From positions 62,001-126,000 of the forward strand of contig NZ_SNUE01000001.1 of assembly GCF_012027425.1 (NCBI RefSeq): a DNA stretch of 64,000 nt. The letters are read 5' to 3'. Positions within the stretch are counted from its first letter, which is position 1; each line of letters starts with the position of its first letter. The notes below the pieces were generated by a model. It was not told the DNA's origin, made no database searches, and saw nothing but the letters and a program-made list of their open reading frames with translations. The position numbers and the translations under genes are program-made. Shown here one piece after another: positions 1 through 64,000 of this stretch. This DNA is from Thermococcus sp. MV5. GTDB lineage: Archaea > Methanobacteriota_B > Thermococci > Thermococcales > Thermococcaceae.

Positions 1-240
1 TTAGTCGTGAGCACTCTTGTAGTTCCTCATTACATTGACGAGAAGGAGGTAAGAAAAATAGCAACATATCTTGCAAAAATTGATCCAGAGATCCCTTACG
101 TTCTCCTTGGGTTTGCTCCTCAGCACTTAATGCATGATATTCTGCCCACAAGCAAAAAACAAATGAAAGAGGTCTATCATGCAGCTAAAGAAGAAGGTAT
201 AAAAGAAGTTTACATAGAAAATTACTGGCTCTTAAGGTAA
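1..240 (+). CDS. C-terminal end of a radical SAM-type protein (5' truncated by window)
   Basis: The frame is open from base 1 to the TAA at 238-240, so only about 79 C-terminal residues are present and the real start lies upstream of the window. The tail (PYVLLGFAPQHLMHD, then a stretch ending YIENYWLL) resembles the C-terminus of pyruvate-formate-lyase-activase-like radical SAM proteins of Thermococcales. The CX3CX2C cluster that would prove this is outside the window, so the family call is from resemblance only. It meets the DUF134 gene tail to tail with a 9-base overlap. Confidence 0.5.
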   Translation, partial: LVVSTLVVPHYIDEKEVRKIATYLAKIDPEIPYVLLGFAPQHLMHDILPTSKKQMKEVYHAAKEEGIKEVYIENYWLLR

Positions 241-567
241 TTCCTCTTTCGGAATTTCATTTCCTTGGGCAAGAATTATCAACTCTCTTCCCTCAACGAG
301 CATTTGAGCAACTTTTTTTCTCGCTGATGCTAGTGCCCTCCACACTGTTCCTCTCGAAACACCCATTCTCTGGCCAGCCTCTTCCTGCGTTAATCCTTCA
401 TAATCCACCAATCTCAATACCTCAAACTCCTCATATGTCATGAAGACTGGAGGTTGAGGAGGACCAAATGGAGGTTTAGCCGGATAAAAGTGTCTAACCT
501 CAGGAATAAGGCCTATAAAACGCATTTTCCTTCTCCGACCCCTACCTCTTCCCATTCCTCGGGGCAC
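232..567 (-). CDS. DUF134 (UPF0251) family DNA-binding protein
   Basis: About 111 residues. A basic N-terminus (GRGRGRRRK) is followed by the family segment FYPAKPPFGPPQP and a sigma-70 region 4-like helix-turn-helix (TYEEFEVLRLVDYEGL, then TQEEAGQRMGVSRGTVWRAL). That HTH is the hallmark of UPF0251/DUF134, a family of predicted small transcription regulators with unknown targets. I chose the GTG at 567 because AGGTGAG lies 6-8 bases ahead; a longer GTG start at 579 falls inside that ribosome site, and an ATG at 555 has no spacing. Monocistronic, convergent with the preceding gene. Confidence 0.75.
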   Translation of the reverse strand: MPRGMGRGRGRRRKMRFIGLIPEVRHFYPAKPPFGPPQPPVFMTYEEFEVLRLVDYEGLTQEEAGQRMGVSRGTVWRALASARKKVAQMLVEGRELIILAQGNEIPKEELP

Positions 568-747
568 TTCTTCTCTCACCTGAATTCATTTGGAACTTTC
601 CCTTTTTAGAGTTTCGGTAAGAAGGAACAACTCCCTATTTCATTATCTTTTAGTACTTCCATGTTTGATTCTCACAAAATTCCTACGTTAACTCTTCCAT
701 GCCTTCTACTAGTTTTAAGAGGGGAGAGAACAATTTCCAAGCGGCGC

Positions 748-756
748 TTTTATAAA
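748..756 (+). promoter_or_regulatory. TATA box of hef, predicting a leaderless mRNA
   Basis: TTTTATAAA is centred about 28 bases ahead of the hef ATG and there is no Shine-Dalgarno sequence before that ATG, so transcription should start at or within a few bases of the start codon. The inverted repeat ATACAT-CA-ATGTAT (773-786) overlaps the predicted start. Confidence 0.5.
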
Positions 757-780
757 CCTCTTTGTTTATAATATACATCA

Positions 781-3093
781 ATGTATTTGCGGAAAGACCT
801 TATACAGCCAAGGCTTTATCAAGAGGTAATCTATGCAAAGTGTAAAGACAAAAATAGTCTAGTTGTTCTACCAACAGGACTAGGAAAGACTCTAATAGCC
901 CAAATGATAGCAGATTACCGCCTTTCCAAATATGGAGGAAAAGTCCTAATGCTAGCCCCTACAAAGCCTCTAGCCCTCCAACATAGGGAGAGTTTCCTGA
1001 GGCTCTTTAACATCCCAGAAGAAAAAATAAACACTTTAACAGGAGAAATTCCTCCTGAAAAAAGGGCAGAAATATGGAGAAAAAGCATTATAATTACAGC
1101 TACTCCTCAAACTATAGAGAACGATCTTGTTGTTGGTAGAATAAACCTCGAAGATGTGGTTTTGCTTATCTTTGATGAGGCCCATAGAGCTGTTGGAAAC
1201 TACGGATATGTATATATCGCAAAAGAATACATGAGAGAATCAAAGCATCCTCTTATTCTGGGTTTAACGGCTTCTCCTGGGAGCGACGAGATAAAAATAA
1301 AAGCTATTGTGAAGAACCTATTCATAGAACACATTGAACTCAGAACAGAAAATTCTCCTGATGTAAAGCCCTATGTACAAGGAATAAAGTTCGAATGGCT
1401 CAAAGTCAAACTTCCTGAGATTTATAAAGACGTTAGAAAGCTTTTGCGTGAAATGCTCAAAGACTCTCTAAAACCTCTTGCTGGAGCGGGGTTACTCGAT
1501 AGTTATTCCCCCGACATACCAAAGAAAGAAGTCCTAAAGGTAGGTAAAATAATAAACGCCGAAATGGCAAAAGGTAATTACGAAGTAGGAAAACTTATGC
1601 TATACCAAGCTAAAGCTTTAAAGCTTCACCACGCGATAGAATTGCTTGAGACCCAAGGATTATCCGCCCTAAGAGGATACTTAAAAAAGCTCTATGAAGA
1701 AGCGAGGAAGGGCAGAACAAAATCTACCAAAGAGATCATCCAAGACCCAAGAATGAAAAAAGCAATAGCTCTTCTCCTACAGGCCAAGGAGCTCGGACTT
1801 GATCATCCAAAACTCGATAAGTTGAAGGAAATTATAAAAGAACAACTAGATAAGAAACCATCCTCAAAAATAATTGTCTTTACAAATTACCGTGACACTG
1901 CAAAGAAAATTGTGGAAGAGCTTCTAGAAGAACCTATTAAAGCCATGCGTTTCGTTGGACAAGCCAGCAAAGAAAATGACAAGGGTCTAAGTCAGAAAAA
2001 ACAAAAACAGATTTTAGACCTTTTTTCTAAGGGAGAGTTCAACGTTTTAGTTGCCACCAGTGTTGGAGAGGAAGGCCTAGACGTGCCAGAGGTAGATTTA
2101 GTAATTTTTTATGAGCCCGTACCCTCTGCCATTCGAAGCATTCAAAGGAAGGGAAGAACTGGACGACACAAACCCGGTAAAGTAATTATTTTAATGGCAA
2201 AGGGGACAAGAGATGAGGCCTATTACTGGAGTTCCCGTCATAAGGAAAAACAAATGATTTCTCTTTTAAAGAAGGTGGAAGATATGGTTAAAAAAGAGAA
2301 ACAATCCTCTCTTCTTGGATTTGTGAAGTCAAAAGAGAAGAAAACAAGTGAAACAGATGTAAAAGAGGTAGAAGAAAAAATCGAAGTCTCAAAAGAGGAA
2401 GTCTATGAAAAACTTCCCATAAAACCCATTTTTGTAAGAAAACCAAAGGGCATTGTGGTGTATGTCGATTCTCGTGAACTTAAAAGTCAAGTTCCTAAAA
2501 TGTTAAAGGAACTCGGGGTGCACTTGGAAATCAAAACACTTGACATCGGAGACTACATAGTTAGTGAAGATGTTGCTATAGAAAGAAAAGCTGCTAATGA
2601 CTTTATTCAGTCAATAATAGATGGACGGCTTTTTGACCAAGCAAGACGCTTGAAAGAGGCCTATCTAAAACCCATAATTATCATTGAAGGTGAACTTTAC
2701 GGAATTAGAAATATTCATCCAAATGCCATTAGAGGTGCTCTAGCGGCCCTAACCGTAGACTGGGACATTCCTATACTATTTGCCAAAGACCCAAGTGAGG
2801 TAGCAAACTACATATACTTAATAGCAAAACGGGAACAAGAAGAAAGAAAAAAGGAGATCGCAGTCAGAAGCGAGAAAAAAGCATTAACTCTGGCAGATCG
2901 ACAACGCCTAATAGTGGAGGGTCTCCCTTATGTGTCTGCAGTTCTTGCAAGAAGACTTTTACGACATTTCGGAAGTGTAGAGCGAGTTTTCACTGCAAAA
3001 GAGAGTGAACTTACACAAGTAGAGGGAATAGGTGAAAAAATAGCTAGAGAAATAAGAAAGGTTATTACCGCCCCTTATGAAGAGGAGAAATAG
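781..3093 (+). CDS. hef: Hef: XPF/FANCM-like helicase and fork-specific endonuclease
   Basis: 770 residues, the expected length for archaeal Hef. The N-terminal half is an SF2 helicase: Walker A LPTGLGKTL (about residue 30), DEAH box LIFDEAHRAVG (about 130), LTASPG motif III, and motif VI QRKGRTGR. A charged linker follows (about 500-560), then the XPF nuclease domain with motif VAIERKAANDF (the ERK of ERKxxxD, about 600) and a C-terminal tandem helix-hairpin-helix (VEGLPYVSAVLARRLL and VEGIGEKIAREI). Hef unwinds and cleaves stalled replication forks and works with PCNA in Thermococcales. All catalytic motifs are intact. Probably leaderless and transcribed alone. Confidence 0.96.
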   Translation: MYLRKDLIQPRLYQEVIYAKCKDKNSLVVLPTGLGKTLIAQMIADYRLSKYGGKVLMLAPTKPLALQHRESFLRLFNIPEEKINTLTGEIPPEKRAEIWRKSIIITATPQTIENDLVVGRINLEDVVLLIFDEAHRAVGNYGYVYIAKEYMRESKHPLILGLTASPGSDEIKIKAIVKNLFIEHIELRTENSPDVKPYVQGIKFEWLKVKLPEIYKDVRKLLREMLKDSLKPLAGAGLLDSYSPDIPKKEVLKVGKIINAEMAKGNYEVGKLMLYQAKALKLHHAIELLETQGLSALRGYLKKLYEEARKGRTKSTKEIIQDPRMKKAIALLLQAKELGLDHPKLDKLKEIIKEQLDKKPSSKIIVFTNYRDTAKKIVEELLEEPIKAMRFVGQASKENDKGLSQKKQKQILDLFSKGEFNVLVATSVGEEGLDVPEVDLVIFYEPVPSAIRSIQRKGRTGRHKPGKVIILMAKGTRDEAYYWSSRHKEKQMISLLKKVEDMVKKEKQSSLLGFVKSKEKKTSETDVKEVEEKIEVSKEEVYEKLPIKPIFVRKPKGIVVYVDSRELKSQVPKMLKELGVHLEIKTLDIGDYIVSEDVAIERKAANDFIQSIIDGRLFDQARRLKEAYLKPIIIIEGELYGIRNIHPNAIRGALAALTVDWDIPILFAKDPSEVANYIYLIAKREQEERKKEIAVRSEKKALTLADRQRLIVEGLPYVSAVLARRLLRHFGSVERVFTAKESELTQVEGIGEKIAREIRKVITAPYEEEK

Positions 3094-3161
3094 AGAAAAG
3101 TTAAAATATAAGTCTACATATATAATCACCTAGCTATAATAGGGGATTAGGGGATTTTCAC

Positions 3162-3770
3162 ATGTCAACCATTAGCACATTGCTAGAAAATCTAAAGTTT
3201 GGAGAGAGCATATTGATAGAACACTCATCAACCGCTCCAGTGCATATCCTCTTTTACGAACTTATAAAGTGGGCAGAGCTAAATTCGTACCCCATTCTCA
3301 TCGATGATTTCTTAGATTCTCTCTACCTATATAAGAAACATATAAAACTCTCTGGTCTGTCAAACCAGCCAATAAATAATGTAGTAGTGATAAAATTAGG
3401 GGGTATCTTAGAAGTAGGGCATGTTATAGGGAAGGTTTCAGTAAGTGAGAGCACTATTTTACAAAAAGAATATGACTATGTTTTTGAAAGAGTACCACAT
3501 AAGAGATTCCTAAATATTGTAGTGGGATTTGACAAGTATTTGTTCCTGCTCCAAGAGAAAAAAGAGTTATTAAGTGCTCTTCATGATATCCTAAAATATG
3601 TTGGAAATAAAAGGAGAATAGCATTTTACTTCATAAATCAAGATCTAATAGAGGTTGCCGCTCCCGCAGCACTTCCAATTCTAGAAGAGGGATTCACAAG
3701 AGTAGTGAGAATAGGAAGAAATGAAAGTGCTCCTCCAACAGTCAAACTATTAAAATCCATAGTAGACTGA
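3162..3770 (+). CDS. DUF257 family protein (Thermococcales-specific)
   Basis: 202 residues beginning MSTISTLLENLKFGESILIE. The sequence matches the general form of DUF257, a family expanded in Pyrococcus/Thermococcus and distantly reminiscent of RecA/KaiC-like NTPases but without a usable Walker A here. No signal peptide or membrane segment. It stands alone after hef; the sequence just upstream (tataatcacctagctataatagg) is AT-rich and promoter-like. Function unknown. Confidence 0.7.
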   Translation: MSTISTLLENLKFGESILIEHSSTAPVHILFYELIKWAELNSYPILIDDFLDSLYLYKKHIKLSGLSNQPINNVVVIKLGGILEVGHVIGKVSVSESTILQKEYDYVFERVPHKRFLNIVVGFDKYLFLLQEKKELLSALHDILKYVGNKRRIAFYFINQDLIEVAAPAALPILEEGFTRVVRIGRNESAPPTVKLLKSIVD

Positions 3771-3784
3771 ATCTCTCTTGTAGT

Positions 3785-3857
3785 AATGTACCCCGGGGGA
3801 GCGAAGGGGACTCACAGCTCGCCGTTAGCTTATCCCCCGCGGTTTCCCCGGGGCACT
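3785..3857 (-). ncRNA. candidate H/ACA guide sRNA
   Basis: A GC-rich island in an AT-rich gap. On the minus strand the RNA folds as a lower stem CCCCGGGG/CCCCGGGG (about 3846-3853 with 3791-3798), an internal pocket (left AAACCGC, right UUCGCUC), an upper stem GGGG/CCCC, and a top containing GA/UGA elements like a kink-turn with a small AGCU/AGCU hairpin. The trinucleotide ACA (3787-3789) follows the lower stem, 16 bases after the pocket top, matching the archaeal H/ACA spacing rule of 14-16. A TATA-like TTTATAT (3870-3876, minus) lies about 20 bases upstream. rRNA target not determined. Confidence 0.55.
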
Positions 3858-3945
3858 TAGTTTTGAGGGATATAAATTCAAAACTTTTATTATAACCATA
3901 AGGAATAAAAATTCCTCTAAAGAATTACCTTCGTTTATGAAAAAG

Positions 3946-3955
3946 GTTATATAGG
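3946..3955 (+). promoter_or_regulatory. TATA box for the 3987 gene
   Basis: GTTATATAGG, centred about 26 bases before the A of ATG 3975, so transcription should begin near 3975. That supports the second ATG (3987), which has GGTGG 5 bases upstream, as the translation start. Confidence 0.45.
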
Positions 3956-3986
3956 CCTTATTTTCTAAAATAAAATGGTGGCAACT

Positions 3987-4226
3987 ATGAAAATTGTTGA
4001 AATCGATATTAAAATGCCCTATGAAAAAAGAGGAAAAATTTTGACTAAAGTTTTGACTAAGCTTAGGGGAAAAATTAAAGACATTCACTTTCTCCCGCCT
4101 ACAAGCAGGGGCATTAGTGAAATAAGAATTAAAGTAGCTGAAGAAAACGTCCCTGAGCTTCTCACACATCTTAAAAACATGGTAAAAGAGGGAAAAATAA
4201 CCTTCAAAGTCCTTAGCGAGGCTTAA
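3987..4226 (+). CDS. small hypothetical protein, ACT/ferredoxin-fold-like
   Basis: 79 residues from ATG 3987 (MKIVEIDIKMPYEKRGK). The alternating beta-alpha-beta pattern (IVEIDIKMP, helix GKILTKVLTKL, strand ISEIRIKVAEE, helix VPELLTHLKNMV, strand ITFKVLSEA) suggests a small ferredoxin-like or ACT-like domain, but I recognise no named family. The longer ATG at 3975 sits at the predicted transcription start and lacks a ribosome site. The end overlaps the stop of the convergent DppA gene by 4 bases. Confidence 0.6.
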   Translation: MKIVEIDIKMPYEKRGKILTKVLTKLRGKIKDIHFLPPTSRGISEIRIKVAEENVPELLTHLKNMVKEGKITFKVLSEA

Positions 4227-5065
4227 CGTCTAAATAGGGAAGTAACTCCACTGGCAGCAAATACAAGAAGTTGAAAAGCTTTGTATGCTTCTATTATATC
4301 TTTTGCCTCAAATTCTACCGTTTTTCCATCCACTCTATTCGCTCCCGGTAATAATTCGCCAACATCAGCCATGCCACTATTATTAAATGTAAGCCTTACT
4401 CTAATAGGATACTCAAGCTCAAGAGGTCTTGTTCCACCTTTCCTGTACTTTTCAATTGCTTTGAAAATACCGTCTTCTAAATCCTTTTTCAAAACTTTTA
4501 GGCTTGGGCTTATAGCAGAGTACCTTGAAAAAGCTCTTTTGAAAGGTATCCTTTCTGCCCAAGGAGTGAATCTTTCTACATCATCTTCAAGTAGCTTCTC
4601 ATCACCCCCTACCAAAACTGCAGGAATCCCATAATGACCAACTGCATAAGCATTGAGAAGATATTCGCTTACTTCCACCCCATTGAGCTCAAGCTTTCCT
4701 ACATTTGCTCCACTGTATGTGTGGTCAAAGATAGCATGAAATGTTCCAGCTTTTGCGTGATATCCCAAGAATAAAGCCACATCAGAGTCTTCTGCTCCTG
4801 CTATCATTGCAATCGGCCTTGGATATCCCCTAACTAAGTAAACATACTCAGGAAGTTCTTCAGGAAGAATATTTACCATTGGGCCATGACTGTCAGCTAT
4901 TACTATCTCACTAAAGCCTGCTTCGTAAAGCGCCTCTGCTGCTGTCAATGTTATTTCGGTGGCTATTTTCCTTGCCTCTGCATAAAGTGCCCCTTTTTCA
5001 ATTAAGTGCTGGGGGCTTACCACAAAGGGCATTCCCTCTAAGTCTACAGAAATAAAAGCCCGCAT
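4223..5065 (-). CDS. M55 family D-aminopeptidase (DppA-like)
   Basis: 280 residues with the M55 signature at the N-terminus, FISVDLEGMPFVV (SxDxEG, zinc ligands Asp and Glu), the IADSHG motif (about residue 60), FLGYHAK (about 100), and a conserved HTYSGANV segment carrying the proposed catalytic and zinc-binding His. This family forms decameric zinc peptidases acting on D-amino-acid or small peptides; the archaeal substrate is unknown. The start has GGTGATC 5 bases upstream. No signal peptide, so cytoplasmic. Confidence 0.88.
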   Translation of the reverse strand: MRAFISVDLEGMPFVVSPQHLIEKGALYAEARKIATEITLTAAEALYEAGFSEIVIADSHGPMVNILPEELPEYVYLVRGYPRPIAMIAGAEDSDVALFLGYHAKAGTFHAIFDHTYSGANVGKLELNGVEVSEYLLNAYAVGHYGIPAVLVGGDEKLLEDDVERFTPWAERIPFKRAFSRYSAISPSLKVLKKDLEDGIFKAIEKYRKGGTRPLELEYPIRVRLTFNNSGMADVGELLPGANRVDGKTVEFEAKDIIEAYKAFQLLVFAASGVTSLFRR

Positions 5066-5171
5066 TGAGGATCACCATTTAGAAATTAGACTGAATGTTT
5101 AAATATATTTTTGAAATAAACTCGGAAACTATTAAGTATAATAAATTCAATTGATTAATAGTGGGTGAGTA

Positions 5172-5318
5172 ATGTCCGTAATTATTGAATTCCTAAAGCT
5201 ACTTGTGGGCTTTGTAGTGTGGATAGCGGTCATAGTGTTCCTATTATGGTTTCTCCAAGGTTTTTGGAGAGGTATTTCAGAAATTGCTACAAGTTTATTC
5301 AAGCAATCCGAAAAATAA
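5172..5318 (+). CDS. 48-residue single-span membrane protein
   Basis: A short ORF (MSVIIEFLKLLVGFVVWIAV, continuing to SLFKQSEK) with GGGTGAG ending 3 bases ahead of the ATG. One hydrophobic helix spans about residues 8-28, followed by an amphipathic, basic C-terminal helix. A TATA-like ATTAAGTATAATAA lies at about 5130-5144. It stands alone between divergent and convergent neighbours. No family recognised; the ribosome site, hydrophobic profile and good spacing make it a credible gene. Confidence 0.55.
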   Translation: MSVIIEFLKLLVGFVVWIAVIVFLLWFLQGFWRGISEIATSLFKQSEK

Positions 5319-5353
5319 GGTTTAAAAACACCTGGAAATAATTGAAACCGATC

Positions 5354-6130
5354 CTATACACACCATTTCTTACTCTCTTTAATCCCTCGTATTATATTTT
5401 CAAGCCTTTTTCTTGCTTCTTCTAAAGAACCGGCCTTTTCTATTGCAGTGCCAGTGACGATTATATCTGCCCCACTTTTAACAACCTCTTTTGCGTCTTT
5501 GTAACTTCTAATCCCTCCGCCCACTATAAGAGGAACTTCTATAACAGTTTTTACAAGTTCTATCATCTCTGAAGGCACGTGTTCTGGTGCCCCACTTCCC
5601 GCTTCGAGGTATACTAAACGCATACCCATGTATTGTCCAGCAAGCGCATAGGCAGCAGCTATTTTTGGTTTATACCTGGGAATTGGTTTTGCGTCACTCA
5701 CCCACCCTACAGTTTCTCCAGGCTCAATTATGATGTAGGCCATTGGAATGGGTTCTATACCATAACGCTTTACAGTAAAAGCCCCCAAAGCCTGGGCCCC
5801 TGTTATAAAGAATGGATTTGTAGAATTTAAAAGACTCATAAAGAATATAGCATCCGCATATTTGCTAATCCCTCCATGAGACCCAGGAAAAAGAATAACT
5901 GGGAGATTAGAACTCTCTTTTATCCTTCTGACAACCCCGTCTAAAACCTCACCTTCGGCGCCAGTAGAACCCCCAACCATTATTGCATCAACACCAACTT
6001 CCTCACTCATTTGAGCAAGCTTTGACGCCAAATCAGGGGAAACATCGTCAGGATCAAGTAAAACAAAGTGAAGCTTTTCTTTTTCAAGTTTCTCGTGAAT
6101 GTACGACTCAACCCTACCTATCTTCAACAT
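5354..6130 (-). CDS. geranylgeranylglyceryl phosphate synthase
   Basis: 258 residues, a TIM barrel of the PcrB/GGGPS family. Visible motifs: FVLLDPDDVSPDLA, IMVGGSTGAEGEVLD, LFPGSHGGISKYADAIFFMS, YLEAGSGAPEHVP, and the phosphate-binding IVGGGIRS and VTGTAIEK. It joins sn-glycerol-1-phosphate to geranylgeranyl diphosphate, the first committed ether bond of archaeal membrane lipids. It follows, and overlaps by 17 bases, the DUF123 gene, suggesting translational coupling. Confidence 0.95.
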   Translation of the reverse strand: MLKIGRVESYIHEKLEKEKLHFVLLDPDDVSPDLASKLAQMSEEVGVDAIMVGGSTGAEGEVLDGVVRRIKESSNLPVILFPGSHGGISKYADAIFFMSLLNSTNPFFITGAQALGAFTVKRYGIEPIPMAYIIIEPGETVGWVSDAKPIPRYKPKIAAAYALAGQYMGMRLVYLEAGSGAPEHVPSEMIELVKTVIEVPLIVGGGIRSYKDAKEVVKSGADIIVTGTAIEKAGSLEEARKRLENIIRGIKESKKWCV

Positions 6131-6572
6131 TCTCTTCCCTCCACTCCATAATATCCCGAGGATTTTTAACCCTTTTCCACCTTAACTTCATAGAGTTCAG
6201 GATGTTAGTTAGTACCTCATAAGGAGGAGTATCCCCAAAGTAATATAAATTTGTTTTTACGGCTACGTCACTCGCTCCAAAACCTTCAATGCCTGTAACA
6301 GCACTATTCAATGCCTGAGAGAGTTTTTCTTCGATCTTTGCATTAGTCGGGATTAAATAAGCATCGATAAGCTGTGCTTTATCAAGGAGATAATCTATAT
6401 GCCAATGAAAACGTTTCTTCTTTTTAAAATGTCTTGAAACCCTCTTTTCAAGGGATCTCATTGCAGAGCCTACATAAACATAATATCCCTTCTTCAAACT
6501 AAATCCCTTAGCCTTAGTCCTTATATTTTGGCTCTTTTCAAGGTAGATTACAAGAAAATATCCTCCCTTCAT
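6114..6572 (-). CDS. DUF123 GIY-YIG nuclease-like protein
   Basis: 152 residues. The GIY-YIG-like core is visible as FSLKKGYYVYVGSAMRSLEKRVSRH, followed by KKRFHWHIDYLL and GFGASDVAVKTNLYYF, the conserved segments of the DUF123 family (related to a domain fused to some endonuclease III proteins). A TATAT element about 24 bases before the ATG and no Shine-Dalgarno suggest a leaderless transcript. The 3' end overlaps the GGGP synthase start by 17 bases. Confidence 0.8.
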   Translation of the reverse strand: MKGGYFLVIYLEKSQNIRTKAKGFSLKKGYYVYVGSAMRSLEKRVSRHFKKKKRFHWHIDYLLDKAQLIDAYLIPTNAKIEEKLSQALNSAVTGIEGFGASDVAVKTNLYYFGDTPPYEVLTNILNSMKLRWKRVKNPRDIMEWREENVEDR

Positions 6573-6674
6573 GGTTAGAGAATTAGAGTCGAATTATATA
6601 AGTTCTTTGCAAAGAGCAAAAGACAAACTATATAAATCCCTTCTCAAAGTAAACTCTGAAAAGAGGTGCTTAAT

Positions 6675-7052
6675 ATGGACAAAAAGAAAAAGCGTCCAGT
6701 TGATGAATTTCCTTGGCAAGAATATGACAAAGAAGAGTTTAAGGAGAAATATCCTCATTTAGCTAAAGAGCTAGACGAAGAGGCAGAGTTAGTTATTGAA
6801 GGCTATAGAACAAAGGAAGAAGACGAAGAAGAACCTATGGACTTTTCAGGATATAACCCCACTGTAATAGATTTCATAAGAAGATGTGAAACTGATGAAG
6901 AAGCCTTAGAGATTATCAACTGGATGGAAGACCATGGGGAGATAACACCTGAATTTGCCAAAGAACTCCGTATAAAGCTTGTAAAGGAAGGAGTAAGAAG
7001 TTTTGGTAGTAAAAAAGAATGGGGATGGTACGAGAGGCATAGAAAACGCTAA
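6675..7052 (+). CDS. DUF2095-type conserved acidic protein
   Basis: 125 residues from ATG 6675 ([20 protein letters not shown]). GAGGTG lies 6 bases upstream; the GTG at 6666 is inside that site and was rejected. Very acidic central region (EEDEEEP) then an all-helical C-terminus ([20 protein letters not shown]) ending [10 protein letters not shown]. It resembles the DUF2095 proteins of Thermococcales, which have no known function. Ends 4 bases inside the convergent AMP phosphorylase. Confidence 0.65.
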
Positions 7053-8560
7053 AGGTTCCCAATTCTTTGTAAAACCATGCCCTCTATCCTTATTGGATCC
7101 ATTCTTCTTGCTTGTATTATAGCTTGATCTAGTCGTGTTTCGCTTTCTGCATGTATTGTGAAAAGTGGATCTCCCTCTTTTACCTTCTCCCCTACTTTTA
7201 CATGCAATATCATTCCTGATCCTTTATCTTCAGGAGCACCTGCAGCCCTAGCTATTGTAGTGATGGCCCTATTATCAATCCTAGTTATATATCCAGAGGT
7301 CTGAGCCACGAAGGTGTACGTTTTATCACCTATTGGAATATCCCCTGGCTTTACATTTGGATTTCCACCCTGTTCTGCTATTATCTCTTTAAGCTTCTCA
7401 TAGGCCTTGCCACTCTCTAAAATCTCCCTAGCGATTTTCTTTCCCATACCTGCTGGGGCAACACCCCCCATTTCAAGCAATATTCCTGCTAATCCAGTTG
7501 CCTTTTCCACTAAACTTCCTGGGCCCTTCCCTGTTATTATTGTCTCCAGAGCTTCTTTTGCCTCAAGGGCTGGTCCTATAGTGTGCCCAATGGGTTGTCC
7601 ACCGTATGTTATGGCAGTTTCTACATATTGTCCAAGTCTCTTTCCAAGTTCTATAAAGTCCTTTGCCAAGGACCTAGCATCTTCTATTTTCTCAACTTTT
7701 ACTCCCTCTCCTGTAGGGATATCAATCAGAACATATTGAGAACCCATCGCATATTTCTTTGACATTATACTAGCAAGCATTAATCCTCTAGGATCAATAC
7801 TCAAAGTTCTTTCGGCTTTTATTGTTAAATCGTCAGCAGGAGCCAAATTGAGGGCACCGCCCCATACCAAGCATGCCCCGATTTTCTCCACGATTCTCTT
7901 AATTTCGTCTAGAGAGTGAGTTACTGGCGCGAGGACTTCTACAACATCTGCAGTTCCTGCGGCACTTGTTATTGCCCTAGAAGATGTCTTAGGAATTGTT
8001 AAGCCTGCAGCGGCTACAATTGGCACTACAAGTATATTGGTTTTGTTGCCAGGTACCCCTCCAATGCTGTGAACGTCCATAATTGGTTTTCTATCGATAT
8101 CCAGCATATCACCAGTTTCGGCCATTGCAGTGGTTAGCCATGCTATTTCATCCATGTCAAGCCCATTTATCTCTAAGGACGTTACAAAAGAGCTTATCTC
8201 AACATCTCTTAGTTTTCTGTCTACGATATCCTTTATTATTGCTTCTATTTCAACTTTTTTTAATTTTTGGCCGTTCATCTTTTTCTTGATATAACGAACA
8301 CTTTCCGGAGTTCCACCAGGAACTATATTCACAAGTTCTCCATCAGAAAAGCTGTAAGCCCTTAGCATATCCTTTGTAACTCCAATTTCACCTGGTTTAA
8401 CCATGCTGCTTATAACTACATTCCCATATATTGTTCTCTTCGCTGTTTCCACTTTTATTAAGTCTTCAGGATGAAGCTTGGCATTTTTAGCATCTTCTTC
8501 ATTAATAAAAACTAGGAACCTTCCCGTCTCAATATCAAGTGTCCTCACTTTTGCCCTCAT
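7049..8560 (-). CDS. deoA: AMP phosphorylase (archaeal NMP degradation)
   Basis: 503 residues from the ATG at 8560, which has GGAGGTGA 5 bases upstream and gives exactly the family length. An archaeal N-terminal domain (about 1-84) precedes the thymidine-phosphorylase-like fold: the glycine-rich phosphate loop [13 protein letters not shown] (about 165-177), [16 protein letters not shown], and [15 protein letters not shown]. It phosphorolyses AMP (also CMP, UMP) to ribose-1,5-bisphosphate, feeding ribose-1,5-bisphosphate isomerase and type III RuBisCO. Those partners are not in this window. Confidence 0.95.
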
Positions 8561-8648
8561 ATCATTCACCTCCCAGATTTGGGGAAAAAATAATATGTTG
8601 TAAAAATACTTAAGCTTTTCTCAAACCCCAAAATATAGAGAAGAGAAC

Positions 8649-8894
8649 TTAAAGATTCTTTATCTCTTCCTCAAGAGATTCTTCAAGAGCCCTTTCCCAT
8701 TCCTCAATATCAAAATCTACAAGTTCGGACTCTAGCTCCTCTTTTAGATGTGTTACCCTCCGTTTAAGGGTGCTCCGGGTTTCTTCATCATATGCCACAT
8801 AGTAGGATGATCTCCTTTCTGAGAGATACAAAATTATCAAAAAGATATTCATTAGCAAGAGAAATATTATAAGAATTGTTGTAAAAGCACTCAT
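8649..8894 (-). CDS. small membrane protein in minD operon
   Basis: 81 residues: one N-terminal membrane helix (TTILIIFLLLMNIFLIILYL, residues 5-24) then an acidic, coiled-coil-like tail (LKRRVTHLKEELESELVDF). The ATG overlaps the stop codon of the upstream minD by 4 bases, so the pair is translationally coupled. It could anchor or partner the MinD ATPase at the membrane; that is an inference from coupling and topology. No named family recognised. Confidence 0.7.
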   Translation of the reverse strand: MSAFTTILIIFLLLMNIFLIILYLSERRSSYYVAYDEETRSTLKRRVTHLKEELESELVDFDIEEWERALEESLEEEIKNL

Positions 8895-9673
8895 CTTCTG
8901 CTCCCTCCAAATAGAGCTCTAAACACCCTCTTTATCGGACTCTCTGGCCTTGGAGGGCTGTATCTTATGCCAGCAAGCTTAGCAGCAAGTTGTTTATATG
9001 CTATGGCTGCTGGAGACGTTGGGTTCTTAACCACCAGCGGTATACCATAAGCACTTGCCCTCTTTACTTCCGGATCTTCTGGAATCACCATGAGCACAGG
9101 TACGTCTAGAATAGTCTCAATATCTTCTTTAGAGAGCTCTGTCTTTTCACTAGTTACTCTATTTAGTACTGCCCCCAGTGGAAGAGTACCCAGTTTTTCT
9201 GCCACAAGTTTTGTTTTGAGAGAATCAGTTATAGCTGATATCTCCGGATTAGTAACTAAAATAAGTTCTTTTCCTATAAGCAAAGCTGTTATAGACGTCA
9301 TCTCCAGTCCTGCAGGAGCATCTATCAGTATAAAATCTGCCAATGATGAAATTTCCCTCATGAGTTCTCTTAATCGCTCTGGATTTTTTGCTTTTTTAAT
9401 CTTCTCTAAACTTAAACCACCAGGTATGACCTTGACACCCGCTGGTCCCTCATATATGGCATCGTTGAGTTCTGCTTCGCCAGAAAGAACATCATGCAGA
9501 GTTATTGGTATATCTTCCATCCCTAAAATTAAACTCAAATTTGCCATCGTAATATCCGCATCTATGATTATAACTTCCTTCCCAAATTGGGCCAAAGCAA
9601 CACCAACATTAGCTATTGTCGTGGTTTTACCAGTGCCTCCCTTTCCAGAAGCGAAAACAATTGACCTACCCAC
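8891..9673 (-). CDS. minD: MinD/ParA-type ATPase
   Basis: 260 residues. Deviant Walker A FASGKGGTGKTTT at residues 8-20, IIDADITMANLSLILG (switch I region), and Walker B-like ILIDAPAGLE (about 120). The C-terminus ends in a basic amphipathic helix (SPIKRVFRALFGG), as in membrane-targeting MinD proteins. GTG start with GGAGGG 8 bases upstream; TATA-like TTTATATTTAA at about 9751 on the minus strand. Archaeal MinD paralogues position chemoreceptors or flagella or have unknown roles; no MinC or MinE is present here. Confidence 0.88.
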   Translation of the reverse strand: MGRSIVFASGKGGTGKTTTIANVGVALAQFGKEVIIIDADITMANLSLILGMEDIPITLHDVLSGEAELNDAIYEGPAGVKVIPGGLSLEKIKKAKNPERLRELMREISSLADFILIDAPAGLEMTSITALLIGKELILVTNPEISAITDSLKTKLVAEKLGTLPLGAVLNRVTSEKTELSKEDIETILDVPVLMVIPEDPEVKRASAYGIPLVVKNPTSPAAIAYKQLAAKLAGIRYSPPRPESPIKRVFRALFGGSRR

Positions 9674-9843
9674 TTTGGTCCCTCCATTTGAATTTTGACA
9701 ATAATGTCCGAAAGCCGTAAATGGTGTAACTACTTATACTTTGCTGTCTAAGCTTTTATATTTAACTCAAGCAGGTCACAAAAAACAACTATCCACTCCA
9801 ATAAAACAGCAGAAAAATAGACAGAAAAACAAAAGGAGAGAAA

Positions 9844-10641
9844 TTACTCCTTTTCTTCTTTCATCTTCTCCCTAGCAACTTCAGCTGTGTCTGACAAACT
9901 TCTAAATAGCTTTAACATTTCCATCGGAAGTGTTAAAACTATAACATTGCTCTTATCCCCAGCAACATCGCTTATCGTCTGAAGGGTTCTAAGTTGTAGA
10001 GCCATTGGATGTTCAGATATGATTTCCGCAGCTTCCCTAAGTTTCTCTGCAGCTTGTCTTTCAGCCTCTGCAAGTGTAATCCTAGCTCTTCTTTCTCTTT
10101 CTGCCTCAGCTTGTCTTGCCATTGCTCTTTGCATTCCTGCTGGAAGCTCAACGTCTTTGATCTCCACTGCGGTAACTTTTATTCCCCATGGATCGGTTGC
10201 TTCATCTATTATCCTCTGCAATTCTCTATTTAGCTTTTCTCTCTCACTAAGAAGCTCATCCAAGTGTGCTTGACCTATCACACTTCTCAAGGTTGTCTGA
10301 GAGATTTGAGAAGTTGCCATGATGAAGTTTTTAACCTGAGTCACTGCTTTTACAGGGTCAACAACTCTGAAATAGACAACTGCATTAACCCTTACTGGGA
10401 CATTATCCTTTGTAATCGTTTCTTGAACAGGCACATCTAAAACTTGGGTTCTTAAATCAACAATTACTGCCTTTTCGAAAATGGGAATTATGAAGAAGAG
10501 TCCAGGTCCTCTTGGACCCACAACTCTACCCAGTCTGAAGATTACTGCTCTTTCATATTCCTTGACTATCTTTATGGCCGATGCCAAAAACACCAGTACA
10601 AAAACTAAAATTATCACATATACAACCCATTCAAATGCCAT
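9844..10641 (-). CDS. slipin/stomatin-like SPFH protein
   Basis: 265 residues: N-terminal hydrophobic anchor (VVYVIILVFVLVFLASAI), then the SPFH core starting KEYERAVIFRLGRVVG-PRGPG, with the typical TLRSVIGQ and EIKDVELPAGMQRAMARQ motifs, and a long helical tail rich in Ala/Glu/Arg. In Pyrococcus the equivalent protein is a substrate of the adjacent NfeD-type serine protease (1510-N). It lies 6 bases downstream of nfeD in the same operon and starts with GGTGAAA upstream. Confidence 0.93.
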   Translation of the reverse strand: MAFEWVVYVIILVFVLVFLASAIKIVKEYERAVIFRLGRVVGPRGPGLFFIIPIFEKAVIVDLRTQVLDVPVQETITKDNVPVRVNAVVYFRVVDPVKAVTQVKNFIMATSQISQTTLRSVIGQAHLDELLSEREKLNRELQRIIDEATDPWGIKVTAVEIKDVELPAGMQRAMARQAEAERERRARITLAEAERQAAEKLREAAEIISEHPMALQLRTLQTISDVAGDKSNVIVLTLPMEMLKLFRSLSDTAEVAREKMKEEKE

Positions 10642-10647
10642 TTCTTT

Positions 10648-11997
10648 TCACCCCATAATATTTTCTTCTTTAGGGTATTTCTCTTTTTCCCTAACAACAA
10701 TAAGCTTAAGACCTTCCATTTCAACAACCTTCACTTTCTCCCCAATATTTATTGTGATTCCATCTTTGCTCTTTGCTTTCCATAACTCTCCCCTAATCCT
10801 GACCATGCCTTCTGGAGCCAATGGTTCAACGACTTCACCTGAAAGGCCTATCATTTCTTCTTTTCCAGTTTGTGCTTTTCTTTTATGGGCTCTTATTACT
10901 GCTGCCATTCCAAAGGCAAAGAATAATGCTAATAATGCCCCTACTGTGATGATTATTACCCTTATCTCTGAATAGACTTCTCGAGAAACAAGGTAATCCA
11001 CTCCACCACCTCCACTAAAAAGCATTATACTACCCAAAACAAAAGTTATGAAACCTGCGACTGTAAATAATCCAAATGTAGGAGTTAATGCCTCTGCAAT
11101 AAAGAAGATCACTGCTAGAATAATCAACAATAGACCCGCACTTCTGTAGCCAAAATATCCGAGGCCTATTATTGCCAGTACTATCATAATTGCTCCGATC
11201 GTCTCAGGAACATGCCATCCAGGACTTAAAAAGCCTAGGACTAATGCCCATATTCCCAATGTAAGGAGAACATACGCAATTGCAGGGTCTGTGATATACG
11301 TAACCACTTTATCTTTCAAACTAGGCTCTAGGTACCGCAATTTCGCACCTTTTAGGTCTAGAGTAACGTATTCTCCTTTGACTGGAACCTTTGTTTCCAT
11401 ACCATGAGCCTTCTCTATGAGTTCATCAACATCACCCGCAATAACCTCAATTATACCATATTTCAAAGCTTCTTCCTGGTCTATAGCCAGATCCTCAGTT
11501 ATAAATCTCTCTGCCATAGTTTCATTTCTTCCACTAGCTTTTGCTAGGCTTTTGATATAAGATACATAGAAATTAACAACTTTTGGAGGGGCCTCTATAA
11601 TGCTTCCATTTTGGGAATATCCCATAATTGGCCTACAAGCCCCAAGACTTGTGCCTGGGGCCATTGCTATTAAGTGAGAACCCAACGCAATATACGTGCC
11701 TGCAGAAGCCGCCATTGCTCCAGGCGGATAAATATATGTTATAACAGGCACTTCTGCGGACTTTATTCTCTCTATAATGTTTTGCATTGCATCTGCTCTT
11801 CCTCCAGGAGTATCTAGGAGAATTATAATAGCACTCGCGTCTGCCTCTTCCGCCTCGCTAATATATCTATCAAACTGATCATAAGTATAAGAAGTTATCT
11901 CACCCTTTATTTGAGCCACATAAACCACTTTGGCCTCTGCCAGAGTAGGAGCTAGAAAGATAAGTAGAAAAACTACTAGTACAACAGTTTTCCTCAT
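10648..11997 (-). CDS. nfeD: NfeD-type membrane serine protease
   Basis: 449 residues from ATG 11997, which has AGGTGG upstream (the longer GTG start at 12006 lies inside that site). Signal peptide (about 1-22); ClpP-like protease domain with LLDTPGGRADAM, catalytic Ser in PGAMAASAGTY (Ser98 in this numbering) and Lys in EAPPKVVNF (Lys139), the same 41-residue separation as in the characterised P. horikoshii enzyme. Four to five membrane helices (about 230-350) and a C-terminal OB-fold NfeD domain follow. It cleaves the neighbouring slipin near its C-terminus in Pyrococcus. Confidence 0.93.
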   Translation of the reverse strand: MRKTVVLVVFLLIFLAPTLAEAKVVYVAQIKGEITSYTYDQFDRYISEAEEADASAIIILLDTPGGRADAMQNIIERIKSAEVPVITYIYPPGAMAASAGTYIALGSHLIAMAPGTSLGACRPIMGYSQNGSIIEAPPKVVNFYVSYIKSLAKASGRNETMAERFITEDLAIDQEEALKYGIIEVIAGDVDELIEKAHGMETKVPVKGEYVTLDLKGAKLRYLEPSLKDKVVTYITDPAIAYVLLTLGIWALVLGFLSPGWHVPETIGAIMIVLAIIGLGYFGYRSAGLLLIILAVIFFIAEALTPTFGLFTVAGFITFVLGSIMLFSGGGGVDYLVSREVYSEIRVIIITVGALLALFFAFGMAAVIRAHKRKAQTGKEEMIGLSGEVVEPLAPEGMVRIRGELWKAKSKDGITINIGEKVKVVEMEGLKLIVVREKEKYPKEENIMG

Positions 11998-12093
11998 AAC
12001 TACCACCTGTATAAATGTAGTTCCTAATCTTAATTAAGTTTTCTCTTGCAAGAAAAGTTAATAAGAATCTAGAACATAATACCTTCGGGAACT

Positions 12094-12381
12094 ATGAAAA
12101 AGGAGATAAAACGGTTTAGAATAACAAAAGGAGATGAAAAGATTAAGGTTGCATGGAAGCTAGTTAGGGAGGTTGCTAAATACTCCCACAGTGGGCCTTT
12201 CTGGAAATTCTTAGAGGAAAACTTTGGAATAAAGGAAAAGGATGTTAAAGAGATCATGCGTTTCCTGGAACAGGTGGGGGAAGTTGAGATACACCGCTCC
12301 ATAGACGGTAAAAGGTTATATGTTTCAACACTAAAAGATATAAAGGAAAATCCAATTAAGCTAGACCGATGGTTAAAGTGA
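12094..12381 (+). CDS. hypothetical protein, winged-helix-like
   Basis: 95 residues, basic (MKKEIKRFRITKGDEKIKVA). Predicted pattern is three helices (VAWKLVREVAKYS, PFWKFLEENFG, EKDVKEIMRFLEQVG) followed by a beta hairpin (VEIHRSIDGKRLYVS), the order of a winged-helix domain. It is the first gene of an operon with the AlkA-type glycosylase, which it overlaps by 13 bases. Could be a DNA-binding accessory or regulator; not a family I can name. Confidence 0.6.
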   Translation: MKKEIKRFRITKGDEKIKVAWKLVREVAKYSHSGPFWKFLEENFGIKEKDVKEIMRFLEQVGEVEIHRSIDGKRLYVSTLKDIKENPIKLDRWLK

Positions 12382-13220
12382 TTGATCTTAATAAGATAAC
12401 TCATGAAATGATCAAAAACGGCACATGGGAATTTAAAAATGGGATCTTTAGACAGGCTCTAGATTATGGGATAATAGGATTTGATGGAGAAAACTTCTAC
12501 TTCCCAGAGCACCTTTCTAAAAAGCAACAAAAGAGAGCTCGGGAAAAGATTAAATTTATACTTGGCTTAGAGGTTAAGCTAGAAGAGTTTTACTCCGAAA
12601 TATCTGACTCAAAATTCGCATTTCTCATAGATGAATTTTATGGCCTTACAGTACCAAAAGCTCCAGAGAAGTATCAAGCTTTGATTGAAACCATTGCCCA
12701 ACAACAAGTGAGTTTCGAGTTCGCTATGCAGACTATAAGAAATCTTGTAAAATTAATAGGAAGAAAAATTGGAGGTCTCTATCTCTTTCCAAGGCCTAAC
12801 GACATACTTGGATTAAGTGAAGAAAAATTAAAGGAGACCAAACTAGGATATAGAGCAAACTACATACAGTACCTAACCCAAGAGTACATAAATGGGAATC
12901 TGACATTGGAACTTGAAAACCTTAGCGAAGAAGAGGCAATAAAATATCTAATTAAGTTTCGGGGAATTGGGAAATGGAGTGCTGAGCTTTTCTTGGCTTA
13001 CGGTCTTGGAAAGAACACATATCCTGCCAGTGACTTAGGACTTAGAAGAGGAATAGCAAAAATATTTGGAAAAACGGCCAAAGAAGTAAAAGAAAAAGAC
13101 GTACGAGAGATAATTGATCCCTATGAAAAATGGAGATCTCTTTTAGCATTTTATATTCTGTGTTATGACAGAAAAACTGAAATGGTGAAAAAACGTGGGA
13201 AAAATAGAAATACGCGTTGA
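12369..13220 (+). CDS. AlkA-type DNA-3-methyladenine glycosylase (HhH-GPD)
   Basis: 283 residues. The helix-hairpin-helix YLIKFRGIGKWSAELFLAYG (about 195-214) followed 17 residues later by the catalytic Asp in YPASDLGLRRG defines the HhH-GPD superfamily; IETIAQQQVSFEFAMQTIRN matches the AlkA branch. It removes alkylated (and in archaea possibly deaminated) bases. No iron-sulphur Cys cluster, unlike EndoIII. Start overlaps the upstream ORF and has no clear ribosome site, so translation is probably coupled; a later ATG at 12408 is possible. Confidence 0.88.
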   Translation: MVKVIDLNKITHEMIKNGTWEFKNGIFRQALDYGIIGFDGENFYFPEHLSKKQQKRAREKIKFILGLEVKLEEFYSEISDSKFAFLIDEFYGLTVPKAPEKYQALIETIAQQQVSFEFAMQTIRNLVKLIGRKIGGLYLFPRPNDILGLSEEKLKETKLGYRANYIQYLTQEYINGNLTLELENLSEEEAIKYLIKFRGIGKWSAELFLAYGLGKNTYPASDLGLRRGIAKIFGKTAKEVKEKDVREIIDPYEKWRSLLAFYILCYDRKTEMVKKRGKNRNTR

Positions 13221-13542
13221 AAAGGAGAAGTTTAAAGAACTAAAAAATGTTGATATTACTGAACTCATAAAAAAGAATCTTTCAAAAGCCGAAAGAACTT
13301 TGCAAGCTGAGAGGGAGATTTTTCTTCTTAAAACAAAAGTAAAACTTGAAGAAAAACTACAAGAAATTGAAGCTGAACTGGAGGAGTTAAGAAAGTTCTA
13401 TGAGAAAGCTCTAGAAGATAAGGAACTAATGCTAGAAATGAGAAAAAAGCTCCACACAGAAAACAAAGAGCTTAAGAAGGAATTGGAGGCGAAAAAACGT
13501 GAAAGTAATAATAAAACCCAAAAGAGGATTTGGAAAGATTGA
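13195..13542 (+). CDS. coiled-coil hypothetical protein
   Basis: 115 residues from a GTG that overlaps the glycosylase end by 26 bases. From about residue 35 to 105 it is a nearly uninterrupted heptad-rich helix (ERTLQAEREIFLLKTKVKLE, EIEAELEELRKFYEKALED), so a long coiled coil. The N-terminus (KIEIRVEKEKFKELKNVD) may be a short strand-helix. Followed by another helical protein with 44 bases of overlap. Part of the glycosylase operon; function unknown. Confidence 0.6.
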   Translation: MGKIEIRVEKEKFKELKNVDITELIKKNLSKAERTLQAEREIFLLKTKVKLEEKLQEIEAELEELRKFYEKALEDKELMLEMRKKLHTENKELKKELEAKKRESNNKTQKRIWKD

Positions 13543-13894
13543 AACTGAACTAGATGAGTCAGTAATTACAAAAATAAAAGAATTGGGCAGGAGATACCAA
13601 GTAAGTGAAGAAAAAATCCTAGAGATAATTTTTTCTGGAGAGTTTAAAAATCCCAAAGGAAATGTAAAAGAGTTGGAAGAAACTGTAGAAGAGCTCAAAA
13701 AGAAAGTAGGAAGTCTCGAAAAGGAATGGGCCCCCTTGAGGTACAAAGCATATGGGGTAAGTGAAGACAACAAAATCCTAGCAATAGAGTTAAGTGGCCT
13801 TTTAGCAGAAAACCTACAGCTAAAGCGCTTTTTAAGGAAGAAAATAGAGAGAAATGTAGAATTAAGAAAGCTTATCCAGTATTATCTTCGATAG
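13499..13894 (+). CDS. coiled-coil hypothetical protein
   Basis: 131 residues from GTG 13499 with GGAGG 10 bases upstream. A short N-terminal strand/helix region (VIIKPKRGFGKIETEL) is followed by a helix VSEEKILEIIFSGEF and a heptad segment NVKELEETVEELKKKVGSL. Third in line behind the AlkA-type glycosylase with overlapping reading frames, which implies the four genes are co-expressed. It overlaps the end of the broken helicase by 23 bases. No family recognised. Confidence 0.6.
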   Translation: MKVIIKPKRGFGKIETELDESVITKIKELGRRYQVSEEKILEIIFSGEFKNPKGNVKELEETVEELKKKVGSLEKEWAPLRYKAYGVSEDNKILAIELSGLLAENLQLKRFLRKKIERNVELRKLIQYYLR

Positions 13895-16594
13895 ATCCCA
13901 GTAATATTTTCCAAACTCGTATAGCCTGCCACTTGTCGAGAAATTCGTTAAAGGTACCACATTTGAGTGAGTACACACAAAGAGAACATCCATCTTTACA
14001 CTCACATTTATCTAAATGTTCCAAGCTTTTCTCCATCAACTTCTCAGCATTTTTGTATAAAATATCAGCCAAGCCAAAACCCCCCTCATTTCCATCATAT
14101 ACGAAAATTATCGGCCTGCCTATAAAAGGAGGACTTGGAAAACTCTCATAACTATAACCACCCAATTCTCTAGAGTCTACATAAGTAAAAATTGGGGCTA
14201 TTTTGATCATGTTGTGCTCTATCGCATGAAGGGCAGAGCCTATACCATCTTTACTTTTGAAAGCCTCGCCCTTAAGGCGGGGAGGAGGTCAGTGTCTATC
14301 ATCTTCTTTATTGCAAATTCAAGTTCTTCATCCCTAATCTTCAAACCCTTGAGGCTTTCTTTTATATTCTTCCGTAGGTAATGTGTCGTCGCACCAAGGA
14401 ATTCTGAGAAAATAGTCCTCCTATCAAACTTTTCATAAAGAGAAAAAGCTATGTTTTCATAACCCTTTTCAGCAGTTAATTTAAAGAAATGACGAAATTC
14501 CTCATTTGCAACCCTCTTATATCATCAGGGAAAATAAGCCAGATACCATCCGTCTCAAATTCCCATATGAACAGTTCATCAAACTCAACCTTTACGAATT
14601 TTTCCCAATTCAGAATATCCCACTCCTCTCCTTTTACCTCCCCTCCAACAAGAGGAGAATACATATCTGCCTTTAAAATACCTTCTTCTTTCAGTTTTAA
14701 AAGTTCCTGAAGGTAAAGAGAAACATCTTTTCCTTTCACCACGAAGCCCCAGTAGTAATGTCTAACCCTCAATCTTCCTATGTAGATTTCAACCCCTTTG
14801 TAGGCCTTTTTATCAGAGATATTAAGGATTTCCACCTCTTCTCTTTTAGATGGGAAAGTGTCGACCTCCCAGAACTTATTAAGCGGAGATGCGAAAATAA
14901 AGTGGAATTTTCCAATACTCAGCTTGTCTCTGGCCATATAAAGTTCTCCCCTCGAAAAGTATGCCATTCCAGGTAGAAGAGACCGATAATATTCTGGTTT
15001 ATCGACCTCTTCTATAACATAGCCTTTAAGCTTAAGCCAGTTTATAAAACGGAGTAAATCTCCAATACTAGACTTTTCCACCAGTTTGTACCTTATCCAA
15101 GGTTCATCTAAAACAAGGAAGTAACTTTCATCACTCGCTGTTCTTATCGAGGAATAGTTGAGAGCAGGCCTTAGAATACGAAGTTCCTTTTTGCCCGTAA
15201 GGGGATTATCATAGAGTTTCACCACATTTTCGTTTATGAGGTCTTCTGCAAGATCTTTTTCGAAATCGTTGAGTTCTTCCCAGTCAATTATTTTAAGCTC
15301 GCTTAACATATAGTGAAGATGTTTTTTGGCAACAAACTTGTTCATTAGATTTATAGGCATGTACTCTATTATCCCATTTTCAAGTCTCTCCACAAGTTCT
15401 TCTACATGTTCTTTATAATAGTAATCTAAACCATTCTTTCTCAGTATTATGGCATTTATCGCCTCTCTTTCTTCCTTTCTTCCTGCTCTCCCAAAACGTT
15501 GAATAAGAGAGAAGAGACCATCGGGAGGTATTCCATAGTTCAAGACAGCGTCTAAGTCTCCAATATCAATTCCCAGCTCTAAGGCATTTGTAGTTAAAAG
15601 CACAAGTAACCTACCCTCTTTGAAATCTCGCTCAATTTTCCAGCGGACATTCTTGGGTAGTGTACCTTTATAGGTCGTGGTTTTGTAAACAGCAGGAGAA
15701 GAGAGGAGAAAGCGCATTAGCTTTTCTGTACCTTTACGAGAATCAAAGAATACAAGGGTCTTTATGCCGTTTTCAGCCAAGTTCTCAACGATCTTCTTTA
15801 GGAGTTGCATCTCATTAAACCTTCTTGGCTCAAACATTATCAGATACCGCTTTGGAAATGGGTTAGCGGCTTTACTTATCTTTTCAAATTTCTTTCCAAA
15901 AAACTCTTCAGCAAATTCCTTAGGATTTCTAAGAGTTGCAGAGAGAGCTATTATCTGAGGCTTCTTCCCATATCTTTCAAGAGTCTTGAAAAGTCGCCTA
16001 AAAAGGTAGGCTGCATTAGTTCCAAAAACTCCCCGATAGATGTGGAGCTCATCAACGACAATGTATCGGAGATTTTTTTAAAAGCCATTCGTAGTCTTTT
16101 TTGTTCCTTAAAATATTATAATGCAGCATATCTGGAGTGGTGAAAACAACTTGGGGTTTTTCTCGAATTAATCTTCTCCTCTCACTCCATTCCACATCTC
16201 CAGTGAGAATCTTTGCATTAACAATCTTGTCTGTAATCTGAAAGAAGAGGAAGTTTTCAATGCTAAACTTCTCATACTGATTATTTATCAAAGCTCGTGT
16301 AGGATAAACGAGAAGATAGGTATCCTGAGGCTTTAATAAATAATTATCAAAGATTGCCAACCTAAAGATCTCACTTTTTCCTGATGCAGTGGGTGTAGTA
16401 ACCACAATATTTTTCCCAGAATAAAGGGCTTTTAGTGCCTCAACCTGGTGCATATACAACTCAAATCCCATAGATTCGACAAGTTTATTTACTTCTTTGT
16501 TTTTAAACTCAAAAGAAGCCCCTCTACCTCTTTTGGGTGGAAATTCCCTCACAGTCACTATTTCACTTGCTATATCTTCAAAGATCTTAAGCAT
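13872..16594 (-). pseudogene. broken DEAD/DEAH helicase with DUF1998 domain (Hrq1/MrfA-like)
   Basis: One SF2 helicase split into pieces. N-terminal piece (16594 to about 16074) has the Q-motif region and Walker A TTPTASGKSE. The A7 run at 16073-16079 carries one extra base; with six As the frame runs into NLRYIVVDELHIYRGVFG (DEVH-type box). The middle piece (15837-14476) has LTTNALELGIDIG and QRFGRAGR. Near 14503-14508 one base is missing in a G run, and the frame would continue as VANEEFRHFFKLTAEK. A 38-bp hairpin element at 14255-14292 breaks it again before GIGSALHAIEHN and the DUF1998 Cys motif CECKDGCSLC. Two single-base lesions plus an insertion make loss of function near certain unless sequencing errors explain the first two. 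Confidence 0.88.
14255..14292 (+). mobile_element. IS200/IS605 right-end-like mini element, copy A (inside helicase)
   Basis: 38 bp directly after TTTAC (14250-14254): TTTT, then GAAAGCC, a hairpin CGCCC-TTAA-GGCGGGG, and the terminus AGGAGGTCAG. The hairpin and GTCAG end resemble the right end of tnpB-carrying IS200/IS605 elements. Deleting exactly these 38 bases joins the helicase frame as MIDSKDGIGSALHAIEH, which marks both ends to the base. Confidence 0.7.
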
Positions 16595-16683
16595 GATATA
16601 CTCTAATCTTTGAAGTTAAATTGCTTTTCGATTCTTCAACAACTTTTTAAAGACCTCTAGAAAAGGGTAATGCGGTGAGGGTT

Positions 16684-18456
16684 ATGAGGATTGCAGTCAT
16701 CGATTATGACAGATGTAATCCAGACAAATGCGGTCACTTCCTTTGTGAGAGAGTATGTCCTGTTAATAGGATGGGTGGGGAAGCTATAATCATTGAGGAA
16801 GACCAGTACAAGCCGATAATCCAAGAAGCAAGCTGTACTGGATGTGGAATCTGCGTTCACAAGTGTCCCTTTAACGCAATAACGATAGTAAATCTTCCAG
16901 AAGAGCTGAGAGAAGGGTGTGTGCATAGATATGGAGTTAACGCTTTTGCCCTTTATAGGCTACCTGTACTTAAAGAGGGTATGGTAGTAGGCATTCTAGG
17001 TCCAAACGGTACTGGTAAAACCACAGCCGTTAAAATACTCTCAGGTGAGATCGTTCCAAACTTATGTGGGTCAAATGATAGCTGGGATAGTGTTATACGA
17101 ATGTTTAGAGGAAACGAACTTCAGAACTACTTTGAGAAGCTCAAAGATGGGACGATAAAGAAGGTCGTAAAACCACAGTATGTAGATCTGATTCCAAAGG
17201 TTGTTAGAGGTAAAGTCAGGGATCTCCTTGAGAAAGCGGATGAAAGGGGAATCTTAGAAAAGCTTGTTGAGGAACTTGAGCTTTCTAACATTCTTGATAG
17301 AGAAATCCAGCATCTCAGTGGTGGTGAACTGCAAAGAGTGGCAATAGCAGCAGCAATGGCAAGGGATGCTAACTTCTATTTCTTTGATGAACCCTCATCT
17401 TACCTTGACATAAGACAGCGACTTAAAGTTGCTAGAGCTATTAGGAGATTAGCAGAAGAAGGCAAATCGGTTATGGTTGTAGAGCATGATTTAGCTGTTC
17501 TTGATTACCTAAGTGATATCATCCATGTGGTTTATGGTAAGCCGGGGGCCTATGGTATTTTTTCAATGCCAAAAGGGACTAGAGTTGGAATAAACGTCTT
17601 TTTAGAGGGATATTTACCAGAAGAAAATGTGAGATTTAGACCATATCAGATAAGGTTCACAAAATTAAGTGAGAGACACACCCAGACAGGAGAAGTCTTG
17701 GTAGACTATCCATCTTTGATCAAAGATTATGGGAGCTTTAAACTTGAAGCAGAAGGGGGAGAGCTTTATAAAGGAGAAGTAGTGAGCATAGTGGGTCCAA
17801 ATGGTATAGGTAAAACAACCTTTGTAAAAATGCTTGCTGGAGTTGAAGAACCCACAAAAGGAAAAGTCGAGTGGGAGCTTAAGGTTAGCTACAAACCCCA
17901 ATACATAAAAGCTGATTATGATGGTACGGTGTATGAACTCCTAAGTAAAATTGACCCGGCCAAACTTATGAGCAACTTCTACAAAACTGAACTTCTGAAT
18001 CCACTTGGTATTCCTGAACTCTATGAAAGAAAGATAAATGACCTCAGTGGTGGTGAACTGCAAAGAGTGGCAATAGCAGCCTGCCTTTTAAGAGATGCTG
18101 ATTTGTACCTTTTAGATGAGCCCTCGGCATATCTTGATGTCGAGCAACGCTTGGCTGTTTCAAGAGCCATAAGGCACCTAATGGAAAAGAACGAAAAAAC
18201 AGCACTTGTTGTAGAACACGACGTCCTTATGATAGATTACATAAGTGACCGTATAATGGTCTTCGAAGGAGAGCCAGGCAAACATGGAAGAGCCTTACCA
18301 CCAATGGGAATGAGAGAAGGCATGAACAAGTTTTTAGCCAATGTAGGGATCACTTTCAGAAGAGATCCCGATACAGGAAGACCAAGAGCTAATAAGGAAG
18401 GAAGTGTTAAGGATAGAGAACAAAAAGAAATTGGAGAATATTATTATACAATTTAA
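16684..18456 (+). CDS. ABCE1/RLI ribosome-recycling ATPase
   Basis: 590 residues from ATG 16684 (the GTG at 16675 lies within the GGTGAGG ribosome site). N-terminal domain with two [4Fe-4S] clusters: DRCNPDKCGHFLCERVCP and ASCTGCGICVHKCP. Two ABC domains follow: Walker A GPNGTGKTT (about 105) and GPNGIGKTT (about 375), each with signature LSGGELQRVAIAA, Walker B YFFDEPSSYLD and YLLDEPSAYLD. It splits ribosomes after termination together with aRF1/Pelota and is essential in archaea. Transcribed alone, divergent from the broken helicase. Confidence 0.97.
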   Translation: MRIAVIDYDRCNPDKCGHFLCERVCPVNRMGGEAIIIEEDQYKPIIQEASCTGCGICVHKCPFNAITIVNLPEELREGCVHRYGVNAFALYRLPVLKEGMVVGILGPNGTGKTTAVKILSGEIVPNLCGSNDSWDSVIRMFRGNELQNYFEKLKDGTIKKVVKPQYVDLIPKVVRGKVRDLLEKADERGILEKLVEELELSNILDREIQHLSGGELQRVAIAAAMARDANFYFFDEPSSYLDIRQRLKVARAIRRLAEEGKSVMVVEHDLAVLDYLSDIIHVVYGKPGAYGIFSMPKGTRVGINVFLEGYLPEENVRFRPYQIRFTKLSERHTQTGEVLVDYPSLIKDYGSFKLEAEGGELYKGEVVSIVGPNGIGKTTFVKMLAGVEEPTKGKVEWELKVSYKPQYIKADYDGTVYELLSKIDPAKLMSNFYKTELLNPLGIPELYERKINDLSGGELQRVAIAACLLRDADLYLLDEPSAYLDVEQRLAVSRAIRHLMEKNEKTALVVEHDVLMIDYISDRIMVFEGEPGKHGRALPPMGMREGMNKFLANVGITFRRDPDTGRPRANKEGSVKDREQKEIGEYYYTI

Positions 18457-18506
18457 GAAAGAATGGGTCATGCTAAAAAGAATTTTAGGTGAGGGGGTTA
18501 GTGTGC

Positions 18507-19478
18507 CTAACTCTTGGCAACCTTATTAATAAGCCGCAGTATGTAAGTGTTTTCTTCAACAGTTGTTGCACCTTTGTTTCTAGGTATTCCCAATTCAACT
18601 TGGGCTTCAATTCCATGAGCTTTCAAAAAGTCCTGAGTTTTTGTTTTTAGTGTTGTATAGTCCTCTCGGTTTATAAGTCCATAAACTGTAGGACCCCAAG
18701 AGCTCTGTCCGTATCCATATGTGTTTTCTTTCAGAAACTCCATAACAAATTTGATGTCTTCCCTAAACTCTCCTCCCTGGTATTTCTCAAAATGCTTGCC
18801 AACCAAGATTTGTATCTGGGTTAGATGTTTCCCAAATTCACTAATATCTCTTTCCTTAAGTGCTGGCAACAAACCCAATACAACCCTATGGGAGATCTTC
18901 TCAGCAATTTCTGAGACCCCCCCAACACTTTCCATTATTGGTCTCTCCTCCTCCTCATCAAGTCCTCTCCTAACGTTGGGAGTGACTAATAGAAACCCCC
19001 ATTCTTCAGGAAACTCTTCTCTTATTATAAGAGGAGGAATTCCTTTCCCAACTCCACCATCAACTAAAAAACCTCCATATTTAAACGCGTAAATACCAGC
19101 ACCGGAATTTTTACCCCTTCCTAACAAAGAGGCTAATCTTTCAACGCTAATTTTAAGTCCATTTAGAGTGGCTATTCCCAAACCAACGGCTAAAGTTAAT
19201 TGAGTAGTCGAACCCAGCCCAATATGCCGAGGAATTGCATTCTCTACCTCAACAAGATAATTAAATCCTGTCAAAAATTCTTGATTCATCCTGTCAATCG
19301 TGAACCTTATTGTCCTCATGTCTTCTTCATTTGCCCTTATCTCTAGTTTATCATGAGGGACTATTCGTATCCTATATCCTCCCTCAAGAGCAACTCCCAA
19401 TGAACCGAATCTTCTTCCTAACGACGCTGAAGGATCTATCAATCCTAGGTGAAGCCTTTTTGGAGTTTCGATTAACAT
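18507..19478 (-). CDS. beta-ribofuranosylaminobenzene 5'-phosphate synthase
   Basis: 323 residues, GHMP-kinase-like fold. Motifs: N-terminal TPKRLHLGLIDPSASLGRRF, RHIGLGSTTQLTLAVGLGIA (glycine-rich loop), and GRGKNSGAGIYAFKYGGFLVDGG. It condenses PRPP with p-aminobenzoate or p-hydroxybenzoate and releases CO2, the first step to tetrahydromethanopterin-type C1 carriers. Divergent, with a 55-base gap, from the dihydropteroate-synthase homologue, which fits a shared pterin route. GGGTGAGAG precedes the ATG. Confidence 0.93.
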   Translation of the reverse strand: MLIETPKRLHLGLIDPSASLGRRFGSLGVALEGGYRIRIVPHDKLEIRANEEDMRTIRFTIDRMNQEFLTGFNYLVEVENAIPRHIGLGSTTQLTLAVGLGIATLNGLKISVERLASLLGRGKNSGAGIYAFKYGGFLVDGGVGKGIPPLIIREEFPEEWGFLLVTPNVRRGLDEEEERPIMESVGGVSEIAEKISHRVVLGLLPALKERDISEFGKHLTQIQILVGKHFEKYQGGEFREDIKFVMEFLKENTYGYGQSSWGPTVYGLINREDYTTLKTKTQDFLKAHGIEAQVELGIPRNKGATTVEENTYILRLINKVAKS

Positions 19479-19533
19479 TCTCTCACCCTAACATTTTATA
19501 GTTCTTGAGTTAAAACAATTTTCGGTGAATGTC

Positions 19534-20358
19534 ATGAAGTTTGTTGGTACTTCCTTAGAAGAACCAAGAATTATGGGTGTGATTAATGTCTCCCCTGAGA
19601 GCTTCTTTAAAGGGAGTGTAAAACAAAAAGAGGAGGATTTGATTGAAACAGCCCTCAAAATGGTCGAAGAAGGAGCATCCTTTATTGATATCGGGGCAAA
19701 ATCCACGGCTCCGTACCTCGAAACCCAGATATCAGTAGAAGAAGAGACTAAGAGAGCAGTTTGGGCATTAAAGACCCTTAGACCACACATTAACATACCA
19801 ATAAGTATAGACACTACCAACGCAAGAGTTGCTGAAGCCGCAATAAAAGCTGGAGCTGATATAATAAATGATGTAACTGGGTTTAAAGGAGACCCAAGAA
19901 TGGTAGAAGTTGCCAAAGAATATGGTGTCTCAGTTATCCTCTGTGCTCACAGAGAAGTAAGGGACTTCACCGACCCAGTTCATGAAGTTGTCAACGCCCT
20001 TCAAGAGAGTCTCCAAATAGCCTACGAGAATGACATTGAAAAGGATAAAATAGCAATCGACCCAGCAATAGGATTTTTACGACCTAAATGGCCACCATGG
20101 TACGAATGGGACTCAAAGATTATTGCAAATTTAAACCTTCTGAAAATATTTGGCCTTCCTATTCTCATAGGGATCTCAAGAAAATCTTTTATAGGAGCAA
20201 TAACCGGAAGAAGAGATCCAATGGAAAGGCTCGCTGGCAGTTTAGGAGCTACAGCAATAGCGGTGTGGAATGGAGCAAATATAATAAGAACCCACGACGT
20301 CAAGGAAACTCTTGATGCGATTAAGGTTGCACACTTTATAAAAAGATTTAGAGAGTGA
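19534..20358 (+). CDS. dihydropteroate synthase-like protein
   Basis: 274 residues from ATG 19534 (GGTGAATG upstream; the GTG at 19525 is part of that site). Pterin-binding TIM barrel motifs: IMGVINVSPESFF, GASFIDIGAKSTAPY, ISIDTTNARVAEAAIKAGAD-IINDVTG, and ILIGISRKSFIGAITGR. The residues that bind pterin (Asp of SIDTT, Asn of INDV, Lys/Arg of SRKS) are present. In archaea with RFAP synthase this homologue probably couples the pterin to the arylamine-ribose unit rather than to free pABA. That assignment is inference. Confidence 0.88.
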   Translation: MKFVGTSLEEPRIMGVINVSPESFFKGSVKQKEEDLIETALKMVEEGASFIDIGAKSTAPYLETQISVEEETKRAVWALKTLRPHINIPISIDTTNARVAEAAIKAGADIINDVTGFKGDPRMVEVAKEYGVSVILCAHREVRDFTDPVHEVVNALQESLQIAYENDIEKDKIAIDPAIGFLRPKWPPWYEWDSKIIANLNLLKIFGLPILIGISRKSFIGAITGRRDPMERLAGSLGATAIAVWNGANIIRTHDVKETLDAIKVAHFIKRFRE

Positions 20359-21142
20359 GCTCTTCTATTTCAAATTTTTCATTTTCGAGGTCTATAGTCA
20401 GGTAAAAAGCAGTTCTATTTTTAACTTCCTCAAAGCTTAATTCTGAGTAGACTTCAAATGTTGATGAAACTATCGCAAAGAGATTTTTTCTTTCTACTTT
20501 TAAGAGGCGCGAATACCGCTTATATAATGAATTCTCTTCTCTTTTTCTCACCATATAAGCAGTTACAAAGGCCTTTATTTCAGATGGTGTGATAAATAAG
20601 CTGGCAGTGTTAAGCGTTGTCCTAACTGCGGGGATAATTTCCTTGAATCTTTTTAAGATCTCATCCTTCGAGAAAGAACGCAATGAACTCAACAAATAGA
20701 GGCCCACTACATAGCTGTCAGAGATATCCTTAAGCTTTTCATTGTCCAATCCAGCCATATCTATCAGCATCTGCTTATTCAAATCTCCATTGTGATAAAA
20801 CCAAAAATTAAAGCCCTCTGGGGAGGAATACACTAAAGGCTGAGCATTGAAAAGATTAACAGTTCCCTGGCTAGCAGCTCTTGTATGGGCTAGAAGAACG
20901 CCAAAACCATCAAGGGATTCCAAAAACTTTCTTACACCTTTTGTGTCTTCAAAAATAGGCTTAGATGTTTTATAATATTCTAAATCGTCCTTACTAATCC
21001 ACACAAAGCCCCAGCCATCCTTGTGATAGGGAGTTTTTCCAAACGCCACTTTATAAACGTCATTCTCCGAGGATTTTACCAAGGCATCCACAAACTCTTT
21101 CATTTCACTTCCATTTCCAACTGCAAAAAGGACTCTGCACAT
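20348..21142 (-). CDS. class II glutamine amidotransferase
   Basis: 264 residues from ATG 21142, which places the catalytic Cys at position 2 (MCRVLFAVG), as required for an N-terminal nucleophile hydrolase; GGTGAG precedes it, and the longer GTG start would bury the Cys. Further motifs: GKTPYHKDGWGFVW, LLAHTRAASQG, FWFYHNGDLN (Asn-Gly oxyanion region). It is a stand-alone GATase domain without a synthase domain, similar to YafJ-type proteins, so the acceptor substrate is unknown. Convergent with the DHPS-like gene, overlapping by 11 bases. Confidence 0.85.
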   Translation of the reverse strand: MCRVLFAVGNGSEMKEFVDALVKSSENDVYKVAFGKTPYHKDGWGFVWISKDDLEYYKTSKPIFEDTKGVRKFLESLDGFGVLLAHTRAASQGTVNLFNAQPLVYSSPEGFNFWFYHNGDLNKQMLIDMAGLDNEKLKDISDSYVVGLYLLSSLRSFSKDEILKRFKEIIPAVRTTLNTASLFITPSEIKAFVTAYMVRKREENSLYKRYSRLLKVERKNLFAIVSSTFEVYSELSFEEVKNRTAFYLTIDLENEKFEIEELTL

Positions 21143-21198
21143 TTTACTCACCAAACTTTTTTAGGCAAAGAAGTTTTAAAAATATTGGAGGGACAAAG

Positions 21199-21936
21199 GT
21201 GCTCCTTAAACAACTCAAAGAGAAAGCTATGAAGAAAATAAAAGAAGACTTTAGAATACTGGACTTCTCATTCGCGTTGCCTTATACTTATGTTGTTTTA
21301 GAAGGACCCGAGGGAAAAGCTATTGGCCTAGCAATGACACTCCCCGAAGAGATAGGAGAATACAAGACATCATTTAAGTTCCCTAGCTTAAAAGAGTTCA
21401 TTGATAAGACAGATAGCTTAAACATTATAGAAAGAACCCTTGGGGTAGCAACAATCAATGCTATTTCTCAATATTATATTGACTTAAGCAAAGCTACTTT
21501 TCAAGATGCTACTGAACTCGTAGAAGACGCCAAGAAGATAGCCATTATCGGAAATATGCCTCCAATAGTTAAAATATTGAAAGAAAAAGGAAAAGAGATC
21601 TTTATATTCGAAAGAAATCCAAAATTGTGGGATAGAGAGACTTTAAGTGATAGCCTCGAGTATTACCTACTTCCTGAAATGGATGCAGTAATAGTAAGCG
21701 GATCCGCTCTGTTAAACTGCACCCTTGATATGATAGTGAAAAGAAGCAAAAAGGCCAAGAAAATCATTTTAACTGGAGCAACTGCTCAAATTCTCCCGGA
21801 ATTCTTGAAAGGAAGTGGAGTAACCCATTTGGCCTCAGTAAAAGTTATTGATGTGGAAAAAGCCATTTTAAACCTAAAAATGGGAAGCTTCAGAGGCTTT
21901 GGCAAACAAAGCAGAAAATATGTAATTGAAGTCTAA
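21199..21936 (+). CDS. DUF364/DUF4213 protein (Rossmann-like)
   Basis: 245 residues from GTG 21199, with GGAGGG 6 bases upstream. An N-terminal DUF4213-like region (LPYTYVVLEGPEGKAIGLAM; TLGVATINAISQYY) is followed by a Rossmann-like DUF364 domain (KIAIIGNMPPIVKILKEKGK; PEMDAVIVSGSALLNCTLD; KKIILTGATAQILPEF). This family is suggested to act in heavy-metal chelation or sensing; there is no local evidence for a metal. Divergent from the amidotransferase with only 56 bases between them. Confidence 0.75.
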   Translation: MLLKQLKEKAMKKIKEDFRILDFSFALPYTYVVLEGPEGKAIGLAMTLPEEIGEYKTSFKFPSLKEFIDKTDSLNIIERTLGVATINAISQYYIDLSKATFQDATELVEDAKKIAIIGNMPPIVKILKEKGKEIFIFERNPKLWDRETLSDSLEYYLLPEMDAVIVSGSALLNCTLDMIVKRSKKAKKIILTGATAQILPEFLKGSGVTHLASVKVIDVEKAILNLKMGSFRGFGKQSRKYVIEV

Positions 21937-22053
21937 GACCCTTATTATCTTTAATTTATAAATCCAGGACATTCAGGCCGAAAATATATTGCCAAAAGGC
22001 CCTAATACAGTAAGTTTTTTATCGACTTCTTTTAAGTTTCAAAGGGGTCTAAA

Positions 22054-22923
22054 ATGCTAAAACTTCAGGAGACTATAATAAGTGTCATCAAAAAAGTACG
22101 TGAACACAGGCTGCTTTATGAAAAAAATGAAGAGGCTGTAAAGCAACACTTGATAGGTGAAATCTTTAGAACGCTAGGCTGGGACTGGGAAAATCCAAGA
22201 GAGGTTAGACCAGAGGAAAGAACAGAGGAGGGAAGAGCTGACTACGCACTAGTGCTTGAAGATAAAATTGTTGCTTATGTTGAGGCCAAGAATCTGGGAA
22301 TTAATGTCTTAAGAAACGAGAGAGTTTTAAGACAGCTTGCTGGATACTGCTTTTCTCGTGGAGTTAAATATGGAATAATTACAAACGGGACCCAATGGAA
22401 AGTTGTAAAGGCCTTTGAAGAAAATTCTACTCTCGAAGATAGGATCTTGTTAAGAATTGACCTTCTAAATGAACCTCTTGAACGTGCTACACTGAAACTG
22501 AGTTTCTTATCAAAGAATAAAATCACAAAATTAGAAGACTACTCCCTTTATCTGGAAGCTTTTACATGGGGTTTCGAAAATCTCAAAAAGAGCTATCCCA
22601 AAGACTTCCTCCTTTCATATTTAACCAGTTCAATAAAATCAAATTTCCTCCTTTTGGATCATCTAGATGGAAGTGAAATTCCCAAAGGTCTCTATGTGTA
22701 TGACAACGGTTGGAAAGGTGTTCCACTAATTGAAAAAAATCTTAAAGGAGTATTGCTCTCCTTACTTCTATACCTAGCAGAGAAAGCATCCAAAAAAGAG
22801 AAAAACGAGATTCTTATAGCATACAAACAACTAAGAAATATCCCACTAAGCAAGGATCAAATCATGCTTCTCCTCCGCGAACTGGAAAAAGAGAAAGGAG
22901 TTAAAATCGGCTTGGAGATCTAA
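22054..22923 (+). CDS. orphan HsdR N-terminal-like PD-(D/E)XK protein
   Basis: 289 residues. The N-terminal ~150 residues match the type I restriction R-subunit N-terminal domain: HLIGEIFRTLGWDWENPREV, RADYALVLEDKIVAYVEAKN (D...E-A-K nuclease core), LRQLAGYCFSRGVKYGIITN, GTQWKVV. The C-terminal half is not recognised (KGLYVYDNGWKGVPLIEKN). There is no methylase, specificity subunit or helicase nearby, so it is not a complete restriction system. It could be a stand-alone nuclease in repair or defence. Confidence 0.78.
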   Translation: MLKLQETIISVIKKVREHRLLYEKNEEAVKQHLIGEIFRTLGWDWENPREVRPEERTEEGRADYALVLEDKIVAYVEAKNLGINVLRNERVLRQLAGYCFSRGVKYGIITNGTQWKVVKAFEENSTLEDRILLRIDLLNEPLERATLKLSFLSKNKITKLEDYSLYLEAFTWGFENLKKSYPKDFLLSYLTSSIKSNFLLLDHLDGSEIPKGLYVYDNGWKGVPLIEKNLKGVLLSLLLYLAEKASKKEKNEILIAYKQLRNIPLSKDQIMLLLRELEKEKGVKIGLEI

Positions 22924-22929
22924 GCTTAT

Positions 22930-22967
22930 TCTTCAAGCCTTGCCTTTTAGGAAGGAGAGGAAGTCAG
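22930..22967 (+). mobile_element. IS200/IS605 right-end-like mini element, copy B
   Basis: 38 bp immediately after TTAT (22926-22929), the same length as copy A: TCTTC, AAGCCTTGCC, TTTTAGGAAGGAG, terminus AGGAAGTCAG. The hairpin has decayed but the ends are preserved. It begins 6 bases after the stop codon of the HsdR-like gene. Confidence 0.55.
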
Positions 22968-23000
22968 TCTAAAGGTTTTTAAACTCAGGAAAAAAAGAAA

Positions 23001-23070
23001 TAATGACCGATGATGGCAACAGGGTAGCTACCGAATTTGATGTGGAAGCCGTTCCAGTCTGAGGTTATTC
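23001..23070 (+). ncRNA. candidate C/D box guide sRNA
   Basis: All four boxes are in order: C GATGATG (23009-23015), D' CCGA (23031-23034), C' TGATGTG (23038-23044), D CTGA (23059-23062). Guides of about 14 nt sit between C and D' (CAACAGGGTAGCTA) and between C' and D (GAAGCCGTTCCAGT), with a 3-base D'-C' spacer typical of archaea. The flanks pair as a terminal stem (AATAA..ACC with GGTTATT). TTTTTAAA at about 22975-22983 could be its TATA box. Target rRNA/tRNA not identified. Confidence 0.65.
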
Positions 23071-23907
23071 ACATGGCACCAGGAGTACTGGGAGTTTTGA
23101 ATCCCTCACGACTCTTTCTGCTGTACTTCCAAGCAAAAGGTCTTTTATAACACTCCTACCTTTCTTACCTACAACTATAAGCGAAGAATCTTTTGCTAGA
23201 GCTGTTCCAAGAATTGAGTGAGATGCGATCCCGGTTAAGACTTCCGTCTTATTTGGGACCTTGAAGGATCGTGCAAATTCTCTTAGCTTAACTTTAGCGG
23301 TTTCAATGTTCTTTTCTAGCTCTTCATGCTTTCCATAATCTACTACATGAATTAAAGTTACCTCTTCAATGAGCTCCTCAAACTTCTTTACGACGTTTAT
23401 AACCTTTTCAGAACACTCAGAAAAGTCTACAGCAATAAGGGGCCTCTTAAAAATCTCCTTACAGTTTGATAAACATCTGATTTCTTCTCTCTCCTCATCC
23501 CACTCGTATTTCACTACTAGCACTGGCTTCTTTGTGGCCCTGACAAGATTCGAAGCAGTGCTTCCTAAAAACATCTGCCTGAGAATATTTTCACCCTTAG
23601 ATGGCATAACAACCAGATCCACGTTGTTTTCCTGTGCAATCTCAGCGATTTCAAGAGAAGGTATGCCAATTTTCACTATTGGATTTACCTCGATGCCCTT
23701 AGCTCTAATTTCTTCAGCAATCCGATTAAGTTCTCCTTCGTCTATTTTCATAAGTTCTATTGCCTCTATATCTGTAGCGGTTATATCAACTATGTGGACT
23801 AAATATAATTCCTTAGCCCCTACCTCAAAGAGCTGAGGAATACAATTCTTAAGGGCATGCCTCGAGACCTCAGAGAAGTCGGTTGGAAACAACACTTTTT
23901 CAAACAT
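23065..23907 (-). CDS. tandem-domain universal stress protein (UspA)
   Basis: 280 residues, two Usp domains. Domain 1 starts KVLFPTDFSEVSRHALKNCI and ends with SKGENILRQMFLGSTASNLV; domain 2 starts RPLIAVDFSECSEKVINVVK and ends GKKGRSVIKDLLLGSTAERV. The second keeps the full ATP-binding pattern G-2x-G-9x-G-S/T; in the first the leading Gly is replaced by Pro. Probably an ATP-binding dimer-like monomer. Its 3' end overlaps the candidate C/D box RNA's terminal stem by a few bases. Confidence 0.93.
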   Translation of the reverse strand: MFEKVLFPTDFSEVSRHALKNCIPQLFEVGAKELYLVHIVDITATDIEAIELMKIDEGELNRIAEEIRAKGIEVNPIVKIGIPSLEIAEIAQENNVDLVVMPSKGENILRQMFLGSTASNLVRATKKPVLVVKYEWDEEREEIRCLSNCKEIFKRPLIAVDFSECSEKVINVVKKFEELIEEVTLIHVVDYGKHEELEKNIETAKVKLREFARSFKVPNKTEVLTGIASHSILGTALAKDSSLIVVGKKGRSVIKDLLLGSTAERVVRDSKLPVLLVPCE

Positions 23908-24001
23908 GTGACCACCAAATATATATTCGTCTTTTATGTATTTAGGTCTTTAGGAAAGAAAACATTATATTTGGGAGGGAATATTCTATGGTGGTGATAC
24001 T

Positions 24002-25195
24002 ATGAAGAGGACACACATCTTTGACTGGCATAATGAGCATGCAAAGAAGGTGGAGGAATTTGCAGGCTGGGAAATGCCCATTTGGTACTCAAGCATAAAG
24101 GAAGAACACTTAGCTGTTAGAAACGGTGTTGGGATCTTTGACGTATCCCACATGGGCGAGATATTCTTTAGAGGAAAAGACGCCCTCAAGTTCCTCCAGT
24201 ACGTCACAACAAACGATATCTCAAGACCACCAGCAATAAGCGGTACCTACAGCCTTGTTCTTAATGAAAGAGGGGCCGTTAAAGACGAGACCCTCGTGTT
24301 TAATATGGGCAACGATACATATATGATGGTATGTGACAGCGATGCTTTTGAGAAACTATACTCATGGTTTGTGAGCATAAAGAGAGCAATTGAACAGTAT
24401 ACCGAGCTCGATCTCGAAATAGAAAACAAAACTTATGACTACGTAATGTTTTCAATTCAAGGGCCAAAAGCAAAAGATGTCGCCATGGAGCTATTTGAAA
24501 TTGATATTAATCAGCTATGGTGGTTCCAAGCAAAAGAAGTGGAACTTGATGGCATTAAAATGATACTTTCAAGGAGTGGTTACACTGGAGAGAACGGTTT
24601 TGAGGTTTACTTCGAAGATGTAAATCCATATCACCCCGATGAAAGCAAGCGTGGAAAGCCCGAGAAAGCCCTCTACGTGTGGGAAAAGATCCTTGAAGTT
24701 GGGCAAAAATATGGCATAAAACCTGCTGGTTTGGGTGCAAGAGATACTTTGAGACTTGAGGCTGGATATACCCTTTACGGCAATGAGACAAAAGAACTCC
24801 AGCTTTTAAGCACTGACATAGATGAGGTTACCCCACTCCAGGCCAACTTAGAGTTCGCAATCTTCTGGGACAAAGAGTTTATCGGCAAAGAGGCCCTGCT
24901 AAGGCAAAAAGAGATAGGACTACCCTCAAAGATGGTACACTTTAAGATGGTGGATAAAGGAATTCCAAGAGCTGGCTATAAAGTGTATGCAGAAGGCAAA
25001 GAAATCGGAGAAGTTACAAGTGGAACAATGTCTCCGTTGCTTGGTGTTGGAATAGGAATAGCCTTTGTTAATCCTGAATACGCCAAGCCCAACATGGAGA
25101 TTGAGATTGAAGTGAGAGGACAAAAGAAGAAGGCCTTAACAGTGAGTCCACCTTTCTATGATCCCAAGAAGTACGGGGCCTTTAGAGAGGAATGA
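24002..25195 (+). CDS. gcvT: aminomethyltransferase, glycine cleavage T protein
   Basis: 397 residues. GCV_T motifs: [88 protein letters not shown], and a C-terminal barrel domain ([17 protein letters not shown]). It moves the aminomethyl group of glycine to the tetrahydropterin carrier. Together with SHMT (57091) and the pterin genes (18507-20358) it belongs to the one-carbon pathway. GGTGAT lies 5 bases before the ATG. P, H and L proteins are not in the window. Confidence 0.96.
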
Positions 25196-25198
25196 TTT

Positions 25199-25568
25199 TT
25201 ACTTTTCTTTTATTATTGCTACTGCTCTAACGGGACTGCCCGAACCATTCTGCTCCATTGGTATGGAATAGTAATATTTCAACTTTTTCTGTTATATCCT
25301 CTGGTAATATATCCCTCTCCAGTCTTGAAACATCAATAACTGCGCCTTCTCCAATAAATTTATCTAGTGGCATCTCGTCTATCGTTTTACCTCCTTTAAT
25401 AAAATGTGCAGGGGCATCAACATGAGTTCCAGTATGCTCTCCCATAAAAAGCGTGTTCATATAGTAGCCGTCTTTTTCAATAGTACTCCACGCTTTTATC
25501 TCCACCTTTGGATCTCCGGGATAAACAAGAATATTCCCGCTAAGCTCCATACTTAGATCAATTATCAT
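25199..25568 (-). pseudogene. cyclase/kynurenine formamidase-like gene with internal deletion
   Basis: From ATG 25568 (GGAGGTGA upstream) the protein has the cyclase family start (MIIDLSMELSGNILVYPGDP) and metal-binding motif GEHTGTHVDAPAHF. After KVEILLFHTNGAEWF it hits a stop in GQSR. In another frame the bases around that point read GSGSPVRAVAIIKEK then TAA at 25199-25201, which is the usual C-terminus of the family. About 80-90 central residues are therefore missing and the junction is frameshifted. Family members are about 210 residues; this one cannot fold normally. Confidence 0.7.
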
Positions 25569-25599
25569 TAATTCACCTCCACTACTCATCCCTTTTTAC

Positions 25600-25640
25600 A
25601 TTTTTCTTTGAAAGCCTTGCCAGTGACGGGGGAAGGTCAG
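25600..25640 (+). mobile_element. IS200/IS605 right-end-like mini element, copy C
   Basis: 41 bp directly after TTTAC (25595-25599): a T-rich start, TTTGAAAGCC, hairpin TTGCC-AGTGA-CGGGGG, terminus GGAAGGTCAG. It lies in the gap between the decayed cyclase gene and ahcY, upstream of both. Confidence 0.6.
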
Positions 25641-25697
25641 TTTTGCCATAATAATCATCTTTTTAACCCTTTAATCTTATCCCAAAACGGTGATGAT

Positions 25698-26963
25698 ATG
25701 AAGTGTAGTAAAGATTACTGTGTGAAGGACATCAAACTAGCCCCAGAAGGGGAGAAGAAGATTGATTGGGTCTCGAGGTTTATGCCTGTTCTCCAGCACA
25801 TAAGGAAAGAATTTGAACAAGAAAAACCCTTCAAAGGAGTCAAGATTGCTACAACTCTTCACCTCGAAATGAAGACTGCATTTTTGCTCTTGACCCTAAA
25901 AGCAGCCGGTGCTGAAGTGTCTGCAGCAGCCAGCAACCCCTTAAGCACCCAAGATGATGTGGTAGCTGCTTTAGCTAAAAACGGAGTAAAGGTTTATGCC
26001 ATAAGAGGGGAAAGCAGAGAGGAATACTATGAGTTCATGCACAGAGCTCTCGATATTGAGCCAAACATCATCATAGATGATGGTGCTGATATGGTAAGCA
26101 CAGTTCTCAGGGAGAGACAAGAACTTATAGAAAACCTATGGGGTGCTAGTGAAGAGACTACGACTGGTGTGATAAGACTTAGAGCAATGGAAAAGGATGG
26201 AGTGCTTAAATTCCCAATCATAGCCGTTAACGACTCCTACACCAAATACCTCTTTGACAACCGCTACGGAACGGGCCAGTCAACATGGGACGGCATACTT
26301 AGGAGCACAAACCTTCTTATAGCCGGCAAAAACGTCGTTGTCGTTGGCTATGGCTGGTGCGGAAGAGGAATAGCTATGAGAGCTAAGGGTCTTGGGGCCA
26401 CAGTAATTGTTGTTGAAACTGATCCAATTAGGGCCTTAGAGGCAAGGATGGATGGATTTTTAGTCATGTCAATGAGCGAAGCTGCCAAAGTAGGAGATAT
26501 ATTCGTAACCTCAACCGGAAACATAAACTGTATCAGAAAAGAGCACTTTGAGATTATGAAAGATGGAGTAATAATGGCAAACGCTGGCCACTTCGATGTT
26601 GAGATAAGCAAGCCAGATTTGGAGAGCTTAGCTGTGGAGATAAATAATCCAAGGCCACACATAACCGAATATAAACTCAAAGATGGAAGGAGGCTATACC
26701 TCCTAGCGGAAGGTAGGCTCGTTAATTTAGCAGCAGCTGATGGACACCCAGCTGAAATCATGGACATGAGCTTTGCATTACAAGCAATGGCTGCTAAATA
26801 TATTAGGGATAATCATGAGAAGCTTGAACCTAGAGTTTATGTCCTTCCAAGAGAGATAGATGAAATGGTAGCAAAGATTAAGCTCAAGGCCATGGGCATT
26901 GAGATTGAGCAGCTCACTGAAGAACAGAAGAAATATTTAGAAAGCTGGGAGCACGGAACCTAG
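25698..26963 (+). CDS. ahcY: S-adenosyl-L-homocysteine hydrolase
   Basis: 421 residues from ATG 25698, with GGTGATG upstream. A longer in-frame TTG start at 25608 would run through the mini element and is rejected. Motifs: [54 protein letters not shown] (substrate site), the NAD loop [20 protein letters not shown], and C-terminal [17 protein letters not shown]. It hydrolyses SAH to adenosine and homocysteine, relieving inhibition of methyltransferases. Complete and well conserved. Confidence 0.96.
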
Positions 26964-27129
26964 TTGTATTGTTTTTGTCGCTTTCGATTTTCTATTTTCT
27001 TGCCTACCTGTTATTTAGATACCTAACAAAAACTTTGGGCCTTCTGTACATATCTTTTTTGATTCAGAAATGTGCAAAACACCACAAGGTTAATTAAATA
27101 ATAGAGTAAGGCTTGATTGGGGAGCAAAA

Positions 27130-27882
27130 ATGAATTGGCAACTCGCTTTAGAAAAGTTCCTTGAGGAATGGAAGGAAAAGGAGTTTGTTGAGGCTGCTCT
27201 GCTCACGGGAAGTTACGCAATAGGCATGGAAACTAAATATTCTGATGTTGATGTTTATATCATCCTTTCAGATAGTGCTGATTGGCGCGAGCGGGGAAAT
27301 AAAGTAATTGACGGTGTTTTAATTGAATACTTTGTAAACCCAGTGAAGCAGATTAAGCATTACTTTAAGAAAGAATTTAAGGAAAATAGCAGAAGTACCG
27401 CAAGGATTGTTGCAATTAGCAAGGTTCTATTTGATAAAACCGGCATAGCTGAAGAGCTCAAAAGAGAAGCGCTGGAATACATGAAAAGGCCCTTTAAGAA
27501 AACTGATGCAGTTGGGGTAGAAATTGCCAAATACTCTCTCTGGGACATGCTTGACAGTCTAAAGGATGCAAACGAGAGAAACGACCCGAGTTTTAACCAC
27601 CTTTATCACTTAACTCTTAACAACGCCCTCTATGTTTACTCAAAGTTCCTCTGCATTGAGGCCCCTCCAGCAAGTAAGGTCTATCGTTTATTTATCGATG
27701 AGAAGTTTAGGAAAGCATATATGTTTGAGTCTTTTCCAGATAAAAAGTTTGTCGTGTTGTTTTTGAACGCTATGCAGGAAGAAAAACTCGAAACATTAGA
27801 AAACCTCGTCGTATATGTCTTCGAAAAGATGAGAAGATTTAACATAGACGGCTGGCGCTTAAAAACAAAAACGGAGGTTTAG
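27130..27882 (+). CDS. nucleotidyltransferase-domain protein
   Basis: 250 residues. N-terminal NTase fold: ALLTGSYAIGMETKYSDVDV (the GS...DxD catalytic pattern), a third Asp/Glu candidate in VLIEYF. The C-terminal two-thirds is helical (EYMKRPFKKTDAVGVEIAKY; FNHLYHLTLNNALYVYSKFL), HEPN/KNTase-like. It resembles kanamycin-nucleotidyltransferase-type proteins of unknown substrate. It is followed after 2 bases by trmO, so the two are co-transcribed. Confidence 0.75.
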   Translation: MNWQLALEKFLEEWKEKEFVEAALLTGSYAIGMETKYSDVDVYIILSDSADWRERGNKVIDGVLIEYFVNPVKQIKHYFKKEFKENSRSTARIVAISKVLFDKTGIAEELKREALEYMKRPFKKTDAVGVEIAKYSLWDMLDSLKDANERNDPSFNHLYHLTLNNALYVYSKFLCIEAPPASKVYRLFIDEKFRKAYMFESFPDKKFVVLFLNAMQEEKLETLENLVVYVFEKMRRFNIDGWRLKTKTEV

Positions 27883-27884
27883 AA

Positions 27885-28511
27885 ATGGAAAAGTATAAGT
27901 TAATTCCAATCGGTCGTGTTCATAAAGACAGTGAAACGTTCCTCGAAATCTACCCCGAGTTCGCTGAGGCCCTTGAGGGCTTAAATGAAGGTGATTGGAT
28001 AAAACTCATCCTGTGGTTTCATGAAAGTGATACGCCGGAAAAAAGAAAAATCCTAAAAGTTCACCCATATAGCAACCCAGAAAATCCCCTTAAGGGTGTC
28101 TTCGCCACACGTTCTCCTGTCAGGCCAAACCCCCTTGCAATCTATGCTCTCAAAATACATCGTCTCGAGGGGAACAGAATTTATATAGATTGGATTGACG
28201 CCAACGACGGTACACCGATAGTTGACATAAAGATACTCGTAGAGAGGCTTGACTGTCCAAGAGAAGTAAGTATCAAAGAGCAAGAGCTCGACATTCCCTT
28301 ATCAAGACAGGTTGGTGAGATAAACCTAATTCCGAGAAAAACTGAGTCCCTTGATAAACTTGAAGAGATCGACCCAGAGAAATACAACGCACTCGTTTTG
28401 GAACTCGGCTCTAAAACAACAACGCTAACTGTTAAAGAGTTAGCAGAGCTGATTAAAGCATTGAAAGAATTTTATGATGAGCTGCCAAGAGAAATAAGGG
28501 TACGTTTTTAA
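27885..28511 (+). CDS. trmO: TrmO-like tRNA N6-methyltransferase (TsaA/UPF0066)
   Basis: 208 residues. The beta-barrel TrmO motifs are present: IPIGRVHKD at the start, FATRSPVRPNPLAIYALKIH (SAM-binding segment RSPxRPNP), and IDWIDANDGTPIVDIKI. In bacteria TrmO methylates t6A37 of tRNA-Thr to m6t6A; the archaeal homologues carry an extra C-terminal helical extension, visible here after residue 150. Second gene of a pair with a nucleotidyltransferase-like protein. Confidence 0.85.
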   Translation: MEKYKLIPIGRVHKDSETFLEIYPEFAEALEGLNEGDWIKLILWFHESDTPEKRKILKVHPYSNPENPLKGVFATRSPVRPNPLAIYALKIHRLEGNRIYIDWIDANDGTPIVDIKILVERLDCPREVSIKEQELDIPLSRQVGEINLIPRKTESLDKLEEIDPEKYNALVLELGSKTTTLTVKELAELIKALKEFYDELPREIRVRF

Positions 28512-28543
28512 ACTTTTATCTCTAAATTTTTGTGGTGTTCTCT

Positions 28544-29395
28544 ATGCTATATAAGGCCAAATTTGGAGAGCCTGAGAAGGGTTGGGTGATTCTGGTTCAC
28601 GGCCTTGGAGAGCATAGTGGGAGATATGGAAGGCTCATAAAAATGCTCAATGATGCAGGCTTTGCAGTTTACACCCTTGACTGGCCAGGACATGGAAAAA
28701 GTGGAGGAAAAAGAGGGCATGCAACCATAGAGCATGCAATGAAGATAATAGACAATATCATCGAAGAAATTGGAGAAAGACCTTTCATTTTCGGACACAG
28801 CCTAGGTGGTCTTACTGTAATAAGATACGCTGAAACGAAACCCAACCGTATTCGAGGAATTGTAGTATCCTCTCCCGCTTTAGCTAAAAGCCCCAAGATA
28901 CCAAGCTTTATGATATCTCTCGCTAAGGTACTGGGAACTTTAATCCCTACTGTAACCCTTAGCAATGGACTAGATCCAAAGTTCCTCTCAAGAAACAAAG
29001 AGGCTGTTAAGAAATATGTAGAGGATGAGTTAGTTCACGACAGAATCTCTGCTGCACTCGGAAAAAGTGTTTTTGAAAACATGAAAAAAGCACATCAAGA
29101 GGTTAAAAAGATAAGAGTTCCTGTTTTACTCCTTATTGGAACCGCAGATATAATAACTCCTCCAGAAGGAGCAATAAAGTTTTTTGAACAGCTTGAAGTT
29201 GAAGATAAGAGTATCAAAAAGTTTAATGGAGCATATCATGAAATATTCGAGGACCCAGAGTGGGGAGAAGAATTTCACAGCACCATAGTAAAATGGCTTC
29301 TTGAACATGTGAAGAACCAAAAAGAAGCATCCCGAGTGAACTCTGATGAAACACTATTAACTCCTGATGCAGGAAAAATAAAGAAGATGATATAG
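28544..29395 (+). CDS. alpha/beta hydrolase, monoacylglycerol-lipase-like
   Basis: 283 residues from ATG 28544; GTGGTG 6 bases upstream is the ribosome site, and the GTG at 28532 belongs to it. Serine hydrolase triad: oxyanion HGLGEHSGRYG, nucleophile FGHSLGG, Asp in GTADIITPP, His in NGAYHEIFEDPEW. HGLGEHSGRY and the EIFEDPEW ending match monoacylglycerol lipases/lysophospholipases. The C-terminal ~20 residues are an extra polar tail. Its stop is followed immediately by the ATG of a membrane protein gene. Confidence 0.88.
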   Translation: MLYKAKFGEPEKGWVILVHGLGEHSGRYGRLIKMLNDAGFAVYTLDWPGHGKSGGKRGHATIEHAMKIIDNIIEEIGERPFIFGHSLGGLTVIRYAETKPNRIRGIVVSSPALAKSPKIPSFMISLAKVLGTLIPTVTLSNGLDPKFLSRNKEAVKKYVEDELVHDRISAALGKSVFENMKKAHQEVKKIRVPVLLLIGTADIITPPEGAIKFFEQLEVEDKSIKKFNGAYHEIFEDPEWGEEFHSTIVKWLLEHVKNQKEASRVNSDETLLTPDAGKIKKMI

Positions 29396-30325
29396 ATGAA
29401 AAAGTTGATCATAGACCCCTACGAGATAAAATTTCTCGCAGGGTTATTCATGGCTTTCTTAATCCTCTTTCTCCTTATCATCTCTGTGATATCATTTACA
29501 CTTGCGAGGAGTAGAGCCCCACGAGAAGCCTTCCTTGGAGTGTTGACATATTTGGTATTCGCGGTAATTGTGATGAGTATTTTAGCATTTTGCCTAAAGA
29601 AAATAAGAGAAGGACCCAAAAAGGCCACTCTGCTAGCTAAGCAAACAATCTTCGAGAGAAATCGTTTAATCTTCCCCATGGAACTTGAATTTGAGTACGG
29701 TAGAATGGAGCTTCTTAGCTCTCCTGAAAGAATGGGTTCAAAAAAGGAGTTCAAAGTTATAGAAAGAAAAAAGACCTCGATCTTTGAATTTCCAGATGAA
29801 GATTTCAAACTCGTGGCTACTTACGAAAAAGGATTTGCCAGCTTTCCAGCTGTTAAAATACTTACAAAAGCCTATGAAAGAACAGTACTCCTCTTTATGA
29901 CCAATAAAGGGGAAGTAACTGTCAAAAAACTCATCCCATCTTCAATTCTAAGGAGTAATATGGACGTTGAGATAAGGGGAGAAGAAAAAGAGTTAGTAAG
30001 AAGGCTTTATAAATTACCAAACCAACGAGAGAAGGTTGAGATATTTTTAAGTGCCCCTGAAAGTCCTAAGACTAGTGTAAAGATAGCAGATTCCTCAGCG
30101 GAAGAGTTTAGATACTCCATGGTTCCAAACGAAAGAATTGTAATATTCAGCCACTACGGAAGCTTGAGTATGGAAAACCTACTGAGAACTTTGAACTCCT
30201 CAAAAATCATCCTCGGACATGGAGAATTCCTAGTGATGTTCAAGCTATCAAAACCTAAAAGAGGAGAACTGGCTTCTTACAAATTCAAAGTCGAACTTAA
30301 AGAGGGAGAAGGGTGGGGCGTCTGA
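29396..30325 (+). CDS. membrane protein, GHG-motif family member 1
   Basis: 309 residues: two N-terminal membrane helices (about 12-35 and 46-66) then a soluble domain. Its end, NSSKIILGHGEFLVMFKL, recurs in the two paralogues at 39840 and 40625 ([30 protein letters not shown]). Each copy has an earlier H-Y/E/H element ([21 protein letters not shown]). No named family recognised. It starts directly after the hydrolase stop and overlaps the following protease start by one base. Confidence 0.7.
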   Translation: MKKLIIDPYEIKFLAGLFMAFLILFLLIISVISFTLARSRAPREAFLGVLTYLVFAVIVMSILAFCLKKIREGPKKATLLAKQTIFERNRLIFPMELEFEYGRMELLSSPERMGSKKEFKVIERKKTSIFEFPDEDFKLVATYEKGFASFPAVKILTKAYERTVLLFMTNKGEVTVKKLIPSSILRSNMDVEIRGEEKELVRRLYKLPNQREKVEIFLSAPESPKTSVKIADSSAEEFRYSMVPNERIVIFSHYGSLSMENLLRTLNSSKIILGHGEFLVMFKLSKPKRGELASYKFKVELKEGEGWGV

Positions 30326-31116
30326 TGCTGATCGATACCTTTCCCTGTTTCCTAACGTACTGGGATGGGAGTAAAGATTCGTGGATCGAGTACATTAAAA
30401 ACTACCCAGAGCTCTTTGAGAAAATAAAGTGGGACTATGAGCGTTATAAGATGGATTGGCATGAATATCTAAAACTCCTTTCCAAAAGACGTGCTGATGA
30501 ACTGAAGCTTGCCCATGAGAATCTTTTGAAGATTCTTCCTGAAGTGGAAGAAGATGTGAAGAAGCTATTTGATGTTAGAGATTATAATATCGTCATCTAC
30601 GTCGGTCTTGAAAATGGAGCTGGATGGGTCACAGAATTTAAGGGAAAACCTTCAATCCTCTTCGGCCTTGAGGCCATTGCCGAACTTGGATGGTACAAAA
30701 AGCTTAAGGGACTTGCTGCACATGAATTCGGCCACTTAATTCACTGGCTGTTAAGAAAAGAAAATGTAGAAAACCTTGAAGATGAACAAATAATGTGGCT
30801 TTACACAGAAGGATTTGCTCAGAGGATTGAAGACTTAATAAGCAGAAGACCGTGGCATCTCGAAGAGAAGGGTTGGTTTGAGTGGTGTGAAAGGAATGAG
30901 GAAGTTATCAAAAAGGAATTTTTAAGAAGAGTTGAAGAAAAAGAGCCTTTAAATCCATTCTTTGGTTCCTGGTACACCCTTTTTGGAAAACAATACTTAG
31001 GCTACTATCTTGGATACAAATTCATTTGTCGGCTTGAACAAGAGTACTCACTAGAAGAGATTGCAACAATGGAAAAAGAAGTAATTAAAAGAAAAATTCT
31101 GGAGTTTCTTCGCTAA
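30325..31116 (+). CDS. HExxH zinc metalloprotease-like protein
   Basis: 263 residues from the ATG that overlaps the preceding TGA (TGATG at 30323-30327). HEFGHLIHW (about residue 138) is a HExxH zinc motif in the context [14 protein letters not shown], and a Glu-rich region follows ([14 protein letters not shown]), where the Glu could be the third ligand. No signal peptide, so probably cytosolic. Resembles uncharacterised archaeal proteins; substrate unknown. Last gene of the three-gene operon with the hydrolase and the membrane protein. Confidence 0.72.
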
Positions 31117-32132
31117 ATATTTTCTCTTAAGTCAATTATGTGCTCAAGCTCAGGCCCTGTCTTTATAAGCCCAACTGGAACGCCTACCTTTTCTTCTATT
31201 TCTTCTATGAATTCTTTTGCTTTCTTTGGAAGTTTATCAAAGTCTGTGACGCCAAATGCCTCTTTGTCGTATTTGTCGAGCATTGTGATTGCTAGCATTG
31301 TAGCACCATTTATTCTGGCTGAATAGCGTGCAAATTCAAAGTCAAACCAACCTACTCTTCTTCTCCTTCCTGTAACTGTGCCGTATTCAACAAGGCCCAT
31401 GCGATCAGCCTCTTCTTCACTCATCTCTGTTGGAAATGGCCCAGCGCCAACTCTCGTTGGAAAGCTCTTGAAGACCACTATTACATCATCAACCCTTGTT
31501 GGACCTATTCCAACGTCACTGGCCATTGCAGAGGCCGAAGTGTCTTTAGAAGTAACGTAGGGATAGCTTCCGTAATAGAGACTTAATCCAAACCCCTGTG
31601 TCCCTTCAACCAAAACAAGCTTGCCTTCGTCAAGGGCATCGTTGACCTCTTGAGCAACGTCTGTTAGATAAGGTTCAAGTTCTTTAAGGTCCTTCACCTG
31701 CCTAGCTTTCCTTAATGCTCTATCTGCATTTGCAGGGCCGCAGCCGGAGCCAGTAGTTCCTATTTTCCCATGGAGATAACCATTACTCCGGTCAAGCTCT
31801 TTATGCCCTGGTTCAATTATAGTACAACGATAGTCAAGGCCTACCCTTCCCTCGACATTAAAGTCCTTTAAGTGCTCAAGTTCATGGAAGAAGACCTCAG
31901 GATCAACCAAAACTCCAGCCCCAACTAGAAGTCTTGCATTTTCATTCATAAAACCTGTAGGAAGCTGTCTTACCGCATATTTTTTCCCGTTTATAAAAAC
32001 GCTGTGTCCAGCGTTTGTTCCTACTCCACCCCTTGCTATGACCTCTGGTTTATCGTGTATCGCGAGATAAGCGATTATTGAACCTTTTCCTTCATCTCCC
32101 CATTGACCACCAACAACTATGTAACTTGGCAT
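31113..32132 (-). CDS. purA: adenylosuccinate synthetase
   Basis: 339 residues, the shortened form found in Thermococcales (bacterial enzymes are about 430). GTP loop [13 protein letters not shown] at the N-terminus, catalytic His in [49 protein letters not shown] with TSKDTS. It converts IMP and Asp to adenylosuccinate in AMP synthesis. Transcribed alone on the minus strand and convergent (4-base overlap) with the metalloprotease gene. Confidence 0.95.
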
Positions 32133-32224
32133 GGCTCCTTACCCATAGTTAAGAGAATAACATCTTTAAAACAGTTTCGGATGAGGTAAACGATAAAAAT
32201 TGACAAGAGAATGTCAAAATTTAT

Positions 32225-32271
32225 CTTCTTGTTGCTTGCAAAACCCCTTGCGAAAGCGGGGGATAATTCAC
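32225..32271 (+). mobile_element. IS200/IS605 right-end-like mini element, degenerate copy D
   Basis: About 47 bp after TTTAT (32220-32224). It starts CTTCT as copy E does, then AAAACCCC-TTGCGAAA-GCGGGG and ends GATAATTCAC. It is the least conserved copy. The stop codon of the M1-like peptidase gene (TGA, 32268-32270 on the minus strand) lies inside its terminus. Confidence 0.35.
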
Positions 32272-33953
32272 TCGATCACAATTTTAACACCGCTTATCTG
32301 ATATTCCGTGTTTTTGTTTATTATCCAATCACAAGGATCAAGAATTACAGTTACTGGGTTTCCTTCACACTCAATGCTAACTCTAGCTTCCCTTTCTATC
32401 CAAATTCTCTTTACAGTACTCCCTTTATCTGTCTCCACTTTTATCTCGAGGGGAATTGTAAAGTTGCTTTCATCAACGACCTCAAAGGTCAAGAGACACT
32501 TCCCATTATTCTGAACAATGGTGAGATTCTTGACCTTATAATCAGGCACCCTTGCTGAGTAGAACCATTCATCAAAAAACCAGTCCAAATCTTGGTTGCT
32601 TACATTTTCAAAGATCTCTTGGATTCTACTTACCCCGCAACTTATGTAATGACATTCATTTACAACCTGCCTCAATCCTTTAAAAAATGTCTCGTTGCCA
32701 AGAACGAATTGCAGAGAGCGAAACACAAAACCTCCTTTGCGGTAGACTATAGGATACATTTCTCTTTGGCTCAAGGAGGCTCTGTAGGCACTGGCTAGTG
32801 AGATATTCTGCTTCATGCTAATATTTTCAGAAAAATCCAAAAAATCAAAAGGCACGTCCTCAGACCGAGTGAGCACGTACGCCATAGCGGAAAATGTAGC
32901 AAGAGACTCGGACATTCTACCTAAATCCACATATGCCTCAAACCATGAATGAGATATTTCATGAGACAATAGCCACCCATCATAACCTCCAGCAGAGACC
33001 AGAACAAAGCTTCCCCCAACGTTCAATCCACTATGGGGCCTAATAAGCCTCGAAATCACTACGTTAAGAGAGTCATAAGGGTAAATCCCGTACCATCGGG
33101 AAAATATTTCCACTATGTCTTCAACCTGCAAAAGTACTGTCTCACCTTTTTCTCTTTCGTTTAGTGGCATGTAGACCGTGAGATTTACACTTTTTTCGCG
33201 AAGACTAAGGGTTTTTGCAAACCTATCGAACCTTCCAATGAGAATGAGTGGAAAAGATCGATTTTCCTGCTCAAAGTGTAGAATTCTCTGATTGGTAGAG
33301 ACTTCTGAATTCACGAACTTCCATGGAGTGTATGAAGAAGAATCCACAACAAAGCCCCACCAGTCTATTGGCAACTTTAAAATAAGTGCGTTGTTTGTTT
33401 TTGTACCTTTTAGTGCCACAAACGGAAAATACATTGATGTCAAGATCGTTTCTTCCTTGTCTATTAAGCTCTGATTGATCAGTGCTCCAAAAAAGCCCAA
33501 TCCAGATGGCAGTGTATTCTTCCAGTTAAACTCATAATCAAGTGTTATCTCCGCTGTTTTTCCTTTTAAGGGCTCAAATGTTAAATAAATAACGTCTTTT
33601 CCTTGGGAAACTGAGGCACTTATCAGCTTTGCGTTTCTCAGCTTAAGGGTTCTGATTTTTATGGCGGGGTAGAGATAAGAGATTGCTACCCTTCCAATGC
33701 TTACATTCCCCACATTCTTTAATGTTAAGGTTTCGTTTGCCCTTATTGTCCCATTCTCAAAGAAAAGCATTTCAACAAAAGAACTGTATTCAAAAGTTGT
33801 TGAGCTTTCTAGGTAAGAAGTGATAGTAAGGTTTGATGGACAGAGGTTTGAGACATCAATTACTATTTCATTACTTCCTTCACCCATTTTATGCCATACA
33901 AATGCCGAAGTAGTTAAAATTAAAAGAATAAGTACTAAAGCAACTCTTTTCAT
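32268..33953 (-). CDS. secreted M1-like gluzincin metallopeptidase
   Basis: 561 residues. N-terminal signal or anchor helix (VALVLILLILTTSAFVW), an all-beta region, then the zinc site LLSHEISHSWFEAYVDLGRMSE, with HExxH and the third-ligand Glu in SESLATF as in M1 aminopeptidases. Helical C-terminal part includes WFFDEWFYSARVPDYKVKN, also typical of M1. The GAMEN motif of true M1 aminopeptidases is replaced by GGSFVLVSAGG, so the exact activity is uncertain. Final gene of a five-gene secreted-protein operon. Confidence 0.82.
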   Translation of the reverse strand: MKRVALVLILLILTTSAFVWHKMGEGSNEIVIDVSNLCPSNLTITSYLESSTTFEYSSFVEMLFFENGTIRANETLTLKNVGNVSIGRVAISYLYPAIKIRTLKLRNAKLISASVSQGKDVIYLTFEPLKGKTAEITLDYEFNWKNTLPSGLGFFGALINQSLIDKEETILTSMYFPFVALKGTKTNNALILKLPIDWWGFVVDSSSYTPWKFVNSEVSTNQRILHFEQENRSFPLILIGRFDRFAKTLSLREKSVNLTVYMPLNEREKGETVLLQVEDIVEIFSRWYGIYPYDSLNVVISRLIRPHSGLNVGGSFVLVSAGGYDGWLLSHEISHSWFEAYVDLGRMSESLATFSAMAYVLTRSEDVPFDFLDFSENISMKQNISLASAYRASLSQREMYPIVYRKGGFVFRSLQFVLGNETFFKGLRQVVNECHYISCGVSRIQEIFENVSNQDLDWFFDEWFYSARVPDYKVKNLTIVQNNGKCLLTFEVVDESNFTIPLEIKVETDKGSTVKRIWIEREARVSIECEGNPVTVILDPCDWIINKNTEYQISGVKIVIE

Positions 33954-33956
33954 ACA

Positions 33957-35624
33957 TCACCCTCCTTGAATATAAAACCCAACTTCTGTGTAGTTACCGG
34001 TTTCAACACCATAACTACGTGGATAGGCTGTGAATTCCTTCGCTAATCTTCTGGTAGAGTACCTATCCACACCTGCTATCACCGCTATGAAGTTCTTCTC
34101 GTTCCATGGGTTTCTTATGACTTCAAAAACTCCCAAAGGATATCCATAAAGTACTCCACTCCCATCAACCTCAGTATAAACCGTTTCCTTGATTGTAAAG
34201 CCTGTAAAGAGTCTAAAGCCAGTTGTGTTCTTTTCCAAAATCCACACCCCGTTAAATACAAATTGAATCGGAAGATGAAGGTCATTCACTATCCCATTCG
34301 CAGCAGGCCCCCCAATGAGTATGAGGTTGGCTTTCAAGTCCTCTTCACCAAGCTCGTCCTCGGACTTTACAATAATTTTTGGTCTGCCGTTATAGAGCCT
34401 CCAAGTGTCATCATTCTCTAAAAGATTCTTAAGCATGAAAGCAGTCTCTTTATCGTATTCCATCCCACTCTGATCCGGATTTTTAATGCCATAAACTATT
34501 ATGATTTTTCTTTCCAAATAACCTCTATCAAAAAATCTAAACCCGCTGGGTGGAACCCTCTTCTCAAAGTATTCACTAACATTTTCCGAAGTTGCCCATT
34601 CTTTCATGTGCTCTATTAACCTTGGGATATAATCCTCAAGGGTCTCATTTGTCTTCTTTGAACTCTTAAAAATCTTAAACTCATCCATTAAATCCCCAAC
34701 CAAGTGGTATCCCATTGTATGATCCCTCAAGACGGAATATTTCGGGAGATCGTGAACAAGATCGTACCTAAGGCTCAGCAGAAGATAGTTTGTCAATGCT
34801 TCAACAAGATTCTCGGAGAGATAGATATAGTTTGTATCAAAGTGCTTATCATAAGCAGTATAAGCGAGTTCACTTTTAACTTCTTGAAGATAATACTCAA
34901 CCTCTGAAAATTCAGATAAATAGTCTGAAACAAGAGGGTTGATAAATGTGTGAGAATACTCATGAGTGGCCAAGAAAAGATAGAAAATCTCAGCATATTG
35001 TTCGGGCATAAAAGCAACGTAGCCGAAATAATATGCAACTTCACCAACCACTCTGCTCCCGGGATGGACTCTCAAAGAGTATGATAGAGCTATGTGGAAA
35101 GTCTTATACTGATATCCAAAGAATTCCTCAAACCCTTGAAAAAGTTCCAAAGTGAGCACTCTTTTGGCCGGCTCTAAAACTTTCTCGTATTCTCCTCTAT
35201 GGGCCTCATAGAACTCCACAAAGTTGCTCTCCTTCGCAAAACTCACAAAAGTCCTATAGAACTCACTCAAAAAGGGATCGTTCTCACTCATATTGCCAAG
35301 ATAGGGCATAGATGTCAGTTTTGCCGCAAATTCGTTTATCGAGTAATCTCTGGTGTAGTGAGGTAGATCTTTAGGAATTGTCTCTCTCATCAAGTACACA
35401 GCAGGATGATCTTTGTAGGAATCAAAATACGCCAAAACATCGCTAATATAGCTCTGAGGAGCTATTATAAAGGGATCGCTTCCGTTAAAGGCTAAGATAT
35501 ACACAACGGCAAAAAGCTCGAGGTTTGGATTTACCTCAATGATTATTTCAGGAGCTTCTGCAGAGACTTGAGGAAAAGTAGAGACAATAAGAATGAGGAA
35601 TAACACAAAGGATGGCCTCTTCAT
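33957..35624 (-). CDS. secreted DUF4932-type HExxH protein
   Basis: 555 residues with a clear signal peptide (SFVLFLILIVSTFPQVSAEA). The central domain has FLATHEYSHTFINPLVSDYL, the HExSHxFINP pattern of DUF4932, a predicted zinc metalloprotease family. A C-terminal segment (AFMLKNLLENDDTWRLYNGR; LILIGGPAANGIVN) resembles S-layer-associated Rossmann-like modules. Only 3 bases separate it from the M1-like gene downstream, so both predicted proteases should be made together. Confidence 0.78.
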   Translation of the reverse strand: MKRPSFVLFLILIVSTFPQVSAEAPEIIIEVNPNLELFAVVYILAFNGSDPFIIAPQSYISDVLAYFDSYKDHPAVYLMRETIPKDLPHYTRDYSINEFAAKLTSMPYLGNMSENDPFLSEFYRTFVSFAKESNFVEFYEAHRGEYEKVLEPAKRVLTLELFQGFEEFFGYQYKTFHIALSYSLRVHPGSRVVGEVAYYFGYVAFMPEQYAEIFYLFLATHEYSHTFINPLVSDYLSEFSEVEYYLQEVKSELAYTAYDKHFDTNYIYLSENLVEALTNYLLLSLRYDLVHDLPKYSVLRDHTMGYHLVGDLMDEFKIFKSSKKTNETLEDYIPRLIEHMKEWATSENVSEYFEKRVPPSGFRFFDRGYLERKIIIVYGIKNPDQSGMEYDKETAFMLKNLLENDDTWRLYNGRPKIIVKSEDELGEEDLKANLILIGGPAANGIVNDLHLPIQFVFNGVWILEKNTTGFRLFTGFTIKETVYTEVDGSGVLYGYPLGVFEVIRNPWNEKNFIAVIAGVDRYSTRRLAKEFTAYPRSYGVETGNYTEVGFYIQGG

Positions 35625-35666
35625 GGCCTCACCTTAAGTTGTTGGAAGATAAAAATATAAAATTTT

Positions 35667-36740
35667 TCAAGTACCTTTAACAATCTTGTAAGCATTTGGA
35701 TCACCTTCTATGTAGACAGTGTCACCTTCAAGCTTTATATGCCACGGTGTAGCAGAAATTTTCTCGCATTCTATGAGTTCAAGATTCTTTGTGAAAACAC
35801 AAAGCTTTAAGTCACTCCTACCAACCCAATCCGATAAATAATACGCCAATGCAATAAATCCCTCATTCACATCAACTTTCAAATCAGCCCCAAGAATGTA
35901 ATGATCAACGTTTCTTGCTTGAACTTGCTTGAACTTGTACTCTCTGCTCTTTAAATCATAAACGCTGACATAAACGTAAGTCTTCTGTTCAGAACTAATT
36001 GAGCGATATGAGGCATAATAAACCTTCCCATTAAAAATTTTCAAATTCGAAATAGCCTTCCCCATGAGCTTTAAAGAGAAGAGAAGTTCTCCACTGGAAA
36101 GTTTAACCCCATAGATAGTAGGCGGAATATTATAAGGATCCACATTAGTAGGTCTGTTAGAGAAAATTAAGAGTCCATCCTCGTAGTACTCAAAAAACGG
36201 TATGCCACCCTCAACGATTTTCTCCCACCGCACACTTAGATTATAATCCAAGAATAACACTCGCGATCTAACAAGTCCATCAGGATAATACGAGATAAGG
36301 AAAATACCCTCCGGGAAACAAGCATACTTCCCATCAACACCCCTCAAAGTGAAATTGATAATTTCATCTCCTTTGTGAATAATAAATGAAACATTATTCA
36401 ATATTTCGCCATGATACACTTTTTGAACCTCAATCCCTACGGAACAAGTAAAATTGACCTTCTCCTCCTCAAAAGTGACGTTTTTTGGTGCTGGAACTGT
36501 AACAATCGTGTACTTAGTTTTTGTTTCATTTAGAACTGTGTTGTTTGTTAAAATATTTTCATAGGGAGGATTTCCTTTTACTGTATTAGTTTTATTTGGA
36601 ACAAAAGTGGATGAAGCCTTTATTGTCTCTGTCTGGTTTGAGGTTATAATAGGCTGATTATAATAGACAAACGCAACTATCAAAGTAATAAAAATACAAA
36701 GGGATAAAAAGAGCAAAAGTACTGGGATTCTCTTATTCAC
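35667..36740 (-). CDS. anchored protein, triplicated family member 3
   Basis: 357 residues: N-terminal membrane anchor (VLLLFLSLCIFITLIVAFVY), a Thr/Asn-rich linker (about 30-90), then a beta-rich domain that looks propeller-like. Conserved segments shared with the two upstream genes: GKYACFPEGIFLISYYPDG, VLFLDYNLSVRWEK and the end KLCVFTKNLELIECEK followed by WHIKLEGDTVYIEGD. No catalytic motif visible. Probably an extracytoplasmic surface protein; function unknown. Confidence 0.65.
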   Translation of the reverse strand: MNKRIPVLLLFLSLCIFITLIVAFVYYNQPIITSNQTETIKASSTFVPNKTNTVKGNPPYENILTNNTVLNETKTKYTIVTVPAPKNVTFEEEKVNFTCSVGIEVQKVYHGEILNNVSFIIHKGDEIINFTLRGVDGKYACFPEGIFLISYYPDGLVRSRVLFLDYNLSVRWEKIVEGGIPFFEYYEDGLLIFSNRPTNVDPYNIPPTIYGVKLSSGELLFSLKLMGKAISNLKIFNGKVYYASYRSISSEQKTYVYVSVYDLKSREYKFKQVQARNVDHYILGADLKVDVNEGFIALAYYLSDWVGRSDLKLCVFTKNLELIECEKISATPWHIKLEGDTVYIEGDPNAYKIVKGT

Positions 36741-36753
36741 TTGTCATTCCCCC

Positions 36754-37686
36754 CTAAGGTGCTATGATTTTATAAGTCTTGACACTACCATCCCTAAACT
36801 GGACATATATCATATTGTCCTTCAGCTTTATTCGCCGAGGCTTCTTGTCAAAGCTTTTGCATGCTACTTTAATCAAATGTCTGCTTGTGAAAACGCACAA
36901 GCCGTTCCTCCGGTTTCCTTCTTCATTAGCAAGAAAATAAGCAACTGCGACGTATTTATTGTTGGCATCAACCCAGAATCCTGCACCAAGGGCACTGCCA
37001 CCAATGCTCGCAACACGGGCTTTTCTAACCTTGCTCTCTTCGACGAGATACAATTCTCCATTGGTTCTAACCCATAAAAATTTAGTCTCAACATATACTA
37101 CCACAAAATAATATCTGTCTTTGAGAATTTTAACATGGGAGATACTAAAGCCTCTTGGAACTTCAGGACAGAATTTAAAAGTCAAATCTCCAGCAGTGAC
37201 ATTTATCACATATACACACGACTCAATCCCCTGCTCAAAACTCCCATGCTTTACAAGAAGTAAAGAACCGCTCTCATAATATTCAGGTAGGACAAGACCC
37301 CTAAATTTTTTCCTCCACTCTTCACTGAAATTATAACTCAAGAACACCATTGAAGTATCCCCAGCAGGATCACCCGGGTAATAAGCATACAGCAGGATTC
37401 CATCTGAAAGACAAAGATACTCACCAGTAACACCCTCCAATGTAGAATTAGCCAGAATAACATTACCCCCAAGTATAGTGAAATTTACATAGTGAGCAAG
37501 ACGATACTGGTAGTAATTGGCTTTTATTTCAAACGGGCACTGTTTAAGGGAAGTATTATAACTCTCAAAACCATGATTCAATGCATCTTTTAACTCAACT
37601 ACTAGGCCTTTGGGAGAAAGATAAAAAATCAGGAAAGATAAAAATAGAAAAATTAATAATTTCTCCTTCTTTTTCATTGAAACCAC
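36754..37686 (-). CDS. anchored protein, triplicated family member 2
   Basis: 310 residues from the longest start; the MKKKEKLLIFLFLSFLIFYL anchor begins at the second Met (about 37677). It repeats the family segments: GEYLCLSDGILLYAYYPGD, VFLSYNFSEEWRKK, VLPEYYESGSLLLV, and the end GLCVFTSRHLIKVACKSF with RIKLKDNMIYVQF. Starts inside the end of member 1 (13-base overlap) and is separated by 13 bases from member 3. Function unknown. Confidence 0.65.
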   Translation of the reverse strand: MVSMKKKEKLLIFLFLSFLIFYLSPKGLVVELKDALNHGFESYNTSLKQCPFEIKANYYQYRLAHYVNFTILGGNVILANSTLEGVTGEYLCLSDGILLYAYYPGDPAGDTSMVFLSYNFSEEWRKKFRGLVLPEYYESGSLLLVKHGSFEQGIESCVYVINVTAGDLTFKFCPEVPRGFSISHVKILKDRYYFVVVYVETKFLWVRTNGELYLVEESKVRKARVASIGGSALGAGFWVDANNKYVAVAYFLANEEGNRRNGLCVFTSRHLIKVACKSFDKKPRRIKLKDNMIYVQFRDGSVKTYKIIAP

Positions 37687-38606
37687 CTTTTTTGAACTAT
37701 GAGAAATTTCCTCACTCTATCTCCTGTTCTTACGATTAAATTATTTCCTTCAAGTTTAAGTGCATCAACCTCTTCCCCAACATCAACACATCTGCTCCCG
37801 CTCAATTTAGAAGTAAACACACAAACAGTCGACTCATAAGCAACTGCAAGGTATTTCTCACCGGCAAACGTAAAAATTCTTTTTGGTAATTTCACCTTGA
37901 TCCTTCCCATATAATCTCCAGATTTCGTATAAAGAAACAATCCATCAGGGGTAGCTACATAAATCCTATTCTGAAAAATAGTTGCTCCTATGAGTGAATG
38001 AGGTTTTATATCACAAATCTTTCCTAATGATCCGGTGTTGAACTCAATGTAGTAAAGACAAGGATGTGCACACTCATTCGTACGTGGATGTCTGTTTATA
38101 ATAAAAAAGAAAGCATAGTCCCTATCAGCATATGACGCGAGAAGATCAAGAACTGTATAATCTAGATACTTCTCGTAAATTTTTTTCCAATACTTTATTT
38201 TGAGATGATATGAGAAAGTTGTTACTTCTATTCTATCTGTATCTCCACTGTAAACGATGAACCCATCCTTAAAGTAAAAATATCCTATCCACATCACTCC
38301 ATCTGATGTGTAATTACCAATAACGTTACCCTTAGACTCTTTGAATTCAAAGAAACCACAATAAGAGTTTTCTTCACAGATTACTGGGTTTGATATAATC
38401 TGAGCATTGATTTTAACTGGAGGGGTAAACCACATGGGAATATAATCGAGAACCCTGCCATTGACAAGCCATTTTCCACCCAAAGGATAATCAAAGGAAT
38501 TGTTCATGGATACAGGCACTTCAACAATATCTATAGACTCAGAAATTAGGAAGTACAAAAGAAGAAAGAGAACAGGGAATAAAAAGAACGAATAACGTTT
38601 CTTCAT
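37674..38606 (-). CDS. anchored protein, triplicated family member 1
   Basis: 310 residues with an N-terminal anchor (YSFFLFPVLFLLLYFLIS). It is the most diverged of the three: GNYTSDGVMWIGYFYFKDG, TTFSYHLKIKYWKK, and the shared ending TVCVFTSKLSGSRCVDVGE with ALKLEGNNLIVRTGD. First gene of the five-gene minus-strand operon; the intergenic region upstream contains the only candidate promoter. Function unknown. Confidence 0.62.
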   Translation of the reverse strand: MKKRYSFFLFPVLFLLLYFLISESIDIVEVPVSMNNSFDYPLGGKWLVNGRVLDYIPMWFTPPVKINAQIISNPVICEENSYCGFFEFKESKGNVIGNYTSDGVMWIGYFYFKDGFIVYSGDTDRIEVTTFSYHLKIKYWKKIYEKYLDYTVLDLLASYADRDYAFFFIINRHPRTNECAHPCLYYIEFNTGSLGKICDIKPHSLIGATIFQNRIYVATPDGLFLYTKSGDYMGRIKVKLPKRIFTFAGEKYLAVAYESTVCVFTSKLSGSRCVDVGEEVDALKLEGNNLIVRTGDRVRKFLIVQKRWFQ

Positions 38607-38622
38607 GAGTCCTCCCCCCGAA

Positions 38623-38724
38623 TTATAATTTCTTGATATGCTCTATCAATCCATGCGGAATTCTGTGAACTCGATGCATCTGGGACAAAACATCCACCAC
38701 AATGCCTATTGCACCCCTACACAT
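38623..38724 (-). CDS. possible 33-residue ORF upstream of the triplicated family
   Basis: ATG 38724 with GGGAG 7 bases upstream encodes MCRGAIGIVVDVLSQMHRVH, continuing to HGLIEHIKKL. It ends 17 bases before member 1 of the secreted family. The Cys2 start and hydrophobic/amphipathic pattern look protein-like, but it may be the remnant of a larger gene. No family recognised. The rest of the 310-base gap 38607-38916 shows only a TATA-like ATATAGTATAA on the minus strand and AT-rich sequence before the epimerase gene. Confidence 0.25.
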   Translation of the reverse strand: MCRGAIGIVVDVLSQMHRVHRIPHGLIEHIKKL

Positions 38725-38916
38725 GAGGAAACTCCCGTTATACTATATGTAAACGTAACATAAAAACATTCCGTTAAAAGAATAGTCTTATAGGGATATC
38801 GATCAAAGAAGATTATAACCTTAGTACTCATGATCAATAGCACATCTCAAAACTGTAAAGTTCGCACTCCACAAATTATAAATTCACTAAGGAGAATTCA
38901 AAACAAGGGGAAAGCC

Positions 38917-39840
38917 ATGATAAAGGACAAACTCATTATCGTCACGGGAGGAGCTGGCTTTATAGGTTCACACATCGCCGAGGAGCTCAGCAAAGATAAC
39001 GATGTTATTGTTATCGACAATCTCTATGCTGGTAAAATCGAGAATGTCCCACAAAATGTGAAGTTCATTCAAGCTGATATCAGAGATTACAAAAGTATAG
39101 CAGAGCTGATTTCCCAAGCAGATTACGTTTTTCATGAGGCCGCTCTTGTGAGTGTGGTTGAAAGTGTAGAAAGGCCACTCTTGACAGAAGAAATAAACGT
39201 TCTAGGCACATTAAATATTTTAAAAGCATTAAGTGATGGGCATGGAAAATTAATCTTTGCTTCATCTGCAGCCGTTTATGGGAATAATCAGAACTTACCC
39301 CTAAAAGAAAGTGAAAAGCCTAAACCTCTCTCGCCCTATGGGGTAACAAAAGTATCTGGGGAATATTACTGCAAAGTCTTTTATGAGCTCTATGGAGTCC
39401 CAACAGTAAGCTTGAGATACTTCAACGTCTTTGGAGAGAGACAAGGGTATAATCAGTATGCAGGAGTTATAAGCATCTTCATCAACAGAGCTCTCAAAGG
39501 CGAACCTCTTATTATCTACGGCGATGGGAAGCAAACAAGAGACTTCATCTATGTTAAGGATGTTGTCAAGGCCAATATACTCGCAGCTGAGAGCAGTAAA
39601 GCAAATGGAAGAGTATTCAATGTCGCAAAGGGAGAGAGAACAACTATTTTAGAGCTCGCCCTTAAAATCATCGGTGCTACAGAGTCTTCAAGCTCAATAC
39701 TCTTTGACAAGCCAAGGCCCGGTGATGTAAAGCATAGCCAAGCAGATATAAGTGGAATCAAAAAGCTTGGTTTTAAGCCAGAATACTCCCTCGAAGAAGG
39801 TCTCTTAAGAACCATAGAATGGTATCGGGGGAAAACCTAA
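38917..39840 (+). CDS. NAD-dependent sugar epimerase (UDP-glucose 4-epimerase-like)
   Basis: 307 residues from ATG 38917 (GGGG a few bases upstream; a longer ATG at 38830 lacks a ribosome site and adds a non-family extension). Extended SDR: NAD loop VTGGAGFIGSHIAEEL, FASSAAVYGNN (Ser), catalytic SPYGVTKVSGEYYC (YxxxK), RYFNVFGERQ, and GKQTRDFIYVKDVVKANI. Likely acts on UDP-glucose/galactose or GlcNAc in glycan or lipid glycosylation. Its TAA overlaps the ATG of the next gene (TAATG). Confidence 0.88.
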   Translation: MIKDKLIIVTGGAGFIGSHIAEELSKDNDVIVIDNLYAGKIENVPQNVKFIQADIRDYKSIAELISQADYVFHEAALVSVVESVERPLLTEEINVLGTLNILKALSDGHGKLIFASSAAVYGNNQNLPLKESEKPKPLSPYGVTKVSGEYYCKVFYELYGVPTVSLRYFNVFGERQGYNQYAGVISIFINRALKGEPLIIYGDGKQTRDFIYVKDVVKANILAAESSKANGRVFNVAKGERTTILELALKIIGATESSSSILFDKPRPGDVKHSQADISGIKKLGFKPEYSLEEGLLRTIEWYRGKT

Positions 39841-40628
39841 TGAGAAAAATAATCCTTGTCCCCGATTCCAAACTCTCATTTTTAAAACGAAAGACAAAAA
39901 GACTCGTACACTCTTTCTCTCAGAACATCATCCTAGAAGACAACATTATCATCCTCCCTAAAGAAGAGAAAATCAAGAAAGGAACTCTCTTATGTTCCAG
40001 CAGTATAGTAATTGGAAAACGCGTGGGTGGAAAACATTATGATGGCATACTATTTTCGGTTTCAAGAAAATTTAAGGAAGAGGAAAAAATGACGACAAAT
40101 GAGTTGCCATTAGAACCAAAGGAATATCGAGTTGAAGTAGAGGTTAGTGGTGCTGGAAGAGTTGAATTGCCCGGATTCAGACTCGATAATGGAATCTTGA
40201 TTCTCTATATTTTTCCAAAATATGTGTTTCAATTTTCCCAAGCGAGTCTAATGCTTTCAACTTCCCACGATCTCGTCCAAATCACCTTTAATCCAACTCA
40301 ATTTGGTTTTAAAGGTAGAGTTTCACTAAATCTTGAAGATGCTGAAGAAGTGGAAGTGATACTCAAAGGAAATACCACAAGAGAATTGCTCTTCTGGGGA
40401 GATGAAGAGGGCGAATTTGACTATGAGTTTATCAAAGATCCTATTCTACTAATATCTCATGAAAATCTAATCACCCCAAAAGAGCTTGCAAATGCTTTTG
40501 GAAAAGCATCCTTAGTAAGTGGACACGGGGAATTTGAACTCGAAGCTAGATTGAGATATCTCTTGAAAAGAGAAGCTAAAGAGAATATAACATTCAGCGT
40601 ATTTCTGAACCAAGGGGGAATATTATGA
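39840..40628 (+). CDS. GHG-motif family member 2 (soluble)
   Basis: 262 residues from the ATG overlapping the epimerase stop. It lacks membrane helices. The paralogy to the next gene is clear: GAGRVELPGFRLDNGILILY aligns with [20 protein letters not shown], and the ending ISHENLITPKELANAFGKAS plus SGHGEFELEARL matches [19 protein letters not shown] plus [12 protein letters not shown]. No named family; not catalytic as far as can be seen. Overlaps member 3 by 4 bases. Confidence 0.65.
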   Translation: MRKIILVPDSKLSFLKRKTKRLVHSFSQNIILEDNIIILPKEEKIKKGTLLCSSSIVIGKRVGGKHYDGILFSVSRKFKEEEKMTTNELPLEPKEYRVEVEVSGAGRVELPGFRLDNGILILYIFPKYVFQFSQASLMLSTSHDLVQITFNPTQFGFKGRVSLNLEDAEEVEVILKGNTTRELLFWGDEEGEFDYEFIKDPILLISHENLITPKELANAFGKASLVSGHGEFELEARLRYLLKREAKENITFSVFLNQGGIL

Positions 40629-41572
40629 AAATAGTGATCTTAACAGGAAAGACCAAGGCGTTGTATTTTATTCTGCTACTTGGAATGCTGATAGCCATTC
40701 CCATGGGTGTAATAGTGCTCAAAAACCCCGCAATTCCCGAAATGTATCGAGCTGGAATACTTGGATTTATAACTCTCTGGGCTGGTTTAATGAGTTTTGT
40801 CATTTATCGCTCAAGAAAAGGCTTTGAAAAAGTGAAAAAGATTAAAGAAATTATTTCTATCAACGAGAACGAAGTAAGTTTTCTAAAACCCCTAAAAGTC
40901 GGAATTGGTTATTTCGACGCTTACGGCTACTGGAGTTCAAGTGGAAAGAGTAGGCACTACCATGCCTTCAAGAGTTTTATAATGGAGAGAGAAGACACCT
41001 TAAACTCACTAAAACTTGAGACTAAGTATTTTTTACTTGCTATAGCCCAAGATGGAGAGGGAGAAGTGTACCTTCCAGGGATTAGAATTTTGGACGAGGA
41101 GTATAAGGATGTGATTATTCTCTATGCAAACCCGTCCTATGAGGTAAGCTTTCCTCTTGAAAGCTTTGCAGTATCTGCCAATGAAGATTTTGCAGAAGCC
41201 AGAGTAGAGGCAAGAGACTATGGGTTCAAAGTTCTTATCAGTGCAACTCTCTCAAAAGCTAGAAGAGTAAAAGTAGAGCTAATCTCAAAGCGAAGAAGAG
41301 CCGTCAAAGAAATTCTCGGAGAAACCAAAGACGTTGGAGCCTTTGAAAAGAATTTTATGAACGAAACCCTGATTATAGTGGGACATCACGACCTTGTAAC
41401 TCCTCTCGAAATTCTTAAAGCCGGAAAATTCGGAAGGATAATAACAGGGCATGGAAAATTTTTCCTTAGAGTTGCACTGGATATACCATTTAAACCGGAT
41501 ATGAAAGAAGAAATTGAATTTGAGGTGTTTCCAGAGAAAGAAGAAAAGGAAGTCACTTCTTGGGGACTTTAA
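40625..41572 (+). CDS. membrane protein, GHG-motif family member 3
   Basis: 315 residues with two N-terminal membrane helices (about 11-30 and 38-58), the same layout as member 1 at 29396, then a beta-rich soluble region and the C-terminal motif [15 protein letters not shown]. Its ATG overlaps the previous stop (ATGA). The 3' end overlaps the convergent prefoldin gene by 20 bases. Members 2 and 3 are a tandem pair, possibly a membrane-bound and a soluble partner. Function unknown. Confidence 0.68.
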
Positions 41573-41996
41573 ACCCCATAGCTTGCTCTTGTTGTAATTT
41601 CTGAGCCTTTTGAGTCAAGTTCTGGAGTTTCCCCTCAAGTTGCTGAAGAGCTTCTTGGGTCTTTTTTATCGCCTCATCATATTCTCTAATTCTTTCATCC
41701 AAGTACGTGATTGCATCATTAATGCTCTTTTCGATTGCGTAACCAGAACCTACACTGACAATTGCATTGTTCTTGTCTTCTATTCTTCCTTTCAGAAATG
41801 AACCTGCACCTATTGGAACTAGAATCTCTGGATTTTCTTCTTCAATATTCTTTAGCCCTTCAAGTGTCTCTTTCACAGCTTGGAATTCATTCCTTCCAAG
41901 GGTTAGAAGTTCAAGGTTTTGGGCCAAAAGCTGTGCTTGTGCCTGTAAAAGCTGATACTCATAAGCCAACCTCTCAAGTTGTTCCCTACTCTCCAT
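41553..41996 (-). CDS. pfdA: prefoldin subunit alpha
   Basis: 147 residues from ATG 41996 (GGTGG upstream). Typical prefoldin layout: N-terminal coil ([20 protein letters not shown]), central hairpin [19 protein letters not shown] with [12 protein letters not shown], and a C-terminal coil ([20 protein letters not shown]). It forms the alpha2beta4 jellyfish that delivers unfolded proteins to the thermosome. Last gene of the L39e-L31e-aIF6-L18a-pfdA operon, an order common in Thermococcales. Confidence 0.95.
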
Positions 41997-42058
41997 TTTC
42001 ACCACCAAAGAGAATAACTAAAGAAGTTTTTAAGGGTGTTGGTAAAAAAGATAAAACA

Positions 42059-42295
42059 TCAAGCAAGTTCCAAGCTGAGTCTCTTAACGATTGGGTTCTC
42101 AGCTTCCTCTGGCTTTATCTCTTCGATGCTCTCTATGACAATCTTTGACCTCTTAACACGGTGTTTACTTCCAATTTCTGAAAAAACAAGTTCGTTAATG
42201 TCTTCTGCCTTTAAGGCTCTGTATTCCTTGGTGAACTTAAATTTTCTCCCTTCCTTTTCAAAGATTCCCTTAACGCGAAACACTTTAACCTCCAT
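42059..42295 (-). CDS. rpl18a: 50S ribosomal protein L18a (LX)
   Basis: 78 residues, the expected size for archaeal LX/L20e. It begins [20 protein letters not shown] and contains [23 protein letters not shown]. Located between aIF6 and prefoldin alpha, its normal place in euryarchaeal genomes. Confidence 0.93.
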
Positions 42296-42301
42296 TGCCC
42301 C

Positions 42302-42988
42302 TCACCCCAAAAATCCTAATGCTTCCTCAATCTTAACTATTTCAGGACCAGTTGTAAGGTGACCAACGACAACACCAAAGGAATTTGCAATCATGCATGA
42401 GCCCACAAAGGGCACACCCATGTTGGCAGTTCCAACATAAAAATCAACTTTAAAGAGATCTTCGAGCCATTCGAGCTCTTCATCAGTAGCCTCCGGGTGG
42501 ATCAATCCACCTTTGTTGGTGACGATTCCAACGCTTCCAATGGCATGATAGTTCGCTATTATTCCTCTTTCCACTTCAACATCAAATATGTCTTCAAACT
42601 GTTTTGCTTCTTCCCTTGTGAACTTTGCACTAATTAGAGCAGCTTTATCATTCACAAGGATCAAGTTTCCAAAGGCAGTTAACTTACTTAAGATTGGTTC
42701 CACACTAACATCGAAACCATTTTCTCGTAGAGTAGTTCTAATTCTCTCAAGTTCTGTATCCCAGATATAGTAAGGGACAACAATTGCCCTTGAGTTGGCA
42801 ACGGCGAAGATGCCAACTATTCTGGATTTCATTATGCTCGTCTCTATGATGGGAACCCTTAAAACTTCCCTTAACACATCAAGCTTCTTTTCTTGAAGGC
42901 CCTCTCTGATCAGGGCAAACTTATCACTAGCTAACCCAAAAACTCCAAGGTACGGTGAATTCTCAAAGTCAAGTCTCTCAATATGCAT
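42302..42988 (-). CDS. eif6: translation initiation factor 6 (ribosome anti-association)
   Basis: 228 residues from ATG 42988. The pentein fold is seen as five repeats, for example YLGVFGLASDKFALI, IIANYHAIGSVGIVTNKGGLI and VPFVGSCMIANSFGVVVGHL. aIF6 binds the 50S subunit at the L24e/L14 region and keeps subunits apart until they are ready. A 6-base gap to L18a shows co-transcription. Confidence 0.96.
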   Translation of the reverse strand: MHIERLDFENSPYLGVFGLASDKFALIREGLQEKKLDVLREVLRVPIIETSIMKSRIVGIFAVANSRAIVVPYYIWDTELERIRTTLRENGFDVSVEPILSKLTAFGNLILVNDKAALISAKFTREEAKQFEDIFDVEVERGIIANYHAIGSVGIVTNKGGLIHPEATDEELEWLEDLFKVDFYVGTANMGVPFVGSCMIANSFGVVVGHLTTGPEIVKIEEALGFLG

Positions 42989-43028
42989 CTTCACACCCTC
43001 GGCCTTCCCTCATTGGAAAATATAAGAA

Positions 43029-43289
43029 TCAAGCAAGGTGGACCTCAGCCACCTTAACGCCTTCTCTTTCCTCAATAGTGACCTTAACACGGAGCTTGCT
43101 TGGTGGCTTTTCTATTCCGCGCTCCCAGATCTTCTCGTTAACATCTGTACCTATAATAACCTCATCTGCCTTTGTGTGTCTTGCTACAAACTCTCTAACG
43201 TAGCGAGCAGCTCTTGGTGCTCTCTTCCATCTTGGAACTATTTTTATGATCTTTCTAATTGGGACTACGTAAACTCTCTCCTCTGCCAT
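43029..43289 (-). CDS. rpl31e: 50S ribosomal protein L31e
   Basis: 86 residues, complete. The family core [20 protein letters not shown] and [20 protein letters not shown] is clear. It lies 6 bases downstream of L39e and upstream of aIF6. Confidence 0.96.
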
Positions 43290-43295
43290 CTCTCA

Positions 43296-43451
43296 TCACT
43301 CCTTAAGCTTTGTTCTCCTCCAATATCTCCTCTTGGGATGAGTTAGGACTTTTCTATTTGTCTTTACAATAACCCACACAGGGACTCTCCTATTTTGCTT
43401 AGCTGCCTTTGCTAACCGAAGCTTTTTCGCCACAGGCTTGTTCCTTGCCAT
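43296..43451 (-). CDS. rpl39e: 50S ribosomal protein L39e
   Basis: 51 residues, the normal length: [20 protein letters not shown], continuing to [11 protein letters not shown]. Very basic, lines the exit tunnel. GGAGGGAT lies 5-6 bases before the ATG. It is the first gene of the ribosomal/aIF6/prefoldin operon. Confidence 0.95.
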
Positions 43452-43487
43452 TCTTAATCCCTCCTTAATTTGTGAACGTGAAAATAT

Positions 43488-43505
43488 GCCGGACTAATGG
43501 CCGGC
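43488..43505. promoter_or_regulatory. inverted repeat at the predicted start of the L39e operon mRNA
   Basis: GCCGG-8 bases-CCGGC is unusually GC-rich for this gap. The likely TATA box (TTTAAATA, 43519-43526 on the minus strand) predicts transcription starting near 43496, within the repeat. It could be a DNA operator or a 5'-end RNA hairpin of the operon. Confidence 0.4.
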
Positions 43506-43659
43506 TTAGCACAAGCGTATTTAAATTTTTGCTTTCACTCACATTCAAAAATTATAAGGTTAAAAAGCTTTTGATTAAGCTCTTATCCTTGCCTTAAAAA
43601 TTACCCTCCTACCCAAATGGTAAAATTTGAAAAATGCCAAAAACAAAAAGAATGTAAAT

Positions 43660-44862
43660 TTATGCGTCCTCTCCAAGCTCCTCTACTGGCAATTTCATTC
43701 TTGAAACAGTGATCAAGATCAATATGCCCAATAGTGGCATGAGGGCTAGTTCTCCAAGTGCTAATGTCTCACTTTGCCTTGCAAGTGCTTCTGTTATAGA
43801 GGGAGCCACTGCATTAGCTGAATTAGAGATTAATCCCAATGCAAAGGAAGCTCTTGGGTATATGCTCCTCGGATATGTAGCAGGAGCAGACGTCCAAAAG
43901 GCTGGTCCTGTCCCTTGGAGGGCCCCTATAAGCCATACTGAAGCCAAAGCTAAAGAGTAACTCCCATCAAGCATGGCTTTTGAGTAAATCACTAAACCTA
44001 CAAAAGATATTGCATAAGAGAGTATCATCACATGTACAATCGCGTTGAAAAGTCCCCTAGCAGTAGTGTTTCTTTTAGAAAGCTGAAATCCGACAAAGCC
44101 CATAATTATTGACCAAAGAGCCTTCGAGATATTCAAAGTCGTGCTTAGGTTTGCCACTTGGCTTTTGTTCCATCCAAGCGCATAAGCTAGAGATGATGAA
44201 AAACCAACTATTGTGAAAATCACCCACAAGGCAGGGAAAAATGTAAATCCAAGCACCCAAGTAAATTTCATGCTCCAAATGTTAACTTTTGTACTTTTTT
44301 CGCTTTTATGAACTATCTCAAAGTCTTCCGTAAACAACCACCATACTAAAAGAACAGCATACATTACAACAACAGTCACCAAAAATGCTGATTTCCAGCC
44401 AAGAGCGTTTACCAAATATTTGGCACTCATTGAACCAAAAACACCGCCCCAAAAGATTCCAGAGAGAATTATACCTTTAGCAAATGGTCTCTCAGCCACG
44501 AAGTAGTTAGCTATCTGTGTACTAAATAGAGGCACTAAACTCACGACGAAACCCTGAATAAATCTTAGAACCACAACTAGATACCAATTTCCAACATAAG
44601 GAATCAAAGCTTGCGGTATTGCGGCGAAACTAAGTGCTATAGCAACACTTCTCTTAAAACTACCCTCATAAAGTTTTGTGTGACCTAAAAGAAATGCTAT
44701 AAAGAGACCAAAGACATAGGCTACATGTTGAAGATCATAAGCCTCTCCACTTATTCCAAAGTGAGATATTATATCAGGTTTAGCTACACTCATCATACTC
44801 AGTGTTCCAAATCCAGCTGTCATTACAAGTGTATTCAGGATTACAGATTTCCAACGTTTCAT
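43660..44862 (-). CDS. major facilitator superfamily transporter
   Basis: 400 residues, about 12 membrane helices. Starts MKRWKSVILNTLVMTAGFGT; the region RFIQGFVVSLVPLFSTQI and the linker around HKSEKSTKV fit the MFS two-bundle design. It lies directly downstream of the proline dehydrogenase genes with 129 bases between, on the same strand, so it may import proline, hydroxyproline or another amino acid. The substrate is inferred from position only. Confidence 0.75.
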   Translation of the reverse strand: MKRWKSVILNTLVMTAGFGTLSMMSVAKPDIISHFGISGEAYDLQHVAYVFGLFIAFLLGHTKLYEGSFKRSVAIALSFAAIPQALIPYVGNWYLVVVLRFIQGFVVSLVPLFSTQIANYFVAERPFAKGIILSGIFWGGVFGSMSAKYLVNALGWKSAFLVTVVVMYAVLLVWWLFTEDFEIVHKSEKSTKVNIWSMKFTWVLGFTFFPALWVIFTIVGFSSSLAYALGWNKSQVANLSTTLNISKALWSIIMGFVGFQLSKRNTTARGLFNAIVHVMILSYAISFVGLVIYSKAMLDGSYSLALASVWLIGALQGTGPAFWTSAPATYPRSIYPRASFALGLISNSANAVAPSITEALARQSETLALGELALMPLLGILILITVSRMKLPVEELGEDA

Positions 44863-44991
44863 TTTATCACCTCACGACTTTCCGATGAGCAACACAAGGG
44901 GAATAAGGATTACACCATTCCTACTGAACAGGTTTAAATTTAAAAATCTTTTCACGCAAACAAATCTTAAGAAAAAGAGGATAAAGAGGAC

Positions 44992-46155
44992 TCAACCAAT
45001 CTGGAAGGCCGTACTTCTAAGTTCTCCTCTTTCAAAGCGGTGTGGATCGTACCAGTCCCAATCTAAAGGTACTTTTGTCCTTCCTTTAGCTATGAGACCA
45101 GCCATTGCCTCTCCCACACCGGGTGCCATCATGAACCCATGGCCACTGAAACCAGCGGCGATATAAAACCCGTTTATATGGTTTATTTTGCCTATTGCAG
45201 GGTTGCTATCAGGAGTCTTTGCATAAAACCCTGCCCACTGTCTTAATATGTGGACATATTTAAGTGCCGGGATTATACGAGTAGCCCATTTGAGCACTCC
45301 TCTCAGAAAGTCGTAAGTGGGTGTCATGTCATAAGTGGGGCCGTGCTCTATTCCTGTTCCACAAAGAACTCCGCCATCTTCTCCATCTTGAATTACATAA
45401 GAATCATTCCATGCTGGCGGGCATACTAAGGGCTCAATTTGGCCTTCTTTAAGAGGTTCAGTCTTCACAAGTTGATGTTTGTAGGGTTTTATTGGAATGA
45501 ATTCCTTACCCAAACCGGCCATTTCATTTATTATTGGGGCCCATGCGTTAGCTGCATTTACTATTACATCCGCTTTTATAATACCCCTGTTAGTTTTTAC
45601 TCCTCGGACTTCTTTATTCTCAACGATGACATCGGTTACTTCTGTGTATTCATAGATCTCAGCACCCAACTCCCTAGCCTTTCTTGCAAAGGCAAAAACA
45701 GTTTTAAATGGATTGGCCTTTCCATCGGTAGGATTCCATTGACCTGCCAAGAATTCATCAGCATTTAGTAAGGGCACTATTTCTTTCGCTTCTTCCGGTG
45801 TTATAAGCCTCGTGGGGACACCAAACTTATTGTGAAGTTCTATATTTTGCTTAAAAGCTTCAACTTCTTCCTCTGTTGTGGCGAGGAAAAGATACCCAGT
45901 TTGCTTGAAATTCACATCATATTCCAGCTCTTCACTTAACCGTTTCCATCTTTCAACATTATATTTTTGAAGCCTTATGTTGGCTTCATCAGTGAATTGC
46001 TGTCTAATCCCAGTGGCACATCTAAACGTGGACCCACTCCCTAAGTAACCTTTTTCTATAAGAACAACGTCAACACCAAGTTTAGCAAGATGATAAGCTA
46101 TCGATGTACCAGTACTTCCTCCACCTATGACAATAACTTCTGCTTTACTCTTCAT
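44992..46155 (-). CDS. pdhB: FAD-dependent proline dehydrogenase beta subunit
   Basis: 387 residues, DAO/sarcosine-oxidase-like flavoprotein. FAD loop VIVIGGGSTGTSIAYHLAKLG, then GSGSTFRCATGIRQQFTDEA, and the C-terminal HILRQWAGFYAKTPDSNPAI and GFYIAAGFSGHGFMMAPGVG. It matches the catalytic beta subunit of the four-subunit dye-linked L-proline dehydrogenase of Thermococcus (order pdhA-pdhF-pdhX-pdhB, the order found here). Because a racemase/epimerase is nearby, D-hydroxyproline as substrate is also possible. Start overlaps pdhX by 11 bases. Confidence 0.82.
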   Translation of the reverse strand: MKSKAEVIVIGGGSTGTSIAYHLAKLGVDVVLIEKGYLGSGSTFRCATGIRQQFTDEANIRLQKYNVERWKRLSEELEYDVNFKQTGYLFLATTEEEVEAFKQNIELHNKFGVPTRLITPEEAKEIVPLLNADEFLAGQWNPTDGKANPFKTVFAFARKARELGAEIYEYTEVTDVIVENKEVRGVKTNRGIIKADVIVNAANAWAPIINEMAGLGKEFIPIKPYKHQLVKTEPLKEGQIEPLVCPPAWNDSYVIQDGEDGGVLCGTGIEHGPTYDMTPTYDFLRGVLKWATRIIPALKYVHILRQWAGFYAKTPDSNPAIGKINHINGFYIAAGFSGHGFMMAPGVGEAMAGLIAKGRTKVPLDWDWYDPHRFERGELRSTAFQIG

Positions 46156-46426
46156 CTATCTCACCCACCAAAACTCCTGCTGGAACGGGCCTAATTGGGA
46201 TTCTCGTTGCAGGAAGCTTTATTTCATCTGGGCGTTTACCGGTTTTCCTTGCTAATATACTGATAACCATCGGAAGACAGGTTCTCCCTTGGCATGGCCC
46301 CATGCCTATTCTGAGAAGCCTTTTTATCATTTCAATGTCCTCAACTCCCTGTTCAATGAGAGCTTCAATTTCTTCTATAGTTACCTCATTACACCTGCAG
46401 ATTATCTTCTCGCCTTTTTCGTTCAT
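46145..46426 (-). CDS. pdhX: BFD-like [2Fe-2S] subunit of the proline dehydrogenase
   Basis: 93 residues with four Cys in the BFD pattern: ICRCNEVTIEE (C-x-C) and GMGPCQGRTCLPMV (C-x4-C). It would pass electrons between the beta flavoprotein and the ferredoxin-like/alpha subunits. Its start overlaps the pdhF stop by 4 bases and its end overlaps pdhB, so the four subunits are tightly coupled. Confidence 0.82.
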   Translation of the reverse strand: MNEKGEKIICRCNEVTIEEIEALIEQGVEDIEMIKRLLRIGMGPCQGRTCLPMVISILARKTGKRPDEIKLPATRIPIRPVPAGVLVGEIDEE

Positions 46427-46929
46427 TCTCTCACCACCTTTACAGCCCTAACATCCCAAGCTAATTCAAGGGGCACCTCTACAGTTATTATTGGTGTATC
46501 TCCCTTGCTCTTCTCTCTTGGAATCACTGTTACAACCTTTCCTTTTCCAACTTCTTCTCCAATTCTATTTAGCAGAACAACCTCCTCTCCAACTTGCGGG
46601 ACTGGAAGAACTTCATGAGGCATTGTCACTTTTGCTTTCTCTCCAATGTAGTGAACCATAAAAAATGCCAATCCTGGACAAATCTGCACACAAAGAGAAC
46701 AGCCGATGCATTTTTCATAATCAACAACAGGAACAGCGTTTGGATGTTCCATGAGAACAGCGTTTGTAGGACAAATCTCCGCACACGGAGTACACGGGAT
46801 TTCCTGCGGGCACTCTGGAACTGCTACTGGCCTTTGCCTTAATCTCTCCTCACTTGGCAACCCAACGTACTCTTTCAACTCTTCAACGCTTAGAAATCCT
46901 TCTTTCAGATAGTGAGGGATTTCACTCAT
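46423..46929 (-). CDS. pdhF: ferredoxin-like subunit of the proline dehydrogenase
   Basis: 168 residues. Two Cys groups for [4Fe-4S] clusters: CPQEIPCTPCAEICPTNAV and CIGCSLCVQICPGLAFF. A C-terminal beta domain (VGKGKVVTVIPREKSKGDTP) is extra to a simple ferredoxin. Overlaps pdhA's stop and pdhX's start by 4 bases each. Confidence 0.82.
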   Translation of the reverse strand: MSEIPHYLKEGFLSVEELKEYVGLPSEERLRQRPVAVPECPQEIPCTPCAEICPTNAVLMEHPNAVPVVDYEKCIGCSLCVQICPGLAFFMVHYIGEKAKVTMPHEVLPVPQVGEEVVLLNRIGEEVGKGKVVTVIPREKSKGDTPIITVEVPLELAWDVRAVKVVRE

Positions 46930-48359
46930 TCTACCACCACCTTCTTAAGACCTTCAAGAACTTTACTTCCAAATGGGCCGCTTCTGAACTCTTCAAGCTC
47001 TTTCTGAGCTTTTTCTATTTCCTTGAGCCACTCAGGAGAGGCCACTCCTGCACCTAAAGCTGCTCCAATTCCTGCTATCTTTCCCTCGAGCATTGCTGTC
47101 GTAGCTTCTTCAATTCCTGCAGAGTCTCCAGCAACAAAGATTCCCCTTATAGTTGTCTCCATCCTTGAGTCCCTAATTACTACGTGTCCTCCAAGTTCTG
47201 GGACATACTTAATTTGACAACCAACTTGGTGTAAAAGTTCTATACTTGGCCTTAATCCCACAGCTAAAGCAATTACATCAACTTCAAAGACTCTCTCTGT
47301 TCCAGGAATAACTTTCCAGTTCTCATCAAGCTGGGCTACAATTGCCCTTTCCACTTTTTCTTTGCCCTCAGCTCTAAGAATTGTGTGTCTTGTCAATATT
47401 GGAATACCAAGCCGTCTAATCTTAGCCGCATGGACAAAATATCCTCCTACTTTGGGCATTGCTTCAACTATTGCCTCAACCTTCACTCCCGCTTGATATA
47501 ATTGGTAAGCCAAGATAAGCCCAACATTACCGGCCCCAACAATTAAAACTTTATCCCCCGGTTTTACCCCATAAGTGTTCATAAGTGTTTGAATTGCACC
47601 GGCCCCATATACTCCTGGTAAATCGTTATTCTCAAACGGAATCATCCTTTCCATTGCTCCTGTTGCAACCACAACGGCTTTCCCTTTAAACTCAATGAGT
47701 TCCTTGTTCTTTCTGACTCCAACTACCAGCTTTTCCTCCCCTTCTTGAAGAAGCATTATAGCAGAAGTCTCTAAGAAAAGTTCAATGTTTCGTTTTCTCA
47801 GCTCTTCTTCAAGTATGTCTGCTATTTTAATTCCCCTAACTCCAGCAAACTGTTCTCTTTTTCCAAAAAACTTGTGGGTTTGTTTAACCAACTGTCCACC
47901 TAGCATTGGATTCTCATCTAACAGGACTACCCTCGCCCCAGCGTCTCGTGCATGGATGGCAGCCATCATTCCAGCCGGGCCGCCACCTATCACAATAACA
48001 TCCGCCTCAATTTTAGGCGGCTCTTTCCATTTTGGCGGTTTTTTAGTTTTTGGTAGTAGGGGTTTTTCTTCCTGCATTTCTATTTGCATTCCATCTTCAA
48101 CGAGAGTTATACACGTCCTAACGTTTGGGATACCATTAACTTTCATTAGACAAGAAGAACATTTTCCAATCGCACAGAACAATCCCCGAGGTCTGTGTTT
48201 TTTTGTTGAGTATTGGAATGTTCTTATCCCTGCAGCGTGGAGCGCCATGGCAATTGTTTCACCCTCATAGGCCTTTATTGGTGTCCCCTCGAAGTAGATA
48301 GTTACTTCTTTTCCTCGAACTTTTTCAAAATTCAAAATAGGATGTTCACTAAGGCGCAT
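46926..48359 (-). CDS. pdhA: proline dehydrogenase alpha subunit (FAD/NAD oxidoreductase)
   Basis: 477 residues. N-terminal [2Fe-2S] domain (FCAIGKCSSCLMKVNGIPNV plus a later Cys), an FAD loop VIVIGGGPAGMMAAIHARDAG, NAD-type loop VLIVGAGNVGLILAYQLYQAG, and the ending GIFVAGDSAGIEEATTAMLE. The fusion is that of the alpha subunit of heterotetrameric amino-acid dehydrogenases (also HcnA/SoxA types). Oxidises NADH in vitro in Thermococcus enzymes. First gene of the operon; the 170-base upstream gap would hold its promoter. Confidence 0.82.
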   Translation of the reverse strand: MRLSEHPILNFEKVRGKEVTIYFEGTPIKAYEGETIAMALHAAGIRTFQYSTKKHRPRGLFCAIGKCSSCLMKVNGIPNVRTCITLVEDGMQIEMQEEKPLLPKTKKPPKWKEPPKIEADVIVIGGGPAGMMAAIHARDAGARVVLLDENPMLGGQLVKQTHKFFGKREQFAGVRGIKIADILEEELRKRNIELFLETSAIMLLQEGEEKLVVGVRKNKELIEFKGKAVVVATGAMERMIPFENNDLPGVYGAGAIQTLMNTYGVKPGDKVLIVGAGNVGLILAYQLYQAGVKVEAIVEAMPKVGGYFVHAAKIRRLGIPILTRHTILRAEGKEKVERAIVAQLDENWKVIPGTERVFEVDVIALAVGLRPSIELLHQVGCQIKYVPELGGHVVIRDSRMETTIRGIFVAGDSAGIEEATTAMLEGKIAGIGAALGAGVASPEWLKEIEKAQKELEEFRSGPFGSKVLEGLKKVVVE

Positions 48360-48529
48360 GAAATTTCACCAATGTAAAATAAAGAGCCCTCCACTTTAAA
48401 GGTTTTTTCATAAAAATGTTATTCACCTTTGGTTTAAACTAAGAACGGATAAAAGTCAAAGAGTTGTATGCTTTTTAAAATTCCCACTGCCCTTAGAACG
48501 AAATGGAATAAAAATAAAGTTTACAAAAA

Positions 48530-48829
48530 TCAACCCATTTGTAAAGCTTTTTGTCTTAGTTCTCCTCTTTCAAACCGGTAGGGATCATACCACTCTACAG
48601 GCAAACTAGCCTTGCCTTTAATAATTAGATCTGCTATCATCTCACCCACTGCTGGTCCCATCATGAAGCCGTGACCACTGAAGCCAGCTGCAATATAATA
48701 GTCGCTTATCTCCTCTATCTTGCCTATTGCAGGATTACTATCAGGGGTCTTTGCATAATACCCAGCCCACGTTCTCAATAAGTGTAAAATATTTAAACCT
48801 TTTATTGAAGTCTCGGAAATTTTGATAAC
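48530..48829 (-). pseudogene. C-terminal remnant of a second pdhB-like gene
   Basis: About 99 residues in frame (VIKISETSIKGLNILHLLRT, then WAGYYAKTPDSNPAIGKIEE, and GFSGHGFMMGPAVGEMIADL) aligning with the last quarter of pdhB, including its end (PYRFERGELRQKALQMG). An in-frame TAG stands just upstream (48830-48832) and the first three quarters of the gene are absent. It indicates a former duplicate of the dehydrogenase operon that was deleted. The short ATG-started piece at 48778 is not expected to be functional. Confidence 0.8.
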
Positions 48830-48856
48830 CTACAGAAAAAGAAACTTTGCAAAGAG

Positions 48857-48866
48857 TATTTATACC
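48857..48866 (+). promoter_or_regulatory. TATA box for the OCD-like gene
   Basis: TATTTATACC, centred about 26 bases upstream of 48887, followed by GGTGAT 4 bases ahead of ATG 48899. This supports a short 5' untranslated region and the ATG rather than the GTG at 48890. Confidence 0.45.
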
Positions 48867-48898
48867 AAAAACACAAAAATAGAAAAACGGTGATTACT

Positions 48899-49876
48899 AT
48901 GTTGCTTCTTAGCAGAAATGACCTGAAGAAAGTCTTGTCCATGAGAGAAACCATAGATGCAGTAGAAACAGCCTTTCTTGAGTTTTATCATGAAAAAGCG
49001 GAGGTACCCTTAAGAACAATAATAGAAATCAAGAAACACAATGGCTTCTTATTATACATGCCAAGTTACCTAAAAGAGAGTGAGGCCTTAGCAATCAAGG
49101 TAGTCTCCCTGTACGCCCAAAACCCTAAAAAAGGACTCCCTAGTGTATTAGCAACTATTCTGCTCAATGATCCCGAAACTGGAAAACCTTTAGCACTTAT
49201 GGAAGGGAGCTATATAACTGCAATGAGAACTGGAGCTGCTAGTGGAGTCGCCACAAAATACCTCGCGAGAAAAGATGCAAAAATTGTAGGAACAATTGGC
49301 GCTGGAGTACAAGCAAGAACACAGTTATGGGCTGTTTGTGAGGTCAGAGATATAAAAGAAGCCTTAGTATATGACTTAAATGAGAATAGAGCCAAAACTT
49401 TTGCTGAGGAAATGTCAAACAAGCTTGGAATAGAAATACTTACTGCTTCAAGTCCCCAAGATGTTGCTAAAAATGTTGACATCCTCATTGTTGCTACTAC
49501 CGCAACCAGACCTGTTATCAGTGGAGAATGGATTCAAAACGGAACCCATATAAACTCCATTGGATGGATGGGCAAAAATGCCCGAGAACTTGACTCGGAG
49601 ACTGTAAAAAGATCCAAATTAGTTGTGGACTCCCGGGAAGGGGTATTGAGTGAATCGGGAGATATACTTATCCCTATACAAGAAGGAATAATTGATGAAA
49701 CACATGTATATGCAGAGCTAGGAGAAATCGTGGCCGGAGTTAAGGCAGGACGGAAGCACGAGAAGGAAATAACACTCTTTAAGAGTGTAGGACTTGCAAT
49801 AGAAGATGCCATTACCGCCAAATTGGCCTATGAGAAAGCATTGAAATTAGGAGTCGGGACAGAAGTGACGCTTTAG
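48899..49876 (+). CDS. ornithine cyclodeaminase/mu-crystallin family, likely pyrroline-2-carboxylate reductase
   Basis: 325 residues from ATG 48899. Family motifs: MRETIDAVETAFLEF, MPSYLKESEALAIKVVSLY, MEGSYITAMRTGAASGVATK, NAD(P) loop VGTIGAGVQARTQLWAV, HINSIGWMGKNARELD. Homologues from T. litoralis in the same gene neighbourhood were shown to reduce delta1-pyrroline-2-carboxylate to L-proline. The adjacent racemase and dehydrogenase genes fit this function here. The true substrate is an inference from family and context. Confidence 0.83.
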   Translation: MLLLSRNDLKKVLSMRETIDAVETAFLEFYHEKAEVPLRTIIEIKKHNGFLLYMPSYLKESEALAIKVVSLYAQNPKKGLPSVLATILLNDPETGKPLALMEGSYITAMRTGAASGVATKYLARKDAKIVGTIGAGVQARTQLWAVCEVRDIKEALVYDLNENRAKTFAEEMSNKLGIEILTASSPQDVAKNVDILIVATTATRPVISGEWIQNGTHINSIGWMGKNARELDSETVKRSKLVVDSREGVLSESGDILIPIQEGIIDETHVYAELGEIVAGVKAGRKHEKEITLFKSVGLAIEDAITAKLAYEKALKLGVGTEVTL

Positions 49877-49880
49877 CAAC

Positions 49881-49890
49881 AGTTATATAC
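49881..49890 (+). promoter_or_regulatory. TATA box for the proline racemase-like gene
   Basis: AGTTATATAC, about 25 bases ahead of a predicted start near 49911, with GGGTGA (49913-49918) and GTG 49925 following. It lies just after the OCD-like stop, so this gene has its own promoter. Confidence 0.45.
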
Positions 49891-49924
49891 TTTTTCGTTT
49901 TTTCTAATACATGGGTGAACCCTT

Positions 49925-50920
49925 GTGTTTGCAAAACACATTTTTTATGTCGTTGATACTCATACAGAGGGAGAACCAACCAGAATAGTACTTTCAGGAG
50001 TGAATGTAAAAGGAGTGGACATCATAGAAAAAAGGAGATACTTCAAAGAGAATTATGATTGGATAAGAACTGCTTTACTTCACGAACCCAGAGGTCATGG
50101 TGATCAATTTGGAGCTGTTTTAGTGCCTTCTGAGATAGCCGATTTTGGAGTTATATACATGGACACTGCTGGTTATTTGGACATGTGTGGTCATGCTACA
50201 ATGGGAATTGCAACATCATTAGTGGAGCTGGGAATTATTGAACCAAATGAGCCATATACGAGTATAAAACTTGAAACACCTGCAGGACTGGTAGAAGCAA
50301 AGGTGAGAATAGAAAACGGAATAGTCAAAGAAGTTACCGTTGTGGACGTGCCTAGCTTCCATGTAGGGGAGTTCGAAATTGAATACCCAAAAGTTGGAAA
50401 AATAAATGTAGATGTGGCTTTTGGTGGAAACTTTTATGTGATAGCAAATGCCAAAGATCTGGGTCTTAGAGTTAGAAAAGACTACATAAAGAAACTCATA
50501 CCAGCGGCGTTAAAGTTGATTGAAGTAGCAAATGGCCAGATAGAAGTTCATCACCCAAGGAAAGGTGTTCAGAATAGAATAAACCTTGCAATGCTAACTG
50601 ATGAACCAGAGAAAGAAGACTCCAATGGGAAGAATGTTGTTATATGGGGAGAAGGAAGTGTGGACAGGAGTCCCTGTGGAACTGGAAGCGCGTCAAGAGT
50701 GGCGACTCTATATTCAAAAGGGGTGCTAAAGAAGGGAGATATTTTCATCCATGAGAGTATACTCGGAACCCAATTTAAGATTAAGATTGTGGGCACAACA
50801 AAAATAGGTGATTACACTGCAATAATACCCGAGATTACTGGAAGTGCATATATTACAAAAATTTCTCAGGATGTAATTTCCAAAAACGACCCATTATGGA
50901 AAGGATTTTTATTAAAATAA
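49925..50920 (+). CDS. proline racemase / 4-hydroxyproline 2-epimerase
   Basis: 331 residues; GTG start with GGGTGA 6 bases upstream. N-terminal [12 protein letters not shown], first catalytic Cys in DMCGHATMG (about residue 87), second catalytic Cys in [10 protein letters not shown] (about residue 250). Two Cys mean a racemase/epimerase, not trans-3-hydroxyproline dehydratase, where the second is Thr. Archaeal members with Cys-Cys are reported to be bifunctional on proline and 4-hydroxyproline. It could feed D-proline or cis-4-hydroxy-D-proline into the dehydrogenase. Confidence 0.88.
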
Positions 50921-50930
50921 AAAATAGAAA

Positions 50931-51047
50931 TCAAGAGGCTTGAGCCTTTTCCTTTTCTTTTTGGAGTGCCAGTTTAACAAAATACAGTGTCAAACCCCAA
51001 TAGAACCCAAGGACTACTATCATTGAGGCTATCACTGATCCCTCCAT
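50931..51047 (-). CDS. 38-residue MetS-like small subunit of the NSS transporter
   Basis: MEGSVIASMIVVLGFYWGLT, continuing LYFVKLALQKEKEKAQAS: one membrane helix with a basic cytoplasmic tail. Its ATG directly abuts the TGA of the upstream NSS transporter (TGAATG), with GGAGGG 10 bases before. The pattern is that of MetS-type small subunits which accompany MetP-type NSS importers in bacteria. It is too short for ordinary gene calling. Confidence 0.7.
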   Translation of the reverse strand: MEGSVIASMIVVLGFYWGLTLYFVKLALQKEKEKAQAS

Positions 51048-52529
51048 TCACGCTCCCTCCTCTGCAAGCCTTGCTTCTATCTTAGGCATGAGCATCTTGT
51101 TAACCAACACATAGAGAACTATAGCTGCTAAGATCCATTGGAAGATTACTGTTCCAGCACTGAATACCTCAGTAGGCTTCCACCATGTTTCTGGATACCA
51201 GGAGATTGATTGCTTAAGCCACCATAGCATGACAACTATGATGCTTAGTGGAGATACATAACCAATCATTATGTCCCACCACTTGCCGATCTTGATATCT
51301 GAACCTCTGTTAGCAGTCTCTCTGTTCTTCTCTAAGCCAGTCTTGAGCATGATGAATGAGATCACAATTGCACTAACTAATAGTCCAACACCCCAAGCCC
51401 AATCTTGGTTGTTAAGCCAGTTGATGCTAATTGCTGCTGGAACTCCAGCAATCAAACCAATGATAGCAACGTATGTAGCAGCTTTCTTTCTTGGGAGTCC
51501 AAAGTCTACCATGTTCTTCACAAAGACGTCAGTAATCGCAATTTGTGAGGTGAATGCTGCAAAGAACAATGCTAAGTAGAATAATGTTCCTATTGCAAAG
51601 CCTGCTGGCACCTTGGGGAAGAGCTCAGTCAACCAAATGAATGTCAATCCTACGTTACCCTCTGCATACACTTTGAATGGATCAAGACCAATAAGGGGTG
51701 CGGTAACTGCTACTGTGGTAATAACTGCCAAACCACCTAAAAGTGCCGCACTTGTGTCACCAAATCCTGTAATGTGGGAGTTAAGGTTAATATCGTCATT
51801 CTTCTTTAGATATGACGAATAAGTCAAGTAGATACCCCATCCAGCTCCAGTACTCCATAATACCTGACTATATGCCTGAAGCCATGCTTCTGCATTGGAT
51901 AGTTTTGTAGTGTCAAATTTGAACATATATGTGAGTCCAACATCTGAACCTGGCATTGTGATGGCCCTTATAATGACCACAATGAGGAAGAGTATCAATG
52001 ATGGAACCATGAAGCTGGCAACTTTTTCAATTCTCTTAACACCCACTGCCATAACGTACCATGTGAATACCCAAACGACCAATGTAAATAGCAATGGTTG
52101 CCACCCACCAATAAACGCATTCCATGTCTCTAGACCTTTCCCTGGCACATAACTAGCATAAAGTCCTGTCAGTCCTTTAATAAAGTATGCCAGTGCCCAA
52201 CCATTAACAACGGCATAATAGAACATTATAGCAATATTAATCCATGCTACCCATGCTCCAAGCCATGCATATTTCTTTCCTGCATATTTTGCAAATCCTA
52301 TAATGGTGCTCTTTCCAGTTTCCCTACCAATGATACCTTCTGCAATCAGTAGTGGAATTGCTACTGTAAACAGTGCAATACTGTATGGAATCAAAAAGGC
52401 ACCGCCACCATACATTGCCATCATTCTTGGGAAACGCCAAATGTTACCGCTGCCGACCATTGCACCTATAATAGCAAAAATAAAACCCAGTCTAGTGCCC
52501 CAGTGTTCACCAGTTTCTACCTTCTCCAT
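51048..52529 (-). CDS. neurotransmitter:sodium symporter family transporter
   Basis: 493 residues from ATG 52529 (GGGGG 10 bases before). The N-terminus carries the SNF/NSS signature: WGTRLGFIFAIIGAMVGSGN, then IWRFPRMMAMYGGGAFL; about 12 membrane helices follow. NSS importers take up amino acids with sodium. Set beside proline/hydroxyproline genes, uptake of those or other amino acids is likely but not shown. Coupled to the 38-residue small subunit downstream. Confidence 0.9.
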   Translation of the reverse strand: MEKVETGEHWGTRLGFIFAIIGAMVGSGNIWRFPRMMAMYGGGAFLIPYSIALFTVAIPLLIAEGIIGRETGKSTIIGFAKYAGKKYAWLGAWVAWINIAIMFYYAVVNGWALAYFIKGLTGLYASYVPGKGLETWNAFIGGWQPLLFTLVVWVFTWYVMAVGVKRIEKVASFMVPSLILFLIVVIIRAITMPGSDVGLTYMFKFDTTKLSNAEAWLQAYSQVLWSTGAGWGIYLTYSSYLKKNDDINLNSHITGFGDTSAALLGGLAVITTVAVTAPLIGLDPFKVYAEGNVGLTFIWLTELFPKVPAGFAIGTLFYLALFFAAFTSQIAITDVFVKNMVDFGLPRKKAATYVAIIGLIAGVPAAISINWLNNQDWAWGVGLLVSAIVISFIMLKTGLEKNRETANRGSDIKIGKWWDIMIGYVSPLSIIVVMLWWLKQSISWYPETWWKPTEVFSAGTVIFQWILAAIVLYVLVNKMLMPKIEARLAEEGA

Positions 52530-52788
52530 ATTGAAATCCCCCAAAGAGGTTTTATAAACAAGTGCCGCAATGCCCTATAAAGGGCAGTATATAGCATTAA
52601 TATGTGAGCAATACTCATATTTATACTTTTCTGATTATTTGAACACGTTATTGAGACATTTTTGATATAATTTCGTAAGACAACTCAAATTACTCTTTTT
52701 GAAGATTTATTCATTAAGTGGGAACTGGTATCTTCCCCCTCTAACGACCAAAGGTTTTAACAGAAAAGTAAATAGAGAGCAATTACAA

Positions 52789-53952
52789 CTATCTCGCATG
52801 AACCTCTACTATATCTCCATCCTCCAACACATGTTCTGCTCCGACTCTCTGTCCAGGGAACTTCGCACTCTTCCCCCATACCCTAGCATATTTGAAGTTC
52901 TTAGCAAAGTCTTTATGAATTCTTTCTGCTACATCCAGAACTGTTGAACCTTTTTTAAGGGCAATAGGAGGATACGCTGGATCTTCTCCTGGAGACTTGG
53001 TAAAAACCCGGATTATATCAGCTAGCTGATACAATTCCTCTTTTAATATCTCAATATTTGCCTTCTTTTTAGCAGAAACAGGCACTATCTTAAATCTATC
53101 ATTATACGCCTTAACAAGCTTTTCATAGTTCTCTTTACTTCCTGGAGCATCTCCCTTGTTGGCTATTATTATTGCCTTTCTCCATACAAGACTCTCATCA
53201 AGAGCATCTGAAAAGTCCTCAAGTGTGACTGGCTCCTTTACCGTGATTTCTGCACTGTGGATACCTTCTTCCCTAAGCATTTTCATAACTTCAGAAACAT
53301 CACCTTGAATTAGGTGCTGTCCATTTATGATGATGCCCCCCATAGGCATCCTCTTTATATCCACTTTAGGTCTCCTCTTATTCACCTTTATTCCAGCACG
53401 CTCAAACTCCTTTAAGATTATCTCCATCTGTTTCATGGGGTCTTGAGAGAGGTCTACAACTATGGCAATAGCATCCGCATTCCTTATAACACTTAGAAGC
53501 TGTGTTCCCATGCCTTTACCCAATGCTGCCCCTTCAATCAAGCCTGGAACTTCAACAAGCTGGATTTGAACATCTTTATGATTCATCATACCTGGAATGG
53601 GCTCAACTGTTGTGAATGGATAATCAGCCACATCTATATCAACATTGGCCAAGGCCTTTAGAAGCGAGGACTTGCCAACATTGGGCAAACCTGCAAAGAC
53701 TATCTGAGCTGCGCCTTCTTTTTTAACGCTAAATGAATAGCCTCCACCCTTTCTCTGACTTTGCTGTTTTTCGAGCTCTTTTCTAAGCTCTGATATCTTA
53801 CGTTTGATTTGAAGCCTGAGCTTTTCAGTCCCCTTGTGCTTTGGTACCGTCGCATACATCTTTTCAAGAGCCCTAATTTTCTCTGGTATACTTTTTGCTT
53901 GTCGATATTCCTCTTCTGCTGCTAAGTACTCTGCTGTTACGTTTGTTGGCAT
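52789..53952 (-). CDS. Drg/Obg-like GTPase with TGS domain
   Basis: 387 residues from the second Met (MPTNVTAEYLAAEEEYRQAK). N-terminal helical region, then G1 FAGLPNVGKSSLLKALANVD, G2/G3 DYPFTTVEPIPG and VEVPGLIEGAALGKGMG, G4 IANKGD, and a C-terminal TGS domain (ALKKGSTVLDVAERIHKDFA, ending EDGDIVEVHAR). Homologous to eukaryotic DRG GTPases, which associate with ribosomes. Divergent from the Lrp-type regulator. Confidence 0.93.
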   Translation of the reverse strand: MPTNVTAEYLAAEEEYRQAKSIPEKIRALEKMYATVPKHKGTEKLRLQIKRKISELRKELEKQQSQRKGGGYSFSVKKEGAAQIVFAGLPNVGKSSLLKALANVDIDVADYPFTTVEPIPGMMNHKDVQIQLVEVPGLIEGAALGKGMGTQLLSVIRNADAIAIVVDLSQDPMKQMEIILKEFERAGIKVNKRRPKVDIKRMPMGGIIINGQHLIQGDVSEVMKMLREEGIHSAEITVKEPVTLEDFSDALDESLVWRKAIIIANKGDAPGSKENYEKLVKAYNDRFKIVPVSAKKKANIEILKEELYQLADIIRVFTKSPGEDPAYPPIALKKGSTVLDVAERIHKDFAKNFKYARVWGKSAKFPGQRVGAEHVLEDGDIVEVHAR

Positions 53953-54071
53953 TTTATTCACCTCTTCCTCTCTCGCCGTTTAAAGGTTATAGAAGATTTT
54001 TATAAATTTATGGTTAATGAGTTATCATCAACTTTATATACTATATCGAAAAATTTTTGGATGGTGGGAAT

Positions 54072-54524
54072 ATGAAAAGGATTTTAGATGATATTGATAA
54101 AGAAATCCTAAAAGTGCTCCAAAAAAACAGTCGCACTCCTTTGAGAGAGATTTCTAAGCGAGTTGGTTTAGCCGAGTCAACTGTATACGAGCGAATCAAA
54201 AAGTTAAAGGAAAAGGGGATAATAAAGAGGTTCACAATCATTCCCGATCCAGAGTCGCTTGGCTTTAACTTATTGGCTTTCATCCTCATTAAGGCTAGGG
54301 CTGGAAAATATGCAGATGTCGCAAAAAGGCTTGTCACTTACCCCGAAATTGTGGAGATATATGAGACCACAGGAGATTATGATATGATATTAAAAATCCG
54401 AACTAGAAACAGTACAGAGCTCAATGATTTTCTTAACAAAATCGGAGAGATAGACGGTGTTGTGGCGACACATACAATGGTAGTACTAAAGGTCCACAAA
54501 GAAACCACAGAACTTCCGCTTTAA
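54072..54524 (+). CDS. Lrp/AsnC family transcriptional regulator
   Basis: 150 residues from ATG 54072 (GGTGGGA upstream). N-terminal HTH LDDIDKEILKVLQKNSRTPL-REISKRVGLAESTVYERIKK, C-terminal RAM/Lrp ligand domain (FILIKARAGKYADVAKRL; IVEIYETTGDYDMILKI; VVATHTMVVLK). A TATA-like TTTATATACT lies at about 54031-54040, in the gap shared with the DRG-type gene, where autoregulation would act. Target genes are unknown. Confidence 0.93.
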   Translation: MKRILDDIDKEILKVLQKNSRTPLREISKRVGLAESTVYERIKKLKEKGIIKRFTIIPDPESLGFNLLAFILIKARAGKYADVAKRLVTYPEIVEIYETTGDYDMILKIRTRNSTELNDFLNKIGEIDGVVATHTMVVLKVHKETTELPL

Positions 54525-54526
54525 CT

Positions 54527-55090
54527 TTAAATTTTCCCTTCCTCGTAAAGTCTGTGATAAGCTTTCAAAAGTGAATTTTTAACTCTTTTTGGGCCATATC
54601 TCCTCACAGCACTCTTTAAACCCTCAGAATAAATTTTTTTGATAATGAAGTCAACATCTGCAGAGTCTTTTAATTTGTTTTTTATATATAACTTGGCTAT
54701 TTCCATTGGTTCTCTGTAATTAAGCCCCTTCAGCCATTTTAGAGGAATACCCTCATCAAACTTTTTAAGAATATCAAAATGAACTATTGTCACTTCGTCA
54801 TCTCCATGAAGTTCTCCATAAATTTTATTTAATGCCTTTACCAACTCTTTGACATCTTTAAAGCCATCCTTTTTAGCATCCTCTATCGTGAGCTCTTTAA
54901 CCTTCTTTCTCTCCACTTTTGTTATCCTAGCTTTCGCAATTACTGTGTCACTGGGGGTTATTGCAAGATAAACTTCACTCCCGGGCTTTGCCTCATAATT
55001 CCCAAATCTAATAGTTGTTTTCTTCTTCTCACTGAGTATTTTTGACTTGTAGGAATTATCCACCAGCATGAACTTCCTTATTTGAACCAT
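54527..55090 (-). CDS. ASCH-domain protein
   Basis: 187 residues from ATG 55090 (GAGGTG 7 bases upstream). Residues about 5-100 form an ASCH domain: [73 protein letters not shown] proteins are RNA-binding or RNA-processing. A helical C-terminal extension ([16 protein letters not shown] on) is not recognised. Start lies inside the HAD gene end (34-base overlap). Confidence 0.8.
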
Positions 55091-55775
55091 TTTCAAGCAC
55101 CTCTACAACCTGCGGAAGTTCTAGGAGGTCATGGATCTTAAAGTCTGCATAATCCTCATATTCAAGCTCCCTATGAGCATATTTCCCATAGCGGAACCAT
55201 ATTGTATACATGCCCACTCTTTTGGCACCAAAGATGTCAGAGTAAAGCCTATCTCCCACCATGACGGCCTCGTCAGCATTTACACGAAAGATCTTCAAAG
55301 CTTTTTGATAGATCTTTGGATGAGGCTTTTTAACACCTTCAAAATCTGATACTACAACATTCTCAAAGAAATCATCCAAATCGAGTCTCAAAACCTTTTC
55401 CCATTGCTTTATTGGATTACCATCCGTTATTATCCCTAGTCTATATCCCATCTCTCTGAGTTTTATAAGGGCCTTTCTGGCATTTTTAACTTCCCTAAGA
55501 TGGGCAAATTTTGTATTATGGTAGGCTATCACCCCTGCGGCTACCCATTTGGGATTATGCCTTAGATCGAATCTTCGTAGAAGGTAATCAAAATGATGAG
55601 GAAAGTTGCTTCCATATTCACTTATAAGTTCCATTAGTTCATTATAAGCAGTTTCAAAGTCAATAGGAAAACCGTGTTGAATCATGTTGTCTATTGCATT
55701 CTTCCTAGCAAGTTCAGCCAAGCGTGATGTATCCACAAGAGTATCATCCAGATCAAAAAATATGACCTTTACCAT
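55056..55775 (-). CDS. HAD superfamily hydrolase (subfamily IA-like)
   Basis: 239 residues from the Met of [20 protein letters not shown] motif [11 protein letters not shown], motif [12 protein letters not shown], motif III Lys in [17 protein letters not shown], motif [21 protein letters not shown] helical cap between motifs I and II suggests a small phosphorylated metabolite. Located between the DUF3783 gene and the ASCH gene in one operon. Confidence 0.9.
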
Positions 55776-55810
55776 ACCCATCCCCATTCAATAAAAGGGC
55801 GAGAATTATT

Positions 55811-56206
55811 TTAACTTTTTCCAATGTCCAAGTAGAAGGTTTTCATTTTCTTTTGCTCTTCCTTTAACCTTCTAAAGTATTCATCTTCTCGGATGAGTTC
55901 TTTGAGAAGATCTTCTAACATCCAAGATAGAGACGTCGGAGTTGTGGTAGCAAAGATTACCTCCTTAATGCCTAACGACCGGACTTTTCCTATAATCTCC
56001 TTTACACCCTCATTTGAAATATCATGCATTATAATGAACTTCCTCCAATGCCAGTTTCCACTACCTTCAAAAGAGGAGGCCTTCTCAACTACTTCTTCCA
56101 TTATCCAATCTCTGCAATATTCAGGAACTTCATAAACCTCAAATCCATCTAATATCTCCTTAATTCTAGAGACTTCTTCCTTTTCAAATCCTATCACGAG
56201 TATCAT
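55811..56206 (-). CDS. DUF3783-type protein
   Basis: 131 residues from ATG 56206 (GGTGG upstream). Begins MILVIGFEKEEVSRIKEILD and ends with VIFATTTPTSLSWMLEDLLK and a helical tail EEYFRRLKEEQKKM. It fits the DUF3783 pattern, a family of unknown function near HAD proteins. Sits 8 bases downstream of the sirtuin gene. Confidence 0.72.
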   Translation of the reverse strand: MILVIGFEKEEVSRIKEILDGFEVYEVPEYCRDWIMEEVVEKASSFEGSGNWHWRKFIIMHDISNEGVKEIIGKVRSLGIKEVIFATTTPTSLSWMLEDLLKELIREDEYFRRLKEEQKKMKTFYLDIGKS

Positions 56207-56214
56207 ACAACCAC

Positions 56215-56982
56215 CTAACATTTTTTGTTCTTCAAGCAAATTTTCACCTTCTCTAAAAGAAGCTTCATAATCTCCCCCGCATTTCCCTTTAGGAACAAGT
56301 CCGCTATTGGAGTTATTCCACTTTCTTTAGGATTGATTTCTATTACGTATCCTCCACTATCTTTGACAATGTATGGAATATATGCAGCTGGAAAAACTTG
56401 TCCACTTGTTCCTATCACAAGACAAACATCGGCCCGTTCAGCGAGTTTAAACGCTTTTTGAAGAGTTCCTTGAGGTAGAGATTCTCCAAACCACACCACA
56501 TCAGGACGAATAAATGATCCACATTTTGGGCATTTTGGGATTCTCCCTTCCACCAAGAACTCATCGAGCTTCCTAGTTTCCAACAAATTTTCTTTATACT
56601 CACAGTTAGAACATTTAACGGAATAAATGTTTCCATGGAGCTCTACAACAGCCTTAGTCCCTGCCATCTTATGAAGATTGTCTATGTTCTGAGTTATAAC
56701 TGCCTTTAAGATCCCCATATTTTCAAGTTCTGTCAAGGCCAAGTGCGCTGGATTTGGTCTTGCATTTTTCATAAGTTGCATTCGCATTTTATAAAACTCC
56801 CATACCAACCCGGGATTTCGTTTGAAAGCCTCGGGAGTAGCTACATCTTCAATTTTATATTTTTCCCATAGACCTCCTTTGTCCCTGAAGGTAGGAACAC
56901 CACTTTCAGCACTTATTCCTGCTCCTGTAAAAGCTATCAAAAAGCGAGAGTGAGCAATGAGTTTTGCTGCTTCTTCTATCAT
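56215..56982 (-). CDS. cobB: Sir2 family NAD-dependent protein deacylase
   Basis: 255 residues. [14 protein letters not shown] (NAD site), [20 protein letters not shown] (catalytic His), zinc Cys pairs CSNCEYKE and [20 protein letters not shown]. Between them, EFYKMRMQL carries the Tyr-x-x-Arg pair (YKMR) typical of class III sirtuins that remove succinyl or malonyl groups. The likely targets in Thermococcales include Alba. First gene of the four-gene operon. Confidence 0.93.
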
Positions 56983-57043
56983 ATGGCATCGCCTTTAATT
57001 CTCCCTTGAAATTTTTAAAGGTATTCCAACGGCAAGATTTAAA

Positions 57044-57057
57044 TTACATTGATGTAA
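57044..57057. promoter_or_regulatory. inverted repeat in the glyA promoter region
   Basis: TTACAT-TG-ATGTAA, perfect 6-base arms, about 34 bases before the glyA ATG, next to an AT-rich TATA-like ATTTAAAT. The core TACATTGATGTA is the reverse complement of the hef start repeat at 774-785. Confidence 0.35.
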
Positions 57058-57090
57058 ATATCACATGCAAAAAAGTACTGGGGTGATACT

Positions 57091-58368
57091 ATGAGCTACC
57101 AGATGTATAAAGATAAAGTATTGGAATTTATTGAGGGCCACGAAAACTGGAGAAGCTCCACAATAAATTTGATTGCAAGTGAGAATATAACTTCTCCAAG
57201 CGTTACAAGAGCCGTGGCAAGCGGTTTTATGCATAAGTATGCTGAAGGATGGCCAAAACAGAGATACTATCAGGGATGTAAGTATGTGGATGAAGTTGAG
57301 CTTATAGGTGTCGACCTCTTCTGTAAACTATTCCAAAGCGATTTTGCCGATTTGAGACCAATTTCTGGAACCAACGCTAACCAAGCCGCATTCTTTGGAC
57401 TTACCCAAGCTGGAGACAAAGCAATAGTTCTTCACACTTCTCATGGTGGACACATAAGTCACATGCCTTTTGGAGCTGCTGGCATGAGAGGATTAGAAGT
57501 ACATACATGGCCTTTTGATAATGAGGAATTTAACATTGATGTTGACAAAGCAGCCCAGATGATTAGAGATCTTGAGCCAAAGATAGTTGTGTTTGGTGGT
57601 TCACTCTTCCCATTCCCACACCCAGTTAAAGAGCTCGCTCCAGTCGCCAAAGAAGTTGGAGCTTATGTCATATACGACGCCGCCCACGTCTTGGGATTGA
57701 TCGGTGGAGGAAAGTTCCAAGATCCACTTAGAGAAGGGGCAGATGTTATAACTTCATCAACTCACAAAACATTCCCCGGACCACAAGGTGGTGTTATACT
57801 CTACAAGGATCTTGGTGAAGACACAGCCAAGCTCCAATGGGCAATCTTCCCTGGTGTTTTGAGCAACCACCACTTGCACCACATGGCTGGAAAAGTCGTT
57901 ACAGCTGCAGAGATGCTTGAATTTGGTAAAGCTTATGCAGAGCAGATTGTCAAGAACGCAAAGGCCCTGGCTGAAGCAATGGCAGAAGAAGGGTTCAAAG
58001 TCATTGGTGAGGACAAAGGCTATACCGAAAGCCACCAAGTCATTGTTGATGTTAGTGAGCTCCACGAAGCAGGTGGCGGATGGGCCGCTCCACTATTGGA
58101 AGAGGCCGGCATAATCCTCAACAAGAACCTCCTCCCATGGGATCCACTTGAAAAGGTCAACACTCCAAGCGGTCTAAGAATTGGTGTTCAAGAGATGACA
58201 AGAGTTGGAATGATGGAAGACGATATAAAGGAGATAGCAAGATTCATGAGAAGAGTCCTTCTTGATAAAGAGGATCCAAAGAAAGTCGAAAAAGACGTCT
58301 TCGAGTTCAGAAAACAATTCCAGAAGGTCTACTACTCCTTTGACTATGGTTTACCAATGAAAGAGTGA
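57091..58368 (+). CDS. glyA: serine hydroxymethyltransferase
   Basis: 425 residues. PLP enzyme motifs: NLIASENITSPSVTRAVASG, YAEGWPKQRYYQGCKYVDEV, ITSSTHKTFPGPQGGVILY with the PLP-binding Lys, LLPWDPLEKVNTPSGLRIG. It interconverts serine and glycine with the archaeal pterin C1 carrier. GGTGAT lies 5 bases ahead of the ATG. Monocistronic. Confidence 0.97.
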   Translation: MSYQMYKDKVLEFIEGHENWRSSTINLIASENITSPSVTRAVASGFMHKYAEGWPKQRYYQGCKYVDEVELIGVDLFCKLFQSDFADLRPISGTNANQAAFFGLTQAGDKAIVLHTSHGGHISHMPFGAAGMRGLEVHTWPFDNEEFNIDVDKAAQMIRDLEPKIVVFGGSLFPFPHPVKELAPVAKEVGAYVIYDAAHVLGLIGGGKFQDPLREGADVITSSTHKTFPGPQGGVILYKDLGEDTAKLQWAIFPGVLSNHHLHHMAGKVVTAAEMLEFGKAYAEQIVKNAKALAEAMAEEGFKVIGEDKGYTESHQVIVDVSELHEAGGGWAAPLLEEAGIILNKNLLPWDPLEKVNTPSGLRIGVQEMTRVGMMEDDIKEIARFMRRVLLDKEDPKKVEKDVFEFRKQFQKVYYSFDYGLPMKE

Positions 58369-58454
58369 TTTCCTTTCTTTTCATTTAGTTTTAATTTGGA
58401 GTTGAAGCCCAGAAATTTATGATGTGGTGACACTATCCCTCATAATGGAGGGTA

Positions 58455-59261
58455 ATGATGAAAAGGGCTATTTACATCGCACTTTTGTTACTTATAATTG
58501 CATCTGCTTATCTAATTATTTCGTCTGAAGATACACAGGGGAACAATCAAAAAATGCTCTCCTGTGAAATCCCTTCAGAACCTTTAAGCCATGCCTCTAA
58601 CCATTCCTTCTTCTGTTGTCCTGGAAAAGTGGGATACTGGATAAGTGCAGGTTACAAACCCCCGGGAAAGACAGTTGGATTTGAAGCTCAGAATGTGCCT
58701 CCAAATTATAATGAAACAGTGATTTTTGTTGTTTATAAAAAAATTGGAAATAGTTGGAGAGTTCTATACACCAAAAATGACTGGCATGCTGAATTTACCC
58801 TTCCCCCTGATCAGAACGTTACTTATGCTCTTTCTGTGTATGTTTTTAATGAGGACTGTAGTCTGATTGACACCTTATACTCCAAAGTCTTTGTCCCAAT
58901 TCAAGATTTTCGTGCCGAAATGCATCTTAATAAGAAGATCTACAGCTCATGGGAAACCGCAAAACTAACAGTTAAAAACACAGGCAAAGTACCAATACTA
59001 CTAGGAAACCCATATGAGATCTATAGATTTGAAAATGGAAGTTGGAAAAAGGTTAAACTAGGAATGCCCTTTACCCTAGAGGGCCATGAACTTATGCCAG
59101 GAAAATCTTGGGCCCAAGAAATTAGGTTAGTGTATCTTGACGAGAATTGGAATCCCCATCCTTTATCTCCTGGAAAATATAAGATAGTAAAAAATGTGGA
59201 GGGAATAGGAGTAGAGGAAACACTAACACTCGAGGTAGAGTTTGAAATTGGGGAATACTGA
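58455..59261 (+). CDS. secreted protein with C-terminal Ig-like (BsuPI-like) domain
   Basis: 268 residues. N-terminal signal/anchor (AIYIALLLLIIASAYLIIS) precedes a Cys-containing region (SCEIPSEP; FFCCPGKVGYW) and a C-terminal beta domain (FRAEMHLNKKIYSSWETAKL; VKNTGKVPILL; ELMPGKSWAQEIRLVYLD) like intracellular-proteinase-inhibitor/Ig-type folds. Family unknown; exported. The stop TGA (59259-59261) lies in the terminus of mini element copy E. Confidence 0.68.
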   Translation: MMKRAIYIALLLLIIASAYLIISSEDTQGNNQKMLSCEIPSEPLSHASNHSFFCCPGKVGYWISAGYKPPGKTVGFEAQNVPPNYNETVIFVVYKKIGNSWRVLYTKNDWHAEFTLPPDQNVTYALSVYVFNEDCSLIDTLYSKVFVPIQDFRAEMHLNKKIYSSWETAKLTVKNTGKVPILLGNPYEIYRFENGSWKKVKLGMPFTLEGHELMPGKSWAQEIRLVYLDENWNPHPLSPGKYKIVKNVEGIGVEETLTLEVEFEIGEY

Positions 59262-59297
59262 CTTCCTCCCTGCCCTAAAAAGCGGGGCTTTCAGAAG
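59258..59297 (-). mobile_element. IS200/IS605 right-end-like mini element, copy E
   Basis: 40 bp on the minus strand following TTAT (GTTAT at 59298-59302): CTTCT, GAAAGCCCCGC-TTTTTAG-GGCAGGG, terminus AGGAAGTCAG. Best-preserved hairpin after copy A. It provides the stop codon of the upstream secreted-protein gene. Confidence 0.65.
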
Positions 59298-59368
59298 ATA
59301 ACGATACTTCCTCTGGTCTCCCTAAAACCCAAATGAATCTAGGGTAAGTTCGTTGATTTCTCCATAAA

Positions 59369-59377
59369 GTTTATAAG
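59369..59377 (+). promoter_or_regulatory. TATA box of the his operon
   Basis: GTTTATAAG, centred about 26 bases before 59399. Transcription would start at about 59397-59401, only a few bases before the ribosome site of the His-rich leader ORF. Confidence 0.55.
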
Positions 59378-59410
59378 GCTTAAGAATCCTTTCCCTCGTA
59401 GGTGGGCAAT

Positions 59411-59515
59411 ATGAAAGTTTGGAATGAAAACAGTACGAAAAATTTTGCAAATGTCCAAGATAGAGAAGATGTATTTTCAGTAGTTTGTATTGTGAGCTAC
59501 TGCCATCATCATTGA
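59411..59515 (+). CDS. candidate his leader peptide ending in His-His-His
   Basis: 34 codons: MKVWNENSTKNFANVQDRED, then VFSVVCIVSYCHHH and TGA (59513-59515). GGTGGG lies 4 bases ahead of the ATG and the predicted mRNA start is about 12 bases upstream, so it is the first ORF on the his transcript. Three CAT codons directly before the stop, ahead of hisZ, recall bacterial his leader peptides. The codons lie in a loop closed by GAGCT/GGCTC (59494-59498 with 59517-59521). No strong U-tract terminator follows. Function is inferred. Confidence 0.55.
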   Translation: MKVWNENSTKNFANVQDREDVFSVVCIVSYCHHH

Positions 59516-59595
59516 CGGCTCTTCTATAATTGGGACTAACTTAGGTCTACTGTTGAAGTTGAAATTCATTTTAAAATTCACAGGAGGGGATTTTC

Positions 59596-60486
59596 TTGAA
59601 AAAAGACTTATTTTCCGAATCAGTTAGGTTAGCGTATATTGTAAAAAACCTAAGAAGAACCTTTGAGCTTTGGGGATATAAGGAAATATTCCTACCTAGT
59701 GTGGAAGAATATTCCCCTAATTTAAGGAAGGGCACAAAGTTCGCATATAACAATAAATTCTATATGTTCAAACCGGATCCAACCTCACAAATCCTAGCAA
59801 ATTTAAAAGAGAAAAGAGAGCTAAAGCTTTACTACATCCTTGAGGTTCTCAATGGAACCACAAAGGGAGAATGGCAAGCTGGAATTGAGTTCATTGGCGG
59901 AAATGATTTGATGGTACAGGTTGAAGGAATATTAGTTGCAATAACAGCATTAGAAAGTCTCGGCATAAACGAGTTCTATATTGATGTGGGCAGTTTGGAA
60001 GTGTGGAAAAGAGCCCTGAAGGGAATAGAAGAGTATAAACCCCAGATAATTACTGCATTAAGTAGACGGAACTTTGAAGAAATAGAAGGTCTCCCCATAC
60101 CTTCAGCGAAAAAGGAAGAACTTTGGAAGCTTTTCAATTTTAGAGGGAAAAAATGTGAATATGAAAAATTAAACAAGATAATTGAAGCAGTTGATGATAA
60201 GAGGGTCTTTGTGGATTTTGGAACTATTAGAATTCTTCCATATTACAGTGACATTATCTTCGAAGTATACTCACCAAAATTTGGAAAACCTATTGGAGGC
60301 GGGGGAGAATACGAGATTAAAGGCATGAAAGCATTTGGATTCGCTTTTGACTTAAAAGCCATTCTAAAGCTTTACGAAGGAGACCTAGAAAAAACTAGGA
60401 AAATTATTAGTGGGAACCTTAAAGAGGCCTATAACAAAGCAAAACAGCTTGTAAGACTTGGAATACCAGTGGAGGTGAGAAAATGA
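59596..60486 (+). CDS. hisZ: HisZ, ATP phosphoribosyltransferase regulatory subunit
   Basis: 296 residues; TTG start with GGAGGGG 6 bases upstream. Class II HisRS-like fold without tRNA-binding domain: [73 protein letters not shown]. It regulates the short-form HisG encoded immediately downstream, with a 4-base overlap (ATGA). Shorter than bacterial HisZ (about 390), as usual in archaea. Confidence 0.85.
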
Positions 60487-61100
60487 GGTTCGTTCTTCCA
60501 AAAGGTCGTCTTTTAACAGGCTCTGTGGAGATATTACAAAAAGCTGGTATAGAGGTAAGACTACCCCAAGGTCGCGAATTAATAACTAAAAATGGAGAAT
60601 ACAGCTTTTTACTTGCAAAATCCTTTGATGTCCCAGTTTATGTGGAGCATGGAATCGACATTGGCATAGCTGGAAGTGATATTGTAGAAGAGAGAAAAAG
60701 CGACGTGTTTGTTCCTCTTGAACTACCCTTTGGTAAATGTAGACTCAGCCTAGCTATCCCAAAGGAAAAAAATGTAAAAGTTGAGGAAATGGATGGATTT
60801 AGAATTGCTACCAAATACACTAACCTTACTAGAAAATTCTTTGATGAAAGAGGTATTGAAGTAGAGATAATAAAACTACATGGAAGCATTGAACTAGCTC
60901 CAAAAAGTGGAATAGCTGATGCCATAGTTGATATTGTTGAAACTGGAAATACCTTACTGGCGAATGGTCTAATTGAACTGGAAAAAATAATGGATATTTC
61001 AGCAGTTCTTATAGTAAATAGGATATCCCAAAAGACTAGATTTGAAGAGATTAATGACCTCATTTTAAAACTTAAAGGAGTTGTTGAAGATGGATTTTGA
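60483..61100 (+). CDS. hisG: ATP phosphoribosyltransferase catalytic subunit (short form)
   Basis: 205 residues, the HisGS length that needs His[78 protein letters not shown] (PRPP-binding). First step of histidine synthesis. Overlaps hisD start. Confidence 0.96.
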
Positions 61101-62223
61101 ATTAGAGAGTTATGTAGCCCAAATCTTAAGAGATATACAAAAAAGGGGTATTGAGGCCGTTAGAAAGTACTCAAAGAAGTTTGACAGCTACGATGGAGAA
61201 TTCTTGGTGAGAGAGAAGGAGTTTGAAGAAGCTGAGGGGCTGATTTCAAAGGAAGATAAGCAGGTAATCGCAAGGACTATCGAGCGCGTTAAGGAGTACC
61301 ACGAGAAGCAGCTTGAAAATGATAAGCTCTACATAAAGAACGCATCGCTTTACGGCATAATCTACAAGCCAATTAGGAGGATAGGAATCTACGTTCCGGG
61401 AGGAAAGCCTCTTCCCTCAACACTCATAATGGTTGGGGTTCCGGCAAAGATAGCCGGCGTTAGGGAGATCGTCGTTACTACGCCACCAAAGGATGGCAAA
61501 GTTAATCCCTATATCCTCTACGTTGCAAAACTCCTCGGCATTAAGGAGGTCTACAAGCTCGGTGGAATCCAAGCAATTGGGGCAATGGCTTATGGCATTG
61601 GAATGAAGAAAGTGGACAAAATCTTTGGCCCCGGGAACAAGTTCGTGAATGAAGCTAAGAGGCAGGTTTTTGGTGCTGTTGGGATTGACAGCTTAGCTGG
61701 TCCTTCGGAGATAGCAGTAATAGCTGATGAAAGTGCAAATAAAGATTATGTCTTGGCTGATCTGCTCTCCCAACTAGAGCACGGGAAAGACTCAAAGGCT
61801 TGGCTCCTCACGACTTCAAAAGAGTTAGCAGAATATTGCAACAAGGAAGGCGTTGAGGTTGTCCTGTGTGAAAGATTAGAGGAGTGTGCGGAAAAGGTCA
61901 ATGAGATTGCTCCAGAGCACTTGGAGATACTTACAAAAGAGCCTCTAAAGCTTGTGGACTTAATCGAAAATGCTGGGGCGATTTATTTGGGGGAATACAC
62001 CCCGGTGCCAGCAGCGGATTACTTCTTGGGAGTCAATCACGTCCTTCCAACTGGTGGAGCGGCCAAGTTCAGCTCGGTTTTAACGGTTATGGACTTTATG
62101 AAGAGGATAAGCTTGGCCTACGTGAGCAGGGGAGAGTTCTTGAGTGAAAGATATTTAGGAATTCGCTTAGCGGAGATCGAGGGGTTAGAACTCCACAAAA
62201 AAGCTCTGGAGGTAAGAAGATGA
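61090..62223 (+). CDS. hisD: histidinol dehydrogenase
   Basis: 377 residues from ATG 61090 (GGAG 9 bases upstream; TTG starts at 61081/61084 are in range). [79 protein letters not shown], and [16 protein letters not shown] (zinc and catalytic residues present). Shorter than bacterial HisD (about 430). From about 61250 the DNA becomes richer in GC and AGG/GCG codons than hisZ and hisG. Confidence 0.96.
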
Positions 62224-62750
62224 GAAGAAAAACTAAAGAAGTTGATATAATTGTCGAAATTGGCGTTGAAGGGGAGGTAAATACTGGAGATAGGGTATTA
62301 GACCACCTCCTTACTGCTCTGTTATTTTACATGCAAGAGAAGGCTAATGTCAAAGCGAAATGGGATTTGAGGCATCACTTATGGGAAGACTTAGCTATTA
62401 CACTTGGAGAAGAGCTTAGGGAGAAAATTAAGGGCAAGAAAATAGCACGCTTTGGGAATGCGATAATGCCGATGGATGATGCATTAGTTCTGGTTGCTGT
62501 AGATATCTCGAGACCTTACCTAAACCTCGAGCTTGATTTCAAAGAGAGCGAAGAAGGATTTGAGCTCACTTTAGTTAGGGAGTTCCTCTGGGCTTTAGCG
62601 AGGACACTAAATGCTACGATTCACGTGAAGCAACTGAGCGGAGTTAATGCCCACCACATAGTCGAAGCGGCGTTTAAGGGACTCGGCGTCGCTTTAAGAA
62701 AGGCTTTGGAAGAGAGCGAGCGTTTGGAGAGCACGAAAGGGGTGTTATAA
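62220..62750 (+). CDS. hisB: imidazoleglycerol-phosphate dehydratase (archaeal short form)
   Basis: 176 residues (usual about 195). [71 protein letters not shown]-x-x-E and NAHH-x-x-E metal sites are intact, but the His that normally ends the DHML-x5-H motif is Tyr (LLFYM). Overlaps hisD by 4 bases and is followed directly by hisH. Confidence 0.93.
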
Positions 62751-63337
62751 TGATAGCGATAGTCGATTTAGGGATTGGGAACTTGGCAAATGTTAGAAAA
62801 GCTTTGGGCGGAATAATCACGAGTGACCCCTATGAGATTGAGAGGGCTGATAAAATTGTGCTCCCAGGGGTAGGGAACTTTGGAGCAGTGATGAAAAGGC
62901 TTGAACCTCTAAAAGGGACGATCTTAGATGCGATCAATGAAGGAAAGCCATTCCTTGGGATATGCTTAGGGATGCAGCTTTTGTTTGAGTGGAGCGAAGA
63001 AAGCGAAGGGAAGGGCTTAGAAGTCTTTAAGGGCAATGTGGTGAAGTTTAGGGGTGTCAGAGTTCCTCACATAGGCTGGAATCAAGTTTTTCCTGCTAAA
63101 GAGTGCCCACTCTTTGATGGAATCAAAAGCGGGAGCTACTTCTACTTCGTGCACTCCTACTACGTAAACCCCCAGGACAAAGAAGTGATTGCAGCTATAA
63201 CGGACTATGAGTCAAAGGGGGAGAAAGTAGTATTTCCTTCAGCAGTTTGCAAAGATAATGTATTTGGAGTTCAGTTTCACCCAGAAAAGTCGAGCAAAAA
63301 TGGATTGAGGCTTTTAGAAAACTTCAGGAGGCTGTGA
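62750..63337 (+). CDS. hisH: imidazole glycerol phosphate synthase glutaminase subunit
   Basis: 195 residues, class I amidotransferase: oxyanion LPGVGNFGAV, nucleophile Cys in FLGICLGMQLLFE, VPHIGWNQV, and the His-x-Glu pair in GVQFHPEKSS. It makes ammonia for HisF (outside the window). Start overlaps the hisB stop by one base. Confidence 0.97.
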   Translation: MIAIVDLGIGNLANVRKALGGIITSDPYEIERADKIVLPGVGNFGAVMKRLEPLKGTILDAINEGKPFLGICLGMQLLFEWSEESEGKGLEVFKGNVVKFRGVRVPHIGWNQVFPAKECPLFDGIKSGSYFYFVHSYYVNPQDKEVIAAITDYESKGEKVVFPSAVCKDNVFGVQFHPEKSSKNGLRLLENFRRL

Positions 63338-63338
63338 G

Positions 63339-64000
63339 ATGAGGATTTACCCTGCAATAGATTTAATGAGCGGGAAAGCTGTGAGGCTCTATAAGGGCAA
63401 AAAAGAGAGCGTAAAAGTTTATGGTGATCCCGTAGAGATAGCTAAGGATTTTGCCAAGCTCCTCGATAAAATACACGTTGTTGACTTGGATGGGGCCTTT
63501 GAAGGAAAGCCAAAGAACCTCGACGTCGTGAGGAGAATAATAGAGGAGACAGGGCTGAGGGTTCAGGTTGGTGGAGGCTTTAGGGACTATGAGAGCATAG
63601 CGAAAGCCTACTCAATTGGCGTTGAGAACGTCATAATAGGCACGAAAGCCTTTGATTTGGAGTTTTTAGAGAAGGTAACGCAGGATTTTGAAGGTATCAC
63701 TGTAAGCTTAGATGCCAGAGGCGGAAGGATAGCAGTGAAGGGCTGGCTTGAGGAGAGCTCAATAAGTGTTGAGGAAGCCTACGAAATGCTTAGAAAATAC
63801 GTTAATAGGTTCATTTACACGGCAATAGAGAAGGACGGCACACTGACAGGAATTGAAAAGATAGAGCGCTTTTGGGACAGAGAGGAGTTCATCTATGCCG
63901 GTGGGGTTTCAAGCGTTGAGGATGTGCTCAAACTCAAAGAAATTGGGTTCTCTGGAGCAATAGTTGGAAAAGCTCTCTATGAGGAGAAAATAAGCTTAGA
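63339..64000 (+). CDS. hisA: HisA isomerase, 3' end beyond window
   Basis: ATG 63339 follows the hisH stop by one base; the frame stays open to the window end. ProFAR isomerase barrel: MRIYPAIDLMSGKAVRLYKG, KIHVVDLDGAFEGKPKNLD, VQVGGGFRDYESIAKAYSIG, SLDARGGRIAVKGWLE, FIYAGGVSSVEDV. About 220 of roughly 235 residues are present. Confidence 0.95.
   Translation, partial: MRIYPAIDLMSGKAVRLYKGKKESVKVYGDPVEIAKDFAKLLDKIHVVDLDGAFEGKPKNLDVVRRIIEETGLRVQVGGGFRDYESIAKAYSIGVENVIIGTKAFDLEFLEKVTQDFEGITVSLDARGGRIAVKGWLEESSISVEEAYEMLRKYVNRFIYTAIEKDGTLTGIEKIERFWDREEFIYAGGVSSVEDVLKLKEIGFSGAIVGKALYEEKISL

What the first reader, a model, noticed from the sequence alone, without database searches (positions are those of the whole stretch)
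32268..38606. Operon of three exported paralogues and two predicted secreted zinc proteases
Seen: five minus-strand genes with overlaps or gaps of 3-42 bases; each begins with a signal or anchor helix. The first three share segments such as YYPDG and CVFT....C near the end. The last two have HExxH sites (M1-like and DUF4932). Inference: the proteases may act on, or be inhibited by, the three anchored proteins, or all may form a surface peptide-handling system. No described system of this make-up is known to me.
Basis: partly seen in the sequence, partly recalled or inferred. Interest (0 to 1): 0.6.

Follow-up and report, generated by a model that had tools for sequence, protein, structure and literature searches.

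The report
Surface protease pair beside propeller genes
Five neighbouring genes of a heat-loving archaeon encode two surface metal-dependent proteases and three membrane-anchored propeller-like proteins; comparison with 93 relatives shows a locus assembled from separate mobile pieces, whose proteases belong to families that in other species accompany genes for making a chemically modified Cys-rich peptide.

Summary
The five-gene minus-strand run is real (32268-38606), and two of its genes are HExxH proteases. It is not a conserved five-part system. In 13 Thermococcales genomes the DUF4932 gene sits beside purA, so it is the old core. The M1-like gene joins it at purA in only 3 genomes; in the near relative G080 it is absent and 20 bp stand in its place. 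The three paralogues (membrane-anchored, propeller-like) form a 3.2-kb insert, also absent in G080. Their usual partner is another secreted protein (c10), whose cut-off 3' end survives at 38607-38715; elsewhere they mostly occur without proteases. New lead: paralogues of both proteases accompany a radical-SAM RiPP locus. In 7 of 7 loci with the closest (CefB-like) maturase, an M1-like or DUF4932 gene is the next gene, beside a Cys-rich precursor of a family in no library searched (leader EFxI[IL]ExGSxExxAGN) and an exporter without peptidase domain. The window genome lacks that maturase and precursor. Best reading: envelope peptidases of a RiPP-processing type, orphaned here, with the propeller proteins as passengers. 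Active-site residues are conserved; proteolysis and substrate are inferred.

The parts
37674..38606 (-). P0001, N-terminal membrane anchor plus paralogue domain; first paralogue
   Evidence: 97.2% DNA identity to G093:C41 over 37670-38710
36754..37686 (-). P0002, second anchored paralogue
35667..36740 (-). P0003, third anchored paralogue; AlphaFold2 model all-beta, pLDDT 82; Foldseek best hits are BamB/PQQ-type propellers (E 8e-7, low TM 0.2-0.4)
33957..35624 (-). P0004, signal peptide, DUF4932 zinc protease domain (27-337; HEYSH 221-225, invariant E271 as candidate third ligand), C-terminal S-layer-type domain (~418-532)
32268..33953 (-). P0005, exported M1-like metalloprotease (HEISH 331-335, E349, Y404; no GAMEN motif)
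38607..38715 (-). remnant: last ~35 codons of a c10 gene (secreted Cys-rich protein), the usual upstream partner of the paralogues
35669..38867 (.). 3.2-kb stretch with the three paralogues; 47 bp stand in its place in G080 (locus L086)
32219..33971 (.). 1.75-kb stretch with the M1-like gene; 20 bp stand in its place in G080
31113..32132 (-). purA (adenylosuccinate synthetase), conserved flank
38830..39840 (+). NAD-dependent epimerase/dehydratase, conserved divergent flank in most purA-site genomes

Best explanation
The locus is a composite cell-surface gene island, not one machine. Its core is an exported DUF4932 zinc protease held at the cell wall by an S-layer-type domain and kept beside purA. 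An exported M1-like protease was added in some genomes. A cassette of propeller-like membrane proteins was inserted upstream and lost its usual partner gene c10. The proteases belong to families that elsewhere in Thermococcales accompany a Cys-rich, radical-SAM-modified peptide (RiPP), so the likely mechanism is cutting of exported peptides outside the membrane. In the RiPP loci this would remove the leader (or trim the peptide) after export by an ABC transporter that has no peptidase of its own. In this genome, which lacks that maturase and precursor, the pair would act as orphan surface peptidases on peptides made elsewhere. Shown: gene order, insertions, homology, conserved active-site residues, linkage to the RiPP loci. 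Inferred: export, proteolysis, substrates.
For: DUF4932 beside purA in 13 genomes of three genera; M1 beside it in 3; paralogues beside it in 2 plus one remnant. Exact absences in G080. c10 remnant and paralogue-c10 co-occurrence, 21 genomes shared where 9.6 are expected, Fisher 1e-7, phylogeny not corrected. Active-site residues invariant in 23 DUF4932 and 16 M1-like proteins. dN/dS 0.10-0.14 (DUF4932) and 0.18-0.29 (M1), so both are under purifying selection. All 7 loci with a maturase >=49% identical have M1 or DUF4932 as the next gene and a precursor with the shared leader motif. The exporter ATPase and permease show no peptidase domain. Precedents: M1 leader peptidases AplP, NosP, MicP2, some encoded outside their cluster (PMC10885120, PMC13039773); DUF4932 in bacterial LanB/radical-SAM clusters (PMC5410138).
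Against: The window genome has neither maturase nor precursor (only two SPASM-scoring frames), so the RiPP role is carried over from paralogues. The purA-site DUF4932 copies form their own clade and persist in genomes that also carry RiPP loci (G078, G084, G086), so they may have a different job. About half of the examined DUF4932 loci away from purA have no radical-SAM gene next to them. The genome is 96% complete, so a missed RiPP locus cannot be excluded.
Confidence: 0.55

Rival explanations
1. Ordinary nutrition: two surface peptidases of a peptide-eating archaeon that digest environmental peptides, unrelated to any RiPP.
For: Own genome lacks the RiPP parts. Standalone M1-like copies exist without radical-SAM genes (L094, L095, L113, L114). 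Thermococcales feed on peptides (general knowledge).
Against: Both families are strongly linked to radical-SAM/precursor loci. The M1-like family lacks the GAMEN motif expected of a general aminopeptidase.
Confidence: 0.27
2. Orphan immunity: the pair destroys Cys-rich RiPPs released by competing Thermococcales.
For: Paralogues travel with the peptide loci; copies are kept where the peptide is not made; fast evolution relative to purA.
Against: No evidence that the RiPP is toxic or that it is the substrate. Some producers also carry the purA-site copy.
Confidence: 0.1
3. One reading: the three anchored proteins and two proteases form one peptide-handling or protease-inhibitor system.
For: Same strand, 3-42-base spacing, probably co-transcribed.
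Against: Insertion boundaries, c10 remnant, and most paralogue loci without proteases.
Confidence: 0.06
4. Assembly artefact joining unrelated genes.
For: Genome is a 101-contig assembly; P0001 is 97% identical to a small contig of another genus.
Against: The same junctions occur independently: DUF4932-M1-purA in G076 and G092; paralogue near DUF4932 in G083; paralogue remnant at the same place in G076.
Confidence: 0.02

Closest known systems
AplP / NosP / MicP2, M1-family RiPP leader peptidases (bacteria)
   Same: M1 homology; HExxH, third Glu and catalytic Tyr conserved; M1 leader peptidases may be encoded outside the cluster
   Different: GAMEN absent here though reported as conserved in NosP, AplP and E. 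coli PepN (PMC13039773); exported, archaeal, shorter; linked to radical-SAM Cys-rich peptides, not lanthipeptides or microviridins; activity untested
DUF4932 (PF16286)
   Same: P0004 is a member by curated cut-off; one paper notes DUF4932 in bacterial LanB/radical-SAM clusters as a putative metalloprotease (PMC5410138)
   Different: Here it carries an S-layer-type C-terminal domain and a stable purA-side copy without a RiPP
CefB / Clo7bot-type radical SAM-SPASM peptide maturases (NF038107, TIGR04334)
   Same: Full-length match of the maturase in the related loci (353 bits to CefB)
   Different: Below both equivalog cut-offs (600); precursors match no Pfam or NCBIfam model; absent from the window genome
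BamB/PQQ-type beta-propellers
   Same: All-beta model; top Foldseek hits are BamB, tetrathionate hydrolase and designed propellers
   Different: TM-scores 0.2-0.4, no sequence match, anchored by an N-terminal helix

Membership tests
Peptidase family M1 | Profile match | tested here: met
   PF01433 35.9 bits, cut-off 27.7; profile A3 vs ERAP2 1.1e-17
Peptidase family M1 | HExxH zinc site and third Glu | tested here: met
   H331, E332, H335, E349 invariant in 16; spacing to the Glu shortened by 5 residues
Peptidase family M1 | Catalytic Tyr | tested here: met
   Y404 invariant, aligns with the VSYNKGA Tyr of ERAP2
Peptidase family M1 (aminopeptidase) | GAMEN exopeptidase motif | tested here: not met
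   No GAMEN or conserved Glu at this place; it may be an endopeptidase
DUF4932 | Profile match over nearly full length | tested here: met
   79.6 bits, cut-off 28.7, positions 1-330 of 332
S-layer-type wall domain (PF05124) | Profile or structural match | tested here: met
   25.0 bits, cut-off 23.9; profile A2 vs M. voltae wall-anchoring domain 9fsa 0.0028; Foldseek prob 1.00, TMt 0.56, E 0.024
Beta-propeller (three paralogues) | Blade repeat or fold | tested here: inconclusive
   Foldseek E 8e-7, prob 1.00, but TM 0.2-0.4
RiPP gene cluster (window locus itself) | Maturase and precursor nearby or in genome | tested here: not met
RiPP gene cluster (related loci, e.g. L079, L080, L083, L084, L108) | Precursor, maturase, exporter, peptidase together | tested here: met
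   product untested
CefB equivalog | Score above cut-off | tested here: not met
   352.7 of 600 bits
M1 RiPP leader peptidase (AplP type) | Cleaves a RiPP leader | not testable with these tools
   Needs enzyme assay

The most novel reading that the evidence does not exclude
The M1-like/DUF4932 pair is the dedicated extracellular leader-processing module of an undescribed archaeal RiPP family, and the orphan pair in the window works in trans on such peptides, maturing or destroying peptides from neighbouring cells.
Probability: 0.25. Interest if true: 0.65.

Novelty: new variant of a known kind. Interest (0 to 1): 0.4.

Why it matters
The five-gene set looks like a chance assembly. But the route through it exposes a Thermococcales peptide locus (Cys-rich precursor, CefB-like radical-SAM maturase, exporter, M1-like and DUF4932 proteases) that I found in no paper of the library searched. 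It gives DUF4932, a family without assigned function, a testable one: peptide processing at the cell surface.

Tried and rejected
A protease-inhibitor role for the paralogues: no co-conservation. A hidden RiPP precursor beside the window operon: no convincing Cys-rich ORF and no room between the genes. A full-length c10 partner elsewhere in the own genome: no match. Maturase or precursor in the own genome: none. A published Thermococcales RiPP: paper searches gave nothing relevant. The BcsB hits of the DUF4932 model (TM about 0.2) were judged uninformative.

Full report
Observation. The five minus-strand ORFs are present as described. Spacings in order of transcription are -13, +13, +42 and +3 bases. 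P0001-P0003 are paralogues: P0002/P0003 30% identity, E 1e-27; P0001/P0002 E 8e-5. P0004 is DUF4932 with a C-terminal S_layer_C domain; P0005 is M1-like.

Structure and residues. P0003 models as an N-terminal helix, a disordered linker and an all-beta domain (pLDDT 82). Its best PDB matches are BamB/PQQ-type propellers, E 8e-7, but with low TM-scores, so a propeller is probable, not proven. P0004 models with high confidence (pLDDT 90.9). Its C-terminal part matches the wall-anchoring domain of the Methanococcus voltae S-layer protein. H221, E222, H225 and E271 are invariant in 23 DUF4932 relatives. H331, E332, H335, E349 and Y404 are invariant in 16 M1-like relatives. The profile aligns with ERAP2 and other M1 enzymes (1e-17), with Y404 on the M1 catalytic Tyr, but the GAMEN motif is missing.

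Distribution. 94 Thermococcales genomes were searched with P0003, P0005 and P0004 and 60 regions were read (maps). DUF4932 sits beside purA in G000, G075, G076, G078, G080, G083, G084, G086, G087 (two copies), G089, G090, G092 and G093. M1 is between it and purA only in G000, G076 and G092. Paralogues lie upstream in G000 (three) and G083 (one, with c10 and c81), with a 78-residue remnant in G076.

Assembly of the locus. Against G080 (locus L086), window 35669-38867 replaces 47 bp and 32219-33971 replaces 20 bp, so the paralogue cassette and the M1 gene are separate units. Directly upstream of P0001, 38607-38715 encodes the last ~35 codons of c10 in the same relative position as in G093:C41 and G076. 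Of the 18 paralogue loci read, nine have c10 next to them, and the window plus three others (L058, L061, L062) show c10 fragments. Genomes with paralogues and with c10 overlap (21 shared, 9.6 expected, p 1e-7, uncorrected for phylogeny). P0001 is 97% identical in DNA to a contig of another genus, while purA is 76-77% identical; this is recent transfer or misbinning of that 4.5-kb contig. Synonymous divergence G000-G076 is 1.47 for DUF4932, 0.39 for M1, 0.48 for P0001 and 0.22 for purA, so neighbouring genes seem to have different histories; dN/dS stays at 0.10-0.38 for the five-gene families.

RiPP link. In other loci both protease families accompany radical-SAM/SPASM maturases. The closest library model is CefB (353 bits, below its 600-bit cut-off). 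Seven loci carry a maturase at least 49% identical to that of L083 (G008, G047, G060, G061, G078, G084, G086). In all seven the next gene is M1-like or DUF4932. All seven also have a 62-77-aa precursor with leader EFxI[IL]ExGSxExxAG(N) and 9-13 Cys, often spaced CxxxC (G047 and G078 deviate by one leader residue). The four to six precursors scanned match no Pfam or NCBIfam model. Beside most are an ABC ATPase, a winged-helix protein and an ABC-2 permease without peptidase domain. With about four such protease genes among roughly 2000 per genome (estimate), adjacency in seven of seven is not chance, although some loci are related by descent or transfer. Further DUF4932 genes (L066, L085, L103, L107, L109, L110) lie next to more distant radical-SAM genes or fragments.

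Trees. The purA-site DUF4932 of the window's genus forms a supported clade apart from RiPP-locus copies. The window M1 groups with G076 and G092 (100/100), then with a RiPP-locus M1 of G086 (84/90, long branches). The window genome itself has no such maturase or precursor.

Mechanism. The most economical reading is that both proteases act outside the membrane on exported peptides. In RiPP loci they would remove the leader, because the exporter has no peptidase domain. M1 enzymes do this in bacteria (AplP, NosP, MicP2; PMC10885120, PMC13039773), and DUF4932 has been noted in bacterial LanB/radical-SAM clusters (PMC5410138). Lack of GAMEN argues for endopeptidase rather than aminopeptidase action (inference). 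In the window genome the pair is an orphan and its substrate is unknown. The paralogues are passengers unless shown otherwise.

Verdict. Observation confirmed; interpretation partly supported; the five-gene system is not a unit. The protease/RiPP association is the part worth following.

Noticed in passing
L079:1030-1251, L080:12561-12776, L081:11871-12083, L083:7702-7935, L084:12151-12378, L108:7150-7362, L064:4977-5165: Seven Cys-rich precursor peptides with shared leader EFxI[IL]ExGSxExxAG(N), next to CefB-like radical-SAM maturases; those scanned match nothing in Pfam or NCBIfam.
   Followed up: partly
L084:1-18555 (G078): One locus combines radical-SAM genes, precursor, two M1-like genes and DUF4932 with SagB-, SagC- and SagD-type azole-forming genes (TIGR03605, TIGR03603, TIGR03604).
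   Followed up: partly
window 31113-33953; L071, L080, L081, L094, L095, L098, L099, L100, L103, L105, L108: DUF4932 and M1-like genes repeatedly lie near purine genes at different chromosomal places: purA, the purS/purQ/purL/purP region, guaB. Unexplained.
   Followed up: no
window 30313-31116: A third HExxH protein (DUF5700, putative zinc peptidase, 9.2e-6) lies convergent to purA and is kept at this place in most relatives.
   Followed up: no
window 37670-38710 vs L070: 97.2% DNA identity with a 4.5-kb contig assigned to another genus, whereas purA is 76-77% identical: recent transfer or misbinned contig.
   Followed up: partly
L096:1660-1836: A 58-aa M1 remnant directly upstream of a DUF4932 gene (G084:C210): decay of a former pair.
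   Followed up: no
L057, L059, L060, L063, L069, L070, L077, L082, L092: c10, a secreted Cys-rich protein with a helical segment and no Pfam family, is the regular upstream neighbour of the propeller-like proteins; function unknown.
   Followed up: partly

Follow-up and report, generated by a model that had tools for sequence, protein, structure and literature searches.

That bacteria control genes through translated leader peptides is textbook knowledge. In the biosynthesis of histidine, his attenuators couple tandem His codons to terminators or, in some variants, to sequestration of a ribosome-binding site (RBS), and the portion of PMC9413887 available to us names such systems only for bacteria. 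For archaea, regulation by upstream ORFs (uORFs) is stated in general terms in the accessible part of the uORF4u paper (PMC10219788). A term search of a 2020 review of archaeal translation initiation (PMC7531240) gave no hit in the searched text for ‘leader peptide’, ‘attenuation’ or ‘riboswitch’, and the searched text of transcriptome papers on T. onnurineus and P. furiosus (PMC5316973, PMC6640164) gave none for ‘histidine’, ‘uORF’ or ‘attenuation’. Among the matches listed by our open-access literature search, none described an archaeal amino-acid leader peptide.

Here, we examine a short ORF ending in tandem His codons ahead of hisZ in Thermococcus sp. MV5, compare it across the family Thermococcaceae and weigh what it may do. 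The window analysed is a stretch of 64,000 nucleotides (contig NZ_SNUE01000001.1, positions 62,001 to 126,000, forward strand) from a genome of 1.98 Mb in 101 contigs. Judged by sequence comparison, the ORF probably encodes a leader peptide that senses charged tRNA-His. Support is good for the sensor half of this explanation but not for the output half. Thermococcaceae grow at about 80-100 C, and members of this family have working genetics; with a leader present throughout the family, ribosome stalling in archaea and the coupling of transcription to translation could be put to direct test, and one could see how control of this kind works near 80-100 C, where RNA hairpins are weak.

The his locus of the window

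The original prediction described, in this order, a TATA box, a GGTGGG motif, a 34-codon ORF closing with CAT CAT CAT TGA, and then hisZ and hisG; the coordinates of these features agree with ours to within a base (Table 1). The genes that follow hisG up to the window end are putatively hisD, hisB, hisH and hisA. The leader stop and the hisZ start are separated by 80 nt, and an alternative in-frame GTG start at 59402 lengthens the leader ORF but overlaps the Shine-Dalgarno (SD) sequence. Farther upstream, between the stop of the preceding gene and the his promoter, positions 59262-59292 carry CTTCCTCCCTGCCCTAAAAAGCGGGGCTTTC with an inverted repeat; it resembles an insertion-sequence end but has a single occurrence in the genome at up to 3 mismatches.

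Table 1. Features at the 5' end of the his operon, in window coordinates.
Feature	Position	Strand	Basis or remark
TATA-like box TTTATAAG, predicted his operon promoter	59370..59377	+	sequence; spacing to leader ATG common to 41/47 loci
Leader Shine-Dalgarno GGTGGG	59401..59406	+	sequence; SD-like match ahead of ATG in 44/47 loci
Leader ORF, 34 codons, ATG 59411, peptide MKVWNENSTKNFANVQDREDVFSVVCIVSYCHHH then stop	59411..59515	+	counterpart ORF in 47/47 loci
Conserved stretch preceding His codons, TGTGAGCTACTGC in window, GGTGAGCTACTGC in many loci; encodes V-S-Y-C	59491..59503	+	
Three tandem His codons CAT CAT CAT (CATCATCAT), putative sensor	59504..59512	+	2-4 tandem His codons in 47/47
Leader stop TGA	59513..59515	+	TGA in 46/47 loci, TAA in one
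Pyrimidine-rich CTCTTCT (TTCT core), directly 3' of His codons	59519..59525	+	candidate effector masked by stalled ribosome
hisZ Shine-Dalgarno GGAGGGG	59583..59589	+	complementary to CTCTTCT, G-U pairs counted
hisZ, first structural gene, TTG start	59596..60486	+	
hisG (ATP phosphoribosyltransferase)	60483..61100	+	

Conservation of the leader ORF in Thermococcaceae

hisG was found in 47 of 94 Thermococcaceae genomes. One of these (G088), whose contig begins inside hisG and holds no upstream DNA, was left out, and one genome (G091) without a hisG match was taken in for its hisZ start and upstream DNA, which gives a total of 47 loci. They cover all six genera of Thermococcaceae represented, and their sequences are related, not independent trials.

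Every one of these loci has an ORF with terminal tandem His codons upstream of hisZ. ORFs were picked by tandem CAY codons together with an ATG, and the open frame and the presence of His codons in 47/47 therefore share one selection; shuffled upstream regions subjected to the identical rule yielded such an ORF in a mean of 0.22 of 47 loci (maximum 2/47) and reverse complements in 0/47. Conservation of the ORF and its His codons alongside hisZ and the promoter had been set beforehand as a check able to refute the original prediction, and all 47 loci keep them. Moreover, such ORFs are rare elsewhere in the same DNA: across 400 kb of the 425-kb host contig, 576 SD-preceded ATG ORFs of 10-45 codons occur on the two strands, two of which have HH within 4 codons of the stop, and the one with HHH is the window leader. 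A core motif, GGTGANNTACNNCCATCAT, is present in 29 of the 94 genomes, at one site each and, by coordinates, ~60-110 nt ahead of hisZ; across the 94 genomes it has no match in the backwards control, nor in genomes that lack a hisG or hisZ match. Of the 47 loci, 18, including that of the window, have no match to the exact motif.

Tandem His codons number two in 23 loci, three in 23 and four in one. The stop follows the last of them directly in 34 loci, after 1-3 further codons in 12 and after 6 in one, with the leader ends HH, HHH, HHHH, HHLF, HHHLF, HHRLF, HHPF, HHI and, once, HHHCRLFYN preceding the stop. As the stop position shifts among these ends while the His codons stay, it is the His codons that persist. 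The most diverged leaders are those of G005, which reads MMPLTYRLHCHH up to its stop, and G009, which ends in MSLSERPMGIKVLLVMIFHHI with His codons CAC CAT; the G024 leader reads MVERSIKSRVLSMGASLLFKVTYCHHLF.

In a close relative of the window locus (L034, genome G083), the TGA after the His codons is replaced by TGC, extending the peptide to the HHHCRLFYN end. This loss of the leader stop is either an assembly error or a natural variant.

Coding character and elements around the His codons

The two ends of the leader differ in how they evolve. In the N-terminal part, frames +1 and +2 carry stops in 39/47 and 33/47 loci, and pN/pS is 0.82 in frame versus 0.55 and 0.67 in the other frames (57 pairs). 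An in-frame ratio of 0.82 means that the N-terminal peptide is not conserved and that the ratio gives no support for coding there; on it we also reject a conserved functional microprotein. By comparison among the loci, the N-terminal peptide drifts almost neutrally, and the end V-S-Y-(C/R/Y)-H-H(-H) is conserved. Change at the codons for Ser at -3 (pS 0.78, pN 0.12) and Tyr at -2 (pS 0.22, pN 0.009) is mostly synonymous, a coding-like signature adjoining the His codons; Val at -4 changes little in either respect (pS 0.05, pN 0.03), and Cys at -1 is opposite in direction (pS 0.10, pN 0.21; 295 pairs throughout). The loci without an SD-like match before the chosen ATG are L030, L031 and L057, and the window's leader SD agrees with the Thermococcus RBS consensus GGDGRD, as given in the available part of PMC4247193.

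Conservation of Val-Ser-Tyr at the amino-acid level would also suit a TnaC-like arrest, in which the nascent V-S-Y-C-H-H end, together with UGA, would sense free histidine or a product and not charged tRNA-His. The choice of stop points the same way, given that 46 of 47 leaders use TGA although, among long ORFs of the host contig, it closes 117 of 268. Against nascent-peptide arrest, the stop shifts relative to the His codons and several lineages alter the V-S-Y-C part (e.g. VSLHH, DSLHH), and we give this alternative a small chance.

The His codons themselves are strongly biased. Across the 47 loci the tandem codons comprise 115 CAT and 4 CAC, with CAT at each of the first two positions in 46/47, versus 14 CAT and 60 CAC in hisZ and hisG of the same loci (Fisher p 3e-31, indicative only, the sequences being related). 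In the AT-rich host contig CAT is commoner anyway (960 CAT versus 630 CAC), so the leader bias is meaningful only against the hisZ and hisG pool. It could stem from slower wobble decoding or from nucleotide-level constraint. Constraint of the latter kind, reaching codon third positions, is what an untranslated RNA or DNA element merely resembling an ORF would show, be it a tRNA-binding RNA, a riboswitch or a protein operator, and the N-terminal part without coding constraint would fit it as well. Such an element would leave unexplained the SD before the ATG in most loci, the placement of the promoter and the synonymous change at the Ser codon; furthermore, it would lie well downstream of the promoter, and neither an Rfam T-box in the window stretch searched nor more than a weak consensus structure was found (see below). 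We therefore consider it very improbable.

Two further elements flank the His codons. In 33/47 loci, GGTGA precedes the first His codon at a distance of exactly 8 nt, the window having TGTGA at this place; if GGTGA is an internal SD, a ribosome held by it would have that His codon in its A site. On the other side lies TTCT. Counted from where the first His codon starts, it begins 12 nt further on in 21 loci, 15 nt in 14, 18 nt in 7 and 9 nt in 5. By +18 it is thus present in 47/47 loci versus a mean of 4.8/47 for shuffled downstream sequence, and it is always in frame, be its position coding or past the stop.

The TTCT element admits more than one role. FttA/aCPSF1 is an archaeal termination factor, and in a Rho-like output TTCT would load it once the ribosome leaves, whereas a ribosome stalled at the His codons would hide TTCT and RNA polymerase would continue. 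This alternative shares its sensor with the explanation that we favour and differs in output only. The spacing of 9-18 nt from the first His codon in all 47 loci, also where TTCT is non-coding, is in keeping with it, and it needs no RNA hairpin, in line with the folding results below. However, L060, L062 and L064 have 24 nt from leader stop to hisZ start, leaving little room for termination before translation resumes. We know of no FttA loading motif, and an open-access literature search on FttA and polarity found no paper. Altogether, we regard termination through FttA as rather unlikely.

Promoter placement

The best TATA-like match lies 38-50 nt 5' of the leader ATG in 41 loci, compared with 10.9 on average and at most 20 in shuffled promoter regions. 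The six exceptions are L040, L060 and L061, together with L021, L023 and L066, where the script chose an internal ATG. By contrast with this fixed distance, the gap from leader stop to hisZ varies between 24 and 80 nt across the 47 loci, measured to the position aligned with the window hisZ start (at least 6 rows have their start codon 3 nt further). A fixed distance on one side and a variable one on the other suggest that the promoter is placed for the leader, and with TATA in this position a transcript start downstream of the leader ORF, the second condition named as able to refute the original prediction, is unlikely.

In archaea, the distance from TATA to transcription start is ~25 nt. Under that spacing, the predicted 5' UTR of the leader comes near the T. 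kodakarensis median of 16 nt, the figure given in the available part of PMC4247193.

A leader directly behind the predicted promoter would also be well placed for mRNA protection. Archaeal 5'-3' exonucleases exist, and a ribosome stalled near the 5' end could block one of them and stabilise the operon mRNA on starvation. The conserved TTCT after the His codons would find no explanation in this way, and protection of the message appears improbable.

RNA structure and the hisZ ribosome-binding site

The original prediction also proposed two pairings. A GAGCT/GGCTC stem closing a loop that holds the His codons is real in the window and kept in only 2/47 loci (G000, G080). A pairing of CTGT in the spacer with ACAG at the hisZ SD is likewise real in the window and is kept in 5/47 (G000, G080, G083, G076, G043); G080, G083 and G076, which all share it, are the three nearest relatives of G000. 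What stands of the earlier reading is that an archaeal his operon has a His-codon leader ORF at its 5' end, found in 47/47 loci; the hairpins that it proposed, confined to few loci, find no support.

Against dinucleotide-shuffled leaders, hisZ RBS accessibility has a mean z of -0.04 over the 47 loci, with no general sequestration, and the minimum free energy (MFE) has a mean z of 0.03. When combined over 17 lineages, the values are z +0.45 for accessibility and +0.75 for MFE at 37 C, and z +1.96 for accessibility at 80 C, i.e. the RBS is more accessible. Outliers in accessibility are G069 (z -2.6) and G024 (z -2.9), the only two with significant sequestration, and G060 (z +3.3). With the His codons masked, the RBS gains more than 0.2 in accessibility in 5/47 loci at 37 C and 0/47 at 80 C, and an upstream mask has this effect in 3/47. 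For 32 sequences RNAalifold gives -2.7 kcal/mol and 6 pairs, two of these pairs with a both-sided change, and for 15 sequences -0.6 kcal/mol and 5 pairs, none of these with such a change; the weak hairpin joins GGUG and CAUC, its inner pair being C-G in 21 sequences and U-A in 5. On these RNAalifold results a conserved RNA switch was rejected.

A further alternative is classical transcription attenuation of the bacterial type, with alternative hairpins and an intrinsic terminator. The leader design is the same as that of bacterial hisL, and a WHHHH leader followed, by eye, by a GC hairpin and a T run is present in a bacterium of the Thermotogaceae whose HisZ is related. No intrinsic terminator was found in the window, though, and a stem of at least 5 perfect pairs with T4 or longer occurs in 1/47 loci (G086), the longest T run being 2-5 across the 47. 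An Rfam search of positions 59300-59700 of the window returned only two sub-threshold snoRNA matches and no his-leader family or T-box. Attenuation in this classical form is extremely improbable for Thermococcaceae.

Direct pairing between the region of the His codons and the hisZ RBS is a separate matter. UUCU is able to pair with GGAG of the hisZ SD, and in nine loci of related Thermococcus (L021, L023-L026, L053, L056, L058, L063) 13 contiguous pairs join a stretch that begins at the second His codon and takes in the stop and TTCT to the hisZ SD, up to the first base of the start codon. RNAduplex predicts interrupted helices of 14-17 pairs, with z -1.8 to -3.6 versus shuffled tails, in three Thermococcus groups comprising 15 loci, namely the nine above, L037, L042, L046 and L047, and L066 and L067. 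Over all 47 loci the mean duplex z is -0.84, with values below -1 in 19/47, and a locus's own pair of tail and RBS is no better than swapped partners (z 0.09 and 0.17). Sequestration of the RBS as a general rule finds no support in the folding, masking and swap tests, and is retained as lineage-specific.

HisZ relatives and other operons

In a set of 115 genomes from the phylum, of which 21 are not Thermococcaceae, hisZ-level matches occur only within Thermococcaceae. Three genomes outside the family have weak hisZ matches (29-30% identity where listed, frames of ~500 aa), which are candidate histidyl-tRNA synthetases. We inspected 25 further loci with HisZ relatives for His leaders. The archaeal loci L078, L084, L085 and L088 show no tandem-His frame in 260 nt, and in L087 such a frame lies 226 nt upstream, apparently within a different gene. 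Tandem His in L097, L100, L102 and L108 lies in frames far from the ORF end. Bacterial loci L086, L089, L090 and L091 have His-rich ORFs before hisZ.

Several of these loci have features of their own. In the Thermotogaceae locus mentioned above (L091:2360-2500), the leader reads MNNRIFSTLKWHHHHSNIYKSAPPDVLSLL up to its stop, and with the structures behind it, it resembles a typical bacterial his attenuator. The Bipolaricaulota L086, L089 and L090 have short His-rich ORFs, e.g. one ending in TSNAHHHRGCLHHSPYLT and a stop, ~110-155 nt upstream of hisZ, which are possibly further His leaders; just past the first His codons, L086 and L089 carry an inverted repeat such as GGAGATG...CATCTCC. In the Thermoplasmata L078 and L088, which are without a His leader, a palindrome (TGTACAAAATTGTACA / TGTACAATTTTGTACA) sits ~15-55 nt upstream of hisZ as a putative regulator site, and hisZ is likely under another kind of control there. 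A short ORF ending in RQHY, with a single His codon, is found at a similar place upstream of hisZ in the DHVE2 archaeon L085. The HisZ of L085 falls within a group of Thermococcaceae sequences in the tree (96/95), and the ORF may be what is left of a leader that decayed once it had been transferred.

In this HisZ tree, Thermococcaceae, Thermoplasmata, DHVE2, Bipolaricaulota, Thermotogaceae and one record of Thermoproteota form a group separate from the remaining HisZ (100/100). Resolution inside this group is poor, and the direction of transfer is not settled by a tree of 29 rows. In other amino-acid operons, no conserved Trp-rich SD ORF was seen just before trpC in 15 loci with TrpC above the family cut-off, and the IlvC and DAHP synthase loci are operon-internal in the stretches examined and so uninformative on leaders.

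A proposed mechanism

We propose that this ORF encodes a leader peptide and that histidine attenuation in this archaeon is mediated by the ribosome. Having loaded at the SD of the leader itself, immediately past the promoter, a ribosome would traverse the freely drifting N-terminal part and arrive at two to four tandem His codons, nearly all of them CAT, where it would stall when charged tRNA-His is scarce. The stalled ribosome would then cover or border the TTCT element, 9-18 nt after the first His codon. With ample histidine, the ribosome would instead terminate 0-3 codons past the last His (6 in one relative); with the ribosome gone, TTCT and the His codons would be available for pairing with the purine-rich SD of hisZ, and this pairing would lower translation of hisZ and, with it, of the coupled operon. 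Comparison of the loci shows the ORF with its conservation and its His codons, the TTCT element and where the promoter is placed; the stalling, the control by histidine and its direction we infer. Masking of the hisZ RBS is the weakest step, which we put forward tentatively.

It is conceivable, if short of an even chance, that Thermococcaceae possess an amino-acid attenuator without a stable RNA switch, in which a ribosome at CAU codons masks a linear pyrimidine off-element. The ribosome would be held by low charged tRNA-His and perhaps also by the putative internal SD GGTGA and the nascent V-S-Y-C end. Such a design, if true, suits temperatures at which hairpins melt and, as far as the literature searched shows, would be without an archaeal precedent among amino-acid attenuators.

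Comparison with known systems

The arrangement shares parts with several described systems. As in the TnaC/Rho attenuation of tna, a conserved element that a stalled ribosome could mask lies just past the leader stop; unlike in tna, the factor would have to be a different, archaeal one, and the operon is biosynthetic, not degradative. Translational attenuators that sequester an RBS, such as those of erm/cat (for the class, see the portion of PMC9413887 cited above), likewise have a stalled ribosome beside a sequence able to pair with a downstream RBS, whereas in Thermococcaceae strong pairing is found in three Thermococcus groups and is not general, and own pairs do no better than swapped ones. 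Closer by gene content are the bacterial loci L091 (Thermotogaceae) and L086, L089 and L090 (Bipolaricaulota), where an ORF with a run of His precedes a hisZ that belongs to the same HisZ group; in contrast to the Thermococcaceae leader, L091 adds a GC hairpin and T run, and these leaders are, by eye, without VSYCHHH. Compared with hisL of enterobacteria, to which a sequence relation was neither sought nor seen, the leader has an archaeal host, promoter and RBS, two to four His codons at its very end, and no terminator or antiterminator hairpins that we could find, but it has the same plan: the his operon opens with a short ORF carrying tandem His codons, from which a readout of charged tRNA-His is to be expected.
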